Assembly: GCA_902802795.1 (NCBI GenBank)
Contig: CADCNI010000013.1
Coordinates: 1-56,689, forward strand
DNA length: 56,689 nucleotides
Origin: an uncultured Ruminococcus sp.
Lineage (GTDB): Bacteria; Bacillota; Clostridia; Oscillospirales; Acutalibacteraceae
Direction of reading: 5' to 3'
The notes below the pieces were generated by a model that was not told the DNA's origin, did not search any database, and saw only the letters and a program-made list of their open reading frames with translations. The stretch's first letter is position 1. Each line of letters starts with the position of its first letter. Positions 1-56,689 of this stretch are shown here, in pieces. The translations under genes were made by a program, and so were the position numbers.

Positions 1-33
1 AGGAATTACAGGTTAATTCTTAGTTTACGTTGT

Positions 34-50
34 TTAATTTTCAAGGTTCT
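34..50 (-). promoter_or_regulatory. boxA-like rRNA leader element
   Basis: Read on the minus strand, this site contains GAACCTTGAAAATT. It resembles the boxA antitermination element and the stretch that commonly precedes 16S genes in Bacillota. It lies downstream of three consensus promoters reading the same way, so the rRNA operon itself would lie beyond the left edge. The rRNA assignment is inference, because no rRNA sequence is in the window. Confidence 0.5.
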
Positions 51-82
51 GTCCTCGCTCACTTCCGTTCGCGAGCTTTTCT

Positions 83-111
83 ATTCTATCACATCGAATT
101 CCGTTTGTCAA
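83..111 (-). promoter_or_regulatory. Tandem promoter, copy nearest the left edge (probable rRNA)
   Basis: The -35 box is TTGACA (111-106) and the -10 box is TAGAAT (88-83), with a 17-bp spacer ending in GATGTGA. It is the most downstream of three promoters whose -35 flanks share the same A-rich upstream tract (AAAAAGT followed by TTGACAAA). Confidence 0.75.
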
Positions 112-200
112 GTACTTTTTTTCATCTTTTTCAAAATTTCTTTTGATTCAATGCTTTTTTCGTAACTTTTTGACAACCGCTTCTTTGCGACAGCTTTGTA

Positions 201-229
201 ATTGTATCACATCAAGCTCGCTTTGTCAA
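201..229 (-). promoter_or_regulatory. Tandem promoter, middle copy (probable rRNA)
   Basis: TTGACA (229-224), a 17-bp spacer and TACAAT (206-201). The spacer again ends in GATGTGA, so this copy and the one at 83-111 are duplicates of each other. Confidence 0.75.
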
Positions 230-366
230 GCACTTTTTTCGATTTTTTTCAAAATCTTTTTATGCTTGCTTCTGCTCCCGCACGACTTCCGAAACTGCGC
301 TCGATTCCCTCTCTTGGGCGGCTGCCAGTCTCTTTTTCGTGCCTCGCTTTCCGCGACAGCTTCACT

Positions 367-395
367 ATCTTACCACACCACTCCCCCTTTGTCAA
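367..395 (-). promoter_or_regulatory. Tandem promoter, upstream copy (probable rRNA)
   Basis: TTGACA (395-390), a 17-bp spacer and TAAGAT (372-367). Its A-rich upstream tract at 396-412 could serve as an UP element. The 1-620 stretch holds no convincing coding sequence; the short ORFs there lack ribosome sites and overlap one another in all frames. Confidence 0.7.
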
Positions 396-622
396 GCTTT
401 TTTTTCGCCTTTTTTCATGATTGTGGAATCTGCCCGAATTCGTCCACCTTTCCACAGCATTCGTCACGAATTCTGTCCTCCGTTTTTCCACCGTCATTAC
501 ACACTGTATTTCTCTGGTGTATATTGATATTACTGGGTGTGTTATTGATTCGGTTATATATAATGGAAAAGCGTTTTTCTGCTTGCATTTCAAAAATCCC
601 TCTGATTTTTTTCAAACAATGA

Positions 623-651
623 TTGACATTATACTAATGAAATGGTAAAAT
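623..651 (+). promoter_or_regulatory. Sigma-A type promoter for the 694-1977 genes
   Basis: TTGACA (623-628), 17-bp spacer, TAAAAT (646-651). It fires rightward, divergent from the three leftward promoters, and could serve the small ORF, the HIT gene and the phosphoribosyltransferase gene. Confidence 0.7.
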
Positions 652-693
652 ATTTTTGTTAAATCATCGGTCATTGCGTCCTGTCCGTCCAAA

Positions 694-969
694 ATGACGC
701 CATACAGCTTGATTGTCAAAATAGAAGGCATTTCCGTCAAACCGGTTTATCTTATCGGAAAACCGCGCGGCACATCATTGAAACAAATGGTGCTGCATAC
801 GCTGGAGGTCTTACACGAAGACCGTCTCTGCTGTGAGGATTTCCCGGCGGTTTTCTGTCGGCTCTATCGGGAGTTTGAAATCATTCCCCCGCGTTTTTCG
901 GTTGACAAAGCGGATTATGTCATAGATCTGGATGGCATTCTGATCTACAAACCAATGGTCGATGAATGA
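694..969 (+). CDS. Small hypothetical protein (91 aa)
   Basis: I do not recognise this protein. It has no signal peptide or membrane segment and is of mixed charge, with a Cys pair in its middle (LCCEDF). It sits about 40 bp downstream of a good promoter and 51 bp before the HIT gene on the same strand, which supports it being real. However, no Shine-Dalgarno sequence is visible before its ATG. It could be an ordinary small cytoplasmic protein or just an open leader. Confidence 0.45.
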   Translation: MTPYSLIVKIEGISVKPVYLIGKPRGTSLKQMVLHTLEVLHEDRLCCEDFPAVFCRLYREFEIIPPRFSVDKADYVIDLDGILIYKPMVDE

Positions 970-993
970 AACAATGAAAACCAACTGTCATGA

Positions 994-1362
<369 letters not shown>

Positions 1363-1365
1363 CCT

Positions 1366-1977
1366 ATGTTTCATTTATTTAAGAAGAAAGAAAAGCAGAC
1401 GACCACTCCCCAAAACGCAGCAAAGGACTTGAACGAAATGAACGATTTTTATGAAATTACCATTGCGGGCTGCAAGCGTCGGCTCAAAAAATTCCCCGTC
1501 AACGACAAGATAGACATTGCGGCTTTCATTCTGTTCGGCGACGTGGAGATCACGGAAAAATCCGCCGAGGCGCTGATCGCCAAATGCCCGGAATTTGATC
1601 TGATCCTCACCCCCGAAGCCAAGAGCATTCCGCTGGCCTACGAGATGTCCCGCCAGTCCGGAAAAAAATACATCGTCGCACGCAAGGGTCTGAAGGTCTA
1701 CATGGGCAACGCGCTGAGCGTTGACGATCAGTCCATCACCACACAGGGCTTGCAGAAGCTCTATCTGGGTGAAGACGACGCCGCCGAATTGAAGGGCAAG
1801 CGCGTACTGGTGCTGGACGACGTTATCAGCACAGGCGGTTCGCTCAACGCCGCCGTGGCGCTGGCAGAGCAGGCAGGCGCGAATATCGTCGCCAAGTGTG
1901 CCGTTCTCGCGGAAGGCGACGCCAAGGACAGAGACGACATCATCTTCCTTGAAGCACTCCCCCTTTTCTTTAAATAA
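1366..1977 (+). CDS. Phosphoribosyltransferase family protein, adenine PRTase-like
   Basis: This 203-aa protein is a type I phosphoribosyltransferase. Near residues 147-160 it has the PRPP-binding motif VLVLDDVISTGGSL, with the paired Asp residues and the TGG loop. An upstream EAKSIPLAYEMSRQ segment is like the corresponding region of adenine phosphoribosyltransferase (Apt), and GKKYIVARKG follows as in Apt enzymes. About 35 residues precede the Apt-like part, Lys-rich and poorly conserved, so the true substrate could be another purine. The start lies 3 bp after the HIT stop. Pairing a PRTase with a HIT phosphoramidase suggests a nucleotide-salvage role, which is inference. A terminator follows. 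Confidence 0.85.
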   Translation: MFHLFKKKEKQTTTPQNAAKDLNEMNDFYEITIAGCKRRLKKFPVNDKIDIAAFILFGDVEITEKSAEALIAKCPEFDLILTPEAKSIPLAYEMSRQSGKKYIVARKGLKVYMGNALSVDDQSITTQGLQKLYLGEDDAAELKGKRVLVLDDVISTGGSLNAAVALAEQAGANIVAKCAVLAEGDAKDRDDIIFLEALPLFFK

Positions 1978-1988
1978 CAGATCAGCTT

Positions 1989-2039
1989 ACACCTCATCCC
2001 GCGGTTATTTTTGGTAAGCGCAGGATGAGGTGTATTTTT
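1989..2039 (+). terminator. Rho-independent terminator after the PRTase gene
   Basis: The 11-bp perfect inverted repeat ACACCTCATCC/GGATGAGGTGT (1989-1999 and 2023-2033) is followed by ATTTTTG. The loop is long (23 nt). Confidence 0.75.
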
Positions 2040-2106
2040 GCATGCCGCATTGTCGGATTTTGTCGAAACATTCAGATGATTTCCTGTAAGAAAGGAGCGC
2101 ATTTCC

Positions 2107-4371
2107 ATGATAAAACGTCCGCTCGCTGTCTTTGGACTCCTTTATATGGCAATGTCGGCGCTGGCGGTGTGTTTTATCGCGGATGTGAATTTTACCGTCG
2201 CATTTATGGCTGCACTCATCGGTTGTGCAGCCTGTTTTTTTGCCAAAGACCACCGGCGTGACATCGTGATCGTATGGCTGCCCGTCTTTCTTGCCTTTTT
2301 CGTTATGGGTCATTTCCGCGCGCAGGCGGAAAATATCTCTCAGACGCTCGGCACCCAGACCTGCACCCTGTCAGGTGTGGTGACCGAAATGCCCCGCCAA
2401 CAGTACGGCCGCTGGTATTACATCGTCAAAACCGATGCGATCGGGATTGGCGGCGCGAAACAAAAAATGAAAATTCGTTTGACCTGCCGCCATTCACTTG
2501 AAGCCCGCGAGGGCGACCGCATTATCTGCACGGTGACCTTTGCGCAAAATCATGACGAAACCGGCTATGACAGTGAAACAGCCCTCCGTGCTGACGGTGT
2601 AGCGGCACGCGCGTGGTGTTCTCCCTATCAGGAGCAAACGGTAATACCGGGAAACGCTTTTTCCCTCCGATACGGACACATTGCCCTGCGTCGGCAGATC
2701 ATCGCCGCCATACGGCGGGCGCTGCCCTCCCGCGCCTCCGCCCTGCTTTGCGCCATGCTGCTGGGCGATACCGATCTCCTTGACGACAGCGTGATCGACC
2801 ACTTCCGGGCTGCGGGAATCGCGCATCTGCTGGCGGTTTCAGGACTTCACGTCAGTCTGCTGACTTATGCCATTTCTCAACTGCTCCGCAAACTGCGCTT
2901 TTCCCCTCGCGCCAACACATTTGCCTCCATTCTATTCATCCTGCTCTTTATGGCGGTCACCGGGTTCTCGCCGTCGGTTACACGAGCCGGCATAATGCAC
3001 ATCATGGCGCTGCTGTCACGTTTTATCCTGCGTGACCCCGACAATGTGACCTCGCTCTCCGTGTCGGTGCTGGTCATCTGCTTTCTCAATCCGTGGAGCG
3101 CGGCAGATATCGGGCTACAGCTTTCCGTCTGCTCCACGCTGGGTCTGCTCTTAGCCTCCGACCCCATCCAACAATCCGTCACAAAGCTTTTTCCCGTTAC
3201 CAAGCGACGCGGCAGATTCTTCCGCATACAGTCATACGTGGTTGACTCTCTGGCCGTCTCTGTCACAGCGTCATTGTCCACGCTTCCCCTCAGCGCCTTG
3301 TATTTCGGACGTGTGTCGCTCATTGCGCCGCTGACCAACCTGCTTTGCGTCTACGCCGCCACATGGTTTCTCCTGCTCGGTGTTGTCGCGTCGCTGCTCT
3401 ATGCCCTTCCGCCGGTCGGATGGCTTCTCTCGCTGCCGCTGCGGCTGGCGGCGGTTCTGCTGGACGGCTATCTCGAAGGGACAACGTCCTTTCTGTCGGC
3501 CTTTCCTCTCGCCGTTCTCAACACAAGCTATCCCTACATACCGCTGTTTTTGATGTTTGCCGCCGCCGCCCTGCTCGGAGCAAGGCAGGCTTCCCCATCC
3601 GCACATCGGCAAAGCGCGCTGTGCAACGGATTCTGCTGGGTCTGTGTCCTGCTTTTTGTCTCCATGCTATCCCATCTTGTCACCTGCACGGGCAATGTCA
3701 TCACGGTGTTTGCCATGCAGGACGGTAGCGTGTGCGTTTACGCCAAAAACGGTACCCACGCCATGATCGCAGAAGCGGGCGGAGACAGCTATGATCTGCG
3801 CACGGTAGAGGATCATCTCTCGTCCAGCGGTGTGAGAAAAATCGACGCGGTTGCCGCTTCTTCTCCGGCTTCCTCCCGCAGCAGGCTGGCCGATGAACTG
3901 ATCGCCGCCTATGCACCCGATTACTTCCTATGCGGTGAAACGCCTTTCGCTTATCCTTACGCGCAAAAAGCCACCCGAAAGAGCGGCACGCGGACGGTCG
4001 ATTTCGGAAACGGCATCACGCTCAACGCCCTGTCACTGTGCATGCATACCTACACCGACAGCGACGGCAAAGCCTGGGAACGTCTGCAATGCGGCGGCGT
4101 GACGGCGCTGGTATGTCCTGACGACGGCAACTGTGCGCTGCTGCCCGATGATTATCTGACCTGCGACGCGGTGGTTGTCGGCAGTGACCTCAAAAACATC
4201 ACGCGGCTCACGACCGGCGCGGTCATCCTCACCGCCGAGTGGAACGATGCAACGCAGACCGCCAGCCGACTACACGTCAAGGGATTCCGCCACGTTTATA
4301 TGACTGAGCGGGACGGCACCGTCACATTTACCGTAAAGCGCGGCAAGCTGTACATAAAGACGGCCCAATGA
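2107..4371 (+). CDS. comEC: ComEC/Rec2 family DNA-uptake channel protein
   Basis: This 754-aa polytopic membrane protein is the predicted channel for single-stranded DNA entry in natural transformation. It has N-terminal membrane segments, a DUF4131-like extracytoplasmic region (about residues 25-180), then the competence domain with the signature HLLAVSGLHVSLL (about 239-250) and many transmembrane helices to about 510. The C-terminal 225 residues align in position with the metallo-beta-lactamase-like domain of ComEC. In place of the usual THxHxDH metal motif there is AASSPASSRSR (about 580), so that domain looks catalytically dead. The start is set by AAGAAAGGAG 9 bp upstream. It stands alone between two terminators, with no comEA nearby. 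Confidence 0.9.
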   Translation: MIKRPLAVFGLLYMAMSALAVCFIADVNFTVAFMAALIGCAACFFAKDHRRDIVIVWLPVFLAFFVMGHFRAQAENISQTLGTQTCTLSGVVTEMPRQQYGRWYYIVKTDAIGIGGAKQKMKIRLTCRHSLEAREGDRIICTVTFAQNHDETGYDSETALRADGVAARAWCSPYQEQTVIPGNAFSLRYGHIALRRQIIAAIRRALPSRASALLCAMLLGDTDLLDDSVIDHFRAAGIAHLLAVSGLHVSLLTYAISQLLRKLRFSPRANTFASILFILLFMAVTGFSPSVTRAGIMHIMALLSRFILRDPDNVTSLSVSVLVICFLNPWSAADIGLQLSVCSTLGLLLASDPIQQSVTKLFPVTKRRGRFFRIQSYVVDSLAVSVTASLSTLPLSALYFGRVSLIAPLTNLLCVYAATWFLLLGVVASLLYALPPVGWLLSLPLRLAAVLLDGYLEGTTSFLSAFPLAVLNTSYPYIPLFLMFAAAALLGARQASPSAHRQSALCNGFCWVCVLLFVSMLSHLVTCTGNVITVFAMQDGSVCVYAKNGTHAMIAEAGGDSYDLRTVEDHLSSSGVRKIDAVAASSPASSRSRLADELIAAYAPDYFLCGETPFAYPYAQKATRKSGTRTVDFGNGITLNALSLCMHTYTDSDGKAWERLQCGGVTALVCPDDGNCALLPDDYLTCDAVVVGSDLKNITRLTTGAVILTAEWNDATQTASRLHVKGFRHVYMTERDGTVTFTVKRGKLYIKTAQ

Positions 4372-4388
4372 TCATACACAATGAAACC

Positions 4389-4430
4389 CCCGTCCAGATG
4401 GCGATGCCTGCCATCTGGACGGGAGTTTTT
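4389..4430. terminator. Bidirectional terminator between comEC and the DUF4026 gene
   Basis: A 14-bp perfect stem, CCCGTCCAGATGGC/GCCATCTGGACGGG (4389-4402 and 4410-4423), has a 7-nt loop. T-rich DNA follows on the plus side and the convergent gene ends 24 bp further on. Confidence 0.88.
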
Positions 4431-4453
4431 GGTTTTGCTGATAAAAACAAAAA

Positions 4454-5740
4454 TTATTCCTCGATATAACGGAACACATTGTCCGGCTCGAAGCTGCCTT
4501 CCGGCGTGTACACACGCCAGTCCACGATATCTTCATAGCGCAGGTCGTCCTTTTGCACGCCTTCCACCATGCCGTCCACATAAAACGCGTCCTGCGTGAG
4601 CGTCGCGGTGAAGCCGTCCTCGCGCATTTCATCCACTTTGAACCAGATGTATTCAAACTGCCCTTCCTCCATGCCGTACTTCTCATTCGGCGTGAGCGGC
4701 AGCTTGACCAGCACGTTCTTTTCGGGAATCTCCTCATACATCTCGCGGAGATACCCGAGGCGCTCCTGCGCCAAGTCACGCATGCGATGGGTTTCGTCCG
4801 TCGTCTTGTAATAGATATCGTTGTCGCCCATGCGCTTTTCCCAGCGGATGATCGGCGTGATTTTGCCGTTTTCCACCGCCTTTTCGTTCTCGTAAAGGTA
4901 GACCACGCCCATATTCAGGCTGTGTTCGTCGTCGTGGTCTTCGGGACCGCCCATGATGTTTTTGGGGAAATCCTTGAATGACCATTCGCTGCGCTGCCAC
5001 GTCGCCACGATCTCGCTGCCGTCGCCGCACACGCCGACCAGTTTCGGCTCCAGCTCCCCGATGAACCGGTTATCCCCCACCAGCCGATGCGCTATCTGGT
5101 TGAGCGCGTTGCCGAACATACCGTAATTTTCCGTCGTGGCGCCGAGGATTTCGAGTTCAATGGTGCCGCAGCGGGTCAGACCGTGGGTGTGAATCCACAC
5201 GCTGTCTCCGTCGTCGTTCACGCAATGAATGCAATACATATAGTCAGGCGAAGGCGCCACATGGGACGCCGCCGTCATGACCGCCCACCGTCCCGAATGA
5301 ATGCGATAGGAATTGTCATCGAGCAGCGCCGCCATGTCCGGCACCAGCATATCCAGCATTTTTACCTGCAAATGGTAGGAATCCATGTTGTTGTCGGCAA
5401 AGAACATCTCCACACCGACGGCCTTTTCCGCCGACAGCACCCATTCCCGTTCCTTTTCGCCCAACGAACGCAGCGAGGGGTCGTCGGGGGACACATTGAG
5501 GGTTACGTCGGCAATCTCCAGCTCGTATTCCTCCCCCTTGTAGGCAACGCGCACGGGCAGTTCGTCCCCCGACAATACGGTGATTTCGTCGGTATCGTGC
5601 AGCCGCCCCAATACGGTATCCTGGTCGGCGATCAGGTCGCCGTTCTTGGGAATGGCAAGCATACGCGAAGGCACGCGTTCCACTGTCCCCGAACGCAGCG
5701 CGTTATTGTCCTGTCTCTTGGATTTTCCGAATAAAAACAT
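4454..5740 (-). CDS. DUF4026 / DUF2314 domain protein
   Basis: This 428-aa soluble protein has no signal peptide. Its middle resembles DUF4026. Its last 120 residues match DUF2314: YIWFKVDEMREDGFTATL, then a Gly/Asp turn and DIVDWRVYTPEG. The function of both families is unknown, and the DUF2314 module recurs in stand-alone proteins of many Bacillota. The first 40 residues are basic and polar. A ribosome site (GAAAGGA) lies about 9 bp before the ATG. It is the last gene of a five-gene minus-strand operon, 37 bp after the Lgt-like gene, and ends at the shared bidirectional terminator. The DUF2314 call is firm and the DUF4026 call is probable. Confidence 0.8.
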   Translation of the reverse strand: MFLFGKSKRQDNNALRSGTVERVPSRMLAIPKNGDLIADQDTVLGRLHDTDEITVLSGDELPVRVAYKGEEYELEIADVTLNVSPDDPSLRSLGEKEREWVLSAEKAVGVEMFFADNNMDSYHLQVKMLDMLVPDMAALLDDNSYRIHSGRWAVMTAASHVAPSPDYMYCIHCVNDDGDSVWIHTHGLTRCGTIELEILGATTENYGMFGNALNQIAHRLVGDNRFIGELEPKLVGVCGDGSEIVATWQRSEWSFKDFPKNIMGGPEDHDDEHSLNMGVVYLYENEKAVENGKITPIIRWEKRMGDNDIYYKTTDETHRMRDLAQERLGYLREMYEEIPEKNVLVKLPLTPNEKYGMEEGQFEYIWFKVDEMREDGFTATLTQDAFYVDGMVEGVQKDDLRYEDIVDWRVYTPEGSFEPDNVFRYIEE

Positions 5741-5777
5741 TTTTATCGTCCTTTCTTTACATCTGTTATCTCCTGAA

Positions 5778-6935
5778 TTAAAAGACCGTCTCGCTGTCGT
5801 TCAGGGGCATTTCGGGCGTTTTGCCGCCGCGTGACGGCGACCTGCGTTTTTTTCTGTCACTCGTGACAGGGGGGTGCCTGACCGAAGTATGACCTGCCGT
5901 CGCACGGGGATTCCGGTCACACTTGACCGGATCATACTTGGCGGGAACTCCATCGCCCGAACCCTCCGCAACCGACCGACCCGACAGCAGCAGCCGGAAA
6001 GAAATCGCCAGCATCAGTCCCAGCGACACACTCATGATACTATAATTGCGCAGCAAATCGACCGCGTTCATCTTGAATTCGCAGATCACCGCCGCAGTCA
6101 GCAGCGCCGCGTAACACACGCAACTGATCGCAAGAGCCCATCCGTTTTTTCTCACGCGGAAATATCTGACCGCCACGACCACAAACGCCGCCACCGCCAT
6201 GACAATACTGACGATCTCACTGATCTTGACAAATCCCAGCGTCACCATAAACAGCGAATCATTCCGCATGCTCTCAAACACCGACTGAGACAGCCCATAC
6301 ATCATCATGAAAACCAGCGTCGTGTCGCCGTTGCGGGTGCCTTTGCCATGGCGCACATAGCGCGATACAAAAAACACCGCACAGACCGCCAGAATCACCG
6401 CCGCCGCGACGCCCTCAAAAAAGCCGACCCATACGTTCCACGACTGCTCCGACTCCGACCAGACCAGAAACGGCAATTTTTTGGGGAAATCGGTCTGCAC
6501 GGGAAAGCCCATATCCTCGCCGCTCGTGATACCCGCGAAACGAACGATGACCAACGCCGCCGCGAGCGGCGCCATGGCCGCGTCCAACCGTCTGACAAAC
6601 GAATCCTTCCGCACCGCCGCGCTGACCGCCAGCGCCACCAAAATGCCGCCCGCCGCGCCGTAAAAGGCATAGCCGCCCGACGGTAAATCCACAAAATCCC
6701 TCCACCCGCCGGTAAAGGCAGCCACGCCGAACCATGCGTAAAAAATCCTGCTCCCTATCAGCGCCGCAGGCATGGCGCAAAGCACCGAATTCCACGCATG
6801 CGCTGCGTCCTCGCCCTGCCATCCGCGAAACAGCACAAACAGGCAGGCTGCCGCCGCCGTCGCCAGCACCATAAAAATGGCATACCAGTAAACCGCAAAC
6901 GAGCCGAAATCAACAAAAATCCAATTTTCCGACAT
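5778..6935 (-). CDS. Prolipoprotein diacylglyceryl transferase (Lgt)-like membrane protein
   Basis: This 385-aa protein has about seven membrane segments. Its order of elements fits Lgt: N-terminal VYWYAIFMVLA, a glycine-rich loop GGYAFYGAAGG (87-97), an arginine segment VRFAGITSGEDMG (131-143) and a late SVFESMRNDS. Lgt transfers diacylglycerol from phosphatidylglycerol to the lipobox Cys. Key signatures are altered: the conserved HGG of the loop reads YGA, and the RxGNFxNxE motif reads RFAGITSGE, so activity on prolipoproteins is doubtful. A Lys/Arg-rich 65-residue tail follows the last helix. The operon also carries a lipoprotein two genes upstream. It is probably a paralogue with a changed role, not the housekeeping Lgt. 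Confidence 0.72.
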   Translation of the reverse strand: MSENWIFVDFGSFAVYWYAIFMVLATAAAACLFVLFRGWQGEDAAHAWNSVLCAMPAALIGSRIFYAWFGVAAFTGGWRDFVDLPSGGYAFYGAAGGILVALAVSAAVRKDSFVRRLDAAMAPLAAALVIVRFAGITSGEDMGFPVQTDFPKKLPFLVWSESEQSWNVWVGFFEGVAAAVILAVCAVFFVSRYVRHGKGTRNGDTTLVFMMMYGLSQSVFESMRNDSLFMVTLGFVKISEIVSIVMAVAAFVVVAVRYFRVRKNGWALAISCVCYAALLTAAVICEFKMNAVDLLRNYSIMSVSLGLMLAISFRLLLSGRSVAEGSGDGVPAKYDPVKCDRNPRATAGHTSVRHPPVTSDRKKRRSPSRGGKTPEMPLNDSETVF

Positions 6936-6975
6936 ATCGTATGTCCTCCGATATCACGCTAATTTTCATCCCGCC

Positions 6976-8019
6976 TTACGATTCGGGAAGAGCCGTTGCA
7001 AAATAAATAATATCGCTCAGGTTGCGTTCTCCGCCGCCGGAAACCACATTATAAACGCCGTTGTTAAAAATCATCACCGAGGATTGTCCTCCGTCGAGAT
7101 TGTAGGCGGTAATACATTTTTTATCCGCCATGACAACGGCCAGCTCATTGGTGGTCAATCCTGCGGACACATTGGAACGACCGTCAATCGTACAAAGCAG
7201 GTAGTGCAGCTTCCCAAGCTGTCCGATGGCGGTACGGGGACATTTAGCTCTTTGGTCGCATTCCACACTGTCGTATTGGTTCTGTTTTTGAATCGGCTCA
7301 CCGTCCTTGACCAGTACCGGTCCAAACGCAAACGCCTGATAAAGCTGATTCTTTTCCACAAATCCGCTCGTGACCGCCTTCTTGTCGTTCATCACCACAA
7401 AATCCCCGTCCGCATTGATAAACAGTCCGTCAATATCCATCGGGTCGGTACGAAACACCCTGCCCTGACGGACAATCACACCCTGGGGGCGGAAGTTGTA
7501 ATAATCCCCGTTGATGGCGATAACGGCGTTATTCATCTCCGCCATTTTGCTGCCGTAGACACGCCGGACGACGCCGAACTTACCGTTGGACAGCGCCGTC
7601 CGAAGCTGCGTGGGATGCGCGATGGTGATGTCGGCAAAATTGGCGGTAACGGTTCGTTTCTTGGTGATCTGAATCTGTTCATGCCAGCACCTGACTGAAA
7701 TCGTCTCGTCCTCGTAGGTGTCCTCGGTGAATTTTGCGCTGTCCGGTTTGGGCGAAGGCTCAAAATCCATTGGCAGGACATGCACTTTCGGCAGATTAAA
7801 GATACGGGCATTGATCCTGCTGTCCATGTCCGACACCACGCGAACGGCGTCGCGGGTCACGTCTTTTTCGGTCACAGAAGCCCTGTCGTCCACCATTTTA
7901 TCTCCGGAAGAAATCACCAGCAGGCACACCAACAGCGCGCCGAAAAAACACAGCGGCTTGGCCGCTTTTTTGATGATTTTCAAATTCGTCCCCCCATTAT
8001 CTTCCTGCGTATCGTTCAT
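6976..8019 (-). CDS. Phosphodiester glycosidase (NAGPA/DUF2233) family protein
   Basis: This 347-aa protein is anchored by one N-terminal membrane segment (about 21-38) and has an extracytoplasmic domain of the NAGPA family. These enzymes cleave GlcNAc-1-phosphodiesters and in bacteria act on envelope polysaccharides. Diagnostic motifs are INGDYYNFRPQGVIVRQG (169-186), FGPVLVKDG (232-240), PRTAIGQ (261-267), TIDGR (277-281) and NLDGGQSSVM (307-316). Four conserved Cys lie outside the membrane. It starts 6 bp after the lipoprotein stop, so the two are translationally close. A wall-glycan trimming role is inference from the family. Confidence 0.88.
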   Translation of the reverse strand: MNDTQEDNGGTNLKIIKKAAKPLCFFGALLVCLLVISSGDKMVDDRASVTEKDVTRDAVRVVSDMDSRINARIFNLPKVHVLPMDFEPSPKPDSAKFTEDTYEDETISVRCWHEQIQITKKRTVTANFADITIAHPTQLRTALSNGKFGVVRRVYGSKMAEMNNAVIAINGDYYNFRPQGVIVRQGRVFRTDPMDIDGLFINADGDFVVMNDKKAVTSGFVEKNQLYQAFAFGPVLVKDGEPIQKQNQYDSVECDQRAKCPRTAIGQLGKLHYLLCTIDGRSNVSAGLTTNELAVVMADKKCITAYNLDGGQSSVMIFNNGVYNVVSGGGERNLSDIIYFATALPES

Positions 8020-8025
8020 GGTCGC

Positions 8026-8628
8026 TTAAACGGCATAGCCTGAAAGCGCCTTGTAAAAATCGCCCGTCATCATGACCATCCAACGTCCGCGGCAACTGAT
8101 CATTTCAATTTCAAAGGTCTGGGTCGTATAAAACGCCTCGGGATGTTCCAGTTGTTCCTCTTTGCACCGGTCGATGATCGGCTGTGTGTCGTCGGCATTT
8201 TCAAACACTTCCCCGTTATACTCCCTTTGCTGAACGGTTTCCACCGCTTCATCGGTCACCGCTTCTTCAAATTTTCCGATGTCAAAGGTGGTATAGTTCA
8301 CGGTAACACGCGCTGTGTGGGAATCAAGCCGCTTTGCTTTCCCTACCAGTTCATAGCTCCGGCTGTCGTACAGACAGCCCATAATCCGGCTGTTGAGGTC
8401 GTCGCCATCCGTCGGTTTCTCCGCGCTGAAATCATAGTTGTACACCATATCCTTGGCTTTCACGTCGTCGCCCTGTATCACTTCATCGAGGAAAACCGCC
8501 AGCGCTTTGGAGGGAGAGCCGTCTCCCGACAGGTTATACGACGGCATGCGGCATCCCGAAAAAACTATCATGACGGCGGCTGCCAGAAAAATTCCCGCCG
8601 CTCTTTGCAAGCAACGTCTCCGTTTCAT
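8026..8628 (-). CDS. Putative lipoprotein
   Basis: This 200-aa protein has a basic N-terminus, a hydrophobic stretch and a lipobox ending FSGC (Cys26), so it should be lipid-anchored outside the membrane. The mature part is acidic and alpha/beta, with a run of alternating strands (ARVTVNYTTFDI) and a closing RGRWMVMMTGDFYKAL. That arrangement is like NTF2-type small lipoproteins of Clostridia, but I cannot name the family. The ATG at 8628 is preferred because AGAAGGGAAAG precedes it. An ATG at 8649 overlaps the mtnN stop as ATGA and would add seven residues. It is the second gene of the mtnN operon. Confidence 0.75.
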   Translation of the reverse strand: MKRRRCLQRAAGIFLAAAVMIVFSGCRMPSYNLSGDGSPSKALAVFLDEVIQGDDVKAKDMVYNYDFSAEKPTDGDDLNSRIMGCLYDSRSYELVGKAKRLDSHTARVTVNYTTFDIGKFEEAVTDEAVETVQQREYNGEVFENADDTQPIIDRCKEEQLEHPEAFYTTQTFEIEMISCRGRWMVMMTGDFYKALSGYAV

Positions 8629-8645
8629 ACGCACTCTTTCCCTTC

Positions 8646-9332
8646 TCATGCAAAATACGCAATCACCATAGCCGAACAGGTGGCGGCGGCTTTCGCGGCA
8701 AAATCGGGATAATCCATCGTCGCCTGCTCGTCGGCGGAATCCGAAATGCACCGCACCGCGCCGAACGGAACGCCCGCCAGCGTGCAGACCTGCGCAATCG
8801 CGCCGCCCTCCATGTCACAGGCCGCCGCGTCAAACAGCGTGCGCAGCTTTTCGGTCACGCGCTTGTCCGCCACAAACTGATCGCCCGTGGCAATCGTGCC
8901 GACCAGCGTATGCGCCTTGTCTCCGATGGCCGCCCGCAGCCGCTCGGTTATACCTCTGTCGGCCTCAAAATAAATCGTGTTGACGGTGGAAACAAAGCCC
9001 ACCGGATCCCCGATGGGAGAAGTGTCCACATCGTGCTGCACAAACCGTGAGGCAACCACCATATCATTCTGCACAATGCCATGCGCCACCGCGCCAGCCA
9101 CGCCGGTATTGATGATCTCATCCACGCCGAATACGCTGATCATGATCTGGGCGCACACAGCGGCGTTGACCTTGCCGATGCCGCACCGCGCCAGAATCGC
9201 CGGTTTGCCGTGCAGCGTGCCGACCGTAAAAGGAATGCTGCTGATGATTTTTTCCTCTGCACGCTCCATAGCTGCCTTGATGGCTTCCACTTCCACATCC
9301 ATCGCGCCGATAATGCCTGTTGTTTTTGTCAT
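8646..9332 (-). CDS. mtnN: 5'-methylthioadenosine/S-adenosylhomocysteine nucleosidase
   Basis: The 228-aa cytoplasmic enzyme cleaves MTA and SAH to adenine plus a methylthio- or homocysteinyl-ribose, clearing SAM by-products. The N-terminus TTGIIGAMDVEVEAI carries the catalytic Glu (Glu14, equivalent to E. coli Glu12). NTGVAGAV (75-82), DMEGGAIAQV with Glu175, and the catalytic Asp198 in CISDSADE follow. Length and motif spacing are those of E. coli MtnN. It is the first gene of a leftward operon with a TTGCAT-17-TATGAT promoter 80 bp upstream. No SAM or SAH riboswitch-like structure is visible in the short leader. Confidence 0.95.
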   Translation of the reverse strand: MTKTTGIIGAMDVEVEAIKAAMERAEEKIISSIPFTVGTLHGKPAILARCGIGKVNAAVCAQIMISVFGVDEIINTGVAGAVAHGIVQNDMVVASRFVQHDVDTSPIGDPVGFVSTVNTIYFEADRGITERLRAAIGDKAHTLVGTIATGDQFVADKRVTEKLRTLFDAAACDMEGGAIAQVCTLAGVPFGAVRCISDSADEQATMDYPDFAAKAAATCSAMVIAYFA

Positions 9333-9411
9333 TTTTTTATGACACTCCTTTCAATGAATGCAGGTTGCGCCGCATTTTCTGTAGTTCTTTTGTTGTCGGG
9401 TCGCTTTTTCT

Positions 9412-9440
9412 ATCATATCACAAAAAAATGAAATATGCAA
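9412..9440 (-). promoter_or_regulatory. Promoter of the mtnN operon
   Basis: TTGCAT (9440-9435), 17-bp spacer, TATGAT (9417-9412), about 80 bp before the mtnN start. Confidence 0.65.
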
Positions 9441-9850
9441 CAGACTCTTATATGAGATTTTACGGTTGCGGTTTTACATGAATTTTGCCTGAATTTTTGC
9501 ACGTCCTGCCGCCGCTTTTTATCAAAAAAGCCACCCCGATTCACAAACTGTAATATTCTGTCGGATTTTCCACAATCCACATGTTTTAACCCCCTTTTCT
9601 TCCACTTCTTGTTGAAAACTCGGTGGAATCCCTTGAAAACGCCCCTTTTTTCGTGGGAAGCTTGTGGAAAAGTCCGTGGAAAGTGTGGAGAATCCAGATT
9701 TTGCCTGTGGAATCCCGATTTACCAATAGTAATAATTGCATGGCAAAAATGCGACTCCTGCAAAAGTTCTTTTTATGTTTCTCCTGCGGGGCATTTGGCT
9801 TTTTTAACGGCTTTTTTAACCTGTCCGAACAACGGAAAAAAATGACATTG
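9441..9850. other. Gene-free divergent region with DnaA-box-like sites
   Basis: No supportable gene lies in these 410 bp between the divergent mtnN and serS promoters. Two exact matches to the DnaA-box consensus TTWTNCACA are present: TTTTCCACA at 9566-9574 (+) and at 9663-9671 (-). Near matches are TGTGGAGAA (9684-9692), AATCCACAT (9574-9582) and TGTGGAATC (9706-9714). GTGGAA occurs several more times. Confidence 0.4.
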
Positions 9851-9854
9851 CCTC

Positions 9855-9883
9855 TTGCTATTTTGGCGAATCTGATATATAAT
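9855..9883 (+). promoter_or_regulatory. Promoter of serS
   Basis: TTGCTA (9855-9860), 17-bp spacer, TATAAT (9878-9883). The leader is only about 60 nt, too short for a T-box. It contains a small GCGGT/ACCGC hairpin at about 9898-9910. Confidence 0.65.
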
Positions 9884-9950
9884 GAATCTATCTGCAAGCG
9901 GTTTGACCGCAAATGAAAAAAATATTGAAAAAACAAAGGTGAGATCATTT

Positions 9951-11240
9951 ATGCTGGACATGAAGTTCCTCAGAGAAAATCCCGACGTGGTCAAGGAAAA
10001 TATCAAGAAAAAGTTTCAGGACAGCAAGCTGCCTCTCGTAGACGAGGTCATCGCGCTGGATAAGCAGCTTCGCACCATCATGCAGGAGGCGGACGGTCTG
10101 CGCGCCAACCGCAACAAGGTTTCCAAGGGCATCGGCGCTTTGATGGCGCAGGGCAAGCGCGAGGAAGCCGAGGCGGAAAAGGTCAAGGTCACGCAGTTCT
10201 CCGAGCGTCTGGCGGAGTGCGAAAAGCTCGAAACCGAACTCAAGGAAAAGGTTCGCAACATCATGCTGATTATCCCCAACATCATCGACCCCTCTGTGCC
10301 GATCGGTGAGGACGACAGCAAAAACGTGGAAGTGGAACGCTTCGGTGAGCCTGTCGTTCCCGATTTCGACATTCCCTACCACACCGACATCATGAAGCGC
10401 TTCGACGGCATCGACCTTGACGCGGCGGGTTCTGTCGCTGGCAACGGCTTCTATTATCTGATGGGGGACATCGCCCGTCTGCATTCGTCCATTCTCTCCT
10501 ACGCGCGCGACTTTATGATCGACCGCGGCTTCACCTATGTCATCCCGCCCTACATGATCCGCCGCAACGTGGTGGACGGCGTGATGAGCTTTGCCGAGAT
10601 GGACGCGATGATGTACAAGATCGAGGGCGAAGACCTCTATCTCATCGGCACGAGCGAACACTCCATGATCGGCAAATTTATCAATACCATCACCAAGGAG
10701 AGCGAACTGCCCAAGTGCCTGACCAGCTATTCCCCCTGCTTCCGCAAGGAGAAAGGCGCGCACGGCATCGAGGAACGCGGCGTTTACCGCATCCACCAGT
10801 TTGAAAAGCAGGAAATGATCGTGGTCTGCAAGCCGGAGGAAAGCCCGAAGTATTTCGACGTCCTGTGGCAGAACACCGTTGACTTCTTCCGCACGCTGGA
10901 TATCCCGGTGCGCACGCTGGAATGCTGTTCGGGCGATCTGGCCGATCTCAAAGTCAAGTCGGTGGACGTGGAGGCATGGTCGCCGCGCCAGAAGAAGTAT
11001 TTCGAGGTCGGTTCCTGCTCCAACTTAGGCGACGCGCAGGCGCGCCGTCTGGGCATCCGCGTCGTGGGTGAGGACGGCAAGAAATACCTCGCGCACACGC
11101 TCAACAACACGGTGGTCGCGCCGCCGAGAATGCTCATTGCGTTCCTCGAAAACAATTTACAGGCGGACGGCAGCATCCGCATTCCCGAAAAGCTGCGTAT
11201 GTACATGGGCGGCAAGGAAGTGTTGGTGCCCAAAAATTAA
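9951..11240 (+). CDS. serS: Serine--tRNA ligase
   Basis: This 429-aa class II synthetase charges tRNA(Ser) and supplies Ser-tRNA(Sec) where selenocysteine is used. The N-terminal 110 residues form the expected long coiled-coil arm (a run of Lys/Glu-rich heptads from about 28 to 100). Motif 2 is FRKEKGAHGIEERGVYRIHQF, spread over 20-odd residues in the catalytic core. The C-terminal HTLNNTVVAPPRMLIAFLENNLQADGSI region carries motif 3. Start: AAAGGTGAG lies 8-9 bp before the ATG at 9951. An in-frame ATG at 9882 lies inside the -10 box and is rejected. The length is standard. Confidence 0.96.
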   Translation: MLDMKFLRENPDVVKENIKKKFQDSKLPLVDEVIALDKQLRTIMQEADGLRANRNKVSKGIGALMAQGKREEAEAEKVKVTQFSERLAECEKLETELKEKVRNIMLIIPNIIDPSVPIGEDDSKNVEVERFGEPVVPDFDIPYHTDIMKRFDGIDLDAAGSVAGNGFYYLMGDIARLHSSILSYARDFMIDRGFTYVIPPYMIRRNVVDGVMSFAEMDAMMYKIEGEDLYLIGTSEHSMIGKFINTITKESELPKCLTSYSPCFRKEKGAHGIEERGVYRIHQFEKQEMIVVCKPEESPKYFDVLWQNTVDFFRTLDIPVRTLECCSGDLADLKVKSVDVEAWSPRQKKYFEVGSCSNLGDAQARRLGIRVVGEDGKKYLAHTLNNTVVAPPRMLIAFLENNLQADGSIRIPEKLRMYMGGKEVLVPKN

Positions 11241-11244
11241 TCAT

Positions 11245-11273
11245 TTGACAACCGCCAAAAAATAGTGTACAAT
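11245..11273 (+). promoter_or_regulatory. Promoter of rnpB
   Basis: TTGACA (11245-11250), 17-bp spacer, TACAAT (11268-11273). The spacing predicts a start at about 11280, exactly where the P1 stem of RNase P RNA begins. Confidence 0.85.
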
Positions 11274-11279
11274 AACACA

Positions 11280-11630
11280 TGAGCAGAATAAACGGTCGCG
11301 TGCCTTGCTCCAAAGGGCATGGCATGAGGAAAGTCCGAGCATCGCAGGGCAGGATAACGGCTAACGGCCGCCGAGGGTGACCTTAGGGAAAGTGCAACAG
11401 AGATATACCGCCTGTTCCTTCGGGAGCGGGTAAGGGTGGAAAGGCGAGGTAAGAGCTCACCGGCTGCTGTGGAGACATGGCAGTCCTGTAAACCCTATCC
11501 GATGCAACATCGTGGTGGAACATATGCGGTTGCCCGCCGCGTTCCTAGGAGATGGCTGGAGCTGTGCAGCAATGTACAGTCGAGATAGATGACCGTTCAC
11601 GACAGAACTCGGCTTACAGTTCTGCTCATC
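11280..11630 (+). ncRNA. rnpB: RNase P RNA, bacterial class A
   Basis: This is the catalytic RNA that matures tRNA 5' ends. The 5' core has GAGGAAAGTCCGAGC followed by GCAGGGCAGGATAACGGCTA, then GGGAAAGTGCAACAGAGA (P4 and neighbouring core). The 3' half has GGTAAGGGTGGAAAGGCG, GTAAGAGCTCACCGGC, and the closing ACAGAACTCGGCTTACA. Ends were set by the P1 helix TGAGCAGAA (11280-11288) with TTCTGCTCA (11620-11628). Together with the following T6 run (11631-11636) it also shapes the terminator. The domain layout fits the ancestral class A rather than the Bacillus class B type. Confidence 0.96.
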
Positions 11631-11709
11631 TTTTTTCAGACAAGGCGCTGTTTTCCCGATCGGGCAAACGGCGCTTGTTGTTTTTGGTTTTATAAGGAGG
11701 AGTGTCACC

Positions 11710-12291
11710 ATGCAGGAATACACCACCGACACCAACGCGTCAGAATGGAATCTGGAAAGAAAAGGCTCCCAATGCGGCAAGCCTCCCGAACTTTGGGATT
11801 TGCTGGACGGCGACGGCCATCCTCTCGGAAAAACGCACATACGCGGGGAAGCACTGCCGCCCGGCACCTATCACCGCGTTGTGGAGATTTTCACCGTCAA
11901 TTCGCGCGGCGAACTGCTGGTCACGCTGCGTTCGCCCGACAAATACCCGTTCCCGGATATGTGGGAGGTCACGGGCGGTTCGGCGCTGGCAGGCGAGGAT
12001 TCCCTGACCGCCGCCAAACGGGAACTGCACGAGGAAACCGGCCTTGTCGTGAACGACAGCGAGATCGAGTGGATACACACCCGCCGCGGCAAAACGGTGC
12101 TGATGGACGTTTACCTCGCGCGCAAGGACGCGGCCATCAGCGACCTGACCATGCAGGAAGGGGAAACGGCGGCGGCGCAATGGGTGTCATTTGATACATT
12201 CGAGCGTATGATCGCCAACGGTGAAGTCCCCGACCCGGTCTGCGGCCGTTACGCGGACGTGAAAGAAATCATAAAAACAAAAATCGGATAA
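11710..12291 (+). CDS. Nudix hydrolase (isopentenyl-diphosphate isomerase-like subgroup)
   Basis: This 193-aa protein carries a complete Nudix box: Gly90, Glu96, then Arg104-Glu105-Leu106, Glu108-Glu109 and Gly111. It hydrolyses nucleoside-diphosphate-linked or pyrophosphate substrates with a divalent metal. The N-terminal 50 residues (LWDLLDGDGHPLGKTHIRG) plus the HRVVEIFTVNSRGELLV strand resemble the YfcD/IDI-like Nudix branch. The true substrate is unknown. AAGGAGG precedes the ATG at 6-8 bp. It lies directly downstream of rnpB and could be read by escape from that terminator, because no separate promoter is evident. A strong terminator follows. Confidence 0.9.
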   Translation: MQEYTTDTNASEWNLERKGSQCGKPPELWDLLDGDGHPLGKTHIRGEALPPGTYHRVVEIFTVNSRGELLVTLRSPDKYPFPDMWEVTGGSALAGEDSLTAAKRELHEETGLVVNDSEIEWIHTRRGKTVLMDVYLARKDAAISDLTMQEGETAAAQWVSFDTFERMIANGEVPDPVCGRYADVKEIIKTKIG

Positions 12292-12301
12292 CAACATAGA
12301 C

Positions 12302-12348
12302 AAAGCGCCCGGCGTGCCGTTATTCTGCGGCATACCGGGCGCTTTTTT
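12302..12348. terminator. Terminator between convergent genes
   Basis: AAAGCGCCCGG plus GTGCCG pairs with CGGCAT plus ACCGGGCGCTTT, with T/A runs on both sides. It can serve the Nudix gene (+) and the LRR/Ig gene (-). Confidence 0.8.
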
Positions 12349-12396
12349 ATTTTTTCTTTTTTCCGAATGCTGAACAGAGAACCTGCATAAAAGACA

Positions 12397-15300
12397 TTAC
12401 GCGACCGTCACATAAAATCCGGTAGCTTTGCCGCCGTAGGTGACGATAATCTTCTGCTGCCCCTTGGTATTCAGCTTGCCGGAGGGCGTGCAGGTGAAGC
12501 CGCTGGTCAGTTCGGCCGTCGTTTTGTCCGTGTAGGTGACTTTCAGCACCATGCCGGACGAATTGAAGGTTTCGCCCACCTTGTAGGTGCGTTTGGTGGG
12601 GAGTTTCTTGATCGTGACGGAAGAAACGGGCTTTGTCACCTTCACGGGGAATGCCGTGGACTGTCCCGCATAGATGACGGTAATCCACTGGTTACCTGCC
12701 TTATTCAGTACGACAGGGCTGCACACAAAGCCGCTTGTCACCACTTTGGTGGTACCGTCGTCATACGTCGCCGTCAGTTTCATGCCGGATGTGTTGAGCG
12801 TATCGCCCACATAGTAATTTTTCTTGGTGGGCTGCTGGGTAATGCGAACCGTCTTGGCTTTGGGTTCCACCTTTACCGGGAAGGCCGTGGACTGTCCCGC
12901 ATAGGTCACGGTGATCCACTGATTGCCCACCGCAGTGAGTTTCGCGGGGGTGCATACAAATCCGCTCGTGATGTCCTTGGTGGAGCCGTCGTCATAGGTG
13001 GCTCTGAGTTTCAGACCGGCGGTGTTGATCGAGTTGCCGGCAATATAGGTGGTCTTGGAAGGCTTCTGTATCACGCGGATGGTCTTGGCCTTTTTCACTA
13101 CGTTCACCGGGAACGCAGTTGCGGTACCGCCGTATTTGACGGTAATCCACCGGAGTCCTTCCGCCGTGAATTTGGTGGGCGCGCAGGTGAAACCGTCGGT
13201 AATCACCTTGGTGGTGTCGTTGGAATAGGTCACTGTCACTTCCATGCCGGAGGTGTTGAGCGAATTGCCGGGTACATAGACCGTCTTGGTGGGATTCTTT
13301 GTCACACGAATCTTCGCAACGGTGGGTTCCTTGACAGTGACAGGGAACGCCGTTGCGGTGCCGCCGAATTTCACGGTGATCCACTGGTTTCCGGCTTTTT
13401 CCATCTTGGTGGGTGTGCAGACAAAGCCGCTCGTGATTTCTCTGGTCGTGTCGTCACTGAAAGTGACCTTGACCTTCATGCCCGCCGTGTTCAATGTGTT
13501 GGCGACCTCATATGTCGTCTTGGCCGGCTTCTGGCTGACGCGAATCTGCTTGACCGTTTTGACGGTCACAAAGAAGCCCGTGGCTTTGCCGCTGTAGCTC
13601 ACCACGATCTTCTGCTCTCCGGCGGCGGTCATTTTGGTCGGCGTGCAGGTAAAGCCGCTCGTGATTTCCTTGGTGCTGTTGTTGGAATAGGTCACTTTGA
13701 GCTTCATGCCCGCGGGGTTGAAGGCTTCTCCCACCGCGTAAATGAGCTGCGCGGGCTTTTGGCTGACGGCAACCGACGTCACGGTGAGCGCGTTGACGGT
13801 CACATAAAATCCGGTGGCTTTGCCGCCGTAGCTCACCACGATCTTCTGCTGTCCCGTGGTGGTCATTTTGGTCGGCGTGCAGGTGAAGCCGCTGGTGATT
13901 TCCTTGGTCGTATTGTTGGTATAGGTGATTTTCAGTTTCATGCCCGCGCTGTTGAAGGAATCCCCGACCCAGTAGGTCAGCTTTGTGGGCTTTTTGCTGA
14001 TTGTCACCGACGAAACCGGAGGTTCATTGACCGTCACGGTGAAGCTGGCGGATTTGCCGCCGTAACTGACGGTGACCGTCTGCTGACCGAGGGTATTCAG
14101 CTTGGTCGGCGTGCAGGTGAAGCCGCTCGTGATCTCCTTGGTGGTGCCGTTGGAATAGGCGGCGGTAAGTTTCAGCCCGCTGGTATTCAGGGTATCTCCG
14201 GCGACATAAGCGGTCTTGGAGGGTTTCTGGCTGACGGTCACAGACGAAAGGGTCGGCTGGTTGACCGTCACGGTGAAGGTGGCGGATTTTTCGCCGTAGC
14301 TGACGGTGACTGTCTGCTTGCCGGGGGTATTCAGCTTGGTCGGTGAGCAGGTGAAGCCGCTCGTGATTTCCTCGGCGGTATCGTCGGTATAAGTGACCTT
14401 GAGGCGCAGCCCGCTCGTGTTGAGGGAATCCCCGGCGGTGTAAACGGTCTTGGACGGCATCGTCTTCACCGCGACGGAACTCACTTTTTTCGCTTTCGGA
14501 GTGACCGTCACGTAATGACTTACCGTCTTGCCGCCGTAATTGACGGTAACCTTCTGCTGTCCGGGGGTGGTGAGTTCGCCGGAAGGTGTGCGGACATAGC
14601 CGGAGACGATATCGCCATCCCACTGCCATTTGTCAAAAACATCCTTTGAAGAATCGCCGTTCTGATAGGTAGCGACCAGTCTATAGCCGTACCAATCAAG
14701 GGTTTCTCCCACCTCGTAGGTCTGTTGAGACGGCTTCTCAAGGATGGTCAGAGACGTAACCGTGCTGTCCGCGTAGTTCCTGAACGTCACCTGCGCCTGG
14801 GATTTGAGCCAATCGGGAAGATCCGATTTGACATACACATCCCACCCCTCCTGCGTGCCGCCGTAGGTGATTTTCTTAAGGGCGGTGCAGCCGTCGAACG
14901 CACCGGGGGAAATGTGATCCATGCAATAGGAAAAACCGATCTCTGTCAAAGAGGTGCAGCCTTCAAAGGCTCCCTTGGGAATAAAGGTAACTCTTTCCGG
15001 AAGGTCTATTTTTTGCAGACTGGTGCAGTTCTCAAAAGTACCCGAATTGTAGTAATCGTCGAAATCGCCCACCTGTCGCACCCTGGAGCCCGGGGCGAAT
15101 GTGACGGTCCGCAAAGCGGTGCAGTTGGCAAAAGCCCACCTGTCGATATCGACGACCGAGGCGGGAATCGTAATATATTTCAATGAGGAACATCCGCTGA
15201 ATGCGCTTTCGGGAATGGATGTCTGGTTCCGGCTGAGCGTCACCGAAGACAGAGAGGTGCAGCCGGAAAAGCCGCCTACATATGTTACACCGTTGGGAAT

Positions 15301-16275
15301 CGAAATGGACGTAAGAGAGGTGCAGCCGGAAAAGCTGCCTATATGTGTCACACTGTCGGGAATCACAATGGAAGACAGAGAGGTACAGCCATCAAAGCTG
15401 CCTACATATGTCACACCGTTGGGAATCACAACGGAAGTAAGGGATGTGCAATCCTTAAACGCGTAATCGGCAATCGTCGTCAGATGGGTTCCGAACGTCA
15501 CGGAACTGAGGTTTGAACATTCCCAGAAGGAGTCCCTTCCCAGCACTTTCAGGCTGTCAGGCAGAACCACTTTTTTCAGCGCGGTACATTCTTCAAACGC
15601 GCCATATCCATATGACCCGCTTCCTCCCTCGTCATACTTCGCATTCCCGATTGCTGTCAGCCTGGAGCCGCTCTCAAAGGTTATGCTCTCCATGTGGTCA
15701 CAATAATAAAACGCCGCGAACCCTATCTTTTCCACGGACGCGGGAATGGTGAGAGAGGTCAGTCCATTACAACGGAAAAAAGCACCCCTTCCGATGGTTT
15801 TTAACGTGGAGGGCAGAGATACACTGGAAGCAGCCCCGCATTCCGAAAACGTGCCGTCCGCGATGTCCGTAATGCCCTCGTCGATGAGAATCTTCCTGAT
15901 AAAGAATTGGTTATCGTAGTCGTAATGGTACGCACGCCATGCGTCATCATAGTCCATCGTGCCGGGGCCGATTTTTCCGTTGCCCAGTACAGACAGCGTT
16001 TGAGTGTCGGCATTGTAATACCAATACGCGTTCTCCCCCATCCGGCCGTGCGGCAATTCGTTGGCCTTGGTCATCTGCTCGCTGACGGTGATCTTTTCAT
16101 TTCCGTCGGTCGTCACAATGACCTCTTCGGGTGTCGGTTCGGACGCCGCTTCCGTCTGCTGCGGGGGTGCCGACGCGTCGGTTTCCGACACGTTCGCCGC
16201 CGCGAACACACCGGAACACGTCGAGACAAACATCGCCGCCGTCAGCAGGAACGCCAGCAGTTTCTTACATTTCAT
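12397..16275 (-). CDS. Secreted BspA-like LRR protein with ten Ig-like (Big_3) repeats
   Basis: This 1292-aa protein has a typical signal peptide (MKCKKLLAFLLTAAMFVS, cleavage after GVFAA). A short spacer and a WYYN...LSVLGNGKI strand precede about 14 BspA/TpLRR-type leucine-rich repeats with the ITxIGxxAFxGCTSLxxVxIP pattern (about 100-510). Ten tandem group-3 bacterial Ig-like domains of about 75 residues follow (about 525-1292), each with KxPTKxxYxVGxxxNxxGM, EITSGFTCTP and a closing GFYVTV or AFPVKV. There is no LPXTG, S-layer or membrane anchor, so wall attachment must rest on the repeats themselves. BspA-like proteins act in adhesion in several species; that role is inference here. The start is set by AGAAAGGA before the ATG at 16275. 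Confidence 0.9.
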   Translation of the reverse strand: MKCKKLLAFLLTAAMFVSTCSGVFAAANVSETDASAPPQQTEAASEPTPEEVIVTTDGNEKITVSEQMTKANELPHGRMGENAYWYYNADTQTLSVLGNGKIGPGTMDYDDAWRAYHYDYDNQFFIRKILIDEGITDIADGTFSECGAASSVSLPSTLKTIGRGAFFRCNGLTSLTIPASVEKIGFAAFYYCDHMESITFESGSRLTAIGNAKYDEGGSGSYGYGAFEECTALKKVVLPDSLKVLGRDSFWECSNLSSVTFGTHLTTIADYAFKDCTSLTSVVIPNGVTYVGSFDGCTSLSSIVIPDSVTHIGSFSGCTSLTSISIPNGVTYVGGFSGCTSLSSVTLSRNQTSIPESAFSGCSSLKYITIPASVVDIDRWAFANCTALRTVTFAPGSRVRQVGDFDDYYNSGTFENCTSLQKIDLPERVTFIPKGAFEGCTSLTEIGFSYCMDHISPGAFDGCTALKKITYGGTQEGWDVYVKSDLPDWLKSQAQVTFRNYADSTVTSLTILEKPSQQTYEVGETLDWYGYRLVATYQNGDSSKDVFDKWQWDGDIVSGYVRTPSGELTTPGQQKVTVNYGGKTVSHYVTVTPKAKKVSSVAVKTMPSKTVYTAGDSLNTSGLRLKVTYTDDTAEEITSGFTCSPTKLNTPGKQTVTVSYGEKSATFTVTVNQPTLSSVTVSQKPSKTAYVAGDTLNTSGLKLTAAYSNGTTKEITSGFTCTPTKLNTLGQQTVTVSYGGKSASFTVTVNEPPVSSVTISKKPTKLTYWVGDSFNSAGMKLKITYTNNTTKEITSGFTCTPTKMTTTGQQKIVVSYGGKATGFYVTVNALTVTSVAVSQKPAQLIYAVGEAFNPAGMKLKVTYSNNSTKEITSGFTCTPTKMTAAGEQKIVVSYSGKATGFFVTVKTVKQIRVSQKPAKTTYEVANTLNTAGMKVKVTFSDDTTREITSGFVCTPTKMEKAGNQWITVKFGGTATAFPVTVKEPTVAKIRVTKNPTKTVYVPGNSLNTSGMEVTVTYSNDTTKVITDGFTCAPTKFTAEGLRWITVKYGGTATAFPVNVVKKAKTIRVIQKPSKTTYIAGNSINTAGLKLRATYDDGSTKDITSGFVCTPAKLTAVGNQWITVTYAGQSTAFPVKVEPKAKTVRITQQPTKKNYYVGDTLNTSGMKLTATYDDGTTKVVTSGFVCSPVVLNKAGNQWITVIYAGQSTAFPVKVTKPVSSVTIKKLPTKRTYKVGETFNSSGMVLKVTYTDKTTAELTSGFTCTPSGKLNTKGQQKIIVTYGGKATGFYVTVA

Positions 16276-16337
16276 GGTGCCATCCATCCTTTCTGGTGTT
16301 TCCGTATCTCCGGAAACGGAAACATTTACCATAAAAA

Positions 16338-16366
16338 ATCTTATCATAAATCCGGCAGAATGTCAA
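16338..16366 (-). promoter_or_regulatory. Promoter of the 12397-16275 gene
   Basis: TTGACA (16366-16361), 17-bp spacer, TAAGAT (16343-16338), 63 bp before the start codon. Confidence 0.8.
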
Positions 16367-16382
16367 TCAATGTCACTAAATA

Positions 16383-16436
16383 AAACAAAAACAATCCAAC
16401 CCCCGATGGGTTGTCATCAAAGCGTTGGATTGTTTT
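16383..16436 (-). terminator. Terminator of the 16465-20061 gene
   Basis: AACAATCCAAC (16434-16424) pairs with GTTGGATTGTT (16400-16390), followed on the minus strand by TTTGTTTTA. The gene upstream therefore has its own transcription unit. Confidence 0.75.
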
Positions 16437-16464
16437 GCTTTGTCATAATGGAACGAACCGCGCC

Positions 16465-19400
16465 TTACGCGACCGTCACATAAAAGCCTGTGGACTTGCC
16501 GCCGTAGCTGACGATAATCTTCTGCTGCCCCTTGGCATTCAGCTTGCCGGAGGGCGTGCAGAGGAATCCGACCGAGGTTTCCTTGGTGGTGCCGTCGGAA
16601 TAGGTGACTTTCAGCACCATGCCGGACGAATTGAAGGTTTCGCCCACCTTGTAGGTGCGTTTGGTGGGGAGCTTCCTGATAGTCACAGAGGAAATGACCC
16701 TGTTGGCCGTCACATAGAAACCGGTAGACTTGCCGCAATAGGAGACGACGACTTTCTGCTGTCCCACGGCAGTGAGCGTAGAGGGGGTGCAGGTGAAGCC
16801 GCTCGTGATCTCTTTGGTCGTGCCGTCGGCATAGCTGACTTTGAGAATCATGCCGCCGGTATTGAGACTTTGGCCTGTGTTATACGTCAGCTTGGTCGGC
16901 TTTTTCCGGATGACGACAGAGGACACCGTCTTGTCAACCGTCACATAGAAGCCCGTGGACTTGCCGCCGAAGCTCACCACGATCTTCTTCTGTCCGACGG
17001 CGGTGAACTTGCCGGACGGCGTGCAGGTGTAGCCGCCTGTCACTTCCGCGGTGGAGTTGTCGGCATAGGTCACTTTCAGCACCATGCCCGCACTGCTGAA
17101 AGTTTCGCCTACCCCATAGACTTTCTTCGTGGGCAGTTTTTTGATGACAACGGAGGACACGCTCTGGTTCGCCTTGTTGACGGACACGTAGAAGCCTGTG
17201 GATTTGCCGCCGAGACTCACCACGATCTTCTGCTGTCCCGCCGTGTTGAATTTGGACGGCGTACAGGTAAAGCCGCTTGTCACGTCGGCAGTAGAATTGT
17301 CGGAATAGTGGATTCTCACGGTCATGCCGCTCGCGTTAAAGCTCTCCCCGACCAGGTAAACCTGCTTAGCGGGCTTTTTCTTAATGGTGACGGAGGTGAT
17401 CTCCTTGTTGACCGTCACATAGAAGCTCGCGGATTTGCCGCCGTAGCTGACGACAATTTTCTGCTGTCCGGCGGTGGTCAGCTTGCCCGAAGGCGTGCAG
17501 GTGAAGCCGCTCGTGATCTCGGCGGCGGTGCTGTTGGAATAGGTGATTTTCAGCTTCATGCCGCTCGCATCAAAAGTTTCTCCGACCTTATAGGAGAGCT
17601 TGGTCGGCTTTTTGTTGACGGCAATGGAAGTGATGGTCTTTTCTGTTTCCTTGACCGTCACATAGAAGCCGGCGGACACGCCGCCGTAGCTGACGGTGAT
17701 CTTCTGCTGTCCCACGGCGGTGAGTTTGCCGGACGGCGTGCAGGTGAAGCCGCTCGTGATTTCCTTGGTCGTGCCGTTGGTGTATTTCACGGTCAGCGTC
17801 ATACCGCTCGCGTTGAAGGTTTCACCCGCATTGTAGGTGAGTTTGGTCGGCTTGGATTTGACGGCAATGGAACTGACCTTGACCAGCTTGGCGGCTTCCG
17901 TCAGATTGAGGTCGGTGGGGATCCGATAGAAATCCACGCTGCCCGAAGCGCCATACCAGACAATGCCGTCACCCACGACGATGGGCGCGCAGTCGGACAG
18001 ACCCTCGCTGTAATAGGCCTCTTTGACCGTGACGACGGAACCCACCGTCTGGCCGCTCCCATTGATGGCCTGACATTTCAGATACTTGTTCGCGTCGCTG
18101 TCGCTTTCCTCCCACATCACGATCAGGCGGTTGTCGCTGACCTTGACCAGATAGGGGTTGCTGACGGTCATATTGGCCCCCTCCGCGTAATGGGTCAGCC
18201 ATGTGAGCGAAGTCGCGCCGCTGCTGAGATTGGTTTTGGGCGTGACGGTGAGGAAGATATTCTTCTGTGTGCGGCTGGCATATTCCGCGTCCTGCGTCAC
18301 CGAGCTGCCGACCACAATGGCGCTCGAGGAGGACAGTTCCAGACCGCCGACCGTCGCCTTTGTCTCATTGTTGCCCGTAGTGCCTTGCAGGGCCAGAACG
18401 TCGCAGGTTCCCACATTGCCGCCCGTCGTGGTCTTCTTGACCAGCACGACCGAACGGGGATGCGCGTCGCCGTGATCGGCGGTGTAGACATAGCCGCCGT
18501 CGGTGCGGATGTACTGATTGAAGGAATGGGAGACATAGCCGGTGCTGATGTTCCACACATTCGACCGCGAGTAAACGGTATTCAGGCTTTCCTTGTTGAC
18601 AAAGAAAGACATGTTGGACTGATGGTGCAGACCGTCGGAGGATTGATACATCTCATGCGCCGTGTGAATGTAGAGATTGTCGCCGTCCTCCGCCATGCTG
18701 ACCGTGCCGGCGTCAAACGGAATATAGGTGTTCTCTCCGTAGAAAGACTTGCTGCCGAGACGGTTCCACGACTTGTCGTACTTGGTGACCCTGACGACCT
18801 CCACGCTGTTGCTTTCGTCGAGATTGTTCTGCCCGCTGACGACAAAATTATATTGGCTGCCCGCGAAGAAGCCGCCGAAAACCGGCAGTTCCAGCGCCAC
18901 CGTTTTCGCGGTTTTGAGGGTAAAGTCGGAGGAATAATTTTCGACGATCAGTTCGGAATTGATCTGCTCCACGCGGGTCAGCGTCCCGTTGTAGTTGTAA
19001 AGGTAAGAGTTGGCCACGCGGCCCCACGCGTTCCGATAGCCTGTATAATTGTGCTTGCCCATGTTGTTGCTGGCGGTCGCCTTGGCCGCGACCATTTTGT
19101 AATCCGACAGCACAGGGCCGGAATAGGCGGTGACGGCCTTAAAGGTAAGACCGTGATTTTCCGCGTAGGTTTGCAGGGTGGAATTGGCGGGGCCGTGCAG
19201 CACCGTACCCGAATCAAAAACGTCGCCGACATCCGAAATGGTGACATTCGGATTTTCCACAAACACATGTTCCAACTGGCTCGAATTGAGCGCGTCGGTG
19301 TAAATGTACCCCACGGAAGCGGGTACGTTGAAGCTGCTGCCCCAGCGATAGGGTACCTTGACCAACTCCGTCATCTTCTTGTCATACAGCACGCCCGCCG

Positions 19401-20061
19401 AATCGCAGTATTCCGTGTTGGCGCTGTCCACCGTGATCGTCTCCAGCCTGAAGCAATAAATAAATGCCTGCGCCCCTACGATCTTGACCGATGCGGGAAT
19501 CCGCATGGAAGTAAAGGAGTAACAATTGTAAAAAGCGCGCATACCGATGGTTTCCAGATTTTTCGGCAGGGTGAGTCCGCTGATGCCGAAGCAGCGATAG
19601 AACGAATAGGTACCGATGCTTTTGACCGAGTCGGGCAGCGTGATGTCCTTGAGGTTTTCGCAGCCGCCAAAGGCGAAATCACCGATCGACGTGATATTCC
19701 CGCTGAATTTGACCGTGCGGATATCCAGCCCATACCACGGAGCCGCAAACATGTTGAAATCCTTCATTGCGCCGCTGCCGCTGATGGTGAGCGTGCCGCT
19801 GCTTTCGTCGAATTTCCACGTCAGCTTTTCGCCGCAGGTGCCGCTGGTGGCAGCCCCCTCGGCATTCTTGACCTGCTCGCTGACGGTCACTCTTTCGCCC
19901 TCCGGCACAAACGAAACCTCCGGTTCCTTCTCCGAAACGACAACCGGCTGCTCCGCCGCAATGTCCGAATCCGAAACATTCGCCGCAAAGACCTGCCCGC
20001 TCATGGACACAAACAGCGCCGCCGTCAGCAGCAGCGACATTATTTTCCTGTGTTTCACCAA
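16465..20061 (-). CDS. Secreted LRR protein with beta-strand-rich middle and six Ig-like (Big_3) repeats
   Basis: This 1198-aa protein is a paralogue of the neighbour at 12397. A signal peptide ends at VFAA. A WKFDESSGTLTISGSGAM strand follows, then five BspA-type LRRs (about 95-260), then about 480 residues of strand-rich sequence with repeated Trp/Tyr/Gly turns that may form a beta-propeller. Six Big_3 Ig-like repeats fill about 735-1198. No anchor is seen. Start: TTG at 20061 lies 8 bp after AAGGAG; an adjacent GTG (20058) is possible. The last Ig repeat is nearly identical at DNA level to the last repeat of the neighbour, which points to recent gene conversion. It has its own promoter and terminator. 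Confidence 0.88.
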   Translation of the reverse strand: MVKHRKIMSLLLTAALFVSMSGQVFAANVSDSDIAAEQPVVVSEKEPEVSFVPEGERVTVSEQVKNAEGAATSGTCGEKLTWKFDESSGTLTISGSGAMKDFNMFAAPWYGLDIRTVKFSGNITSIGDFAFGGCENLKDITLPDSVKSIGTYSFYRCFGISGLTLPKNLETIGMRAFYNCYSFTSMRIPASVKIVGAQAFIYCFRLETITVDSANTEYCDSAGVLYDKKMTELVKVPYRWGSSFNVPASVGYIYTDALNSSQLEHVFVENPNVTISDVGDVFDSGTVLHGPANSTLQTYAENHGLTFKAVTAYSGPVLSDYKMVAAKATASNNMGKHNYTGYRNAWGRVANSYLYNYNGTLTRVEQINSELIVENYSSDFTLKTAKTVALELPVFGGFFAGSQYNFVVSGQNNLDESNSVEVVRVTKYDKSWNRLGSKSFYGENTYIPFDAGTVSMAEDGDNLYIHTAHEMYQSSDGLHHQSNMSFFVNKESLNTVYSRSNVWNISTGYVSHSFNQYIRTDGGYVYTADHGDAHPRSVVLVKKTTTGGNVGTCDVLALQGTTGNNETKATVGGLELSSSSAIVVGSSVTQDAEYASRTQKNIFLTVTPKTNLSSGATSLTWLTHYAEGANMTVSNPYLVKVSDNRLIVMWEESDSDANKYLKCQAINGSGQTVGSVVTVKEAYYSEGLSDCAPIVVGDGIVWYGASGSVDFYRIPTDLNLTEAAKLVKVSSIAVKSKPTKLTYNAGETFNASGMTLTVKYTNGTTKEITSGFTCTPSGKLTAVGQQKITVSYGGVSAGFYVTVKETEKTITSIAVNKKPTKLSYKVGETFDASGMKLKITYSNSTAAEITSGFTCTPSGKLTTAGQQKIVVSYGGKSASFYVTVNKEITSVTIKKKPAKQVYLVGESFNASGMTVRIHYSDNSTADVTSGFTCTPSKFNTAGQQKIVVSLGGKSTGFYVSVNKANQSVSSVVIKKLPTKKVYGVGETFSSAGMVLKVTYADNSTAEVTGGYTCTPSGKFTAVGQKKIVVSFGGKSTGFYVTVDKTVSSVVIRKKPTKLTYNTGQSLNTGGMILKVSYADGTTKEITSGFTCTPSTLTAVGQQKVVVSYCGKSTGFYVTANRVISSVTIRKLPTKRTYKVGETFNSSGMVLKVTYSDGTTKETSVGFLCTPSGKLNAKGQQKIIVSYGGKSTGFYVTVA

Positions 20062-20137
20062 TATTCTCTCTCCTTGCTCTGTTGATTTTGACCGTTCGTC
20101 ACCGTCTGTCCCTTTTATCCGATACCGATACCAATAT

Positions 20138-20167
20138 ATTATACAATAACCGCATAAGAAATGTCAA
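20138..20167 (-). promoter_or_regulatory. Promoter of the 16465-20061 gene
   Basis: TTGACA (20167-20162), 18-bp spacer, TATAAT (20143-20138). Confidence 0.78.
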
Positions 20168-20214
20168 GACGCGAGGCAAAAGCAAACAAAAAATCCCGCT
20201 CCAGATTTTACAAC

Positions 20215-20260
20215 AAAACCGTCTGCCAAGCGGATGTTGCACGACCCGGCAAACGGTTTT
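20215..20260 (-). terminator. Terminator of the rpn gene
   Basis: AAAACCGTTTGCC (20260-20248) pairs with GGCAGACGGTTTT (20227-20215), one mismatch, followed by GTTG. It sits 39 bp beyond the stop codon. Confidence 0.65.
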
Positions 20261-20298
20261 GATTGGTGCGTTATTTGGTGCGTTATGTTGTTCGGATC

Positions 20299-21138
20299 TC
20301 ACTCATCCAACAGTTCCCGGATTTCTTCCTCCGTCATGCCTTTGGCACGCCATTTTTCCATCAGGGTCTGCTTCACTTCGGCTCTGCCTTCCGCCAGTCC
20401 TGCCGCCTTGCCTTCCTTGAAGCCTTCACGACGCGATCCGATGATCGCATTTTCTTCGTCATGCATTCGCTTTTCCCGATAATACGCCTCCTGACGCACC
20501 TTTTCGTCCGCGCTCAGGTGACGGAGCATCACGATTGTCTTTTTCACTTCCGGTATCGCTGTCGTTTGCTGAATCGCCATCAGATCTCCCTCCGTTTCCG
20601 CATTTATCAGATGGAGCCAATCCTCCATCGCTTGGTTTTTCCGGACATTATTCAGTTTCTTGAGTTCAAAAAAGTGTATGCCCAGCTTGTCGGTCAATAC
20701 CTCATGCCGGCTCTTTTCCATCACCACAAAATCCGAATGATAGTCCTCACAATCGAACATATTGAAATTGATAATGTTGACGCAGTAGGTCTTCTTCAAA
20801 TCGCCGTACGCATTGCCCGATTTCAGATCCCCGCCGTACATCCTCGACCAATAGAACAGTGTCCGCTCCCGGAAATCCGGTTCGTAATTGATCTGCATTT
20901 CCACATTCACCGTCTGATCGTCCACATTCAGCTTCAAATCCAGACGGCTGAATTTTCCTTCCATTTCTTCCGGCGGCAGTTCCACATTCTGAATCTCTAT
21001 CTTCCGGATGGTTTCCCGCGGTATCTCCAGCAAAGCGGAAATCATCGCGGCGATAATGTCCTCGTTTTTCTCGTCCCCGAATACTCTCTTGAAAATCACG
21101 TCAAGCTTTAATTTGACAATCGGCTGCTGCATATCCAT
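20299..21138 (-). CDS. Rpn family PD-(D/E)XK nuclease (recombination-promoting nuclease/putative transposase)
   Basis: This 279-aa protein belongs to the Rpn/PDDEXK_2 family. It opens VKLKLDVIFKRVFGDEKNEDI, and the nuclease core shows LDLKLNVDDQTVNVEMQINYE, giving the Asp...ExQ catalytic arrangement. FRERTLFYWSRMYGGDL is the usual helix after it. The C-terminal 60 residues are charged helical with EGKAAGLAEGRAE, a short form of the 4-residue repeats seen in these proteins. Rpn proteins are DNA endonucleases reported to act in phage defence, with the C-terminal domain made separately as an inhibitor. Here I see no good internal ribosome site. Start at 21138, 9 bp after AAGGGG; ATGs at 21147 and 21144 abut that site. 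It has its own promoter and terminator. Confidence 0.85.
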   Translation of the reverse strand: MDMQQPIVKLKLDVIFKRVFGDEKNEDIIAAMISALLEIPRETIRKIEIQNVELPPEEMEGKFSRLDLKLNVDDQTVNVEMQINYEPDFRERTLFYWSRMYGGDLKSGNAYGDLKKTYCVNIINFNMFDCEDYHSDFVVMEKSRHEVLTDKLGIHFFELKKLNNVRKNQAMEDWLHLINAETEGDLMAIQQTTAIPEVKKTIVMLRHLSADEKVRQEAYYREKRMHDEENAIIGSRREGFKEGKAAGLAEGRAEVKQTLMEKWRAKGMTEEEIRELLDE

Positions 21139-21161
21139 CGGCATCATCCCCTTCTGTTTTC

Positions 21162-21190
21162 ATTATACCACATTGACAGCCACATTGCAA
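21162..21190 (-). promoter_or_regulatory. Promoter of the rpn gene
   Basis: TTGCAA (21190-21185), 17-bp spacer, TATAAT (21167-21162) with an upstream TGG (extended -10). Confidence 0.75.
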
Positions 21191-21235
21191 GAAAAAGACA
21201 GGCCCGCCGTTTTTTTCTCCCATTTCTCCGGCGGC

Positions 21236-21283
21236 AAAAAAATCCAACCCCTCCATGCACGGTGCATCTTGGGATTGGATTTT
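21236..21283 (-). terminator. Terminator of the lysozyme-like gene
   Basis: AAAATCCAA...TTGGATTTT outer stem with an inner GATGCACCGTGCATG hairpin, then a T7 run on the minus strand (21242-21236). Confidence 0.75.
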
Positions 21284-21310
21284 GTGTTCTTGGGTAATGA
21301 AAGAAAATTT

Positions 21311-22384
21311 TTACTCGACTGTCACATAATAGCCGGTGGATTTGCCACCGAAGCTGACGACGATCTTCTGCTTGCCCTTGGTGCTGAGCTTGCCGCCCGG
21401 CGTGCAGGTGAAGCCGCTGGTGACTTCCTTGGTGCTGCCGTCGGAATATGTAACCTTCAGCTTCATGCCGGTGGTGTCAAGCGAAGCGCCCTTTTTATAG
21501 GTCGGCTTGGAGGGCAACTTCTTGATAACAACTTCCTTCACCTGAATCGCTTTGGCGCTGTCGATCGCTTTCCATGTAGTCTTGCCGCACACGCCGTCCG
21601 CTGTCAGACCGTTGGCTTTCTGGAAGTTCTTGACCGTCGCCGCGGTACCGTTGCCGTAAGAGCCGTCCACACTGACACTGTAGCCGAGCGTCTTGAGCTT
21701 CTGCTGGATATACTTGACGTCATCGCCCTTGGCGCCTGTTCTGAGCGTGCGGACAAAGCTGCCGTTGAAAGCGACAGTGCTGGATTTGGAAGAGGTCACG
21801 GAAGGCGTCGCGGAAGTGGAAGCAACCGTGCCGCTGATGGTCTTGCCGTTGTAACCCTTGTATTTGTTCCAATACTTGTTCTTGGCGGTGTTGCCTCTGG
21901 TCACAGCCTTGGAAGCGCGTCTGGCGGGAACTTCATAATAATAGCACCAATAGTGACCCGCGTTGTAAGCGCCTTTGGACGTGTTGTCAACGCCGCGGAT
22001 GTAGTTGAGAATCTTCTTGTAGGACTTGGTGTTCAGCTCGTAGTTGAGGTAAGCCAACTGGCCGTCCAGTGTGGCCGGATCCAGACCGTTCTTTTTGCAG
22101 TAGTTCTTGAGCGCCGTCCAGCGGGATTTATGCCACTGGCAGATACCGTAGCTGGTGCCGCCGTCGCTGATTGTCCCGAGCTTGAAATTGGACTCATATT
22201 GGATGTTTGCGAGAACGCCGCACGCGCCTGCCGTGTTGAGTTTCATGTTGCTGACCAGATAATTGTAGATTCTCTGTTCATTGGTAAGTACGGTTCCTGC
22301 CTCCACTTTGGACTGAGCGCCGATGCCGAAAACGGTGAAGCATACAAGAATCGCGGCAATAATTCGTTTCGTCTGTTGTTTCAT
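21311..22384 (-). CDS. Secreted phage-tail-lysozyme-like / peptidoglycan-binding protein with one Ig-like repeat
   Basis: This 357-aa protein has a signal peptide (first 29 residues). Residues 33-185 match the phage tail lysozyme fold (Phage_lysozyme2): RIYNYLVSNMKLNTAGACGVLANIQYESNF, then YGICQWHKSRWTALKNYC, with the likely catalytic Glu in YESN. Residues 210-275 are a PG_binding_1 domain (GDDVKYIQQKLKTLGY...GVCGKTTWKAI). Residues 283-357 form a single Big_3 Ig-like repeat like those of the giant neighbours, and this is shown by near-identical sequence. It probably hydrolyses peptidoglycan outside the cell. The shared Ig module suggests a common surface-retention or binding function for all four Ig proteins, which is inference. 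Confidence 0.87.
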   Translation of the reverse strand: MKQQTKRIIAAILVCFTVFGIGAQSKVEAGTVLTNEQRIYNYLVSNMKLNTAGACGVLANIQYESNFKLGTISDGGTSYGICQWHKSRWTALKNYCKKNGLDPATLDGQLAYLNYELNTKSYKKILNYIRGVDNTSKGAYNAGHYWCYYYEVPARRASKAVTRGNTAKNKYWNKYKGYNGKTISGTVASTSATPSVTSSKSSTVAFNGSFVRTLRTGAKGDDVKYIQQKLKTLGYSVSVDGSYGNGTAATVKNFQKANGLTADGVCGKTTWKAIDSAKAIQVKEVVIKKLPSKPTYKKGASLDTTGMKLKVTYSDGSTKEVTSGFTCTPGGKLSTKGKQKIVVSFGGKSTGYYVTVE

Positions 22385-22443
22385 GGTAAAAACCTCCGTT
22401 ACTTTTTTTGATAATTCTTTGTCAATCTTTTAGCAACGTGGAA

Positions 22444-22473
22444 ATTATAGCATACCGTTTGTGGATCTGTCAA
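22444..22473 (-). promoter_or_regulatory. Promoter of the lysozyme-like gene
   Basis: TTGACA (22473-22468), 18-bp spacer, TATAAT (22449-22444) with TGC before it (extended -10). The 22474-22646 stretch holds no gene. Confidence 0.8.
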
Positions 22474-22646
22474 CCTCTTTTGTCATTTTTTTGTTTTATT
22501 TTTGTAATCCTTGTCATTTTTCTGTCATTTGAACAAAAAAAGAAAGTAAAATACCGCCACCATCATGGCAATTGACCATCGGTTTTCCACCGTTTTTGCC
22601 ATAATGATGACGATATTTTGATGATTTCGTGGTGTATAAGTTGCAA

Positions 22647-23576
22647 TCAAGTAAGATTTTCTCCACATACCATTGAAGCACTGCCTTCCGACGCGGTGTT
22701 TTGTTTGAGCTGCGCCAGGATAATGCCGCTCAGAATCAGAGCGCAGCCGAGATAGCCCTGCGGCTCCATATGCGCGTGGAGAATGAGCACACCGCCGATT
22801 ACGCTGAATACCGACTCGGTGGAAAGAACGATAGCTGACACAGTGGGATCCGTGTTCTTTTGCCCCAATGTCTGACAGGTATAGGCCACGCCCACCGACA
22901 TGATACCGCCATAGAGCAGAGGAACCAGCGCCGCTTTCACGCCTGCCGCGGTGCCATCTTCCCACAGCAGCGCACAGAAAAGGCTCTCCGCGCTGCACAC
23001 GATAAACTGCCCCATCGAGAATTTCAGCGGGCTCACTTCATCCACGAATTTGTCGATCACCAGAATATGCCCTGCCCACAGCACCGAACCGATCAGCACG
23101 CAGATTTCTCCCGCGCCGAAGGACAGCGTGAAGCTCTCATCCAGATTGAGCAGCAGCAGACCGGCCACCGCCAGCAGCGCGCCGATCCACACATACAGCC
23201 CCGTCCTGCGGCGAAAGAACAGGAACGACGCGACAGGCACATTCACGGTGTAGAGTCCCGTGATGAATCCCGCCTTTCCCGCGGGCGTACCAAGCTCCAC
23301 ACCGTATTGCTGCATGGTGGAAGCCAGAAACAGCACTGTTCCCGTAAACAATGAGGCGATCACCAGTTTTTTCCACCCGCTGCGGCTCATGGATTCCCTC
23401 CCAAACAGCGCAATCACCGGAACCAGCGACACGGCCCCCAATGCAAACCGGATGCCGTTGAAGGTAAAGGTGCCGAGATACTGCGCGCCTACCTCCTGCG
23501 CCACAAACGCCAGTCCCCAGATCACGGCGGTCAGCACTAACAGGAAGAAGGATTGGATTTGATTTTTTCTTTTCAT
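22647..23576 (-). CDS. EamA/DMT family transporter
   Basis: This 309-aa protein has ten predicted membrane helices arranged as two EamA halves (about 8-145 and 160-300). The first half opens FLLVLTAVIWGLAFVAQEVG and the second has ICVLIGSVLWAGHILVIDKF, both DMT hallmarks. Members export metabolites, amino acids or drugs; the substrate cannot be read from the sequence. AGGGAG lies about 13 bp before the ATG chosen here, and upstream in-frame codons run into the terminator of the ABC operon. It is a single gene between a terminator and a gene-free stretch. Confidence 0.88.
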   Translation of the reverse strand: MKRKNQIQSFFLLVLTAVIWGLAFVAQEVGAQYLGTFTFNGIRFALGAVSLVPVIALFGRESMSRSGWKKLVIASLFTGTVLFLASTMQQYGVELGTPAGKAGFITGLYTVNVPVASFLFFRRRTGLYVWIGALLAVAGLLLLNLDESFTLSFGAGEICVLIGSVLWAGHILVIDKFVDEVSPLKFSMGQFIVCSAESLFCALLWEDGTAAGVKAALVPLLYGGIMSVGVAYTCQTLGQKNTDPTVSAIVLSTESVFSVIGGVLILHAHMEPQGYLGCALILSGIILAQLKQNTASEGSASMVCGENLT

Positions 23577-23602
23577 ATATATACACACGCTCCCTAAACG
23601 AT

Positions 23603-23648
23603 AAAAAAACCGCCGCATCCCTGACCCGTCAGGGCGGATGTGCGGCGG
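23603..23648 (-). terminator. Terminator of the amino-acid ABC operon
   Basis: CCGCCGCA/TGCGGCGG outer stem (23648-23641 and 23617-23610) with an inner CCTGACGGGTCAGG stem, followed by T7 (23609-23603) on the minus strand. Confidence 0.85.
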
Positions 23649-23672
23649 TCGGATGATAAATGATAAAATAAA

Positions 23673-24431
23673 TTACAGAATACTCTGTAAAAACTGCTGG
23701 GTACGGGGATTCTGCGGATGGTTGAACATCTCTTCGGGGGCGGATTCTTCCATAATCACGCCGTCCGCCATGAATACTACCCTGTCCGCCACCTCGCGGG
23801 CAAATCCCATTTCATGCGTCACGCACAGCATGGTCATGCCTTCCTCCGCGAGCTTCTTCATGACATTAAGCACTTCGCCCACCAACTCCGGGTCAAGCGC
23901 TGAGGTCGGCTCGTCAAAAAGCATGATCTTGGGCTGCATCGCCAGCGCCCGTGCGATTGCCACACGCTGCTTCTGACCGCCCGACAGCTTGGAGGGATAT
24001 TCGTCCGCTTTTTCGGAAAGACCCACATCCTCCAGCAGCTTGCGCGCCAGCGGTTCGATTTCCTCTTTGGTCTTGCCCTTGACGGTCATGGGAGCGAGCA
24101 TCAGGTTTTCCAGCACGGTCTTATGCGGGAAAAGATTGAAGTGCTGAAACACCATGCCCATTTCGAGCATGAGTTCCTTGTGGCGCTTCTTATCCATGCT
24201 TTCCACCGTACGGTCGTGTTCGCGGTGGAGAAACAGCTCGTCTTCGATGAAGATTTTACCGCCCGTGATGGTTTCGAGCTGGTTGAGAGAACGCAGGAAG
24301 GTGGATTTACCCGCGCCGGAGGGGCCGATGATGCAGATGACCTCACCGTTTTCCACGGTCAGGCTGATGTCTTTGAGCACCTCGAGCGAACCGAATTTCT
24401 TGCTGACGTGTTCCGTGCGAATCATTGACAT
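23673..24431 (-). CDS. Polar amino-acid ABC transporter, ATP-binding protein
   Basis: This 252-aa ATPase is of the GlnQ/HisP type. Walker A is GPSGAGKST, the Q-loop lies in [22 protein letters not shown], the signature is [15 protein letters not shown], and Walker B is [14 protein letters not shown], followed by a switch histidine in CVTHEMGFA. It energises import by the permease encoded 15 bp upstream and the binding protein at 25639. AAGGAGG lies 8 bp before the ATG at 24431. It is the last gene of the operon. Confidence 0.95.
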
Positions 24432-24446
24432 GGCAAATCCCTCCTT

Positions 24447-25508
24447 TTATTCATACACCGAGAATTTCTTCTCGAGTTTGCCGAAGATATACGTAAAGAA
24501 CGCGGTAATGACAAGGTAAATCGCCATCGCGGGCACAAAGACCAGGTAGGAACCGCTGGCGGAAATGGTCTTGGAAATGGTGGTGATATCCATCAGACCG
24601 ATGACGAACACCAGCGACGCGTCCTTGATGAGCATAACGAATTCATTACAGACCGGCGGAATCATTCTGCGCACCGACTGGGGAATGATGATCTTGCGCA
24701 TGGTCTGGCCGTAGGTCATGCCCAGTGCCTTGGCCGCTTCATATTGTCCCTTGTCGATGGATTCCACGGCCGCACGCACGATTTCGGCGCAATAGGCCGC
24801 GCTGTTGAGGGTGAAGGCGATGACCGCCGCCACAAACGCGCCCTTGAAAACCGCCTCCGGGTCGCTCACGTCGAACAGACCGCGCCAACTGAATCCCTCA
24901 AAAATGCCGGGAATGGCAAGATAGATGCAGAAAAGCTGAATCATCAGAGGGGTACCGCGGAAGAAGAAGATATAGGCGCGACAGGGCAGACTGATGAGGG
25001 GATTCTTGGAGATTTTTCCCAGCGCCAGAAAGATACTGATAATAAGTCCCAGCACAGTGGTGAGAATGGTCAGCAAAATGGTGAGCTTCGCACCGTAGAG
25101 CACGCTCTGGCCGCAGCCCAGCATACGGTAGGTGTAATTGACAAACTGACCGATGACATTCCATGCGCCTTCATCAGCGGGATGCACACCCACGAAGCCG
25201 ACATACTTTTCGCTCAGACCGTCCACCCCTGATGTGGTAAAGGACGCGTAATTGATAAAATACAGATCGTTATAGGTGACAACCACCTGACGGCGCGAAC
25301 GCGTTTCGTCAAGTTCCAGTTCACGGCGAACCTGCGCCGAAGCCTTGTCCATCATAGCCTGCTCGCTGGGCTTGAAGAAGGACAGCACCGTCGCCGCGAC
25401 AAACAGCGCCAGCAGCACGCCCACGATCACGCGGGTCTTTTGCTCCCACCGACGCACATCAAAGGCGGAAGCGACGGCCTTGCCGCCCTGTATCAACTTT
25501 TCTTTCAA
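24447..25508 (-). CDS. Polar amino-acid ABC transporter, permease
   Basis: This 353-aa HisM/GlnP-type permease has an N-terminal membrane segment, an unusual extracytoplasmic insertion of about 75 residues (about 55-130) and then the standard five-helix domain. The EAA loop is AAKALGMTYGQTMRKIIIPQSVRRMIPP. I place the start at the TTG at 25508 because GGAGG lies 9 bp upstream. An ATG at 25562 would add 18 residues but lies inside a strong hairpin. The family imports glutamine, histidine, cystine or similar; the substrate is undetermined. Confidence 0.9.
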   Translation of the reverse strand: MKEKLIQGGKAVASAFDVRRWEQKTRVIVGVLLALFVAATVLSFFKPSEQAMMDKASAQVRRELELDETRSRRQVVVTYNDLYFINYASFTTSGVDGLSEKYVGFVGVHPADEGAWNVIGQFVNYTYRMLGCGQSVLYGAKLTILLTILTTVLGLIISIFLALGKISKNPLISLPCRAYIFFFRGTPLMIQLFCIYLAIPGIFEGFSWRGLFDVSDPEAVFKGAFVAAVIAFTLNSAAYCAEIVRAAVESIDKGQYEAAKALGMTYGQTMRKIIIPQSVRRMIPPVCNEFVMLIKDASLVFVIGLMDITTISKTISASGSYLVFVPAMAIYLVITAFFTYIFGKLEKKFSVYE

Positions 25509-25536
25509 CTGACAACCCCTCCGTTTAAAATCAAGC

Positions 25537-25568
25537 AAAGGCACATAGGGAAAAGCCTCCATGTGCCT
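25537..25568 (-). promoter_or_regulatory. Intercistronic hairpin between binding-protein and permease genes
   Basis: AGGCACAT and ATGTGCCT can pair across a 14-nt loop, then TTTGCTTGATTTT follows. Such a partial terminator or 3' stabiliser commonly makes the binding protein more abundant than the membrane parts. Confidence 0.6.
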
Positions 25569-25638
25569 CTGCGTTTTCTGTTATGGCAACCATACGCCCT
25601 CTACGGGAGGCGTTGCCCTGCGTGTGATGTGACCGGAA

Positions 25639-26466
25639 TCAGTCCGCGTCGGAATCGCTGACGGTTACGTCATTGCGCAGCCACTTCTCGGCGTTCTTCT
25701 CAAAGAAGCCTTCCGCTTTCAGTTCGGCCATTGCCTTGTTGATGGCGGCCTGCAGCTCAGTGTTGTTCTTACCCATAGCGATACCGAACTGCTCGGGATA
25801 CTCGTTGTCGGTGTAAACGATTTCATACTTGTCGGGGAACTTGGTGACATAATCCTGTGCCACAGTGCTGTCGCAGAGAACCATCTCATATTCGCCGTTG
25901 TCGAGCGTGGTGAAGCAGGTAAGAATCTGCTCGGTAGCGGACTTGGTGCAGTCGGTCACGGTGCCGGTAGCGATCATGTCATCCAGCAGATCCTCCGAAG
26001 TGGTGCCCTTCTGGAGAATGACGGAGTGACCGGAGAGGTCTTTGAGTGAGCTGACTTTCAGGTCGCTGCCCTTCTTGACGGCAACCGCCTGGAAATTCTC
26101 GATGTAGGGATCGGAGAACAGGCAGTTCTGACGGCGTTCGTCGGTGATGGTGACAGCGGAAACCACGCAGTCATAGTTGGTGTCGATACCCGCGAAGATC
26201 ACATCGAAAGCGGTGTCGATGAGATTGACCTCAAGGCCCATCTTTTCGCCGAGGGCGTTGACAAGATCGACGTCATAACCAACGGGAGAACCGTCCTCGG
26301 CCTTGTCCTCAAAAGGCGGATAGCCGATTTCCATGCCGACATTGAGCACACCCTCTTTGATGAGCATGCCCTTTTTGTCATTCTTCTTGCTGCCGCAGCC
26401 GACAAAAGCGGTGCAGAGCATCGCCGCTGCGAGAAGAGCGGCCATCGCTTTTTTCATGTTTTTCAT
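25639..26466 (-). CDS. Amino-acid ABC transporter, substrate-binding lipoprotein
   Basis: This 275-aa protein has a lipobox AFVGC in a signal peptide and a family-3 solute-binding domain: LNVGMEIGYPPFEDKAEDG, DLVNALGEKMGLEVNL, TITDERRQNCLFSDPY and a C-terminal GKNNTELQAAINKAMAELK. The acidic binding loop and the YPPFE strand are like polar amino-acid receptors. Start at 26466, 7 bp after AGGAGG; an upstream in-frame ATG at 26520 would bury the signal peptide. First gene of the operon, with a promoter about 100 bp upstream. Confidence 0.93.
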   Translation of the reverse strand: MKNMKKAMAALLAAAMLCTAFVGCGSKKNDKKGMLIKEGVLNVGMEIGYPPFEDKAEDGSPVGYDVDLVNALGEKMGLEVNLIDTAFDVIFAGIDTNYDCVVSAVTITDERRQNCLFSDPYIENFQAVAVKKGSDLKVSSLKDLSGHSVILQKGTTSEDLLDDMIATGTVTDCTKSATEQILTCFTTLDNGEYEMVLCDSTVAQDYVTKFPDKYEIVYTDNEYPEQFGIAMGKNNTELQAAINKAMAELKAEGFFEKNAEKWLRNDVTVSDSDAD

Positions 26467-26560
26467 ACTGTTTCCTCCTGCAAAAATATGCATATTTTGA
26501 AATATAGCGGACGCGCCCATTGATTTCTGTCCCTTTCACGCGCCGCTGACGCTATGCTTT

Positions 26561-26589
26561 AAATTAGCACATCGTCGCGATTTTGTCAA
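26561..26589 (-). promoter_or_regulatory. Promoter of the amino-acid ABC operon
   Basis: TTGACA (26589-26584), 17-bp spacer, TAATTT (26566-26561). Confidence 0.65.
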
Positions 26590-26755
26590 CGCTATTCAGG
26601 CAAAAAACTGCGTTTCGCATAATATTTGTACAAACGCACAAAAAGTTATTGTTTATTTAGTGCTTCTTTCCGCTAAATGATTAAACTATGCATATCGGAT
26701 GAATAGAATGAATATCCGGAAAATCTTTTATACACAGGTAAAAAACATAAAAGGC

Positions 26756-26784
26756 TTGCAACTGTTCTTTTCTGTATATATAAT
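26756..26784 (+). promoter_or_regulatory. Promoter of rsmE
   Basis: TTGCAA (26756-26761), 17-bp spacer, TATAAT (26779-26784), about 37 bp before the start codon. Confidence 0.78.
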
Positions 26785-26821
26785 GGAAACAGAATGAATT
26801 ATAACACGGAGGAATCAAAAA

Positions 26822-27559
26822 ATGCCTAGATTTTTCATTGAGAATGTGTCGGGAGACGCTGTCACGATTACCGGACAGGACGCGGCGCACATTACCCGGT
26901 CGCTGCGGATGAAAGAAGGGGACAGCCTGACGGTCTGCGGCGGACAGGGGCTGGATTTTCACTGCGTGATCGCGTCCATCACGGACAGCGAAGTGCTGCT
27001 GCGGGTGGAAGAAACCGTCCCCACCGACAGCGAACCGTCAGTCAGACTGACGCTCTATCAGGGCTTGCCCAAGGGGGACAAGCTGGAGCTGATTATCGAG
27101 AAAACGATTGAACTGGGCGTGACCGCCATTGTACCGGTGCTCATGCAGCGCTCGGTTTCCCGCCCCGACGCGAAATCCGCCGCGAAAAAGCAGGAACGCT
27201 GGCAGAAAATCGCCCTTTCCGCCGCCAAACAGTGCGGACGCGGCGTCATTCCCCCCGTGGAGCCGATGATCACGTTCCGGCAAATGCTGCCCCGTCTGAG
27301 GGAGCATCAGGCGGTGCTTTTCTTTTACGAATGCGGCGGTCAGCCGCTCTCGGAGGCACTCGGCGGCATAGCGGAGAAAGGCCTCACCGACGTCGCGGTG
27401 GTCATCGGACCGGAGGGCGGCTTCGATATAGCGGAAGCGCAGGCGTTGCAGGAAAGCGGCGCGTTCACGGCTACCCTCGGCAAACGCATTCTGCGTACCG
27501 AAACCGCCCCCATCGCCGCCGCTGCCGCCATCATGTACGCGACGGGGAACATGGATTGA
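26822..27559 (+). CDS. rsmE: 16S rRNA (uracil(1498)-N(3))-methyltransferase
   Basis: This 245-aa SPOUT methyltransferase modifies U1498 in 16S rRNA helix 44 using SAM. The N-terminal PUA-like domain reads PRFFIENVSGDAVTITGQDAAHITRSLRMK. The C-terminal knotted domain has KLELIIEKTIELGVTAIVP, QRSVSRPD, the SAM-knot motif VVIGPEGGFDIAEAQ and the closing LGKRILRTETAP. Length and motif order are those of E. coli RsmE. ACGGAGG lies about 9 bp before the ATG. Confidence 0.95.
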   Translation: MPRFFIENVSGDAVTITGQDAAHITRSLRMKEGDSLTVCGGQGLDFHCVIASITDSEVLLRVEETVPTDSEPSVRLTLYQGLPKGDKLELIIEKTIELGVTAIVPVLMQRSVSRPDAKSAAKKQERWQKIALSAAKQCGRGVIPPVEPMITFRQMLPRLREHQAVLFFYECGGQPLSEALGGIAEKGLTDVAVVIGPEGGFDIAEAQALQESGAFTATLGKRILRTETAPIAAAAAIMYATGNMD

Positions 27560-27603
27560 CGGAAATGAAGAATATTGGTAAAGTTGGAAAAACATTGTAC
27601 AAA

Positions 27604-27646
27604 ATTCGGATACAATATTGCATATTCCGAACAAGCGTGTTATAAT
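27604..27646 (+). promoter_or_regulatory. Promoter with overlapping inverted repeat, third LRR/Ig gene
   Basis: TTGCAT (27618-27623), 17-bp spacer, TATAAT (27641-27646). The inverted repeat TTCGGA...TCCGAA (27605-27631, with CAATATTG at its centre) covers the -35 box and is a plausible operator. Confidence 0.6.
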
Positions 27647-27726
27647 TAATGAGAAAATGTGATGATCTGTTCCGGTTTCTCTGTACAGATATATTGAAAA
27701 CATTCCATTTGAAAGGATGACGGTTT

Positions 27727-29850
27727 ATCAGAGGTAAAAAAACGAAGCGGCTGCTATCGCTTGCGATGGCTGTAACTGCGTTCCTGTCAATGGGGACAGT
27801 CGCGCTGGCAAAGGACGTTTCATCTTCCGATATGACTGCCGAAAAGGTGGTATCTGTATCGGATATGACGGTCAGTGTGACGGAAACGCTGACGCCTGCC
27901 AATGAAGGCAGCGCAGCGACGGATTACACCTATGAGATCGTGCCGCTGCTTGCGCCGTTCAATGAATATTTCCTGGTGAAAACGGATAATCCCGATCCGG
28001 AATCGTTTCGGTTTTCCGATAAGAAGTCGGTGTACAGCGACGAATCGTACATCATTCTTGATCATGATGTAGGTTATGATTATCTGTATCCCGACGTAAT
28101 TTATGAGAATCCGGACACAAGACGTGTAAAGGGCGGCTATATCTTTAAGGGTGGAACGACTGACGGAGGCGAAGTCACCCTGCAAACCGTGTCTGAATAT
28201 GATTATTGGGGCGATCCTAAAACCTACGCGGATACCAATATAAAGATTACGCTGCCAAAGCTCGTGGATGACGTAGACTATCTGATCAATACTTACGCCA
28301 AGGGCAATACGTTCTTTGATAAAATGGACGCCGTGCAGAAAGGTTTTAGTTCTGTCTGCCTTTACAGCGGTTCCTATATCAGAGGAGAGGTTTACAGGAG
28401 TTCGAAATATTGGGAGCTGGGGTTTGGTCATAAAGATCAGCTTTTCTATATCTTATCTCCCTTCGACCGTAAAGGAAGTAAAAGTCTGTTTGCTTCAAGG
28501 ATTTATCCGTTCCGTTATGATTCGTTAGGCTTTCCTTCCATGATGGCCAGTGTTTCAAGGCGGCTTGACAGTTCCTCATCATACAAATGGAGTTCCGATT
28601 ATCACTGGCTGATTGAGGTCACCTATAACGGCAAAACCCGCACCTACGGCGGACAAGGACATGGAGAAGGCAAGGGTCTGACAAAGGATAAAATTACCAG
28701 ATTTTATCAATTCGATCAGAATGATACGATCACATTGGAAGACACGAAAAAACTGCTGAACTCGTATGCAGAAATAGAAATACCCGATGATATTCCGCGA
28801 GACGATGCACTGACCTACAGGAATATCTGTGATACCGTGGGAAAAACCGGCGCATGGACGAGGATCAGTGGCTACTATTCTTATCTGTACCAAAAGGATG
28901 ATGACTATGACTTCTGGGCAGATGAATGGGGCGTTGGATACAGTAACTATCATGGAGGAAGTCTCCAGCTTGTTGCGGATACATGGATCGACGGACGATA
29001 TGTCGATGATCATACCTATGTTCCCGGGGCAAAATTCGAAGACCATCCGGAAAGCAAGATCATGCTGCTTGGGGTAAAAAAGCCAACGGTGGAATATGAT
29101 ACGGAATGGAAGTATGATGATTCTGCGGGTTCTTATAAAAAGGTCTATAAAAACGTGAAAGTGACCGAAAGCACGGAAAATATCATATATAAATATAAAA
29201 GTGAAAAAAAGACATGGGAAGCGTCGGATTATGAATTATTTGCTGCAATGACTGAACAAGGGGCAGTCGATAAAAAATATGCCGACGCACTGCAACTGAC
29301 GTATGAGGAAGTATTGCAGCTCGACGTTGACAAAAACACGGATGTGGAGCCGGATAAAGGGTATATATATAACGGAAGCGCTGCACCGGGTACAAGATTT
29401 GACAGAAGTCCCGTCAATACCGACGATCCGGTTAAACTGTCCCAACTCTTTGCCAAGGCAAAAGCGATTGCGGCACAAAAAGGACTGTCATTTACGCTCG
29501 AAAAAGGGAATTACGGCATGTGCGGCGAATCTATGTACTGGGTTTATCTGAAAGCCAGCAAGACACTGATTATCACAGGCACAGGCGATATGTTTTTTAT
29601 AGGCGGAAACCCTTGGTATGATATTAATGATGCGATTACGCATGTATATATCGGAAACGGCGTGCAGTCTATTAGTGATAACGCTTTTTCCGGTTGTAAA
29701 AAACTGGAGATGGCGGAACTTCCCAACTCTGTCATAAGTATTGGTGAGGATGCTTTTAAACAATGCACCAGTCTTGCCAGTCTGACTATACCCAATTCTG
29801 TCACAAGCATTGGAGAGGATGCTTTTTATCCTGGATTCTCGAAAACGTGA
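27727..29850 (+). pseudogene. 5' part of a MITE-interrupted secreted LRR/Ig protein gene
   Basis: This part encodes a signal peptide (RGKKTKRLLSLAMAVTAF, cleavage near VALA), about 560 residues of Tyr/Asp-rich strand-forming sequence without a recognised domain, and the first BspA-like LRRs (VYIGNGVQSISDNAFSGCKKL). It runs into a stop inside an inserted 104-bp element. The natural start is unclear. The frame is open upstream of the ATG at 27766 to a TGA at 27718, and the signal peptide's basic residues lie in that stretch. Only an ATC at 27727 follows the AAAGGA site (27712-27717) at good spacing, so a start codon may have been lost. A truncated product could still be made and secreted. Confidence 0.75.
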
Positions 29851-30235
29851 CGATAATATCATAGGAAATCCCATAAAATAGGGATTTCGAGCTGCTTTTA
29901 TCGTCACGCATTTAGAATAGATAAGAATCCAGGTTTTATGGTTGCACCAGTCTTCCCAGCCTGACCATACCCAACTCTGTCACAAGTATTGGTGAGGATG
30001 CTTTTTCCGGATGCACCAGTCTTGCCAGTCTGACTATACCCAATTCTGTCAAGAGCATTGGTGAGTATGCTTTTTATGGTTGCACCAGTCTTCCCAGCCT
30101 GACCATACCCAGCTCTGTCACAAGTATTGGAAAGGGTGCTTTTTCCGGGTGCAGTAGTCTTGCCAGTCTGACCATACCCAATTCTGTCACGAGCATTGGT
30201 GAGTATGCTTTTTACAGATGCAATAGTCTGAAAGA
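29690..30235 (+). repeat. Tandem 69-bp DNA repeats encoding leucine-rich repeats
   Basis: About seven near-identical 69-bp units (23 codons each, pattern GCTSLxSLTIPNSVTSIGEDAF) are broken after the second by the inserted element. Two unit subtypes alternate (CTTCCCAGC and CTTGCCAGT), suggesting amplification of a two-unit block. Confidence 0.85.
29830..29933. mobile_element. 104-bp miniature inverted-repeat element (MITE)
   Basis: Terminal inverted repeats CCTGGATTCT (29830-29839) and AGAATCCAGG (29924-29933) are perfect. Two nested inverted repeats follow inward: GTGACGATAA with TTATCGTCAC, and GAAATCCC with GGGATTTC. The direct repeat TTTTAT flanks it on both sides (29824-29829 and 29934-29939), a 6-bp target duplication. 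It encodes nothing, so it must have been moved in trans. I see no second copy in the window. Confidence 0.88.
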
Positions 30236-31970
30236 GGTCACCTTTATCGGGACACAGGCGCGGTGGAATGCGTTGTTGAAAAACCGTGATACAGGATTGG
30301 AATGGAAAACGCTTCGATTGGTAGCGCCGCCAAAGCCTGTTTCGTCCATCGCCGTCAAAAAGCTCCCAACGAAAATGACCTACACTGTCGGAGAGAAATT
30401 CGCTCCCGCAGGAATGGTGCTCAAGGTGACGTACACCGACGGCACGACCAAGGAAATCACGTCCGGCTACACCTATACTCCGACCGGCGCGCTGCAAACA
30501 GTCGGACAGCAGACGGTCGCGGTGTCCTATGAGGAAGCCGGCGTGACCAAAAGCACGGGCTTCAAGGTGACAGTCAACGAAAAACCCGTCTCTTCCGTTG
30601 TCGTCAGCAAGCTGCCCACTCAGATTTCCTACACTGTCGGTGAACCCTTCCACAGCGCAGGCATGAAGCTCCGGGTCACCTATTCCGACAACACCACCAA
30701 AGAAATCACCAGCGGCTTTACCTGCACCTCGACCAAACTCAACACCGTGGGTAAGCAAAAGATCGTCGTCAGTTATGGCGGCAAATCCACCGGATTTTAT
30801 GTCACGGTCAACGTAAAGCAGCTCCGCGTCAGCAAGAAACCTACCAAAACCGTCTATGTGGAGGGCGATACCTTGAACACCTCCGGCATGAAGGTGTCAT
30901 ACGCCTGCTTTGACGGCAGCATCAAGGAAATCACGAGCGGCTTCACCTGCACGCCCACCAAGCTCAACACTGTCGGGACACAGTGGATCACCGTCAAATA
31001 CGGCGGCCAGTCCACCGCCTTCCCCGTTTCGGTAAAGAAAGTCACTGTCAATAAGATCCGCGTGAGCAAAAAACCGTCCAAAACAAACTATGTTCCCGGC
31101 AATTCCCTCAACACCTCCGGCATGGAACTGACGGTCACATACACCAACAACGTCACCAAGGTCATCACCGGCGGTTTTACCTGCACGCCCACCAAATTGA
31201 CAAAGGAAGGGCTGCAATGGATCACCGTCAGATACGGCAACACACTCACGGCTTTCCCTGTCACGGTGGTAAAGCAGGCACAATCCATCCGCATTCTTCA
31301 GAAGCCGACCAAAACCACCTATGTGGCAGGCAATTCCATCAGCACGGCGGGATTGAAACTCAGAGCCACCTATGCGGACGGCAGCACCAAGGATGTCACA
31401 AGCGGCTTTACCTGCAAACCTACCCAGCTCAACACCATCGGAACCCAGTGGATTACCGTAATCTATGCGGGACAATCCACCGCCTTCCCGGTCAAGGTGG
31501 AACCAAGAGCCAAGACCCTCCGCGTTACGCAGCAGCCCTCCAAAAAGCGTTACATCATAGGCGATACGCTGAACACTTCGGGCATGAAGGTGACCGCAAC
31601 CTATGAGGACGGCACAAGCAAGACCGTGACAAGCGGCTTTGCCTGCACCCCTGTTATCCTGACAGCAGAAGGTACGCAATGGGTCACCGTCATCTTTGGC
31701 GGTCAATCCACGGCATTTCCTGTCACTGTCACCAAGGCAGCGTCCACCGTCGCCGTCAAAAAACTGCCCGCTAAACGGACCTATCAGGTCGGCGAGAGCT
31801 TCCTCAGCACAGGCATGGTTCTCAAAGTCACCTATGCCGATGGTACGACCAAGGAAGTCACAAGCGGCTACACCTGCACACCCGCCGGCAAATTCAATAC
31901 CAAGGGACAGAAGAAGATCATCGTCAGCTACGGCGGCAAATCCACCGGATTTTATGTGACGGTATCATAA
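29934..31970 (+). pseudogene. 3' part of the MITE-interrupted gene: LRRs plus seven Ig-like (Big_3) repeats
   Basis: The frame is open from the right edge of the inserted element. Five LRR units continue exactly where the 5' part stops, then VTFIGTQARWNALLKNR and seven Big_3 Ig-like repeats follow, ending GGKSTGFYVTVS. Removing the 104-bp element and one 6-bp target copy (110 bp) joins both parts in one frame, giving a protein of about 1377 residues. Repeats 3-7 match, in order and by subtype (VKQLRVSKKP, VNKIRVSKKP, QSIRILQKP, KTLRVTQQP, final KKLPAKRTY), the last five repeats of the 12397-16275 protein. There is no ribosome site for independent translation near 30273. Confidence 0.8.
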
Positions 31971-32012
31971 ATTCGCATCCCCGCCATACAACAGCATCTC
32001 TCATACCAGAAG

Positions 32013-32050
32013 CGGCGCACCGCCCGGAAGCCATTCCGAACAGTGCGCCG
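32013..32050 (+). terminator. Terminator of the third LRR/Ig gene
   Basis: CGGCGCAC/GTGCGCCG stem (32013-32020 and 32043-32050) followed by TATTATAACTTTATT. The loop is 22 nt and the T run is broken, so it is weak or bidirectional. Confidence 0.5.
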
Positions 32051-32082
32051 TATTATAACTTTATTCTAATTTTCGATCAGTA

Positions 32083-33468
32083 TTAAGCGTTCTCCTCCGC
32101 GATTTGGTGCAGCAGCGCTACGCCGCCGTGCATGTCTTCCTCCGCAATACCCGCGAAGCTCAGACGAACACGGGCTTTTTTTTCGTTGTCATCCCCGCCC
32201 ACTGTGGGAATAACGCGCAGTCCCGCTTTCATGGCTTTCCGCGCCAATTCCTGTCCGCTGATCCGGCAGGGAAATGCCACATCCACGCACAGCGCCGTTT
32301 CGGCCAGCCGCACCTTGGCTTTCGTCCCGAAATACTCCGTGAGAAGATTCATCAGCAAGCCGCTCTTTTCGGCGTACACTTTGCGCAGACGGCGCAGGCG
32401 CTTTTCGATGTGACCGTCCCGCATATATTCGGCAAAGGCGAGCTGCTCCACCTTGGAGGAGGTCTGGTTGTAAAACGCGCCGCGCTGACCGTAAAGCGCC
32501 GCGAGTTCCTCCGGCAGCACCATGTAGCTGATACGCACCGACGGCATGAGCAGCTTGGAAAACGAGCCGAGATACACCACCCGTCCGCCGCCGTCCATCC
32601 CCTGCATGGCCGGCACGGGACGCGATTTGAAGCGAAGCGCGCCGTTGTAGTCGTCCTCGATCACCAGCCCGCCCGTGTTTCCCGCCCATTCCAGAATCTC
32701 CGCGCGGCGGCTGACGGGCATGGGACGTCCCATGCTTTCAGTGTTGGCAGGATTCAGGTAAAGCACGTCAATGTGGGAGGCATACAGTTCCTCCGCCGTC
32801 ACGCCGTATTTGTCATGTTCCAGCGGGGCAATGTTCAGCCGGAAATCGCGGAATACCCGTTCCGCCTGCGCAAAGCCGGGATATTCGATGCCCACGCGCC
32901 CGACCTTCTCCCCCAGCAGTCCGCACAGCAGCGAGAGAAGCGGCTGCACGCCGGCCCCCACCACAATGCGGTCGGCGGCGGCATTCACGCCGCGCAGCAG
33001 CATGCCGTAACGCGCCAGTTCCCGCCGCAGCGCCGGTTCGCCCTGATAATGACCGTAGGAGGAAACGATATCCTCTCGGCTCAGCACCGAACGCACATAT
33101 TTGCGCCACAGCTCAATATCCGAACCGCGCATATCCACATAGCGGCTGCCGAAATCGTAGCGCACGCCCGGCGGTTCCTTTTCCTCCCTGTCCTCATCGG
33201 GGTGAGGAGGCTCGCTTCTCACCGCCGCCTCCACATAATAGCCGCTCTGCGGACGGCTGACCAGATACCCCTCTACGCAAAGCTGTTGGTAGGCCTGTTC
33301 CACCGTCGTGCGGCTGACGCCCAATTCCTCGGCGATGCGGCGGATAGAGGGCATTTTCTCCCCCACTTCCAGCGCGCCCGCGCCGATTCTGTCGCGGATG
33401 CTTTCATATAACTGACGGTACATCGGCACTCTTGACCCACTGTCCAGCGAAATCGGTTCATAGATCAT
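32083..33468 (-). CDS. MocR/PdxR-type transcription regulator (GntR wHTH plus aminotransferase domain)
   Basis: This 461-aa protein has a GntR winged helix (residues 1-75: YRQLYESIRDRIGAGALEVGEKMPSIRRIAEELGVSRTTVEQAY spread over this region). It is fused to a fold-type I aminotransferase-like domain whose PLP lysine lies in LGSFSKLLMPSVRISYM. Such regulators use bound PLP as a signal and many control vitamin B6 synthesis or salvage. It is divergent from an ECF S component and a pyridoxamine kinase, so a PdxR-like role is well supported by context. AGGAGG lies 10 bp before the ATG at 33468; the in-frame ATG at 33540 lacks a site. Confidence 0.88.
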   Translation of the reverse strand: MIYEPISLDSGSRVPMYRQLYESIRDRIGAGALEVGEKMPSIRRIAEELGVSRTTVEQAYQQLCVEGYLVSRPQSGYYVEAAVRSEPPHPDEDREEKEPPGVRYDFGSRYVDMRGSDIELWRKYVRSVLSREDIVSSYGHYQGEPALRRELARYGMLLRGVNAAADRIVVGAGVQPLLSLLCGLLGEKVGRVGIEYPGFAQAERVFRDFRLNIAPLEHDKYGVTAEELYASHIDVLYLNPANTESMGRPMPVSRRAEILEWAGNTGGLVIEDDYNGALRFKSRPVPAMQGMDGGGRVVYLGSFSKLLMPSVRISYMVLPEELAALYGQRGAFYNQTSSKVEQLAFAEYMRDGHIEKRLRRLRKVYAEKSGLLMNLLTEYFGTKAKVRLAETALCVDVAFPCRISGQELARKAMKAGLRVIPTVGGDDNEKKARVRLSFAGIAEEDMHGGVALLHQIAEENA

Positions 33469-33554
33469 TTGTAAAACGCCTCCTGTGTCGCAAGAACTGT
33501 CATGATAAAAATAATCAAAATTGTATATTTTCAAATGCACAGTTATGATGTATT

Positions 33555-33582
33555 ATTATACCAGTTCAACGTTGAAAGTCAA
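33555..33582 (-). promoter_or_regulatory. Promoter of the MocR gene with palindromic spacer
   Basis: TTGACT (33582-33577), 16-bp spacer, TATAAT (33560-33555). The spacer holds the perfect 12-bp palindrome TTCAACGTTGAA (33565-33576), placed for autoregulation and for control of the divergent ECF gene. Confidence 0.6.
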
Positions 33583-33646
33583 CCCTTATCCTAAAAGCCT
33601 ATCATTCAGATTATGAATTTTGTATTTTGAAAAGGAGACGAATCTC

Positions 33647-34291
33647 ATGAATCAACTCAACAACCGTAAAAATCCCGCGCTGCTGGTCGCTAAAGTCGGC
33701 ATCATGGCGGCGCTCTCGTATCTCGCTTTCACGTTCCTGCAAATCAAGGTGCCTGTCGGCTCGGAATTCACCTCTTTCCACCTCGGCAATACGTTCTGCG
33801 TGCTGGCGGCGCTACTCTTCGGCGGCGTGCCGGGAGGACTGGCGGGCGCCATCGGCATGACCATCGGCGATCTGCTCGACCCGGTCTATATCACCTCCGC
33901 GCCCAAAACCTTTATCCTCAAATTCTTCATCGGTCTGATCACCGGACTGGTGGCGCACAGGCTCGGCAAGATCTCGCAGCACGGCGAGGACGGCTCGCTG
34001 CCCGACGGAAAAAAGGTCTTTGGCTGGACGGTCGCCGCTTCTTCGGCGGGTCTGCTCTTTAACGTCATCTTTGAGCCGGTCTTTTCCTACTTCTACAAGC
34101 GATTCATTTTAGGTCTGGATGCCGAAGCGGCTTCCATCCTCGCCAAATGGCAGACCGCCACCACCTTTGTCAACGCGGTTCTGTCCGTCATCGCTGCCGT
34201 GCTGCTTTACGTGGCGCTGCGCCCGGCCCTTATCAAAGCCAATCTGTTTGATTTCAATGTAGGAGTCAAACGCCAGAAAAACAAAGACTAA
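33647..34291 (+). CDS. ECF transporter S component, probable vitamin B6 vitamer uptake
   Basis: This 214-aa membrane protein has about six helices. The N-terminal KVGIMAALSYLAFTFLQIKVPVG, followed by FHLGNTFCVLAALLFGGVPGGLAGAIGMTIGDLL, is the usual substrate-binding (S) subunit pattern. It would pair with the shared EcfAAT module, which is not in this window. Its place between a MocR/PdxR-type regulator and a pyridoxamine kinase suggests pyridoxine, pyridoxal or pyridoxamine as the substrate (inference). Start at 33647, 9 bp after AAGGAG. The downstream kinase start is 115 bp away, with a hairpin between. Confidence 0.85.
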   Translation: MNQLNNRKNPALLVAKVGIMAALSYLAFTFLQIKVPVGSEFTSFHLGNTFCVLAALLFGGVPGGLAGAIGMTIGDLLDPVYITSAPKTFILKFFIGLITGLVAHRLGKISQHGEDGSLPDGKKVFGWTVAASSAGLLFNVIFEPVFSYFYKRFILGLDAEAASILAKWQTATTFVNAVLSVIAAVLLYVALRPALIKANLFDFNVGVKRQKNKD

Positions 34292-34325
34292 ACTTGCAAA
34301 GCGCATCGCACAGACGCGAATTTCC

Positions 34326-34359
34326 GGCGCACCGGAATAAATCGTGTCGGCGGTGCGCC
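34326..34359 (+). terminator. Hairpin between ECF gene and kinase gene (weak terminator or attenuator)
   Basis: GGCGCACCG (34326-34334) and CGGTGCGCC (34351-34359) form a 9-bp perfect stem, but the following T tract is interrupted (TTGCCATGTTTTTG). Confidence 0.45.
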
Positions 34360-34406
34360 TTGCCATGTTTTTGTTATCATTCTTCTTTCGGAAAGGAACT
34401 CGCCTC

Positions 34407-35252
34407 ATGAAAAGAATTGTCACGGTGCAGGATATTTCCTGTGTCGGTCGGTGTTCGCTGACCGTTGCGCTTCCCATCATCTCCGCCATGGGAGTGGAAA
34501 CCTCCGTGCTGCCTACCGCCGTACTGTCGGGTCACACCCTCTTTCCCCATCCCGCTTTCTGCGATCTGACGGGGGAAATCCCCGCCATCACCGCCCACTG
34601 GCGGGAAATCGGTGTGACGTTTGACGGCATTTACACCGGCTATCTGGGTTCGCTGCGGCAGCTCGCGCTCATCTCCGACTTCATCGACGAATTCCGGGGG
34701 GACGGCTTTGTCTTTATCGACCCCGTCATGGGCGATCACGGGCGGCTGTATTCCCGATTTACCGACGCGTTTGTCTCACAGATGAAGCACTTCTGCGGCA
34801 AGGGGGACGTGATCGTGCCCAATCTCACCGAAGCGTGCCTGCTGCTGGACGTTCCCTATCCGGGTGAACATTACACGCGGGAACAAATCCGCAGCCTGCT
34901 GCGCGGGCTGACTTCGCTGGGCGTCAAAAAAGCAATCATTACGGGGGTGAGCTTTGCGCCCGATGAATTGGGCGCCGTCGCCTATGACAGCGAGAACGGC
35001 CAATTCTTTTCCCGCTTCGGTCACCGTGAAAACGGCAGCTTCCACGGCACGGGCGACATCTTTGCCTCGGTCTGTGTGGGTGCTCTCGCGGGCGGACATC
35101 CCTTGGGCGACGCGGTGGGGCTGGCGGTGGATTTCACCTGCGAGTGTATCCGCCGCACAGCGGACAGTGGCCGCGACAAAGCGTTCGGGGTGAATTTTGA
35201 GGCGGCGCTTCCCTCTCTTATCGCCGCCGCTTCCGCACAGAACCATGAATAA
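34407..35252 (+). CDS. Pyridoxamine/pyridoxal kinase (PdxY/PdxK-like)
   Basis: This 281-aa enzyme of the ribokinase-like pyridoxal kinase family phosphorylates B6 vitamers to their 5'-phosphates. The N-terminus reads KRIVTVQDISCVGRCSLTVALPIISAMGVE. The core has the family's FDGIYTGYLGS, FIDPVMGDHGRLY and VPNLTEACLLL, and the ATP/catalytic site is SFHGTGDIFAS with the catalytic Asp. Length is standard. AAAGGA precedes the ATG at 34407 by about 9 bp; the upstream in-frame start at 34344 lies within the intercistronic hairpin. It follows the ECF S gene, completing an uptake-and-phosphorylation pair. Confidence 0.92.
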   Translation: MKRIVTVQDISCVGRCSLTVALPIISAMGVETSVLPTAVLSGHTLFPHPAFCDLTGEIPAITAHWREIGVTFDGIYTGYLGSLRQLALISDFIDEFRGDGFVFIDPVMGDHGRLYSRFTDAFVSQMKHFCGKGDVIVPNLTEACLLLDVPYPGEHYTREQIRSLLRGLTSLGVKKAIITGVSFAPDELGAVAYDSENGQFFSRFGHRENGSFHGTGDIFASVCVGALAGGHPLGDAVGLAVDFTCECIRRTADSGRDKAFGVNFEAALPSLIAAASAQNHE

Positions 35253-35340
35253 GAAATCCGTTTTTTGTGACAAATCTTTAGCAAAATTCACAGTTTTTTT
35301 GCAGATGTTTTGTTTTCATAAATTATTCATATTTTAAGCA

Positions 35341-35380
35341 ACCCGTCAGATTATAATGAATGTGACGGGTTTTTGTTTTC
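35341..35380 (+). terminator. Terminator of the B6 kinase gene
   Basis: ACCCGTCA (35341-35348) and TGACGGGT (35363-35370) pair, followed by TTTTTGTTTT. Confidence 0.8.
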
Positions 35381-35419
35381 CCCAAAAAAACAAATGATAA
35401 CTGATAGGAGAGGATTACC

Positions 35420-36982
35420 ATGAAGGACAAACCATTCTTCGCCCGATCTGTAGCACACACAGCGGCATTCCTGACTGCCGCGTGCCTTGCGCTGACCTGT
35501 CTGGCCGGCTGCAAAGGGGATGCGATCGCCGCGGCGCAGCCTGTCAATTCCGTGTTTTCCGACTCGGCCGAAACAGCGGCAGCGACAGCTTTCCACCGGA
35601 CGACTGACGCGGCAAACAGGCAAGACGCGCCCCAAAGCGGCGGCACTTCCACTTTTGAAATCACTGTCACGCCTGCCAATGTCCATTCCAGCCCCGGCAC
35701 CAACTACGCCAAGCTCGGCCGACTGGAAAAGGGTAAGAAATACGCGTATCTCGCAAGCAAAAAAGACGGCAGCGGCAGACTTTGGTATCAGATCAGGTTC
35801 TCGTCCAATCAAAAGGGCTGGGTGCTCAGTACCCTCGGCAAGCTGAACCAAGCCACCACAACCACCAAGGCAACTGCCACCACAACCAAAAAAAGCGTCT
35901 CCCAAGTGGAGATCACGGTAACGCCCGCAAATGTCCGCTCAGGCCCCGGCACCAATTACGCCAAACTGGGACAGCTTCAGAAAAACAAGCGCTACGATTA
36001 TCTCGAAAGCAAGAAGGATAAAAACGGCAAGGTATGGTATCACATCCAACTCCCCGCCAACCGGACAGGCTGGGTGCTGAGTTCTCTTGGAAAGCTGGTT
36101 CAACCGACGAAACCCACTGCTTCTACAGTGAAACCTACCACCACCAAGGCAACCACCACTACCAAAGCAACTACCACCACCAAAGCAACCACCACGACAA
36201 CCAAAGCCGCCAGCAGCGCGGTGACATTTACGGTGACCGCCACGCCCGCCAATGTCCGTTCCGGCCCCGGCACCAATTACGCCAAACTCGGCAGATTGGA
36301 AAAGGGGAAAAAATACACCTATCTCGCCACCAAAAAGGACGCCAAGGGCAACACCTGGTATCAGATCAGACTCTCGACAACCAAAACCGGATGGGCGCTC
36401 AGTACCCTCGGCAAACTGAGCAGCGCAGCGGCGACGACCGCCGCCAAGACCACCAAAACCACCGCCAAAAAGGACAACACCCCGAAATATTACATCGTTG
36501 TCTATAAGGGCAGCCAGTCCACCGTGGTCTACGGCAAGGACGACAAGGGCAAATACACCAAGATCGTCAAAACCTTCACCTGCTCCACCGGCGTCAGTTC
36601 CTCCCCCACCCGCTCAGGTACATACCATATCCGCGCCAAATATCGCTGGAGACTGCTTCAGGGCAATGTCTACGGTCAGTACAGCAGTTCCATCAGCACC
36701 GGTTATCTCTTCCATTCGGTACCCTACAATCGGCAGAGTCCGTCCACCATGTCTTACAACGATTACGACAAGCTCGGCACACCTGCCTCCCACGGCTGCA
36801 TCCGCATGTGCGTGCGCGACTGCAAATGGATCTATGACAACTGCGCCATCGGCACAGAGGTCAAGATTGTCAACGACAGCGGCCCCGCAGGTCCCGGCGT
36901 TCCCCGACGCAGCAACGATTCCCGTTACCGCCGCTGGGATCCCTCTGACAAATGGGCCAAGGGCAACCCCTATTTTGCATAA
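35420..36982 (+). CDS. SH3-domain L,D-transpeptidase lipoprotein
   Basis: This 520-aa protein has a lipobox TCLAGC (Cys31), so it should be membrane-anchored outside the cell. Three bacterial SH3 repeats follow (about 77-140, 160-225 and 268-335), each with VTPANVRSGPGTNYAKLG and GWVLSTLGKL. They are separated by Thr/Lys-rich linkers; the longest is built from TTTKA units (about 230-262). The C-terminal YkuD catalytic domain (about 350-490) has FHSVPYN and the active-site motif SHGCIRMCVRDCKWIYD with Cys at about 459. It cross-links peptidoglycan 3-3 or attaches proteins. The SH3 repeats probably bind wall peptide. GAGAGGA lies before the ATG. Confidence 0.93.
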   Translation: MKDKPFFARSVAHTAAFLTAACLALTCLAGCKGDAIAAAQPVNSVFSDSAETAAATAFHRTTDAANRQDAPQSGGTSTFEITVTPANVHSSPGTNYAKLGRLEKGKKYAYLASKKDGSGRLWYQIRFSSNQKGWVLSTLGKLNQATTTTKATATTTKKSVSQVEITVTPANVRSGPGTNYAKLGQLQKNKRYDYLESKKDKNGKVWYHIQLPANRTGWVLSSLGKLVQPTKPTASTVKPTTTKATTTTKATTTTKATTTTTKAASSAVTFTVTATPANVRSGPGTNYAKLGRLEKGKKYTYLATKKDAKGNTWYQIRLSTTKTGWALSTLGKLSSAAATTAAKTTKTTAKKDNTPKYYIVVYKGSQSTVVYGKDDKGKYTKIVKTFTCSTGVSSSPTRSGTYHIRAKYRWRLLQGNVYGQYSSSISTGYLFHSVPYNRQSPSTMSYNDYDKLGTPASHGCIRMCVRDCKWIYDNCAIGTEVKIVNDSGPAGPGVPRRSNDSRYRRWDPSDKWAKGNPYFA

Positions 36983-37018
36983 TCATTAAAATCTCCCGCC
37001 AATCATGGCATATACCGC

Positions 37019-37066
37019 AACCGTTCCCGATCAGGCATATTTTGCCAAAAGCGGGAGCGGTTGTTT
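37019..37066 (+). terminator. Terminator of the L,D-transpeptidase gene
   Basis: AACCGTTCCCG pairs with CGGGAGCGGTT (one bulge) over a 22-nt loop, followed by GTTTTGG. Confidence 0.65.
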
Positions 37067-37114
37067 TGGCTTCACTGCAAAAGGCTCTTTTTTCAAAATA
37101 TTTTCCCTCGCCGC

Positions 37115-37143
37115 TTGACAATTTCCATAGCGAAAGATACAAT
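37115..37143 (+). promoter_or_regulatory. Promoter of truA
   Basis: TTGACA (37115-37120), 17-bp spacer, TACAAT (37138-37143). Confidence 0.8.
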
Positions 37144-37192
37144 TTTAAGAAAAGTGGTTAGCCGTTTTAACTGTTAGCCATTTTTGAGCAAA

Positions 37193-37229
37193 TTTCACAT
37201 TTCACATTTCACATTTCACACTTCACATT
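37193..37229. repeat. Heptanucleotide tandem repeat (TTTCACA)n
   Basis: About five units of TTTCACA, the last two degenerate. It lies in the truA leader between the promoter and the GAGGAG ribosome site. Confidence 0.9.
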
Positions 37230-37249
37230 CTATACGAGGAGTCCTTGTC

Positions 37250-37993
37250 ATGCGCACACTTCTGGTAAAAATCAAATATGACGGCAGCGGCTTCCGCGGC
37301 TGGCAGGTGCAGGAGGAACGCCGCACGGTGCAGGCGGTATTCCAGCAGACCCTCTGGGACGTGCTCAAGGAACAGGTCTCCGTGCGGGGATGCAGCCGAA
37401 CCGACAGCGGCGTGCATGCCAACGAATTCTGCATCAGCTTCCGCACCTCCTGCGCCGTCCCCTGTGAAAAGCTCCCGCTGGCGCTCAATGCCAAGCTCCC
37501 GCCGGATATCGCCGCTTTCGACTGTTATCCTGTGGCGGACGATTTTCACGCGCGCTACGACTGTCTCGGCAAACAGTACCGCTATCTGATTCTCAACGCC
37601 CCGCTGCGCGACCCTTTCTGGCACACACGCGCCTTGTGGTACAAATATCCCCTCGACGAAGCGTTTCTCAACGCACAGGCGCAGGACTACCTCGGAACCC
37701 ATGACTATTCCGCTTTCTGCTCCACCGGCAGCGACGTGACCGACAAGGTGCGCACCGTTTCGCAGTGCAGTGTGCGTCGGCTGACCGACGACCCCCGCCT
37801 GGTGGAATTCACCGTCACCGCAGACGGCTTTTTGTACAACATGGTGCGTATTATGGTCGGCACGCTGCTGCAAATGTCGGCGGGCAAGCTCACTCCCGGC
37901 TCCATTCCGGACATCATCGCCTCTCAGGATCGCGAACACGCCGGATTTACCGCCGCCGCCTGCGGATTATATCTGAATAAAGTATTGTATTAA
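37250..37993 (+). CDS. truA: tRNA pseudouridine(38-40) synthase
   Basis: This 247-aa enzyme converts uridines 38-40 of the anticodon arm to pseudouridine. The catalytic Asp52 sits in GCSRTDSGVHA; the N-terminal KIKYDGSGFRGWQVQ and the C-terminal DGFLYNMVRIMVGTLL and DREHAGFTAAACGLYL are family hallmarks. Length is typical. GAGGAG lies 8 bp before the ATG at 37250; the upstream in-frame ATG at 37184 would translate through the heptad repeats and is rejected. Confidence 0.96.
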   Translation: MRTLLVKIKYDGSGFRGWQVQEERRTVQAVFQQTLWDVLKEQVSVRGCSRTDSGVHANEFCISFRTSCAVPCEKLPLALNAKLPPDIAAFDCYPVADDFHARYDCLGKQYRYLILNAPLRDPFWHTRALWYKYPLDEAFLNAQAQDYLGTHDYSAFCSTGSDVTDKVRTVSQCSVRRLTDDPRLVEFTVTADGFLYNMVRIMVGTLLQMSAGKLTPGSIPDIIASQDREHAGFTAAACGLYLNKVLY

Positions 37994-38013
37994 GCCGCGT
38001 CATATGCTATAAT
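37985..38013 (+). promoter_or_regulatory. Promoter of the DUF5711 gene
   Basis: TTGTAT (37985-37990), 17-bp spacer, TATAAT (38008-38013) with TGC before it. The -35 box overlaps the truA stop codon. Confidence 0.7.
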
Positions 38014-38063
38014 GATGGAAAACCCATTTCATGAAATCACTGCAATTATCGGAGGGATATCCT

Positions 38064-39311
38064 ATGGCAGAACAACCTCAAAAACCCAAAAAATCCAAAA
38101 ATGTAAAGAAAAAACTCCGTCAAACGCAACGGGTGCTCACTCGCGGCGCCGGACGGATTCTCAACAAAATCAACACGTTCCGGCTTCCGGTCAATGAAAA
38201 CCTGTTTCAAACGGCGGTCAAGCTGACTGTCACCGCCGCCGCCATCGCCGCTGTCGCTTTTGTCTGTATTTCGGACGCGGATATTTCCCCTTCCGGCACG
38301 GTACGGGGATTCAGGGACAAACGGGTGCTGTCCCACTCGTCGGGACAGGGATATCCCGCTGAAATCAACGGCAGCCGTTCCATTGAAGCCGACGCCGTCT
38401 CCCACGGCACCGCCGTGCTAACTGATACCTCCTACACCGTTTACGACATAAAGGGCAGAGAGCTCATTTCTCAGACTCATTACATGGCGTCTCCGACAAT
38501 GAAAACCGCTGACAGATACACGCTGCTGTTTGACCGCATGGGAACTGCCTACACGCTCAGAACCCTGTCCGGCAGCGTCTGTACCGGCGAAACCGATCAC
38601 GCCATTGTCGCGGGAGCCGTCTCACGCTCGGGCCGCTTCGCTTTTGTGACCAATTACGACACAGCGCATTCCTATGTCCATGTTTTCTCAAAAAACGGCA
38701 AATCGCTGCACAAATGGAAGTCCGGCAGCTATCATATTACCGACATTTCCATCAGTCCCTCCGGTCATACCGTCGCCATGTGCGGCGTAACAACGGAAAA
38801 CGGTCAACTGAAAAGCACTGTCATCATACAGAAAGTCGGGGGCAACGCCAATCTCCGCGAATACACCTTTGACGGTACCTTGCTGGTAGCGGTGCAATTT
38901 ACGGGCGACGGTTCCGTGGCGGCCATCGGCGACGACAAAGCGGTGCGCCTGCGTGTCAACGAAGAAAAAACGCAGATTTACAGCTATGCGGGCCGCACAC
39001 TGACAGGATACGACACCAGCGACAACGGCCAATTGGCGCTGACCTTTTCTTCCGACGGACAAAACACCAGCGCAGTGGTCATTAACGCCGCCTGTGAGGA
39101 AATCGCCAATGTAGCCACCGATCTCATCTCCCCCTATATGGAACTGACCAACAGCCGCATCAACCTGATCAGTCAGTCCCGCTTCTACAGCTACAACTTT
39201 TCCGGCAAGCTGATGGCGTCCGCCGACATTCCCGCCGACAGCCAGTCGGTTCTTACCTCCGGCGGCAAAGTGCTGATCAGAGGCATTACCACCATCTCAG
39301 AAGTATCCTGA
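38064..39311 (+). CDS. DUF5711 family membrane-anchored protein
   Basis: This 415-aa protein has a basic N-terminus with KKPK repeats, one membrane segment (about 57-80) and a large outside domain of repeated beta strands: TAVLTDTSYTVYDIKGRELI, DISISPSGHTVAMCGV and DNGQLALTFSS. This is the blade-like pattern of DUF5711, probably a beta-propeller. Function unknown. GGAGG lies 8 bp before the ATG. It is followed by a CvpA-like membrane protein, a pairing I associate with Clostridia; a joint envelope role is inference. Confidence 0.82.
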   Translation: MAEQPQKPKKSKNVKKKLRQTQRVLTRGAGRILNKINTFRLPVNENLFQTAVKLTVTAAAIAAVAFVCISDADISPSGTVRGFRDKRVLSHSSGQGYPAEINGSRSIEADAVSHGTAVLTDTSYTVYDIKGRELISQTHYMASPTMKTADRYTLLFDRMGTAYTLRTLSGSVCTGETDHAIVAGAVSRSGRFAFVTNYDTAHSYVHVFSKNGKSLHKWKSGSYHITDISISPSGHTVAMCGVTTENGQLKSTVIIQKVGGNANLREYTFDGTLLVAVQFTGDGSVAAIGDDKAVRLRVNEEKTQIYSYAGRTLTGYDTSDNGQLALTFSSDGQNTSAVVINAACEEIANVATDLISPYMELTNSRINLISQSRFYSYNFSGKLMASADIPADSQSVLTSGGKVLIRGITTISEVS

Positions 39312-39358
39312 GAACTTAACGCAATCTTAGATTAATTGTTAATTTTATTTGAATGCGG

Positions 39359-39387
39359 TTGTTATTACCGCTCTGATGTGCTATTAT
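39359..39387 (+). promoter_or_regulatory. Promoter of the CvpA-like gene
   Basis: TTGTTA (39359-39364), 17-bp spacer, TATTAT (39382-39387) with an upstream TGC (extended -10). Confidence 0.65.
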
Positions 39388-39435
39388 ATTAGGGATTATC
39401 GAAACCATCGAATCATTTGAAGGGAGTTAAAGGCT

Positions 39436-40170
39436 TTGTTTGGAATCGTGCTTGATATCGCGACAATTTGTTTCTTCGTTTATATGTTCAAGAAATGTGC
39501 TGTCAAATCGCAGCTACAAAATACGGTGGAATCTCTCGTTTTTATTCTTTCCGCGTTTGTTTCCGTACCGCTGGGAATTTTTCTGGGAGATTTCTGCTAC
39601 ATCAATTTCTTTCGTCCGGTCATCATTGAGCGGGTGGATACACTGGTCAAAACCGCTGCCGACGTCGATTCGAGCATTGACCCCATTGCGCGTATCATGA
39701 ACGGTATGCCGTCTATGGTCAACAACGCCGCCAATACGTACCAGACCACCACGGGCGAGAACCTGAAGCAGCTCAATAAGCTGCTCGCCGGCGACCTCAA
39801 TTCCGTTACGGGTCAAATTGTGGATATCATGGCCCGTCCTGTGATTGAAGGCCTGCTGCGTGCACTTTTCTTCGGTCTGGCTTTTGTGGCGTGCTACCAG
39901 TTTTTCAAGGCATTTTATCCCACTATCGAGGCCTATTTCTACAATCCCGACCGCGCTGCCATCTCCCCGACCATCGGCATGGTGCTGGGTTCGGGCAAGA
40001 TCATCACCGTCTTTCTCATCGCGCTGTCGATGATCCGCCTTGTCGGGGCGGTATTGCCGGATATTTTCCTTTTCCGGGCTTCCACCTACAGCCATTCCTT
40101 TATTTACTCGCTCTTCAACGAGCGCAATCTTATCCTGCTGTTTCTCGGAAACGGCATCATTCCCGAATAA
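39436..40170 (+). CDS. CvpA-like integral membrane protein
   Basis: This 244-aa protein begins with a TTG 9 bp after AGGGAG. It has an N-terminal Asp-containing helix (FGIVLDIATICFFVYMF) and a second helix, an about 100-residue polar region, and two or three C-terminal helices (LLRALFFGLAFVACYQFF and ITVFLIALSMIRLVGAVL). This resembles the layout of CvpA family proteins, which in other bacteria support envelope integrity. The match is at the level of topology and a few motifs, so the family call is tentative. pgsA follows 40 bp downstream. Confidence 0.6.
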   Translation: MFGIVLDIATICFFVYMFKKCAVKSQLQNTVESLVFILSAFVSVPLGIFLGDFCYINFFRPVIIERVDTLVKTAADVDSSIDPIARIMNGMPSMVNNAANTYQTTTGENLKQLNKLLAGDLNSVTGQIVDIMARPVIEGLLRALFFGLAFVACYQFFKAFYPTIEAYFYNPDRAAISPTIGMVLGSGKIITVFLIALSMIRLVGAVLPDIFLFRASTYSHSFIYSLFNERNLILLFLGNGIIPE

Positions 40171-40210
40171 TGATTGTTATGATTTTGAAATATCAAAAAA
40201 GGGGTGTGAA

Positions 40211-40876
40211 GTGTTGCTGAACCTACCCAATACGCTCACTATGTTCCGGATCCTTTTGATTCCGATATTCTGTGTACTGTTTTTGATGGGAACCGATTAT
40301 TATCTCTACGCAGGTCTGATGCTGATTTTATCGGGGTTGTCAGATATGTTTGACGGTTTGCTCGCTCGCAAACTGCATCAGGAGACAGAGCTGGGCAAGA
40401 TTCTCGACCCCATTGCCGACAAGCTTACCCTCGCCGCCGTCGTGGTCTGCATGTGGTTTGTCTATCACGTCCGCTTCCCGTGGATTTCGCTGGCGCTGGG
40501 CATTATGCTGGGCAAGGAAATCCTCATGGCGATCGGCGGTCTGGTGATCGTCAGCAAGGGCCGTAAGCTGGTCAAAGCCAAATGGTGGGGCAAGGTCGCC
40601 ACCGTGGTGTTTTACACCTGCATGATCCTCATTGTCGCGCTGAATATTATCGCGCCGGACAAAGACCTCAAAACCGCCGTTCCCGCGCTTGCTTTCTTTG
40701 CGGCGGCCATCATGCTGTTTGCCTTGGTAAAATACTTCCTCATGGGGCTGAAAATCGTGCGCGGAGAGGAAGTAGCCGGCACCATCGACATCGAGAAAGA
40801 AAATCTCCTGCGCCGCAAGAACAAGGAATCCTCACTGTCCGGGGACGTAGTCACCGGCGACACGCAGAATATCTGA
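40211..40876 (+). CDS. pgsA: CDP-diacylglycerol--glycerol-3-phosphate 3-phosphatidyltransferase
   Basis: This 221-aa membrane enzyme makes phosphatidylglycerol-phosphate. The CDP-alcohol phosphotransferase motif DGx2ARx8Gx3Dx3D is complete: Asp48-Gly49, Ala52-Arg53, Gly62, Asp66 and Asp70. The N-terminus LNLPNTLTMFRILLIPIF is characteristic of PgsA. A charged 40-residue tail follows the last helix. GTG at 40211 lies 6 bp after AAAGGGG; a TTG at 40214 is the alternative. It is the last gene before the clp unit. Confidence 0.92.
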   Translation: MLLNLPNTLTMFRILLIPIFCVLFLMGTDYYLYAGLMLILSGLSDMFDGLLARKLHQETELGKILDPIADKLTLAAVVVCMWFVYHVRFPWISLALGIMLGKEILMAIGGLVIVSKGRKLVKAKWWGKVATVVFYTCMILIVALNIIAPDKDLKTAVPALAFFAAAIMLFALVKYFLMGLKIVRGEEVAGTIDIEKENLLRRKNKESSLSGDVVTGDTQNI

Positions 40877-40972
40877 GCCTGCCAAAAATGAAATGACTAG
40901 CGGAAATTAGGATTAAAAAAATCAAACAATGCAACAACAAAAGGCGCTGCGGGGTTTTCTCCGCGCGCCATA

Positions 40973-40996
40973 TGTGTATTAGTATGTGAAAATACA
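40973..40996. promoter_or_regulatory. Inverted repeat upstream of the clp gene
   Basis: TGTGTATT (40973-40980) and AATACACA (40989-40996) form a perfect 8-bp inverted repeat 30 bp before the start codon. It is an operator or leader-hairpin candidate. It does not match the CtsR heptad GGTCAAA. Confidence 0.45.
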
Positions 40997-41025
40997 CAAG
41001 TGGATGAAAGGAAGTGCGAGGAACA

Positions 41026-43584
41026 ATGCCTCTTTGTTCTGTATGTAAAAAAAGACAGGCCGTTGTCTTTGTCAATGACGTATCCAATCCCAAACGTGCG
41101 GCAGGTTACTGTTTTACCTGCGCCCGTAAAATCGGGGTGCCCAATATAGAGGATATGGTGAAGCAATTCGGCATCAACGCGGACATGATCGAGGAAATGG
41201 AAGAACAGATGTCCGAAGCGGCCGCCAACGGCGAACTGCCGTTCGCGCAGATGTTCGGCGGCATGCTCCCCGGCATGGACGGCGAAAGCTTCGACGGATT
41301 GGATGACGAAGATCTTGACGACGAGGATGACGAGGACGGAGCATTTGACATGGACGATGAAAACGAAGCGGAAGACGAAGACGAGGACGAAAGCAACGGT
41401 ATTTCGCCGGAACCGATCACTTCGGACGAATCACTGACGGCAGCCGCCGCTCCGGAATTGGCCGCCCAAGCCGAAAGTAACACCCCCGACAGCGAAAACG
41501 ACGACGAGGACGACAAGGAGCCGATGAATCCCTTTGCGCGGCTCTTCGGCAGCAGCTTTGAGATGGGCGGCGCCCAGTTTGCGGACGGTCAGCCCAGAAA
41601 GCACCGCTCCCGCGGCAGACGAAACAATCACCGCCGCTTTTTGGGCGAATACTGCGAAGATCTGACCAAAAAGGCACGCGAGGGACGCATCGACGCGATC
41701 ATCGGACGCGATAAGGAAATCAGCCGCGTGATTCAGATTCTCTCCCGCAAGAGCAAAAACAACCCCTGCCTGATCGGTGAACCCGGCGTGGGCAAAACCG
41801 CCATCGCGGAGGGTCTTGCCCTGCGCATCGCGGAAGGCAGCGTACCGTTGCGTCTGGCGGACAAGGAAATTCACCGCCTCGACCTGACGGCGCTGGTGGC
41901 GGGCACGCAGTTCCGCGGACAGTTTGAGAGCCGCATGAAAGGCCTGATTGACGACATCAAGAGCGCGGGCAACGTCATCCTCTTTATCGACGAGGTACAC
42001 AGCATTGTCGGCGCGGGCGACGCGGAGGGTTCCATGAACGCCGCTAACATCCTAAAACCTGCTCTTTCCCGCGGCGAATTACAGGTGATCGGCGCGACTA
42101 CCTTCAACGAGTACCGCAAGTACATCGAAAAGGATTCCGCGCTGGAGCGCCGCTTCCAGCCGGTCAGCGTGGTGGAACCCAACATAGACGAAACCACGGA
42201 GATTCTTCGGGGCATCAAGAGCTATTACGAAATGCATCACCGCGTACAGATCAGCGATTGGCTGGTGCGCCGCGCGGTGGTTCTCTCCGAACGCTACATC
42301 AACGACCGCTTCCTCCCCGACAAGGCCATCGACCTGCTGGACGAAGCCTGCGCCTGCGCGTCACTCGGCAACAAGGCTATGGCCGAATTTGACAGCCTCA
42401 ACCTGAAACTCCGCAAGGTGCTGGATGAAAAAGACAAGGTGGAGTCCAACACCGAGGACACCTCCGAAGCGCATTACGCAAAGCTCGCCGAGCTGCACAC
42501 GGAAGAACTGCAAATCAAAAACCGCCTCTCCGAAATCGAACCCGAAGCGCTCGGCGGTCAGGTGACGGAAGGCGATCTCGCCAAGGTCATTGAACTCTGG
42601 ACGGGCATTCAGGCCTCCCGCGTGGAGGAAAACGAATTCAAAAAGCTCTCCACGCTCGAAGAAAAGCTCAACGAAAAAATCATCGGGCAGGAGGAAGCCA
42701 CCAAACTGGTGGCCGCCGCGATTCGGCGCAGCCGCGCGCAGATTTCTCCCCGCCGCCGTCCCGCGTCATTCATCTTTGTCGGTCCCACCGGTGTGGGCAA
42801 GACGGAACTGGTCAAGGTGCTGGCGAACGAGCTGTTTGATTCGCCCGAAACGCTCATCCGTCTCGACATGAGCGAATTTATGGAGAAGCACTCGGTCAGC
42901 AAGATCATCGGTTCGCCTCCCGGCTATGTCGGTTACGACGAAGCGGGACAGCTCACCGAAAAAGTGCGCCGCAAACCCTATTCCGTGCTGCTCTTTGACG
43001 AGATCGAAAAAGCGCACCCCGATGTGATGAACATATTGCTGCAAATCCTCGACGAAGGCAGAATCAACGACTCGCAGGGGCGTTCGGTCAGCTTTGAAAA
43101 TACGGTCATCATCATGACCTCCAACGCCGGCAGCAACCACAAAGGCGGCTCGCTGGGTTTCAACAAAACCTCCGACGACATTTCCCGCGAAAAGGCCATG
43201 GCGGGACTGCGCGACTTTCTGCGCCCCGAATTTCTCGCCCGTGTGGATGAAATCGTGGTATTCCGTCAGCTCGACGAGCAGGATTACCAGAAGATTTCCC
43301 GCCTGCTGATGGGCGAATATGTAGACGCGATGGCGGAGCGCAATGTCAGGCTGGTTATCGACGACAGCGCCGTGGCGCTGCTGGCACAGAACGCGTTGGG
43401 CGGCGAAGCCTCTGCACGCGACCTGCGCAATCTCATCCGCCGCGAAGTGGAGGACAAACTCGCCAATCTCGTCATCGAAACGGCGGGCGAACTACCCGCG
43501 GAAATTCTCATCACCACCGAGGAAACCGACGGCACCCGCAGCGTGGTCGTGCGCCCGAATGTCCCTGCCATCACGGAGTCGTGA
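41026..43584 (+). CDS. ClpE-like ATP-dependent Clp unfoldase with N-terminal zinc ribbon
   Basis: This 852-aa AAA+ protein starts with a zinc ribbon (Cys4, Cys7, Cys29, Cys32) as in ClpE, not the double Clp_N domain of ClpC. A very acidic linker of about 60 residues (about 90-150) follows. The first AAA module has Walker [11 protein letters not shown] (about 252), Walker B LFIDEVHS and an arginine-finger region. A short coiled middle domain precedes the second module with [10 protein letters not shown] (about 585) and [10 protein letters not shown]. The loop GGSLGFNK (about 707-714) has the LGF tripeptide used to dock ClpP. It should unfold substrates for ClpP. Start: GAGG 4-5 bp before the ATG at 41026. 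Confidence 0.9.
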
Positions 43585-43617
43585 TTTCTTGGGAAAGTAC
43601 AATCACAAAACAGCAAC

Positions 43618-43668
43618 ATCAAAAGAGCTGTCTCATCACTTTGGATGCGGCAGCTCTTTTGATTTGTC
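43618..43668. terminator. Bidirectional terminator between clp and rpn units
   Basis: A 13-bp perfect stem ATCAAAAGAGCTG/CAGCTCTTTTGAT (43618-43630 and 43651-43663) followed by TTGTC. The A/T-rich stem base suits both directions. Confidence 0.8.
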
Positions 43669-43861
43669 AGATTGTCTGCATTCTGGACTCGAATTCGGCA
43701 GCGGTCATATCCACCCTTTCGGCCGCCTGGGAGATCGTCAGCAAGCCGTCTTTCACAAGGTTGCTCAACATCATCAGCATACCCTCGGCTCTCCCCTCGG
43801 CTTTATACTCTTCTTCCAGTTCTGCAATGTGTCTTTCTTCGTCGTATTCCGTTATAAACAT
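43667..43861 (-). CDS. Stand-alone duplicate of the Rpn C-terminal (RpnS-like) domain
   Basis: This 64-aa protein is almost identical to the last 84 residues of the Rpn protein encoded just upstream, except that it has two AEG(R) repeat units where the parent has seven (five units, 20 residues, fewer) and ends SRMQTI, not SKMQTV. It keeps a ribosome site AGAGGT 7 bp before its ATG, at the same spacing as the internal site of the parent. Rpn C-terminal domains made alone are reported to inhibit the full-length toxic nuclease, so this copy may act as a second antitoxin. Alternatively it is a non-functional duplication remnant. It lies 47 bp downstream of the parent's stop codon and before a terminator. 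Confidence 0.7.
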   Translation of the reverse strand: MFITEYDEERHIAELEEEYKAEGRAEGMLMMLSNLVKDGLLTISQAAERVDMTAAEFESRMQTI

Positions 43862-43908
43862 ACTTTTGACCTCTCAAAACGCCGTGACATTTCTTTTTTT
43901 GACGTTTT

Positions 43909-44163
43909 TCAGACAGTCTGCATTTTGGACTCGAATTCGGCAGCGGTCATATCCACCCTTTCGGCCGCCTGGGAGATCGTCAGCAAGCCGTCTTTCACAA
44001 GGTTGCTCAACATCATCAGCATGCCCTCGGCTCTTCCCTCGGCTCTTCCCTCGGCTCTCCCCTCGGCTCTTCCCTCGGCTCTCCCCTCGGCTCTCCCCTC
44101 GGCTTTATACTCTTCTTCCAGTTCTGCAATGTGTCTTTCTTCGTCGTATTCCGTTATAAACAT
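43909..44163 (-). CDS. Internal, in-frame RpnS-like ORF within rpn
   Basis: An ATG inside the rpn frame (44163-44161, MFITEYDEERH) is preceded by a perfect GGAGGT (44176-44171) at 7 bp. The predicted 84-aa product is the C-terminal helical domain with the seven-unit AEGR array. Independent translation of exactly this domain is the published gene-within-gene antitoxin arrangement of Rpn systems. The site's presence is seen; translation is inferred. Confidence 0.7.
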   Translation of the reverse strand: MFITEYDEERHIAELEEEYKAEGRAEGRAEGRAEGRAEGRAEGRAEGMLMMLSNLVKDGLLTISQAAERVDMTAAEFESKMQTV

Positions 44164-44841
44164 ACTTTTGACCTCCGATCTGTTGGCAATGAGAAAAGGT
44201 TTAATCAGCGAATGGTCAGGGAGATTGGCTATCGCAGCGTCAACGGCGGCGGCTAACGAGCCCATGGTCTTTTGGTTGGCGCGTGCTTCATTGACAAAAT
44301 AAGCATAGTCCCCCAGCGGCTTGCAAGCCTGCATAAGTTCTTCATTGTGACCGTAATTGATATTGATCATGGTGACCTTCACCTCAATATCCGGCTCCGC
44401 GTCCGGCGCAAAAGAGTCAGACAGGTGCAGCACGGTCCGGTCGCCCGTTTCCTTCCTCCCGTTGTAAAAGCACACGCATTTCGGCGTAGGCGCTTTTTGC
44501 TGCTTTGCACTGAAACGGTGATAGTCCGCGTTTGTTTCGGTATATTTATCATACAGCATCCCGGCGTAAATCAAAAAACGCATGGGCATATTGGGGTTCA
44601 GGCTGGACTGGTGTTCGTAAAAATTCAGCGTATCCGCAATCAGGAACGAAACGTCGTTTCTCATCCCCATATAGAACGCATCCTCAATCATATTCAGGCT
44701 GATCGCCTCAGGATCGGTATAATGAGAACCGTTCATCGCGTTATAAAGACTTAACGTCCATTCCTTTTTGTCGGGATTGCCAAAGATAAATTTGAACAGC
44801 CTGTCTTTGTACTCACGGTTAATGCCGATGTTTTCTCCCAT
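43909..44841 (-). CDS. Rpn family PD-(D/E)XK nuclease, full length (RpnL-like)
   Basis: This 310-aa protein opens REYKDRLFKFIFGNPDKKEW, then LSLYNAMNGSHYTDPEAI; the nuclease core is NDVSFLIADTLNFYEHQS (Asp...ExQ). A conserved VKVTMININYGHN and an ANQKTMGSLAAAVDAAIA helix follow. The C-terminal domain contains the tetrapeptide array AEGR (seven AEG units) and a leucine-rich tail. Start at 44841, after AAAGGGAGCG; an ATG at 44898 lies before the promoter's -10 box and is rejected. The promoter and gene appear to have landed in the 3' end of the anti-sigma gene. Family function: DNA cleavage in phage defence, restrained by its own C-terminal product. Confidence 0.86.
   Translation of the reverse strand: MGENIGINREYKDRLFKFIFGNPDKKEWTLSLYNAMNGSHYTDPEAISLNMIEDAFYMGMRNDVSFLIADTLNFYEHQSSLNPNMPMRFLIYAGMLYDKYTETNADYHRFSAKQQKAPTPKCVCFYNGRKETGDRTVLHLSDSFAPDAEPDIEVKVTMININYGHNEELMQACKPLGDYAYFVNEARANQKTMGSLAAAVDAAIANLPDHSLIKPFLIANRSEVKSMFITEYDEERHIAELEEEYKAEGRAEGRAEGRAEGRAEGRAEGRAEGMLMMLSNLVKDGLLTISQAAERVDMTAAEFESKMQTV
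44027..44105. repeat. 12-bp tandem repeat encoding AEGR units
   Basis: Seven copies of a 12-bp unit (CCTCGGCTCTTC or CCTCGGCTCTCC) in the rpn C-terminal region. The duplicate at 43667 has only two copies (about 43791-43803), so the array length varies even within this locus. Confidence 0.9.
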
Positions 44842-44865
44842 TGGTATCGCTCCCTTTCCGTTACT

Positions 44866-44894
44866 ATTATACCATGACAAGACCGCTTCGTCAA
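44866..44894 (-). promoter_or_regulatory. Promoter of the rpn gene at 44 kb
   Basis: TTGACG (44894-44889), 17-bp spacer, TATAAT (44871-44866) with TGG before it, 25 bp before the start codon. Confidence 0.78.
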
Positions 44895-44904
44895 GCAAAA
44901 TGAA

Positions 44905-45479
44905 ATGCCGCGGAAGTCCTCATCAAAATCAATAGTATCAGAACTTATTGTCTGTGTGGTCAGATTAACATTATTTCTTGTCGCCCCGCCTTGTGAATCA
45001 TAAGGAAATTCTGAAAAGCCATCTAATGCTTTATAAAACGGATTAATCCAACCGTGTCCGTCAATCCACTCAATAATTCCATTCCACGCGCTCTCCGCCG
45101 CGCTCACGACATATCCGCGCATGGGCGTAACTGCCACAATCAGCGCCAGCACCGCCGCGACGGCCGCCACGCGAAGGACGTTTTTGCTTATTCTCGCCCG
45201 GCGTTCGGCTTTTTCTTTTGCCTTTTGCGCATTCTCCCCCTCGCGGCGTTCCATCGCCCCCAGCGTTCTGGCTTTCAGCTCGTCCGAAACCGTGTCCGCG
45301 CGTGTTACCAGCGGAACGGTCCGGCGCGGCTGCGAATGGATTTCAGACCACTATCCACAACTTAAGCACTCCCCCAGTCGGCTACGCCGACAGCCCCCTC
45401 AAAGAGGGAGCCATTATTCGCCTCCCTCTTTGAGGGAGGTGGCACCCATTTTCTCAACCATTTCAGATATCTTACTCAT
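44905..45479 (-). pseudogene. Broken anti-sigma factor (DUF4179-like)
   Basis: The start ATGAGTAA overlaps the sigma gene's stop. MSKISEMVEKMG is followed directly by an inserted palindromic repeat that brings a stop. Beyond it, after an in-frame stop, the same protein resumes as VPLVTRADTVSDELKARTLG, a basic helix, a membrane segment (VLRVAAVAAVLALIVAVTP) and MRGYVVSAAESAWNGIIEWI, the pattern of DUF4179 anti-sigma factors. The C-terminal outside domain is cut after TISSDTIDFDEDF where the rpn unit begins. Both ends are therefore damaged, and it is very unlikely to give a working protein. Confidence 0.75.
45368..45447. repeat. Palindromic intergenic-type repeat inserted in the anti-sigma gene
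   Basis: CTCCCTCAAAGAGGGAG and GCTCCCTCTTTGAGGGGG form adjacent hairpins that can also pair with each other, with a second GTCGGCTACGCCGAC hairpin beside them. Similar GAGGGAG palindromes are, to my knowledge, widespread in gut Clostridia genomes. I see only this copy here. Confidence 0.7.
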
Positions 45480-45998
45480 TCCCGCTCTCTCCTTTCGTCA
45501 CCAAATCCACAAGCTGCTTCTTTCCCCTCACCAGCATGGCTTTCACACTGTTCTCCGTTTTCCCCATGATTTTGCCGATTTCTTTTGCGGTATAACCGCA
45601 GTCAAAGTGAAGCAGCAGCACCGCCTTGTAATCGGGATTCATCCGGCGCATGACTTCGTTGAAATCCACCTGCTGTTCGATCAGCTCCGCAAATCTGTCA
45701 TCCGTCAGCTTTTCCCCTGTCAGCGTCCGCGCGGAACGCTCCCACTCCACCGCCTCGTCCTCCACGTCGGCTCGCTTTTTGAATTCATAGCGGCGTACAT
45801 ATTCCGCACCACATTCACCGTCACTTTGATGAACCACGCGCGCGCGTGATCTTCGCTGCGAAACTTCGGCTGTTTGTCTATGTAGCGGCAAAACAACTCC
45901 TGATAGACGTCCTCCGCATCCGAGGCAACACTGACCTTCGCCGCCGCAACTGTCATGACCAGCTCGGAATATCGCTGTATGACTTCCGTATTTGTCAT
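45472..45998 (-). pseudogene. Frameshifted ECF-type sigma-70 factor
   Basis: Two overlapping frames together encode one sigma factor. The first (from the ATG at 45998) has region 2: TNTEVIQRYSELVMTVAAAK, DAEDVYQELFCRYI and ARAWFIKVTVNVVRNMY. The second has YEFKKRADVEDEAVEW, then region 4: MNPDYKAVLLLHFDCGYTAKEIGKIMGKTENSVKAML. The switch lies at about 45791-45798, where TACGCCGCTATG would read through as TACCGCCGCTATG: one C is missing. Total length is 527 nt, one short of a multiple of three. AAGGAGG precedes the start. Given the broken anti-sigma gene, real decay is more likely than a read error, but either is possible. Confidence 0.78.
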
Positions 45999-46585
45999 TG
46001 CTTTTTAAAAACCTCCTTTTTGAATGACAGGTACACGGTCTCACGCCGCTTTTCCGTCATGAAAGGGTATTGTTGTTATCCCTCTCACTTTACAAACGCT
46101 TAAGAAGGGCAAAACGATTCTCATGCATTTCTATTTTTTTCTGTTTTTTCAAAAATTTTAAAAATTTTTTTGAAAAAAGCGACTCTTTTTTGCCTGCTCA
46201 TGCGTTTATATTATGAAAGGTCTTTCAGGGGAACGAGCCCGCTTACAAAGTTTTCCATATTTATCTTTTTCCCCGTAACCACACCTTTGTGACAGGCTTT
46301 TCCTCCTCTATTTCCGGCGCGGACTGTTTCGTTTGTCTGCCTGTGCAGCATCCGGCTGCCGCTCTTCGCAACGGGTGTTTGCCACAAAAACCTTCTTACA
46401 CTTTTTTACCTCTGCGGTGCTGACCGCAAAAAAACCCGCGCCGACAAAAAAGGAAATGAGAGTCACGACGTCCATGCCTGTCACATGACGGAAACCATCG
46501 CACAAAGGAGGCTTGCCATAAGATCGATTACCTGATACTGGCATTTTGTTTTTTACAATCAAATCACATAAAATATACAACAACT
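45999..46585. other. Gene-poor stretch upstream of the sigma pseudogene
   Basis: No convincing gene is seen in these 590 bp. One minus-strand ORF (46475-46308, MDVVTLISFFVGAGFF...) would give a 55-aa peptide with one membrane helix and a basic tail, like small type I toxin or holin-like peptides. It has no clear ribosome site, so I leave it unassigned. Confidence 0.35.
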
Positions 46586-46680
46586 TAAATTATCACACAA
46601 CACACATCGGACAGGAGCGTGTCCGACGACTCCCTGACGCTCCGAAAAACGCCGCGGCTTCACCTACGCGGCGTTTTTTT
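46552..46680 (+). ncRNA. Candidate small RNA with promoter and terminator
   Basis: TTTACA (46552-46557), 16-bp spacer, TATACA (46574-46579). A hairpin TCGGACA/TGTCCGA (46607-46613 and 46620-46626) follows, then a terminator AAAAACGCCGC/GCGGCGTTTTT (46645-46655 and 46668-46678) with a T run. No ORF lies between. The transcript would be about 95 nt. It might instead be the tail of an unseen leader. Confidence 0.4.
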
Positions 46681-46835
46681 ATTTGTACCACAAATCAGAA
46701 AAAAAAACACGCCGCTTTCCCACCGGAAAACAGCGTGTCCGTTGCTTTTTAAAACTACTTCCATGCGGCAACCGTCAGGCTTTTCTATAAGACCACCCGG
46801 CGCGTGCGTACGAAACCCTTTGTCCCGCAGGGCGA

Positions 46836-47204
46836 TCAGTCGATCTTGACGATCTCCGCCTCGGGCGCGTTCTTCTTGACGCTCGCGATGCCGTTGAGGC
46901 AGCCGACCTTGGCCTTGTAGCCCTCGGATGCCGCGATGATCTCGCCGTTTCTCGCCTTCAGGCGGAAGCGGTACTCGCCCGCCTTGTCGATGTACATCTC
47001 AAACTTGGGGTGCTTCTTCTTTTCAAATTCCTCTACGGTCTGGTCTTCGATTTCGCCGACGCAGCAGTTGCGCACGCTCTCGATCCCCTTCATGCACGCC
47101 GCCTCGGTGGTGTATATCTCCGATGTGGCAATGATCTCGCCGTTGCCCGCTTTCAGATTGAACTTAATGCCGGTCTTGACCTTTTTGACTTCAAATTTTC
47201 CCAT
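46836..47204 (-). CDS. YegP family protein (two DUF1508 repeats)
   Basis: This 122-aa protein consists of two DUF1508 modules: residues 1-55 (GIKFNLKAGNGEIIATSEIYTTEAAC) and 66-120 (EYRFRLKARNGEIIAASEGYKAKVGC). Each forms a small beta-beta-beta-alpha unit with the conserved L.A.NGEIIA.SE.Y. Function is unknown in bacteria. It is basic and cytoplasmic. GAAAGGAAG lies about 9 bp before the ATG, and a consensus promoter lies 60 bp upstream. Confidence 0.92.
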   Translation of the reverse strand: MGKFEVKKVKTGIKFNLKAGNGEIIATSEIYTTEAACMKGIESVRNCCVGEIEDQTVEEFEKKKHPKFEMYIDKAGEYRFRLKARNGEIIAASEGYKAKVGCLNGIASVKKNAPEAEIVKID

Positions 47205-47264
47205 AACGGTTACTTCCTTTCGATGGATTGATTTTCCCGCGTTGTGCGGGTTCTCCGCATATTC

Positions 47265-47293
47265 ATTTTAACACTTTTCTGTTGTATTGTCAA
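47265..47293 (-). promoter_or_regulatory. Promoter of the yegP-like gene
   Basis: TTGACA (47293-47288), 17-bp spacer, TAAAAT (47270-47265). Confidence 0.8.
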
Positions 47294-47349
47294 TAAAAAT
47301 AATGGCGAGTGCCGCTTGTAAAATGGTGGTTTTACATAAAGCGCCGACA

Positions 47350-47384
47350 TATAGGGATCCTAGTGCGCTTCGCTTGTCCCTATA
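47350..47384. repeat. Palindrome in the divergent intergenic region
   Basis: TATAGGGA (47350-47357) and TCCCTATA (47377-47384) enclose a 19-nt loop and are followed by GGGATATTTTTGG. It lies between two divergent promoters, so it may be an operator or a remnant element. Confidence 0.45.
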
Positions 47385-47428
47385 GGGATATTTTTGGTAC
47401 ACACACTTCTGTTTTTCCGTTTTTTTGA

Positions 47429-47457
47429 TTGACACGGAGATAAAAGTGGATTATCAT
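47429..47457 (+). promoter_or_regulatory. Promoter of the SIMPL-domain gene
   Basis: TTGACA (47429-47434), 17-bp spacer, TATCAT (47452-47457). Confidence 0.75.
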
Positions 47458-47489
47458 AGGAATATATCACATCAAAGGAGTGTTTCTTC

Positions 47490-48128
47490 ATGGGAAAAGT
47501 CACGATACAAGGCAAAGCCACACGCACCGTCCCGTATGACCGGATGAATATCACCGTCAGATTTCAGGCATGGGGTGCCACCCCTGCGGACGTACTCAGA
47601 AAGATCGAAAAACAGTGTGAGAAATTTCTGGGCATTTTACAAAGCATGGGTTATGACATCGGCAGCATACAAATGAAAAAGGCGAATCTCTCCGAGGAAA
47701 GAAGCACGCGGGACAATCCCCGCGGCATTATTTCGGTCAGCGGAGAAAAGAGTCTGTTGCTTAAGGCAACGCTTCATCCGGCCGCCGTCAACGGACTGGA
47801 ACGTATCATCCGGGAAAACGAACTTGACGCCGATTATTCCGTATCCTATGACCTGTCCGACAGGGAAACCCTGCGCAGGGAACTGCTCGGTGAAGCGGTG
47901 GAGGATTCTCGGCACAAAGCCGACATTATCGCCGCTTCCGTCGGCACACAGGTGGTCGGCATGAAACAGGCAGGCAACGACGGTATCGGACACGCATACA
48001 AGAAAAACAATGACGAGTATTTTGACATCATGAGTATTTTTAATCGTAGTGAATCACTTTCCGACCGATTGTCTGCTTTGGAAACCACCGTAGAGGAAAG
48101 TATCACCATTACATGGATTACGGAATAG
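47490..48128 (+). CDS. SIMPL (DUF541) domain protein
   Basis: This 212-aa protein matches the SIMPL/DUF541 fold. It begins GKVTIQGKATRTVPYDRMNITVRFQAWG, has LGILQSMGYDIGSIQMKKANLSEE in the middle, and VSYDLSDRETLRRELLGEAVEDSRHKADIIAASVG in the second half. Many members are exported, but this one lacks a signal peptide and appears cytoplasmic. Family function is poorly known. AAAGGAG lies about 10 bp before the ATG. A MITE-like element begins 38 bp after its stop. Confidence 0.87.
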   Translation: MGKVTIQGKATRTVPYDRMNITVRFQAWGATPADVLRKIEKQCEKFLGILQSMGYDIGSIQMKKANLSEERSTRDNPRGIISVSGEKSLLLKATLHPAAVNGLERIIRENELDADYSVSYDLSDRETLRRELLGEAVEDSRHKADIIAASVGTQVVGMKQAGNDGIGHAYKKNNDEYFDIMSIFNRSESLSDRLSALETTVEESITITWITE

Positions 48129-48166
48129 AGAACGGAAGACCACTGCCCCATACGCAAAAAGACAAA

Positions 48167-48322
48167 GGAACTGTGAAGAAATAAGATGTACAAAAATGGC
48201 GCAGGATTTTTCGACTATGACAAGGCGGAAAAGCGCGGGAATACTTGGTGTATTCCAAGCTTTGACAACGAAGTCAGAGGCGAAAAAGACAAGCATTGTT
48301 CAGATTATTTTTGAACAGTTCC
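48167..48322. mobile_element. MITE-like element, 156 bp
   Basis: Ends GGAACTGT (48167-48174) and ACAGTTCC (48315-48322) are perfect inverses. The match extends imperfectly inward for about 18 bp (TGAAGAAATAA against TTCAAAAATAA). AAA flanks both sides as a possible 3-bp target duplication. Inside lies the hairpin GGAATAC/GTATTCC. No coding capacity is seen. Confidence 0.65.
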
Positions 48323-48326
48323 AAAG

Positions 48327-48365
48327 CAATCCGCCGCCCGGTTTTTAACGCAACCGGACGACGGA
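48327..48365 (+). terminator. Terminator after the SIMPL gene
   Basis: AATCCGCCGCCCGGTT pairs with AACCGGACGACGGATT (two mismatches), followed by TATTTTTATTTT on the plus strand. On the minus strand it can close the gatB end. Confidence 0.7.
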
Positions 48366-48404
48366 TTTATTTTTATTTTATGAAGTTTTTTCAGCCTGTC
48401 TGCT

Positions 48405-49847
48405 TTACCCCAGCAGTTCTCTCAAAATCGCGGTGACGGTCTGGGGGTCGGCCTTGCCGCGCAGGGCGCGCATGGACTGACCGATCAGGTATTGCAGCGC
48501 CTTCTCCTTGCCGGACTTGTACTCGTCCACGGACTTCTGGTTCGCCGCAACGACTTCTTCGATGGCCGCTTTGACCGCGCCGGTGTCGGTAACGGTCTTG
48601 AGGTTGTGTTCCTCGACATATTTCACGGGGTCGCAACCCTCTTCAAAGACCGCCTTGAATACCTTCTTGGCGGTGTTGCGGGTGATTTCACTGCGCTGCA
48701 CCATGCCGATGAGCGCGCCGAGATAGCCGTAATCAAACGCCATTTCCTCCGGCTCCTTGCCGCTGTCGCTCAGCATACGCATGACTTCGCCCATAATCCA
48801 GTTGGCCAGCTCCTTGGCGGGATAGCCTGCCGCGAGATTTTCCTCAAACAGCGCCACCAGATATTTGGAAGTGGTGATCTGCGCCGCGTCGTATTCCGAA
48901 AGTCCCAGTTCGCCGACATAACGCTGGCGCTTGGCTTCGGGCAGCTCCGGCAGATTTTTGCGGGTTTCCTCGATGACTTCCTCGCTGATCTCGATGGGAA
49001 TGAGGTCAGGCTCCGGGAAATATTTGTAATCCTGCGCATCCTCCTTGGAACGCATGGCGAAGGACGCGTCCTTGTTGTCGTCCCAGCGGCGGGTTTCCTG
49101 CTTCACGGTGCCGCCTTCTTCCAGCACTTCGATCTGGCGCTTGGATTCGCCGTTAATGGCGCGGGCAATCGCCTTGAAGGAGTTCATGTTCTTCATTTCG
49201 GTACGGGTGCCGAATTTGTCCGAACCCACGGGACGGACGGAGAGGTTGATGTCGGCGCGCAGGGAACCTTCCTGCATCTTGCAGTCGGAAACGCCGATGA
49301 ATTGCAGGATCGCCTTGAGCTTTTCGAGGTAGCGGATGACTTCATTCGCGGAGCGGAAGTCGGGTTCGCTGACGATTTCGATCAGCGGCACGCCGCAGCG
49401 GTTGTAGTCCACCATGGTGGAATCCGTCCACGGGTCATGCACCAGCTTGCCCGCGTCCTCCTCCATGTGGATTTCATGAATGCCGATGATCTTCTTGCCG
49501 CCGCCCTCGGCTTCGATCTCCACGCCGCCGTTGCGGCAGATGGGCAGATAAAGCTGGCTGATCTGATACGCCTTGGGCAGGTCGGGGTAGAAGTAGTTTT
49601 TGCGGTCGAATTTATTGTAGCGGGTAATCTCGCAGTTCAGCGCAAGACCTGCGCGGGTCGCGTAGTTGACCACCTGACGGTTGAGCGAGGGCAGCACGCC
49701 GGGCATACCCGTGCAGACCGGGCAGCAGTGGGTGTTGGGCGCACCGCCGAATTCGGTGGTGCAGGAGCAGAAGATTTTGGTCTTGGTGGCAAGCTCCACA
49801 TGCACTTCCAGACCCATGACGATTTCCCATGATGTTGTTTTAGCCAT
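48405..49847 (-). CDS. gatB: Asp-tRNA(Asn)/Glu-tRNA(Gln) amidotransferase subunit B
   Basis: This 480-aa subunit binds the mischarged tRNA and activates its side chain with ATP. The N-terminal cradle has WEIVMGLEVHVELATKTKIFCSC and NTHCCPVCTGMPGVLPSLN, with zinc-type Cys pairs. The core has GVPLIEIVSEPDFRSANE and GSLRADINLSVRP. The C-terminal helical and YqeY-like tail ends in SMRALRGKADPQTVTAILRELL. Length and motifs are standard. It starts 18 bp after gatA and is the last gene of the operon. Confidence 0.96.
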   Translation of the reverse strand: MAKTTSWEIVMGLEVHVELATKTKIFCSCTTEFGGAPNTHCCPVCTGMPGVLPSLNRQVVNYATRAGLALNCEITRYNKFDRKNYFYPDLPKAYQISQLYLPICRNGGVEIEAEGGGKKIIGIHEIHMEEDAGKLVHDPWTDSTMVDYNRCGVPLIEIVSEPDFRSANEVIRYLEKLKAILQFIGVSDCKMQEGSLRADINLSVRPVGSDKFGTRTEMKNMNSFKAIARAINGESKRQIEVLEEGGTVKQETRRWDDNKDASFAMRSKEDAQDYKYFPEPDLIPIEISEEVIEETRKNLPELPEAKRQRYVGELGLSEYDAAQITTSKYLVALFEENLAAGYPAKELANWIMGEVMRMLSDSGKEPEEMAFDYGYLGALIGMVQRSEITRNTAKKVFKAVFEEGCDPVKYVEEHNLKTVTDTGAVKAAIEEVVAANQKSVDEYKSGKEKALQYLIGQSMRALRGKADPQTVTAILRELLG

Positions 49848-49865
49848 TGTGATTCCGCTCCTTTC

Positions 49866-51335
49866 TTATCTGTTTTCCAGTTCCGTGGGCGTGCGCTTGT
49901 GCCAGTCGGTGACCTGCTGGTAGGCGTGTGCCGCGCCGAGAATCTTGGTTTCATCGAAGTAGTTGCCGATCAGGTGCATACCGACGGGCATGCCCTTGCC
50001 GTCAAAGCCGCAGGGAACCGACGCGGCGGGCAGTCCCGCGAGGTTAATCATGACGGTGTAGATGTCTCCGAGGTACATTTTCAGCGGGTCGGAGAGGTTC
50101 TCACCGATTTTCAGCGCGGTAGTCGGCGCAACCGGGCCGAGAATGAGGTCGTATTTCTCAAACGCCTTGTCAAACGCGCCTTTGATGAGCGCCTTGGCCT
50201 GCAGCGCCTTGCGGTAATACGCGTCGTAATAGCCGGAGGACAGTACGAAGCAGCCCAGCATGATGCGGCGCTTGACTTCCATGCCGAAGCCCTCGCTGCG
50301 GCTCTTGGTGTAGAGGTCGAGCAGGTCTTCAAAATCGTCGGCGCGGTAGCCGTATTTGATGCCGTCGTAGCGACTGAGGTTGCTGCTGGCTTCGGCAGAG
50401 GCGATGATGTAATAGGCGGGGATGGCGTATTTGACGATGGGCATATCGAATTTTTCCACCGTCGCGCCCATGCTTTCGAGCTGCTTGGCGGCGGCTTCGA
50501 TGGAGGCGGCGACTTCCTTGTCAAGACCCTCTCCGAAGAAGTCGGTGGGAATGCCGATCTTCATGCCCTTGACGTCGGTATGCAGCACCGCGTCGAGGGC
50601 AACGCCCTTGGTGGCGACGCTGGTGTTGTCTTTCTTGTCCTGCTTCATGATCTCACCGAGCACGGCGGCGCAGTCGGCGGCATTGCGCGCGAGCGGGCCG
50701 ATCTGGTCAAGCGAACTGGCGTAAGCCACCAGTCCGAAACGGGACACGGAGCCATAGGTCGGCTTGATGCCCGTCACGCCGCAGAACGACGCGGGCTGGC
50801 GGATACTTCCGCCCGTGTCGGAACCCAGTGCGTAGAAGCATTCGCCCGCGGCGACCGCCGCCGCCGAACCGCCCGAAGAACCGCCGGGAACGCAATTGAC
50901 ATTCCACGGATTCTTCGTCGCGCCGAAATAACTGGTTTCGGAGGTGGAACCCATGGCGAATTCGTCCATATTGAGCTTGCCGAGCGGCACCGCGCCGGCT
51001 TTCATGATTTCCTCCACGGCGGTGGCGCTGTAGGTGGGCTTGAAATTGCCCAGCATGCGGGAGCCGCAGGAGGTCTGGATGCCTTTCTGGCACATATTAT
51101 CCTTAATGCCCATCGGCACGCCCGCGAGCGGAGAAGTGTACTCACCGGAAGTGATTTTCTGCTGCACTTCTTCGGCTCTCTGAAGCACGTCGTCCTGCAC
51201 CGTGACGAAGCAGGAGAAGCGGCTGTTGTATTTGTCAATCTGCCCGAGCGAGAACTTCGCGGCTTCCACGGCGCTGATTTCGCCTTTTTTGATCGCCGCG
51301 CCCAGCTCAAGGGCCGTCATATCTGCAAGGTTCAT
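49866..51335 (-). CDS. gatA: Asp-tRNA(Asn)/Glu-tRNA(Gln) amidotransferase subunit A
   Basis: This 489-aa amidase releases ammonia from glutamine for subunit B. The amidase-signature triad is visible: Lys in GVPMGIKDN, cis-Ser in GSDTGGSIRQPAS and the nucleophile Ser in the GGSSGGSAAAVAAG region. Start at 51335, 9 bp after AAAGGA; longer in-frame starts run through the intergenic heptad repeat. It follows gatC by 108 bp. Confidence 0.96.
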   Translation of the reverse strand: MNLADMTALELGAAIKKGEISAVEAAKFSLGQIDKYNSRFSCFVTVQDDVLQRAEEVQQKITSGEYTSPLAGVPMGIKDNMCQKGIQTSCGSRMLGNFKPTYSATAVEEIMKAGAVPLGKLNMDEFAMGSTSETSYFGATKNPWNVNCVPGGSSGGSAAAVAAGECFYALGSDTGGSIRQPASFCGVTGIKPTYGSVSRFGLVAYASSLDQIGPLARNAADCAAVLGEIMKQDKKDNTSVATKGVALDAVLHTDVKGMKIGIPTDFFGEGLDKEVAASIEAAAKQLESMGATVEKFDMPIVKYAIPAYYIIASAEASSNLSRYDGIKYGYRADDFEDLLDLYTKSRSEGFGMEVKRRIMLGCFVLSSGYYDAYYRKALQAKALIKGAFDKAFEKYDLILGPVAPTTALKIGENLSDPLKMYLGDIYTVMINLAGLPAASVPCGFDGKGMPVGMHLIGNYFDETKILGAAHAYQQVTDWHKRTPTELENR

Positions 51336-51415
51336 TTTTATCAATCCTTTCATTGAGGCTGCGAGATAAATGAAAGCGTATGGCGTGTGAAGGAAGCGTT
51401 CCGTCCAAAAACTAC

Positions 51416-51436
51416 ACACTTCACATTTCACACTTC
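51416..51436. repeat. Heptanucleotide repeat (ACACTTC/ACATTTC) between gatC and gatA
   Basis: Three 7-bp units ACACTTC, ACATTTC, ACACTTC directly after the gatC stop. The unit is the same family as the array before truA. Confidence 0.8.
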
Positions 51437-51443
51437 ATGTTGT

Positions 51444-51731
51444 TTATTCAAACGAACGCGGCACGAGGAAGTAGTTGTCTTTCTGTGCGGGGGCGTTTTT
51501 CAGTACATCCTCGGTGGGAATGGAGGGCTGCACCTCGTCCTCACGCATGACGTTGGTGAGCGGGAGCGCGTGGCTCATCGGCTCGATGCCCTCGGTGTCC
51601 AGCTCGGACAGTGTGTCGATATATTGCAGAATCTCCTGCAAATCGCTCTGTGCCTTGGCACGGCTCTCCTCGGGCAGCTTGATTCTGCCCAGTGCCTCCA
51701 GATATGTTACCAATTCATCGGTGATAACCAT
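51444..51731 (-). CDS. gatC: Asp-tRNA(Asn)/Glu-tRNA(Gln) amidotransferase subunit C
   Basis: This 95-aa subunit wraps around GatA and stabilises the GatAB complex. It has the usual VTYLEALGRIKLPEESRAK helix, QEILQYIDTLSELDTEGIEPMSHAL and a C-terminal REDEVQPSIPTEDVLKNAPAQ ending in FLVPRSFE. It begins 3 bp after the stop of the upstream small gene, with AAAGGAG inside that gene's end. Confidence 0.95.
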   Translation of the reverse strand: MVITDELVTYLEALGRIKLPEESRAKAQSDLQEILQYIDTLSELDTEGIEPMSHALPLTNVMREDEVQPSIPTEDVLKNAPAQKDNYFLVPRSFE

Positions 51732-51734
51732 TTT

Positions 51735-52211
51735 TTATCGTATCTCCTTTCTTGGGGAAAAATCCATTTCTTTATTGTAGACGGTCAGAAAAGCGCCGCT
51801 GTGATTGTCGGTGTGTTCAAAGAGCGCCCACTGCTCCTGTTCCTCGCCGTAATGCGGGGAAGCAGCGTTGGCAATGAGGCATTGCACCGTGACCCCGTTG
51901 TCCATCGTGATGATGAGGTCATGCAGCGGATTTATTTCCGCCGTCAGCACCGTGCCGCCGATCATTTCGGCGCGGTATTGTGTCATATTCCACCATTCGT
52001 CGTTGTTCGTGCTGACTTCTCCGTCCCACGATTGATAATCGCAGGTGGTAAGAAGAATGTCGCTGCCGCGAACCACTCTGGTGCAGCCCATCGCGTGCAG
52101 CACCAGATCATCGCTGAAACCGAAATCGAGGATATCGGCCTCGCAGCAGAAAGATTCCAGCTTCTTTCCGACAAGCGTGCGGATGAATGCGGTGATGTCC
52201 GGTTCTGTCAT
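51735..52211 (-). CDS. Hypothetical protein in the aspS-gat operon
   Basis: I do not recognise this 158-aa soluble, acidic protein. It has an N-terminal helix, then strands with MGCTRVVRGSDILLTTCDYQSWDGE. A second half (GGTVLTAEINPLHDLIITMDNGVTVQCLIAN...EQWALFE) is faintly like DUF6188-type small proteins that end in a W.L/F strand. It sits 98 bp after aspS and 3 bp before gatC, so it is co-transcribed with the transamidation genes. A role in tRNA charging is only a guess from position. Confidence 0.7.
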   Translation of the reverse strand: MTEPDITAFIRTLVGKKLESFCCEADILDFGFSDDLVLHAMGCTRVVRGSDILLTTCDYQSWDGEVSTNNDEWWNMTQYRAEMIGGTVLTAEINPLHDLIITMDNGVTVQCLIANAASPHYGEEQEQWALFEHTDNHSGAFLTVYNKEMDFSPRKEIR

Positions 52212-52250
52212 TTTACATCAATCCATTCCAGCGCGAAGCGCTCCGACATG

Positions 52251-52292
52251 ATTCTCTATTCTTTATTCTTTATTCTTTATTCACTATTCTTT
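52251..52292. repeat. Heptanucleotide tandem repeat (ATTCTTT)6
   Basis: Six 7-bp units: ATTCTCT, three ATTCTTT, ATTCACT, ATTCTTT. The array lies between aspS and the hypothetical gene. Confidence 0.92.
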
Positions 52293-52309
52293 TAGCGAGC
52301 TTGCGAGCG

Positions 52310-53632
52310 TCAAGGTACCAGTCGCAGCATGTCGCGGGGGAACATGGAGGAATAGCGGATGTTGTCGTCGTTGAAAAGACGCATGGTGAGACGCTCCAGA
52401 CCGATGCCGAGACCGCCGTGCGGGGGCATGCCGTGCTTGTGAATGTTGAGGTAGGTCGCGAAGTCGTCGGGGTTCATCTTTTTCCTGATGATTTTGGCAA
52501 CCTGTTCGTTATAGTCGTGGATTCTCTGGCCGCCGGTGGTGACTTCCAGTCCGCGGAAAAGCAGGTCAAAGCTCAGGGTGTAGTTGGGGTCTTCGGGATC
52601 GTCCATCGCATAGAAGGGACGCTTCTTGGCGGGGTAATGGGTGACAAAGACGAAATCGGAGTTGTATTTCTCCTTGAAATACTTGCCGATAAGCTGTTCC
52701 TCGTCGGGGTCAAGGTCATAGGGGTCCTTGATCTCTCTGCCGTACTCGGCGGCAATGAGTTCCTTGGCCTCCTTGAAACGGACGTTGGGAATGCTTTCGA
52801 TGACCGGGATATCCAGCTTCATGAGGGCAATTTCGCGGGGATACTTCTCGCGGATTCTGTCCATGACGAGTTTGAGCATACCGGTTTCGACCGCCATGAT
52901 GTCATAGAAGCTGTCGATGTAGCCCATCTCGAAGTCCATGCTGATATATTCGTTGAGGTGGCGGGCGGTGTTGTGCTTTTCGGCGCGGAACACGGGCGCG
53001 ACTTCATAGACACGCTCGTAAACGCCCACCATCGCCTGCTTGTAGAACTGCGGGCTTTGGGCAAGAACCGCCTTTTTGCCGAAGTATTCCATTTTAAAGA
53101 CGTTCGCGCCGCCCTCGGCCGCCTTGGCGTTGATCTTGGGGGTGTGAATCTCCACAAAGCCCTGTCCGTCGAGGTAGTCGCGGAAGCCGCGCACGATCTC
53201 CGACTGAATGCGGAAACGGGTGCGGTAGTTGCCGTTGCGCAGGGTGATGTTGCGCAGCGGAATTTCATTTTCCAGCGCGGCGGTGATCTTGTGCTTGTTG
53301 ATGCTGATGGGCATGGGCGCGGCGGGCTTGGAAAGCACCTTGCCGCTGCTCACGACGATTTCATAGCCGCCGGGCGCGCGCTTTTCCTCGCGGACGGTGC
53401 CTGTCACTTCCACGCAGGCCTCCTCCACCAGGCTTTCGCCGCCGAAGTCACAGCCGCTCTGCACGGTGCACTGGCACATACCGTCGGGCAGACGCAGCAC
53501 CACAAAGGAAAATTCGCCCATGTCGCGGATGATGTGAATGCCGCCGTGAATGGTGATTTCCCCGCCGTTGGCCGCGGCAACGTCTTTCACGCTGAGCGGC
53601 TTTTTCACGTCTTTGGGATTGGTAAATTCCAT
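52310..53632 (-). CDS. aspS: Aspartate--tRNA ligase, archaeal-type, probably non-discriminating (Asp/Asn)
   Basis: This 440-aa class II enzyme has an N-terminal OB-fold (about 15-105) and a catalytic core without the bacterial GAD insertion, so it is the short archaeal type. Motif 2 is VYEVAPVFRAEKHNTARHLNEY. The C-terminal motif 3 is GLGIGLERLTMRLFN. DYLDGQGFVEIHTPKI precedes the active site. Archaeal-type AspRS in bacteria commonly charges both tRNA(Asp) and tRNA(Asn). Its operon with gatCAB fits conversion of Asp-tRNA(Asn) to Asn-tRNA(Asn). The ATG at 53632 is 10 bp after AAGGAG; a TTG at 53638 is too close. The leader carries an apparent attenuator (53796-53990). Confidence 0.95.
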   Translation of the reverse strand: MEFTNPKDVKKPLSVKDVAAANGGEITIHGGIHIIRDMGEFSFVVLRLPDGMCQCTVQSGCDFGGESLVEEACVEVTGTVREEKRAPGGYEIVVSSGKVLSKPAAPMPISINKHKITAALENEIPLRNITLRNGNYRTRFRIQSEIVRGFRDYLDGQGFVEIHTPKINAKAAEGGANVFKMEYFGKKAVLAQSPQFYKQAMVGVYERVYEVAPVFRAEKHNTARHLNEYISMDFEMGYIDSFYDIMAVETGMLKLVMDRIREKYPREIALMKLDIPVIESIPNVRFKEAKELIAAEYGREIKDPYDLDPDEEQLIGKYFKEKYNSDFVFVTHYPAKKRPFYAMDDPEDPNYTLSFDLLFRGLEVTTGGQRIHDYNEQVAKIIRKKMNPDDFATYLNIHKHGMPPHGGLGIGLERLTMRLFNDDNIRYSSMFPRDMLRLVP

Positions 53633-53659
53633 AATCAACAGTCTCCTTTTTGCAAATGA

Positions 53660-53795
53660 AGATAATAGATAACAGATAATAAGGAATAGAGAATCGTTTC
53701 GGAGGGCTTCGCCCTGAATCCATACAAATAAAATGGCACCGCAGGCGCTTTACCGCCTCTCTTATCTCTTATCTTTTATCTATTATCTCTTATCC
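53660..53795. repeat. Inverted pair of heptad arrays, (AGATAAT)5 and (CTTATCT)5
   Basis: Five 7-bp units at 53660-53694 and five at 53761-53795 are inversely complementary with few mismatches. They would form a 35-bp hairpin arm around a 66-bp centre that itself holds AGGGCTTCGCCCT and GGCGCTTTACCGCC hairpins. The pair lies in the aspS leader between the terminator and the start codon. Confidence 0.85.
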
Positions 53796-53831
53796 AAAAA
53801 AATGTCCCCCCGAATGCGCAACGGGAGGACA
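53796..53831 (-). terminator. Attenuator terminator in the aspS leader
   Basis: TGTCCTCCCG (53831-53822) pairs with CGGGGGGACA (53812-53803), one G-U, 9-nt loop, followed by T7 (53802-53796). Its 5' strand is also the partner of the antiterminator strand. Confidence 0.85.
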
Positions 53832-53881
53832 CTGAGCTTTCTATGCCAATGTGCAAGATGAAACCACAGCGCCTCCCGTCA
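53821..53881 (-). promoter_or_regulatory. Antiterminator helix of the aspS leader
   Basis: ACGGGAGG (53879-53872), which begins just after the leader's Asn codons, is perfectly complementary to CCTCCCGT (53828-53821), extendable by two G-U pairs. Forming this helix removes seven of the ten 5' bases of the terminator stem, so the two structures exclude each other. Confidence 0.65.
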
Positions 53882-53936
53882 TATTATTATTATTGTTTGC
53901 AAACGCGTCATAAATACAATGCATACGATCACCCAT
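53841..53936 (-). CDS. Leader peptide with five consecutive Asn codons
   Basis: A 31-codon ORF starts at the ATG 53936-53934, 9 bp after AAAGGTG, and ends at TAG 53843-53841. Codons 14-18 (53897-53883) are AAC AAT AAT AAT AAT, all Asn. The antiterminator strand begins 3 nt past them and the terminator 9 nt past the stop. The peptide has no other sign of function. It fits a ribosome-stalling leader whose translation reports Asn-tRNA(Asn) supply to the operon that makes it. The alternative, that it is an independent microprotein, is less likely given its place. Confidence 0.7.
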   Translation of the reverse strand: MGDRMHCIYDAFANNNNNMTGGAVVSSCTLA

Positions 53937-53984
53937 GACAAGCGACACCTTTCATCACCTCACAAAAATAGCTCTTTAACGGAT

Positions 53985-54014
53985 ATTATAGCATGATGCC
54001 CTGTATTCCGTCAA
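53985..54014 (-). promoter_or_regulatory. Promoter of the aspS-gatCAB leader
   Basis: TTGACG (54014-54009), 18-bp spacer, TATAAT (53990-53985) with TGC before it (extended -10). Predicted start about 53978. I see no other good promoter between the terminator and aspS. Confidence 0.8.
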
Positions 54015-54127
54015 GGTTTTTCGGGGATATTTTTGCCAAAATTGGCGGAGAAAATCGGTTCGTTCGGGCAATCGTTGAAAATTTCATGAATTTTTTGTTG
54101 AATCTATAATAAATCTTTCGCAATTGA

Positions 54128-54157
54128 TTGACATTGCCATTTTCCGCGGTGTAAAAT
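54128..54157 (+). promoter_or_regulatory. Promoter of the LCP gene
   Basis: TTGACA (54128-54133), 18-bp spacer, TAAAAT (54152-54157). Confidence 0.75.
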
Positions 54158-54197
54158 GAGGGTATGCCAAAATCGGTATTACAGGGAGGTGTGTGTG

Positions 54198-55562
54198 TTG
54201 GGCGACGAAAGCAAGGAATCGCAGAAAACCGAAGAAAACCCGGAAACGAAAGAAAAGCAGGAACCTAAAGAGCCGCAGGAAATCTATGCTTTTTCCACGC
54301 CGACGGGCATTTCTCTGGCCGCCGGAGACGTCAGACTGGAGCCGCTGCCGGAAATATCGGCACTGGCCGACGAAATCAGGCAGGACGCAAGGAAACAGCC
54401 CGCCGTCATCCACCGCCGACAGCCCTCTCCCCCCTCCGCCGAACCAAAAGCCCCGTCCCAAAAGCCCGCCCACGGATTTCGCAAGAAAATGCGAAAACTC
54501 AGCCGCGGCAAAAAAATCGCGGTCGCGGCGGTTCTGACCGTCTTTGCGGGACTGCTGGTTTTTACGGTGTGGCATGCCATCGCTGTGATGAACATCTTCG
54601 GGGCGGTCAATTATGTAGACAGCCGGCCGGATTTTGAAAAAACGGAGCTGCTGGTGAGTCAGTCCGCCATGCAGCAGATTCAGCTCCACGTCTCCCACAC
54701 CGACGAAACCAAAAACATCCTGCTCATCGGCTGCGACATCGATCAATACGGCATTTCCCGTTCTGACAGCATGATTATTCTGTCGCTCGACCACACCCAC
54801 CAAAAAATCAAGATGACCTCGCTCATGCGCGACATGCGCTTGCAGATTCCCGGCAAAGGCAAGCACAAGCTCAACGCGGCGTTTACCTACGGCGGCGGCG
54901 ATCTGGTGCTCACCACGATTTACGCCAACTTCGGTATCAGGATCGACAAATATGTATGTGTGGATTACGCGGCGTTCGCGGCCGTGGTGGATTACATCGG
55001 CGGCGTGGACGTGGAAATCGAGGAAATGGAGCTGGAGCAGTTCAACAAATACGTCCGCGGCAAAAACAACCAACTGACGCAGGCCGGCACCTACGCTTTC
55101 AACGGGCAGCAGGCGCTCTCCTACTGCCGCATCCGCAAGGTCGGCTCCGATACCGCCCGCACCGCCCGACAGCGCAAGGTACTCGGCAAAATCATGACCA
55201 AGTGCCGCGGCATGTCGCTGGTGAGCGCGGAGAACATGCTGCGCATCATCGCCCCCTCTCTCACCACCAATCTCACCCGCGCCGAAATCATACAATTGAT
55301 GGCGGAGGGTCTTGACTGCAAGGATTACGACACCCTCGGCGCCCGCATTCCCGTTAACGGCACATGGGACGACGTGATCATCGACAAAATTTGGTATGTC
55401 AAAGCCGATCTCAACCGCAACGCCCGCTATCTCAATGAATTTATTTACGGCGACGATGACGCCGCCCTTTCCATCGCCTCCCGCGTGTCCGAAAGCGACA
55501 GCCGGAACCAAGCCCTCGACCGCAAAAATTACGAAAAGAAAAAAGCAAAAGCCGCTTCCTGA
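54198..55562 (+). CDS. LytR-CpsA-Psr (LCP) family wall-polymer transferase
   Basis: This 454-aa type II membrane protein has a 95-residue Glu/Lys/Pro-rich cytoplasmic tail, a membrane segment (about 112-135) and an extracytoplasmic LCP domain: ETKNILLIGCDIDQYGISRSDSMIILSLDHTHQKIKMTSLMRDMRL across the first strands, then KLNAAFTYGGGDL, YVCVDYAAFAAVVDYIGGVDVEI and the motif ALSYCRIRKVGSDTARTARQRKVL with the conserved Arg residues. LCP enzymes transfer teichoic acid or capsule chains from lipid carriers to peptidoglycan. Start: TTG at 54198, 8 bp after AGGGAGG; GTG at 54195 is the alternative. Confidence 0.92.
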   Translation: MGDESKESQKTEENPETKEKQEPKEPQEIYAFSTPTGISLAAGDVRLEPLPEISALADEIRQDARKQPAVIHRRQPSPPSAEPKAPSQKPAHGFRKKMRKLSRGKKIAVAAVLTVFAGLLVFTVWHAIAVMNIFGAVNYVDSRPDFEKTELLVSQSAMQQIQLHVSHTDETKNILLIGCDIDQYGISRSDSMIILSLDHTHQKIKMTSLMRDMRLQIPGKGKHKLNAAFTYGGGDLVLTTIYANFGIRIDKYVCVDYAAFAAVVDYIGGVDVEIEEMELEQFNKYVRGKNNQLTQAGTYAFNGQQALSYCRIRKVGSDTARTARQRKVLGKIMTKCRGMSLVSAENMLRIIAPSLTTNLTRAEIIQLMAEGLDCKDYDTLGARIPVNGTWDDVIIDKIWYVKADLNRNARYLNEFIYGDDDAALSIASRVSESDSRNQALDRKNYEKKKAKAAS

Positions 55563-55626
55563 TCTGAACCGACATCCGCCTGACGCCAGTTGTGCAGCGG
55601 ACTTTTACTGCCAATTTATTGCCAAC

Positions 55627-55670
55627 AAAAAAGCCGGAGAACCTCGCGATAAGCGGATGCTCCGGCTTTT
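55627..55670. terminator. Bidirectional terminator
   Basis: AAAAGCCGGAG pairs with CTCCGGCTTTT (55629-55639 and 55660-55670), with A and T runs on both sides, between the convergent LCP and lipoprotein genes. Confidence 0.88.
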
Positions 55671-55699
55671 GGATTCAGAATCAGGTTTTACAACGGGGC

Positions 55700-56374
55700 T
55701 TATTCGGCTGCGTCAGCGGTGAAGTCATAGGTTTCAAGAACGCTGGTATTGCCGTCCGCGCCTTCATATACGATCACAACGGCGTAATGGGATTCTGCGT
55801 TTTCGGTCACAGGCGTGACTTCGCAGAGCAGACAGTAATTGGTGCCAGCCACGACCTGCGTGCCAAGCAGCACAACAGGGGCATAAGCAGCACCGACAAC
55901 GTGTTCACTCGCAGCCTTAAGCGCGTTGACGGCTTCCTTTGTCAGTTCAGGGGTTTCAGGAGCCACCCAGCCGCCGTCAATCACAACGTCGGTTACGTTT
56001 ACCTTCGCCTCGGAACCGAGTATCTCGGTGATTTCCGCTTTGCCTTCGAGATCCTCATAAACCGTGACAATGGCATAGGTCGCTTCCGCATCCTTGACAG
56101 CAGGGGTAAACTCACACAGTATGCGGTGATTGGTACCGGCCACTACCTGACTGCCGAGATAGGCCACAGGCGTATAGGTGCCGCCTGTCATCTGCGCCGT
56201 GGCGTTTTTCAGAGCGGTCTTGACCTCCTGGGTAACAACGGGGGAATCAGGCGACATCCAGCCGCCGACGATCTTGTTGTCGCCCTTGGCGGTTTTTTCC
56301 TTCTCGTCGCATGAGCAGAGTACGATAGCAACACCGACCGCCGCGACAAGAAGAAGCGCTAACAGTTTTTTCAT
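55700..56374 (-). CDS. Lipoprotein with two tandem cystatin-like domains
   Basis: This 224-aa protein has a lipobox LCSC (Cys22) and a Lys/Glu spacer. Two repeats of about 95 residues follow (about 37-130 and 134-220). Each opens GGW, has an amphipathic helix (VKTALKNATAQM and AVNALKAASEHV), a Gly-Tyr/Ala-Tyr strand, then the loop QVVAGTN (76-82 and 173-179) followed by a CEFTP or CEVTP strand and a TVYEDLEG turn. GG, helix, QVVAGTNY and strand is the cystatin order, and QxVxG is the protease-contact loop of cystatins. A role as an inhibitor of cysteine proteases at the cell surface is inference; the fold may be used differently. AAAGGA lies 8 bp before the ATG. Confidence 0.82.
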   Translation of the reverse strand: MKKLLALLLVAAVGVAIVLCSCDEKEKTAKGDNKIVGGWMSPDSPVVTQEVKTALKNATAQMTGGTYTPVAYLGSQVVAGTNHRILCEFTPAVKDAEATYAIVTVYEDLEGKAEITEILGSEAKVNVTDVVIDGGWVAPETPELTKEAVNALKAASEHVVGAAYAPVVLLGTQVVAGTNYCLLCEVTPVTENAESHYAVVIVYEGADGNTSVLETYDFTADAAE

Positions 56375-56422
56375 CTGAATCATCCTTTCTTTGCTGTTAT
56401 AAAAAATAACCTCTTCGTCATG

Positions 56423-56451
56423 ATTGTACACGCAAACGTCTCAAATTACAA
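56423..56451 (-). promoter_or_regulatory. Promoter of the cystatin-like lipoprotein gene
   Basis: TTGTAA (56451-56446), 17-bp spacer, TACAAT (56428-56423). Confidence 0.65.
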
Positions 56452-56520
56452 TAGCAATCTGTCATTTTTGTTATATTTTTTTAAAAGCAGATTTCTCTGC
56501 TAAATGAAAATTTAGCGGAG

Positions 56521-56541
56521 AGTGGGAAGTGGGGAGTGGAG
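56521..56541. repeat. Heptanucleotide repeat (AGTGGGR)3
   Basis: AGTGGGA, AGTGGGG and AGTGGAG in tandem, the sixth array of the 7-bp class in this window. Confidence 0.75.
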
Positions 56542-56544
56542 AGA

Positions 56545-56689
56545 AAAAAGAAGAAAAAGCGAAGCGTAACTAGCGAGCGTATGCGAGCGTGGGAGTCCAG
56601 GGGGAACTAGTTCCTCCTGGCAGGGGCCTGGGGGCAGCGCCACCAGCAGGGCGTGGGGCAGCGCCCCACGAGCGCCGCAAACGGCGCGA
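56545..56689. repeat. GC-rich palindromic intergenic DNA at the right edge
   Basis: No gene is seen. The stretch holds CCAGGGGGAACTAGTTCCTCCTGG-type dyads (56597-56620, two mismatches), TGGGGCAGCGCCCCA (56654-56668) and GCGCCGCAAACGGCGC (56671-56686). This looks like a dispersed palindromic repeat cut by the window end. Confidence 0.55.

Follow-up and report, generated by a model that had tools for sequence, protein, structure and literature searches.

The window, i.e., the whole stretch of 56,689 nucleotides analysed here, carries on its minus strand, in the 5' to 3' direction, a promoter, a short ORF with a ribosome site, a switch, and then aspS, an ORF of 158 aa, gatC, gatA and gatB. The leader is flanked by aspS and by a divergent LytR-type gene (54156-55562, Pfam LytR_cpsA_psr). 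aspS (52310-53632, minus strand) codes for an archaeal-type AspRS of 440 aa, which scores 390.5 bits against TIGR00458 aspS_nondisc (cut-off 368.4), the family of aspartate--tRNA(Asn) ligases. On the same strand, gatC (51444-51731), gatA (49866-51335, start codon uncertain, with the family scan begun one codon 5' of the likely start) and gatB (48405-49847) match TIGR00135, TIGR00132 and TIGR00133, respectively. With all four families matched above their cut-offs, the naming of these enzymes as AspRS and GatCAB in an earlier note on this DNA is borne out. For the 158-aa ORF between aspS and gatC (51735-52211, minus strand), neither Pfam nor NCBIfam gave a match at E 0.001; in another genome of the genus (G157), an ORF similar to it ends immediately before gatC. 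Elsewhere in the window, a class A RNase P RNA is located at 11280-11632 (285 bits).

A PF00152 search of the organism's own genome (98.2% complete) found a bacterial AspRS (TIGR00459) and the archaeal-type AspRS, and no AsnRS. GlnRS is present (712.5 bits, cut-off 425.8), as is one gene with an asparagine synthetase domain. Because GlnRS is present and AsnRS was not detected, GatCAB should here serve the formation of Asn-tRNA(Asn) rather than of Gln-tRNA(Gln).

With 89-114 bits, a covariance model of the leader's core located the element in 9 of the 18 genomes of the genus, all other matches scoring 33 bits or less, and the leader of the window is described here together with the other eight copies. 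Transcription would start from a sigma70-type promoter, TTGACG-18-TATAAT (53985-54014, minus strand; 11/12 consensus matches), which is of the same type in all nine leaders; the TG of the extended -10 promoter claimed earlier can be read ahead of TATAAT. A main transcription start downstream of the terminator had been named as a point against attenuation, and the promoter scan of this strand revealed no promoter-like site between the terminator and aspS, the only weak one (9/12) lying within the leader and 5' of the terminator (53911-53883). At four of the related loci (L035, L036, L037 and L039), only 22-25 nt separate the modelled terminator end from the aspS start. In the window, this interval contains an A/T-rich inverted repeat (53650-53797), with partial copies of 76-93% identity at 52206-52281 and on contigs C7, C9, C21 and C28. 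It was seen by eye in L034, not in L033 or L035-L039, and looks like a small dispersed element.

The leader ORF (MSLVMGDRMHCIYDAFANNNNNMTGGAVVSSCTLA, 53841-53948, minus strand) is preceded by the ribosome-binding site GAGGTGAT (53955-53962) and consists of 35 codons from a GTG start, followed by the stop codon TAG (53843-53841). While the ORF, frame and ribosome site described in the earlier note stand, its start at ATG 53936 (31 aa) is less likely than GTG 53948 (35 aa), because in the relatives a GTG, TTG or ATG and a peptide start of [VLM][SP]L are kept shortly after the ribosome site. In all nine copies, the AGGTG of the ribosome site, the start codon (a few to about a dozen bases further on) and the frame are kept. 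The stretch from the start to the regulatory run varies among them by whole codons, from 13 to 22. The run itself, read directly as five consecutive Asn codons in the window as claimed (AAC followed by four AAT, 53883-53897), is present in all nine copies with 3, 4, 5 or 6 Asn codons, AAC and AAT being interchanged and, in L036, one His inside (NNNHN). It ends one codon before the antiterminator strand R2 in every copy, and the distance from the first Asn codon to R2 is 12-21 nt. Judged by what is generally known of the ribosome's footprint size, this placement suits a stalled ribosome that would leave the antiterminator strand free. When the segment from the ribosome site to R2 was subjected to dinucleotide shuffling in eight of the nine leaders (L034, near-identical to the window, was left out), the frame stayed open in 4-13% of the shuffles, and the observed Asn run was reached in at most 0.07%. 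As in known attenuators, all nine leaders have a short ORF with a ribosome site directly 3' of the operon promoter and, within it, a run of codons for the amino acid that the operon supplies.

Beyond the Asn codons, ACGGGAGG (53879-53872) is exactly complementary to CCTCCCGT (53828-53821). This is the antiterminator pairing of 8-10 bp that had been proposed just past the run; the pairing holds, but the helix is longer. R2 (ACGGGAGGCGCTG, 53867-53879), which lies inside the ORF, forms 13 pairs with R3 (CAGTGTCCTCCCGT, 53821-53834), with one bulged U, and two further helices lie inside, UUUC (53860-53863) with GAAA (53838-53841) and UGC (53853-53855) with GCA (53844-53846). The same bases build the conserved end of the peptide (TGG..S[SP]C), for which a function as a peptide was considered and found unnecessary. 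R3 is also the 5' arm of an intrinsic terminator (TGTCCTCCCG / CGGGGGGACA, then T7; 53796-53831), whose arms (53831-53822 and 53812-53803, the latter being R4) enclose a loop of 9 and are followed by seven T (53802-53796). Since R3 is common to both, antiterminator and terminator are mutually exclusive. The claim of a T7 terminator whose 5' strand complements the antiterminator strand thus agrees with the direct reading and the folds, although a simple terminator scan, confined to loops of up to 8, omits this hairpin, which a dedicated script and the folds recover. The T run is interrupted in the terminators of L036, L037 and L039.

Folding predicts the two exclusive states in all nine copies: from R2 onward, the antiterminator has a pairing probability of 0.59-0.95, and with R2 masked, the terminator has one of 0.86-0.997. 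For the window's segment, 1 of 200 shuffles folds equally well (z -2.74). In the alignment, R2 and R3 are paired in 78 of 78 cells, and the structure of 20 pairs is kept in 97.9% of 140 cells. The earlier note had asked for covarying helices in the leaders of relatives. Conserved helices were indeed found, but the covariation is weak: of the 13 outer antiterminator pairs, 11 are invariant, and among the 7 distinct sequences there is one two-sided change (C-G to U-A, in L038) besides one from G-U to A-U. Because this level was reached by 93 of 500 shuffles in one test and by 60 of 500 in another, covariation proves nothing alone, and the helices are supported mostly by conservation. When the whole leader is folded without a ribosome, the terminator forms by way of an upstream R1:R2 helix in the window, L034, L037 and L039, the antiterminator forms in L035, L036, L038 and the copy in genome G165, and the copy in genome G150 is divided. 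As these ribosome-free folds differ among the nine copies, the protector (R1:R2) helix is, in the folding model, no conserved part of the element. A protector (1:2) helix is usual in trp attenuators, but it is not known to be required in all members of the class.

Read from the DNA, the promoter, the ORF, the Asn run and its fixed spacing, the mutually exclusive helices, the conservation within the genus and the identity of the genes make it highly probable that the element is a ribosome-mediated transcription attenuator specific for Asn. The leader would then probably turn on the genes for Asn-tRNA formation when Asn-tRNA is short; stalling, its amino acid specificity, read-through and the physiological signal are what we infer from this arrangement. 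RNA polymerase would initiate at the promoter and a ribosome would begin the leader of 35 codons. With plentiful Asn-tRNA(Asn), the ribosome would cross the five Asn codons and then cover R2 within the ORF, so that R2 could not pair in time, R3 would pair with R4, and transcription would stop. With scarce Asn-tRNA(Asn), the ribosome would stall at the first Asn codons, at least 12 nt 5' of R2, and R2 would capture the emerging R3, in which case no terminator would form and aspS-gatCAB would be made. The products of these genes would replenish Asn-tRNA(Asn), closing the loop. R2 contains a Shine-Dalgarno-like GGGAGG (window 53877-53872) just past the Asn codons; one idea is that it could detain a passing ribosome over R2 and favour termination.

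The folding model switches alike for any stall 5' of R2, so the leader might instead sense slow translation generally, as under antibiotics or starvation stress, with the AAT/AAC run serving chiefly as an unstructured spacer to position the ribosome. An A/T-rich unpaired spacer would suit the codon choice, as AAT outnumbers AAC by 24 to 9 in the runs of the 7 distinct leaders (which are related and hence not independent), while it is the less used of the two in the 36 long ORFs of the window (218 vs 344). But the changes within the run are mostly swaps between AAT and AAC, its length shifts by whole codons, and what the downstream genes produce is Asn-tRNA(Asn), in a genome that has GlnRS and no detected AsnRS. 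We thus regard a general sensor as improbable. Still less probable is that a trans-acting protein or small RNA sets the alternative helices and that translation of the short ORF is incidental. The cores of R2 and R3 are invariant, as a binding site would be, and the inner helices of the antiterminator account for much of the conserved peptide end. However, such invariance is also to be expected of a strand R3 that has two partners, R2 and R4; moreover, all nine copies have kept the ribosome site, the start and the frame, and the Asn codons accord with what the operon makes. It is hardly credible that the terminator is an ordinary one, serving to insulate aspS or to reduce basal expression, and that the ORF is there by chance: an exact upstream complement of at least 8 nt (to the terminator arm plus 3-nt margins) occurs at 1.2% of random sites, albeit not once among the window's other 7 terminator-like sites, and such a switch in a single sequence would therefore be only moderately unlikely by chance, but the ORF, Asn run, R2 spacing, R3 and terminator are jointly conserved in nine genomes, most of which differ in the sequence 5' of the promoter, and this conservation is the stronger argument.

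Asparagine-specific attenuation is thus the reading that we carry to the distribution of the element, which precedes aspS in 7 genomes and directly precedes gatC in 2 (G150 and G165). In a search for AspRS, 8 of the 18 genomes of the genus, the organism's own included, proved to have the archaeal-type enzyme, and at 6 of the other 7 (L033-L039), the upstream region shares the promoter, ORF, Asn run, R2, R3 and terminator. The exception is L033 in genome G157 (78% complete, 400 contigs), where the AspRS is 99% identical and the promoter runs directly into the aspS ribosome site with the whole element missing, which we interpret as a natural loss of the attenuator. G150 and G165 have no archaeal-type AspRS, and their copies are followed by gatC and then, in G150, by gatA and gatB (families confirmed) and, in G165, by ORFs of the same sizes. 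Hence the Asn run and both helices, whose presence in close relatives the earlier note had made a test of its proposal, are kept in 9 of the 18 genomes, and its assignment of the element to the aspS-gatCAB operon holds for the window and has to be broadened to include a position directly ahead of gatC. In G151, aspS with its attenuator and gatC are on different contigs (C17 and C87) and another ORF lies directly 5' of gatC, so that the two may be unlinked. The element is found in 7 of the 8 genomes with archaeal-type AspRS and in 2 of the 10 without (p 0.015, a generous value as the genomes are related). AsnRS is found in 1 of the 9 genomes with the element and in 5 of the 9 without, which is non-significant even at a p of 0.13 that is generous for the same reason.

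Searches beyond the genus returned no further copy. At E 0.01, 8 of 398 family genomes had a covariance match, of which five belong to the genus and the other three were weak, and at E 0.001, the only matches among 394 order genomes were in the organism's own and in one of these three. The three weak matches outside the genus, when read, were without a leader, and the element was found only in this genus, with the stricter filters of the family and order searches losing weak matches, so that a diverged cousin could have escaped. Other weak model matches (L188, L189, L191, L196, L199 and L202-L204) had no such leader by eye and look like chance terminators; the rest were opposite-strand echoes by position (L190, L192-L195 and L198) or scored 19-20 bits (L197, L200 and L201). 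A search of 150 family genomes with the leader DNA returned the organism's own genome and two with short weak matches, of which L010 falls within coding sequence and L009 is where a different gene starts after a similar promoter. No Asn leader was seen ahead of the AspRS gene at 14 other family loci (L012-L025), the only candidate being an ORF with NNN at L014, 541 nt upstream and with no R2, or at 73 other AspRS loci (L040-L112), where L108 and L112 have almost no upstream sequence, L103 has 212 bases and five others have less than 700. ORFs with scattered Asn codons at L062, L089 and L092 are unlike the leader.

The T-box model RF00230 (stem I and T-box sequence) has no match at the leader, and the three matches of any Rfam family there have E values of 4.9 or worse. 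Elsewhere in the organism's own genome, there are 11 T-box matches at E 0.001, two of them, among the matches listed, over the cut-off. T-boxes do occur on the same pathway in the genus. Seven of the 9 loci at which congeners encode a second bacterial AspRS match RF00230 (cmscan, E 0.001) with scores of 35-43 bits, which fall short of the gathering score of 93, and all five upstream regions examined hold the T-box sequence GGGTGGCACCGCGGG. In G150 (L161, L246), such a match of 35 bits, likewise below the gathering score, lies ahead of the second bacterial AspRS, after which come a GatC relative (E 6.7e-10 against GatC of the window), a GatA relative that is short (398 aa) and below the TIGR00132 cut-off, and GatB. 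The other gatCAB of this genome has the Asn leader, and one genome thereby holds both the leader and a sub-threshold T-box. Six genomes of the genus have an AsnRS (confirmed by TIGR00457 in two, and recognised in the rest from sequence and a PF00152 match), and their 6 AsnRS loci show no T-box at E 0.001 and no Asn leader by eye, with 179 bases of upstream sequence at L176. Eight congeners have neither the element nor the archaeal-type aspS; in 7 of them, a promoter of this kind was seen by eye 5' of gatC, near the gene in most and about 220 nt off in G155, and none was seen in G152. In a genome of another genus of the same family (G136), a T-box (L015, 2907-3152) with 108.9 bits, above the gathering score of 93, lies directly ahead of an archaeal-type aspS that is 60% identical to that of the window.

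The element shares with the trp, his, leu and ilv attenuators a promoter, a short ORF in which the regulatory codon is repeated, and mutually exclusive antiterminator and terminator with one strand in common; it differs in its Asn codons and in having, by the predicted folds, no conserved protector helix. In contrast to classical trp geometry, R2 is part of the ORF, and the antiterminator hairpin contains the stop codon. A reported T-box control of tRNA-dependent amidation in C. acetobutylicum, the subject of papers from 2012 and 2013 that are cited in PMC4206432, serves the same task, i.e., controlling amidation for Asn-tRNA(Asn), but the T-box binds uncharged tRNA, whereas here the translating ribosome would be the sensor. 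A parallel is the His leader peptide predicted on hisS/hisZ in Gram-positive bacilli, described as a leader peptide on a tRNA-charging gene for which relatives use a T-box (PMC2965389). That system concerns His and a direct synthetase, whereas the present one concerns Asn and an operon for two-step amidation, and here leader and T-box occur within one genus and, by the sub-threshold match, within G150. Leader-peptide attenuation in Bacillota is also described for Staphylococcus aureus ilv, with a leucine-rich attenuator peptide and supporting mutants, but for branched-chain biosynthesis, with Ile/Leu codons and another antiterminator design (PMC5794164). Predicted leader peptides in Actinobacteria concern trp, trpS, leuS, ilv and cys; a term search of that work gave no 'asparagine' or 'Asn' (PMC1262725). 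One survey reports no T-boxes before the amidotransferase genes of its genomes (PMC2494555). A literature search, mostly of titles and including few subscription papers, turned up no Asn leader peptide, nor any leader peptide ahead of gatCAB or aspS. While leader-peptide attenuation itself is well known, the specificity for Asn and the amidation operon as its target appear to be new.

The two kinds of sensor may differ in what they report. A T-box is described as telling charged from uncharged tRNA via the free 3' end (PMC2916919). As it senses this end only, it should be unable to distinguish the intermediate Asp-tRNA(Asn) from Asn-tRNA(Asn). EF-Tu is described as binding cognate better than mischarged aminoacyl-tRNA (PMC13131534), although this discrimination is incomplete, since mistranslation from Asp-tRNA(Asn) is dealt with in mycobacteria in the same source, and a transamidosome may conceal the intermediate (PMC7373986). 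Because translation partly favours Asn-tRNA(Asn) and a T-box reads acylation only, a leader peptide on gatCAB would report the amidation step. We tentatively propose, as a possibility somewhat short of an even chance, that the genus splits control of the pathway, with T-boxes monitoring acylation on the second AspRS operon and the leader-peptide attenuator monitoring finished Asn-tRNA(Asn) on gatCAB. The T-box directly ahead of archaeal-type aspS in G136 speaks against a strict division of labour. If the proposal is true, the attenuator would measure the tRNA amidation step, beyond charging. Asn-specific attenuation as such would extend the signals known for leader peptides to asparagine and tRNA-dependent amidation. 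Among the relatives, the pathway is found with a leader peptide, with a T-box, apparently without attenuation and with the attenuator deleted, which makes it testable why RNA sensors replace one another and, in particular, whether sensing of the amidated product matters.
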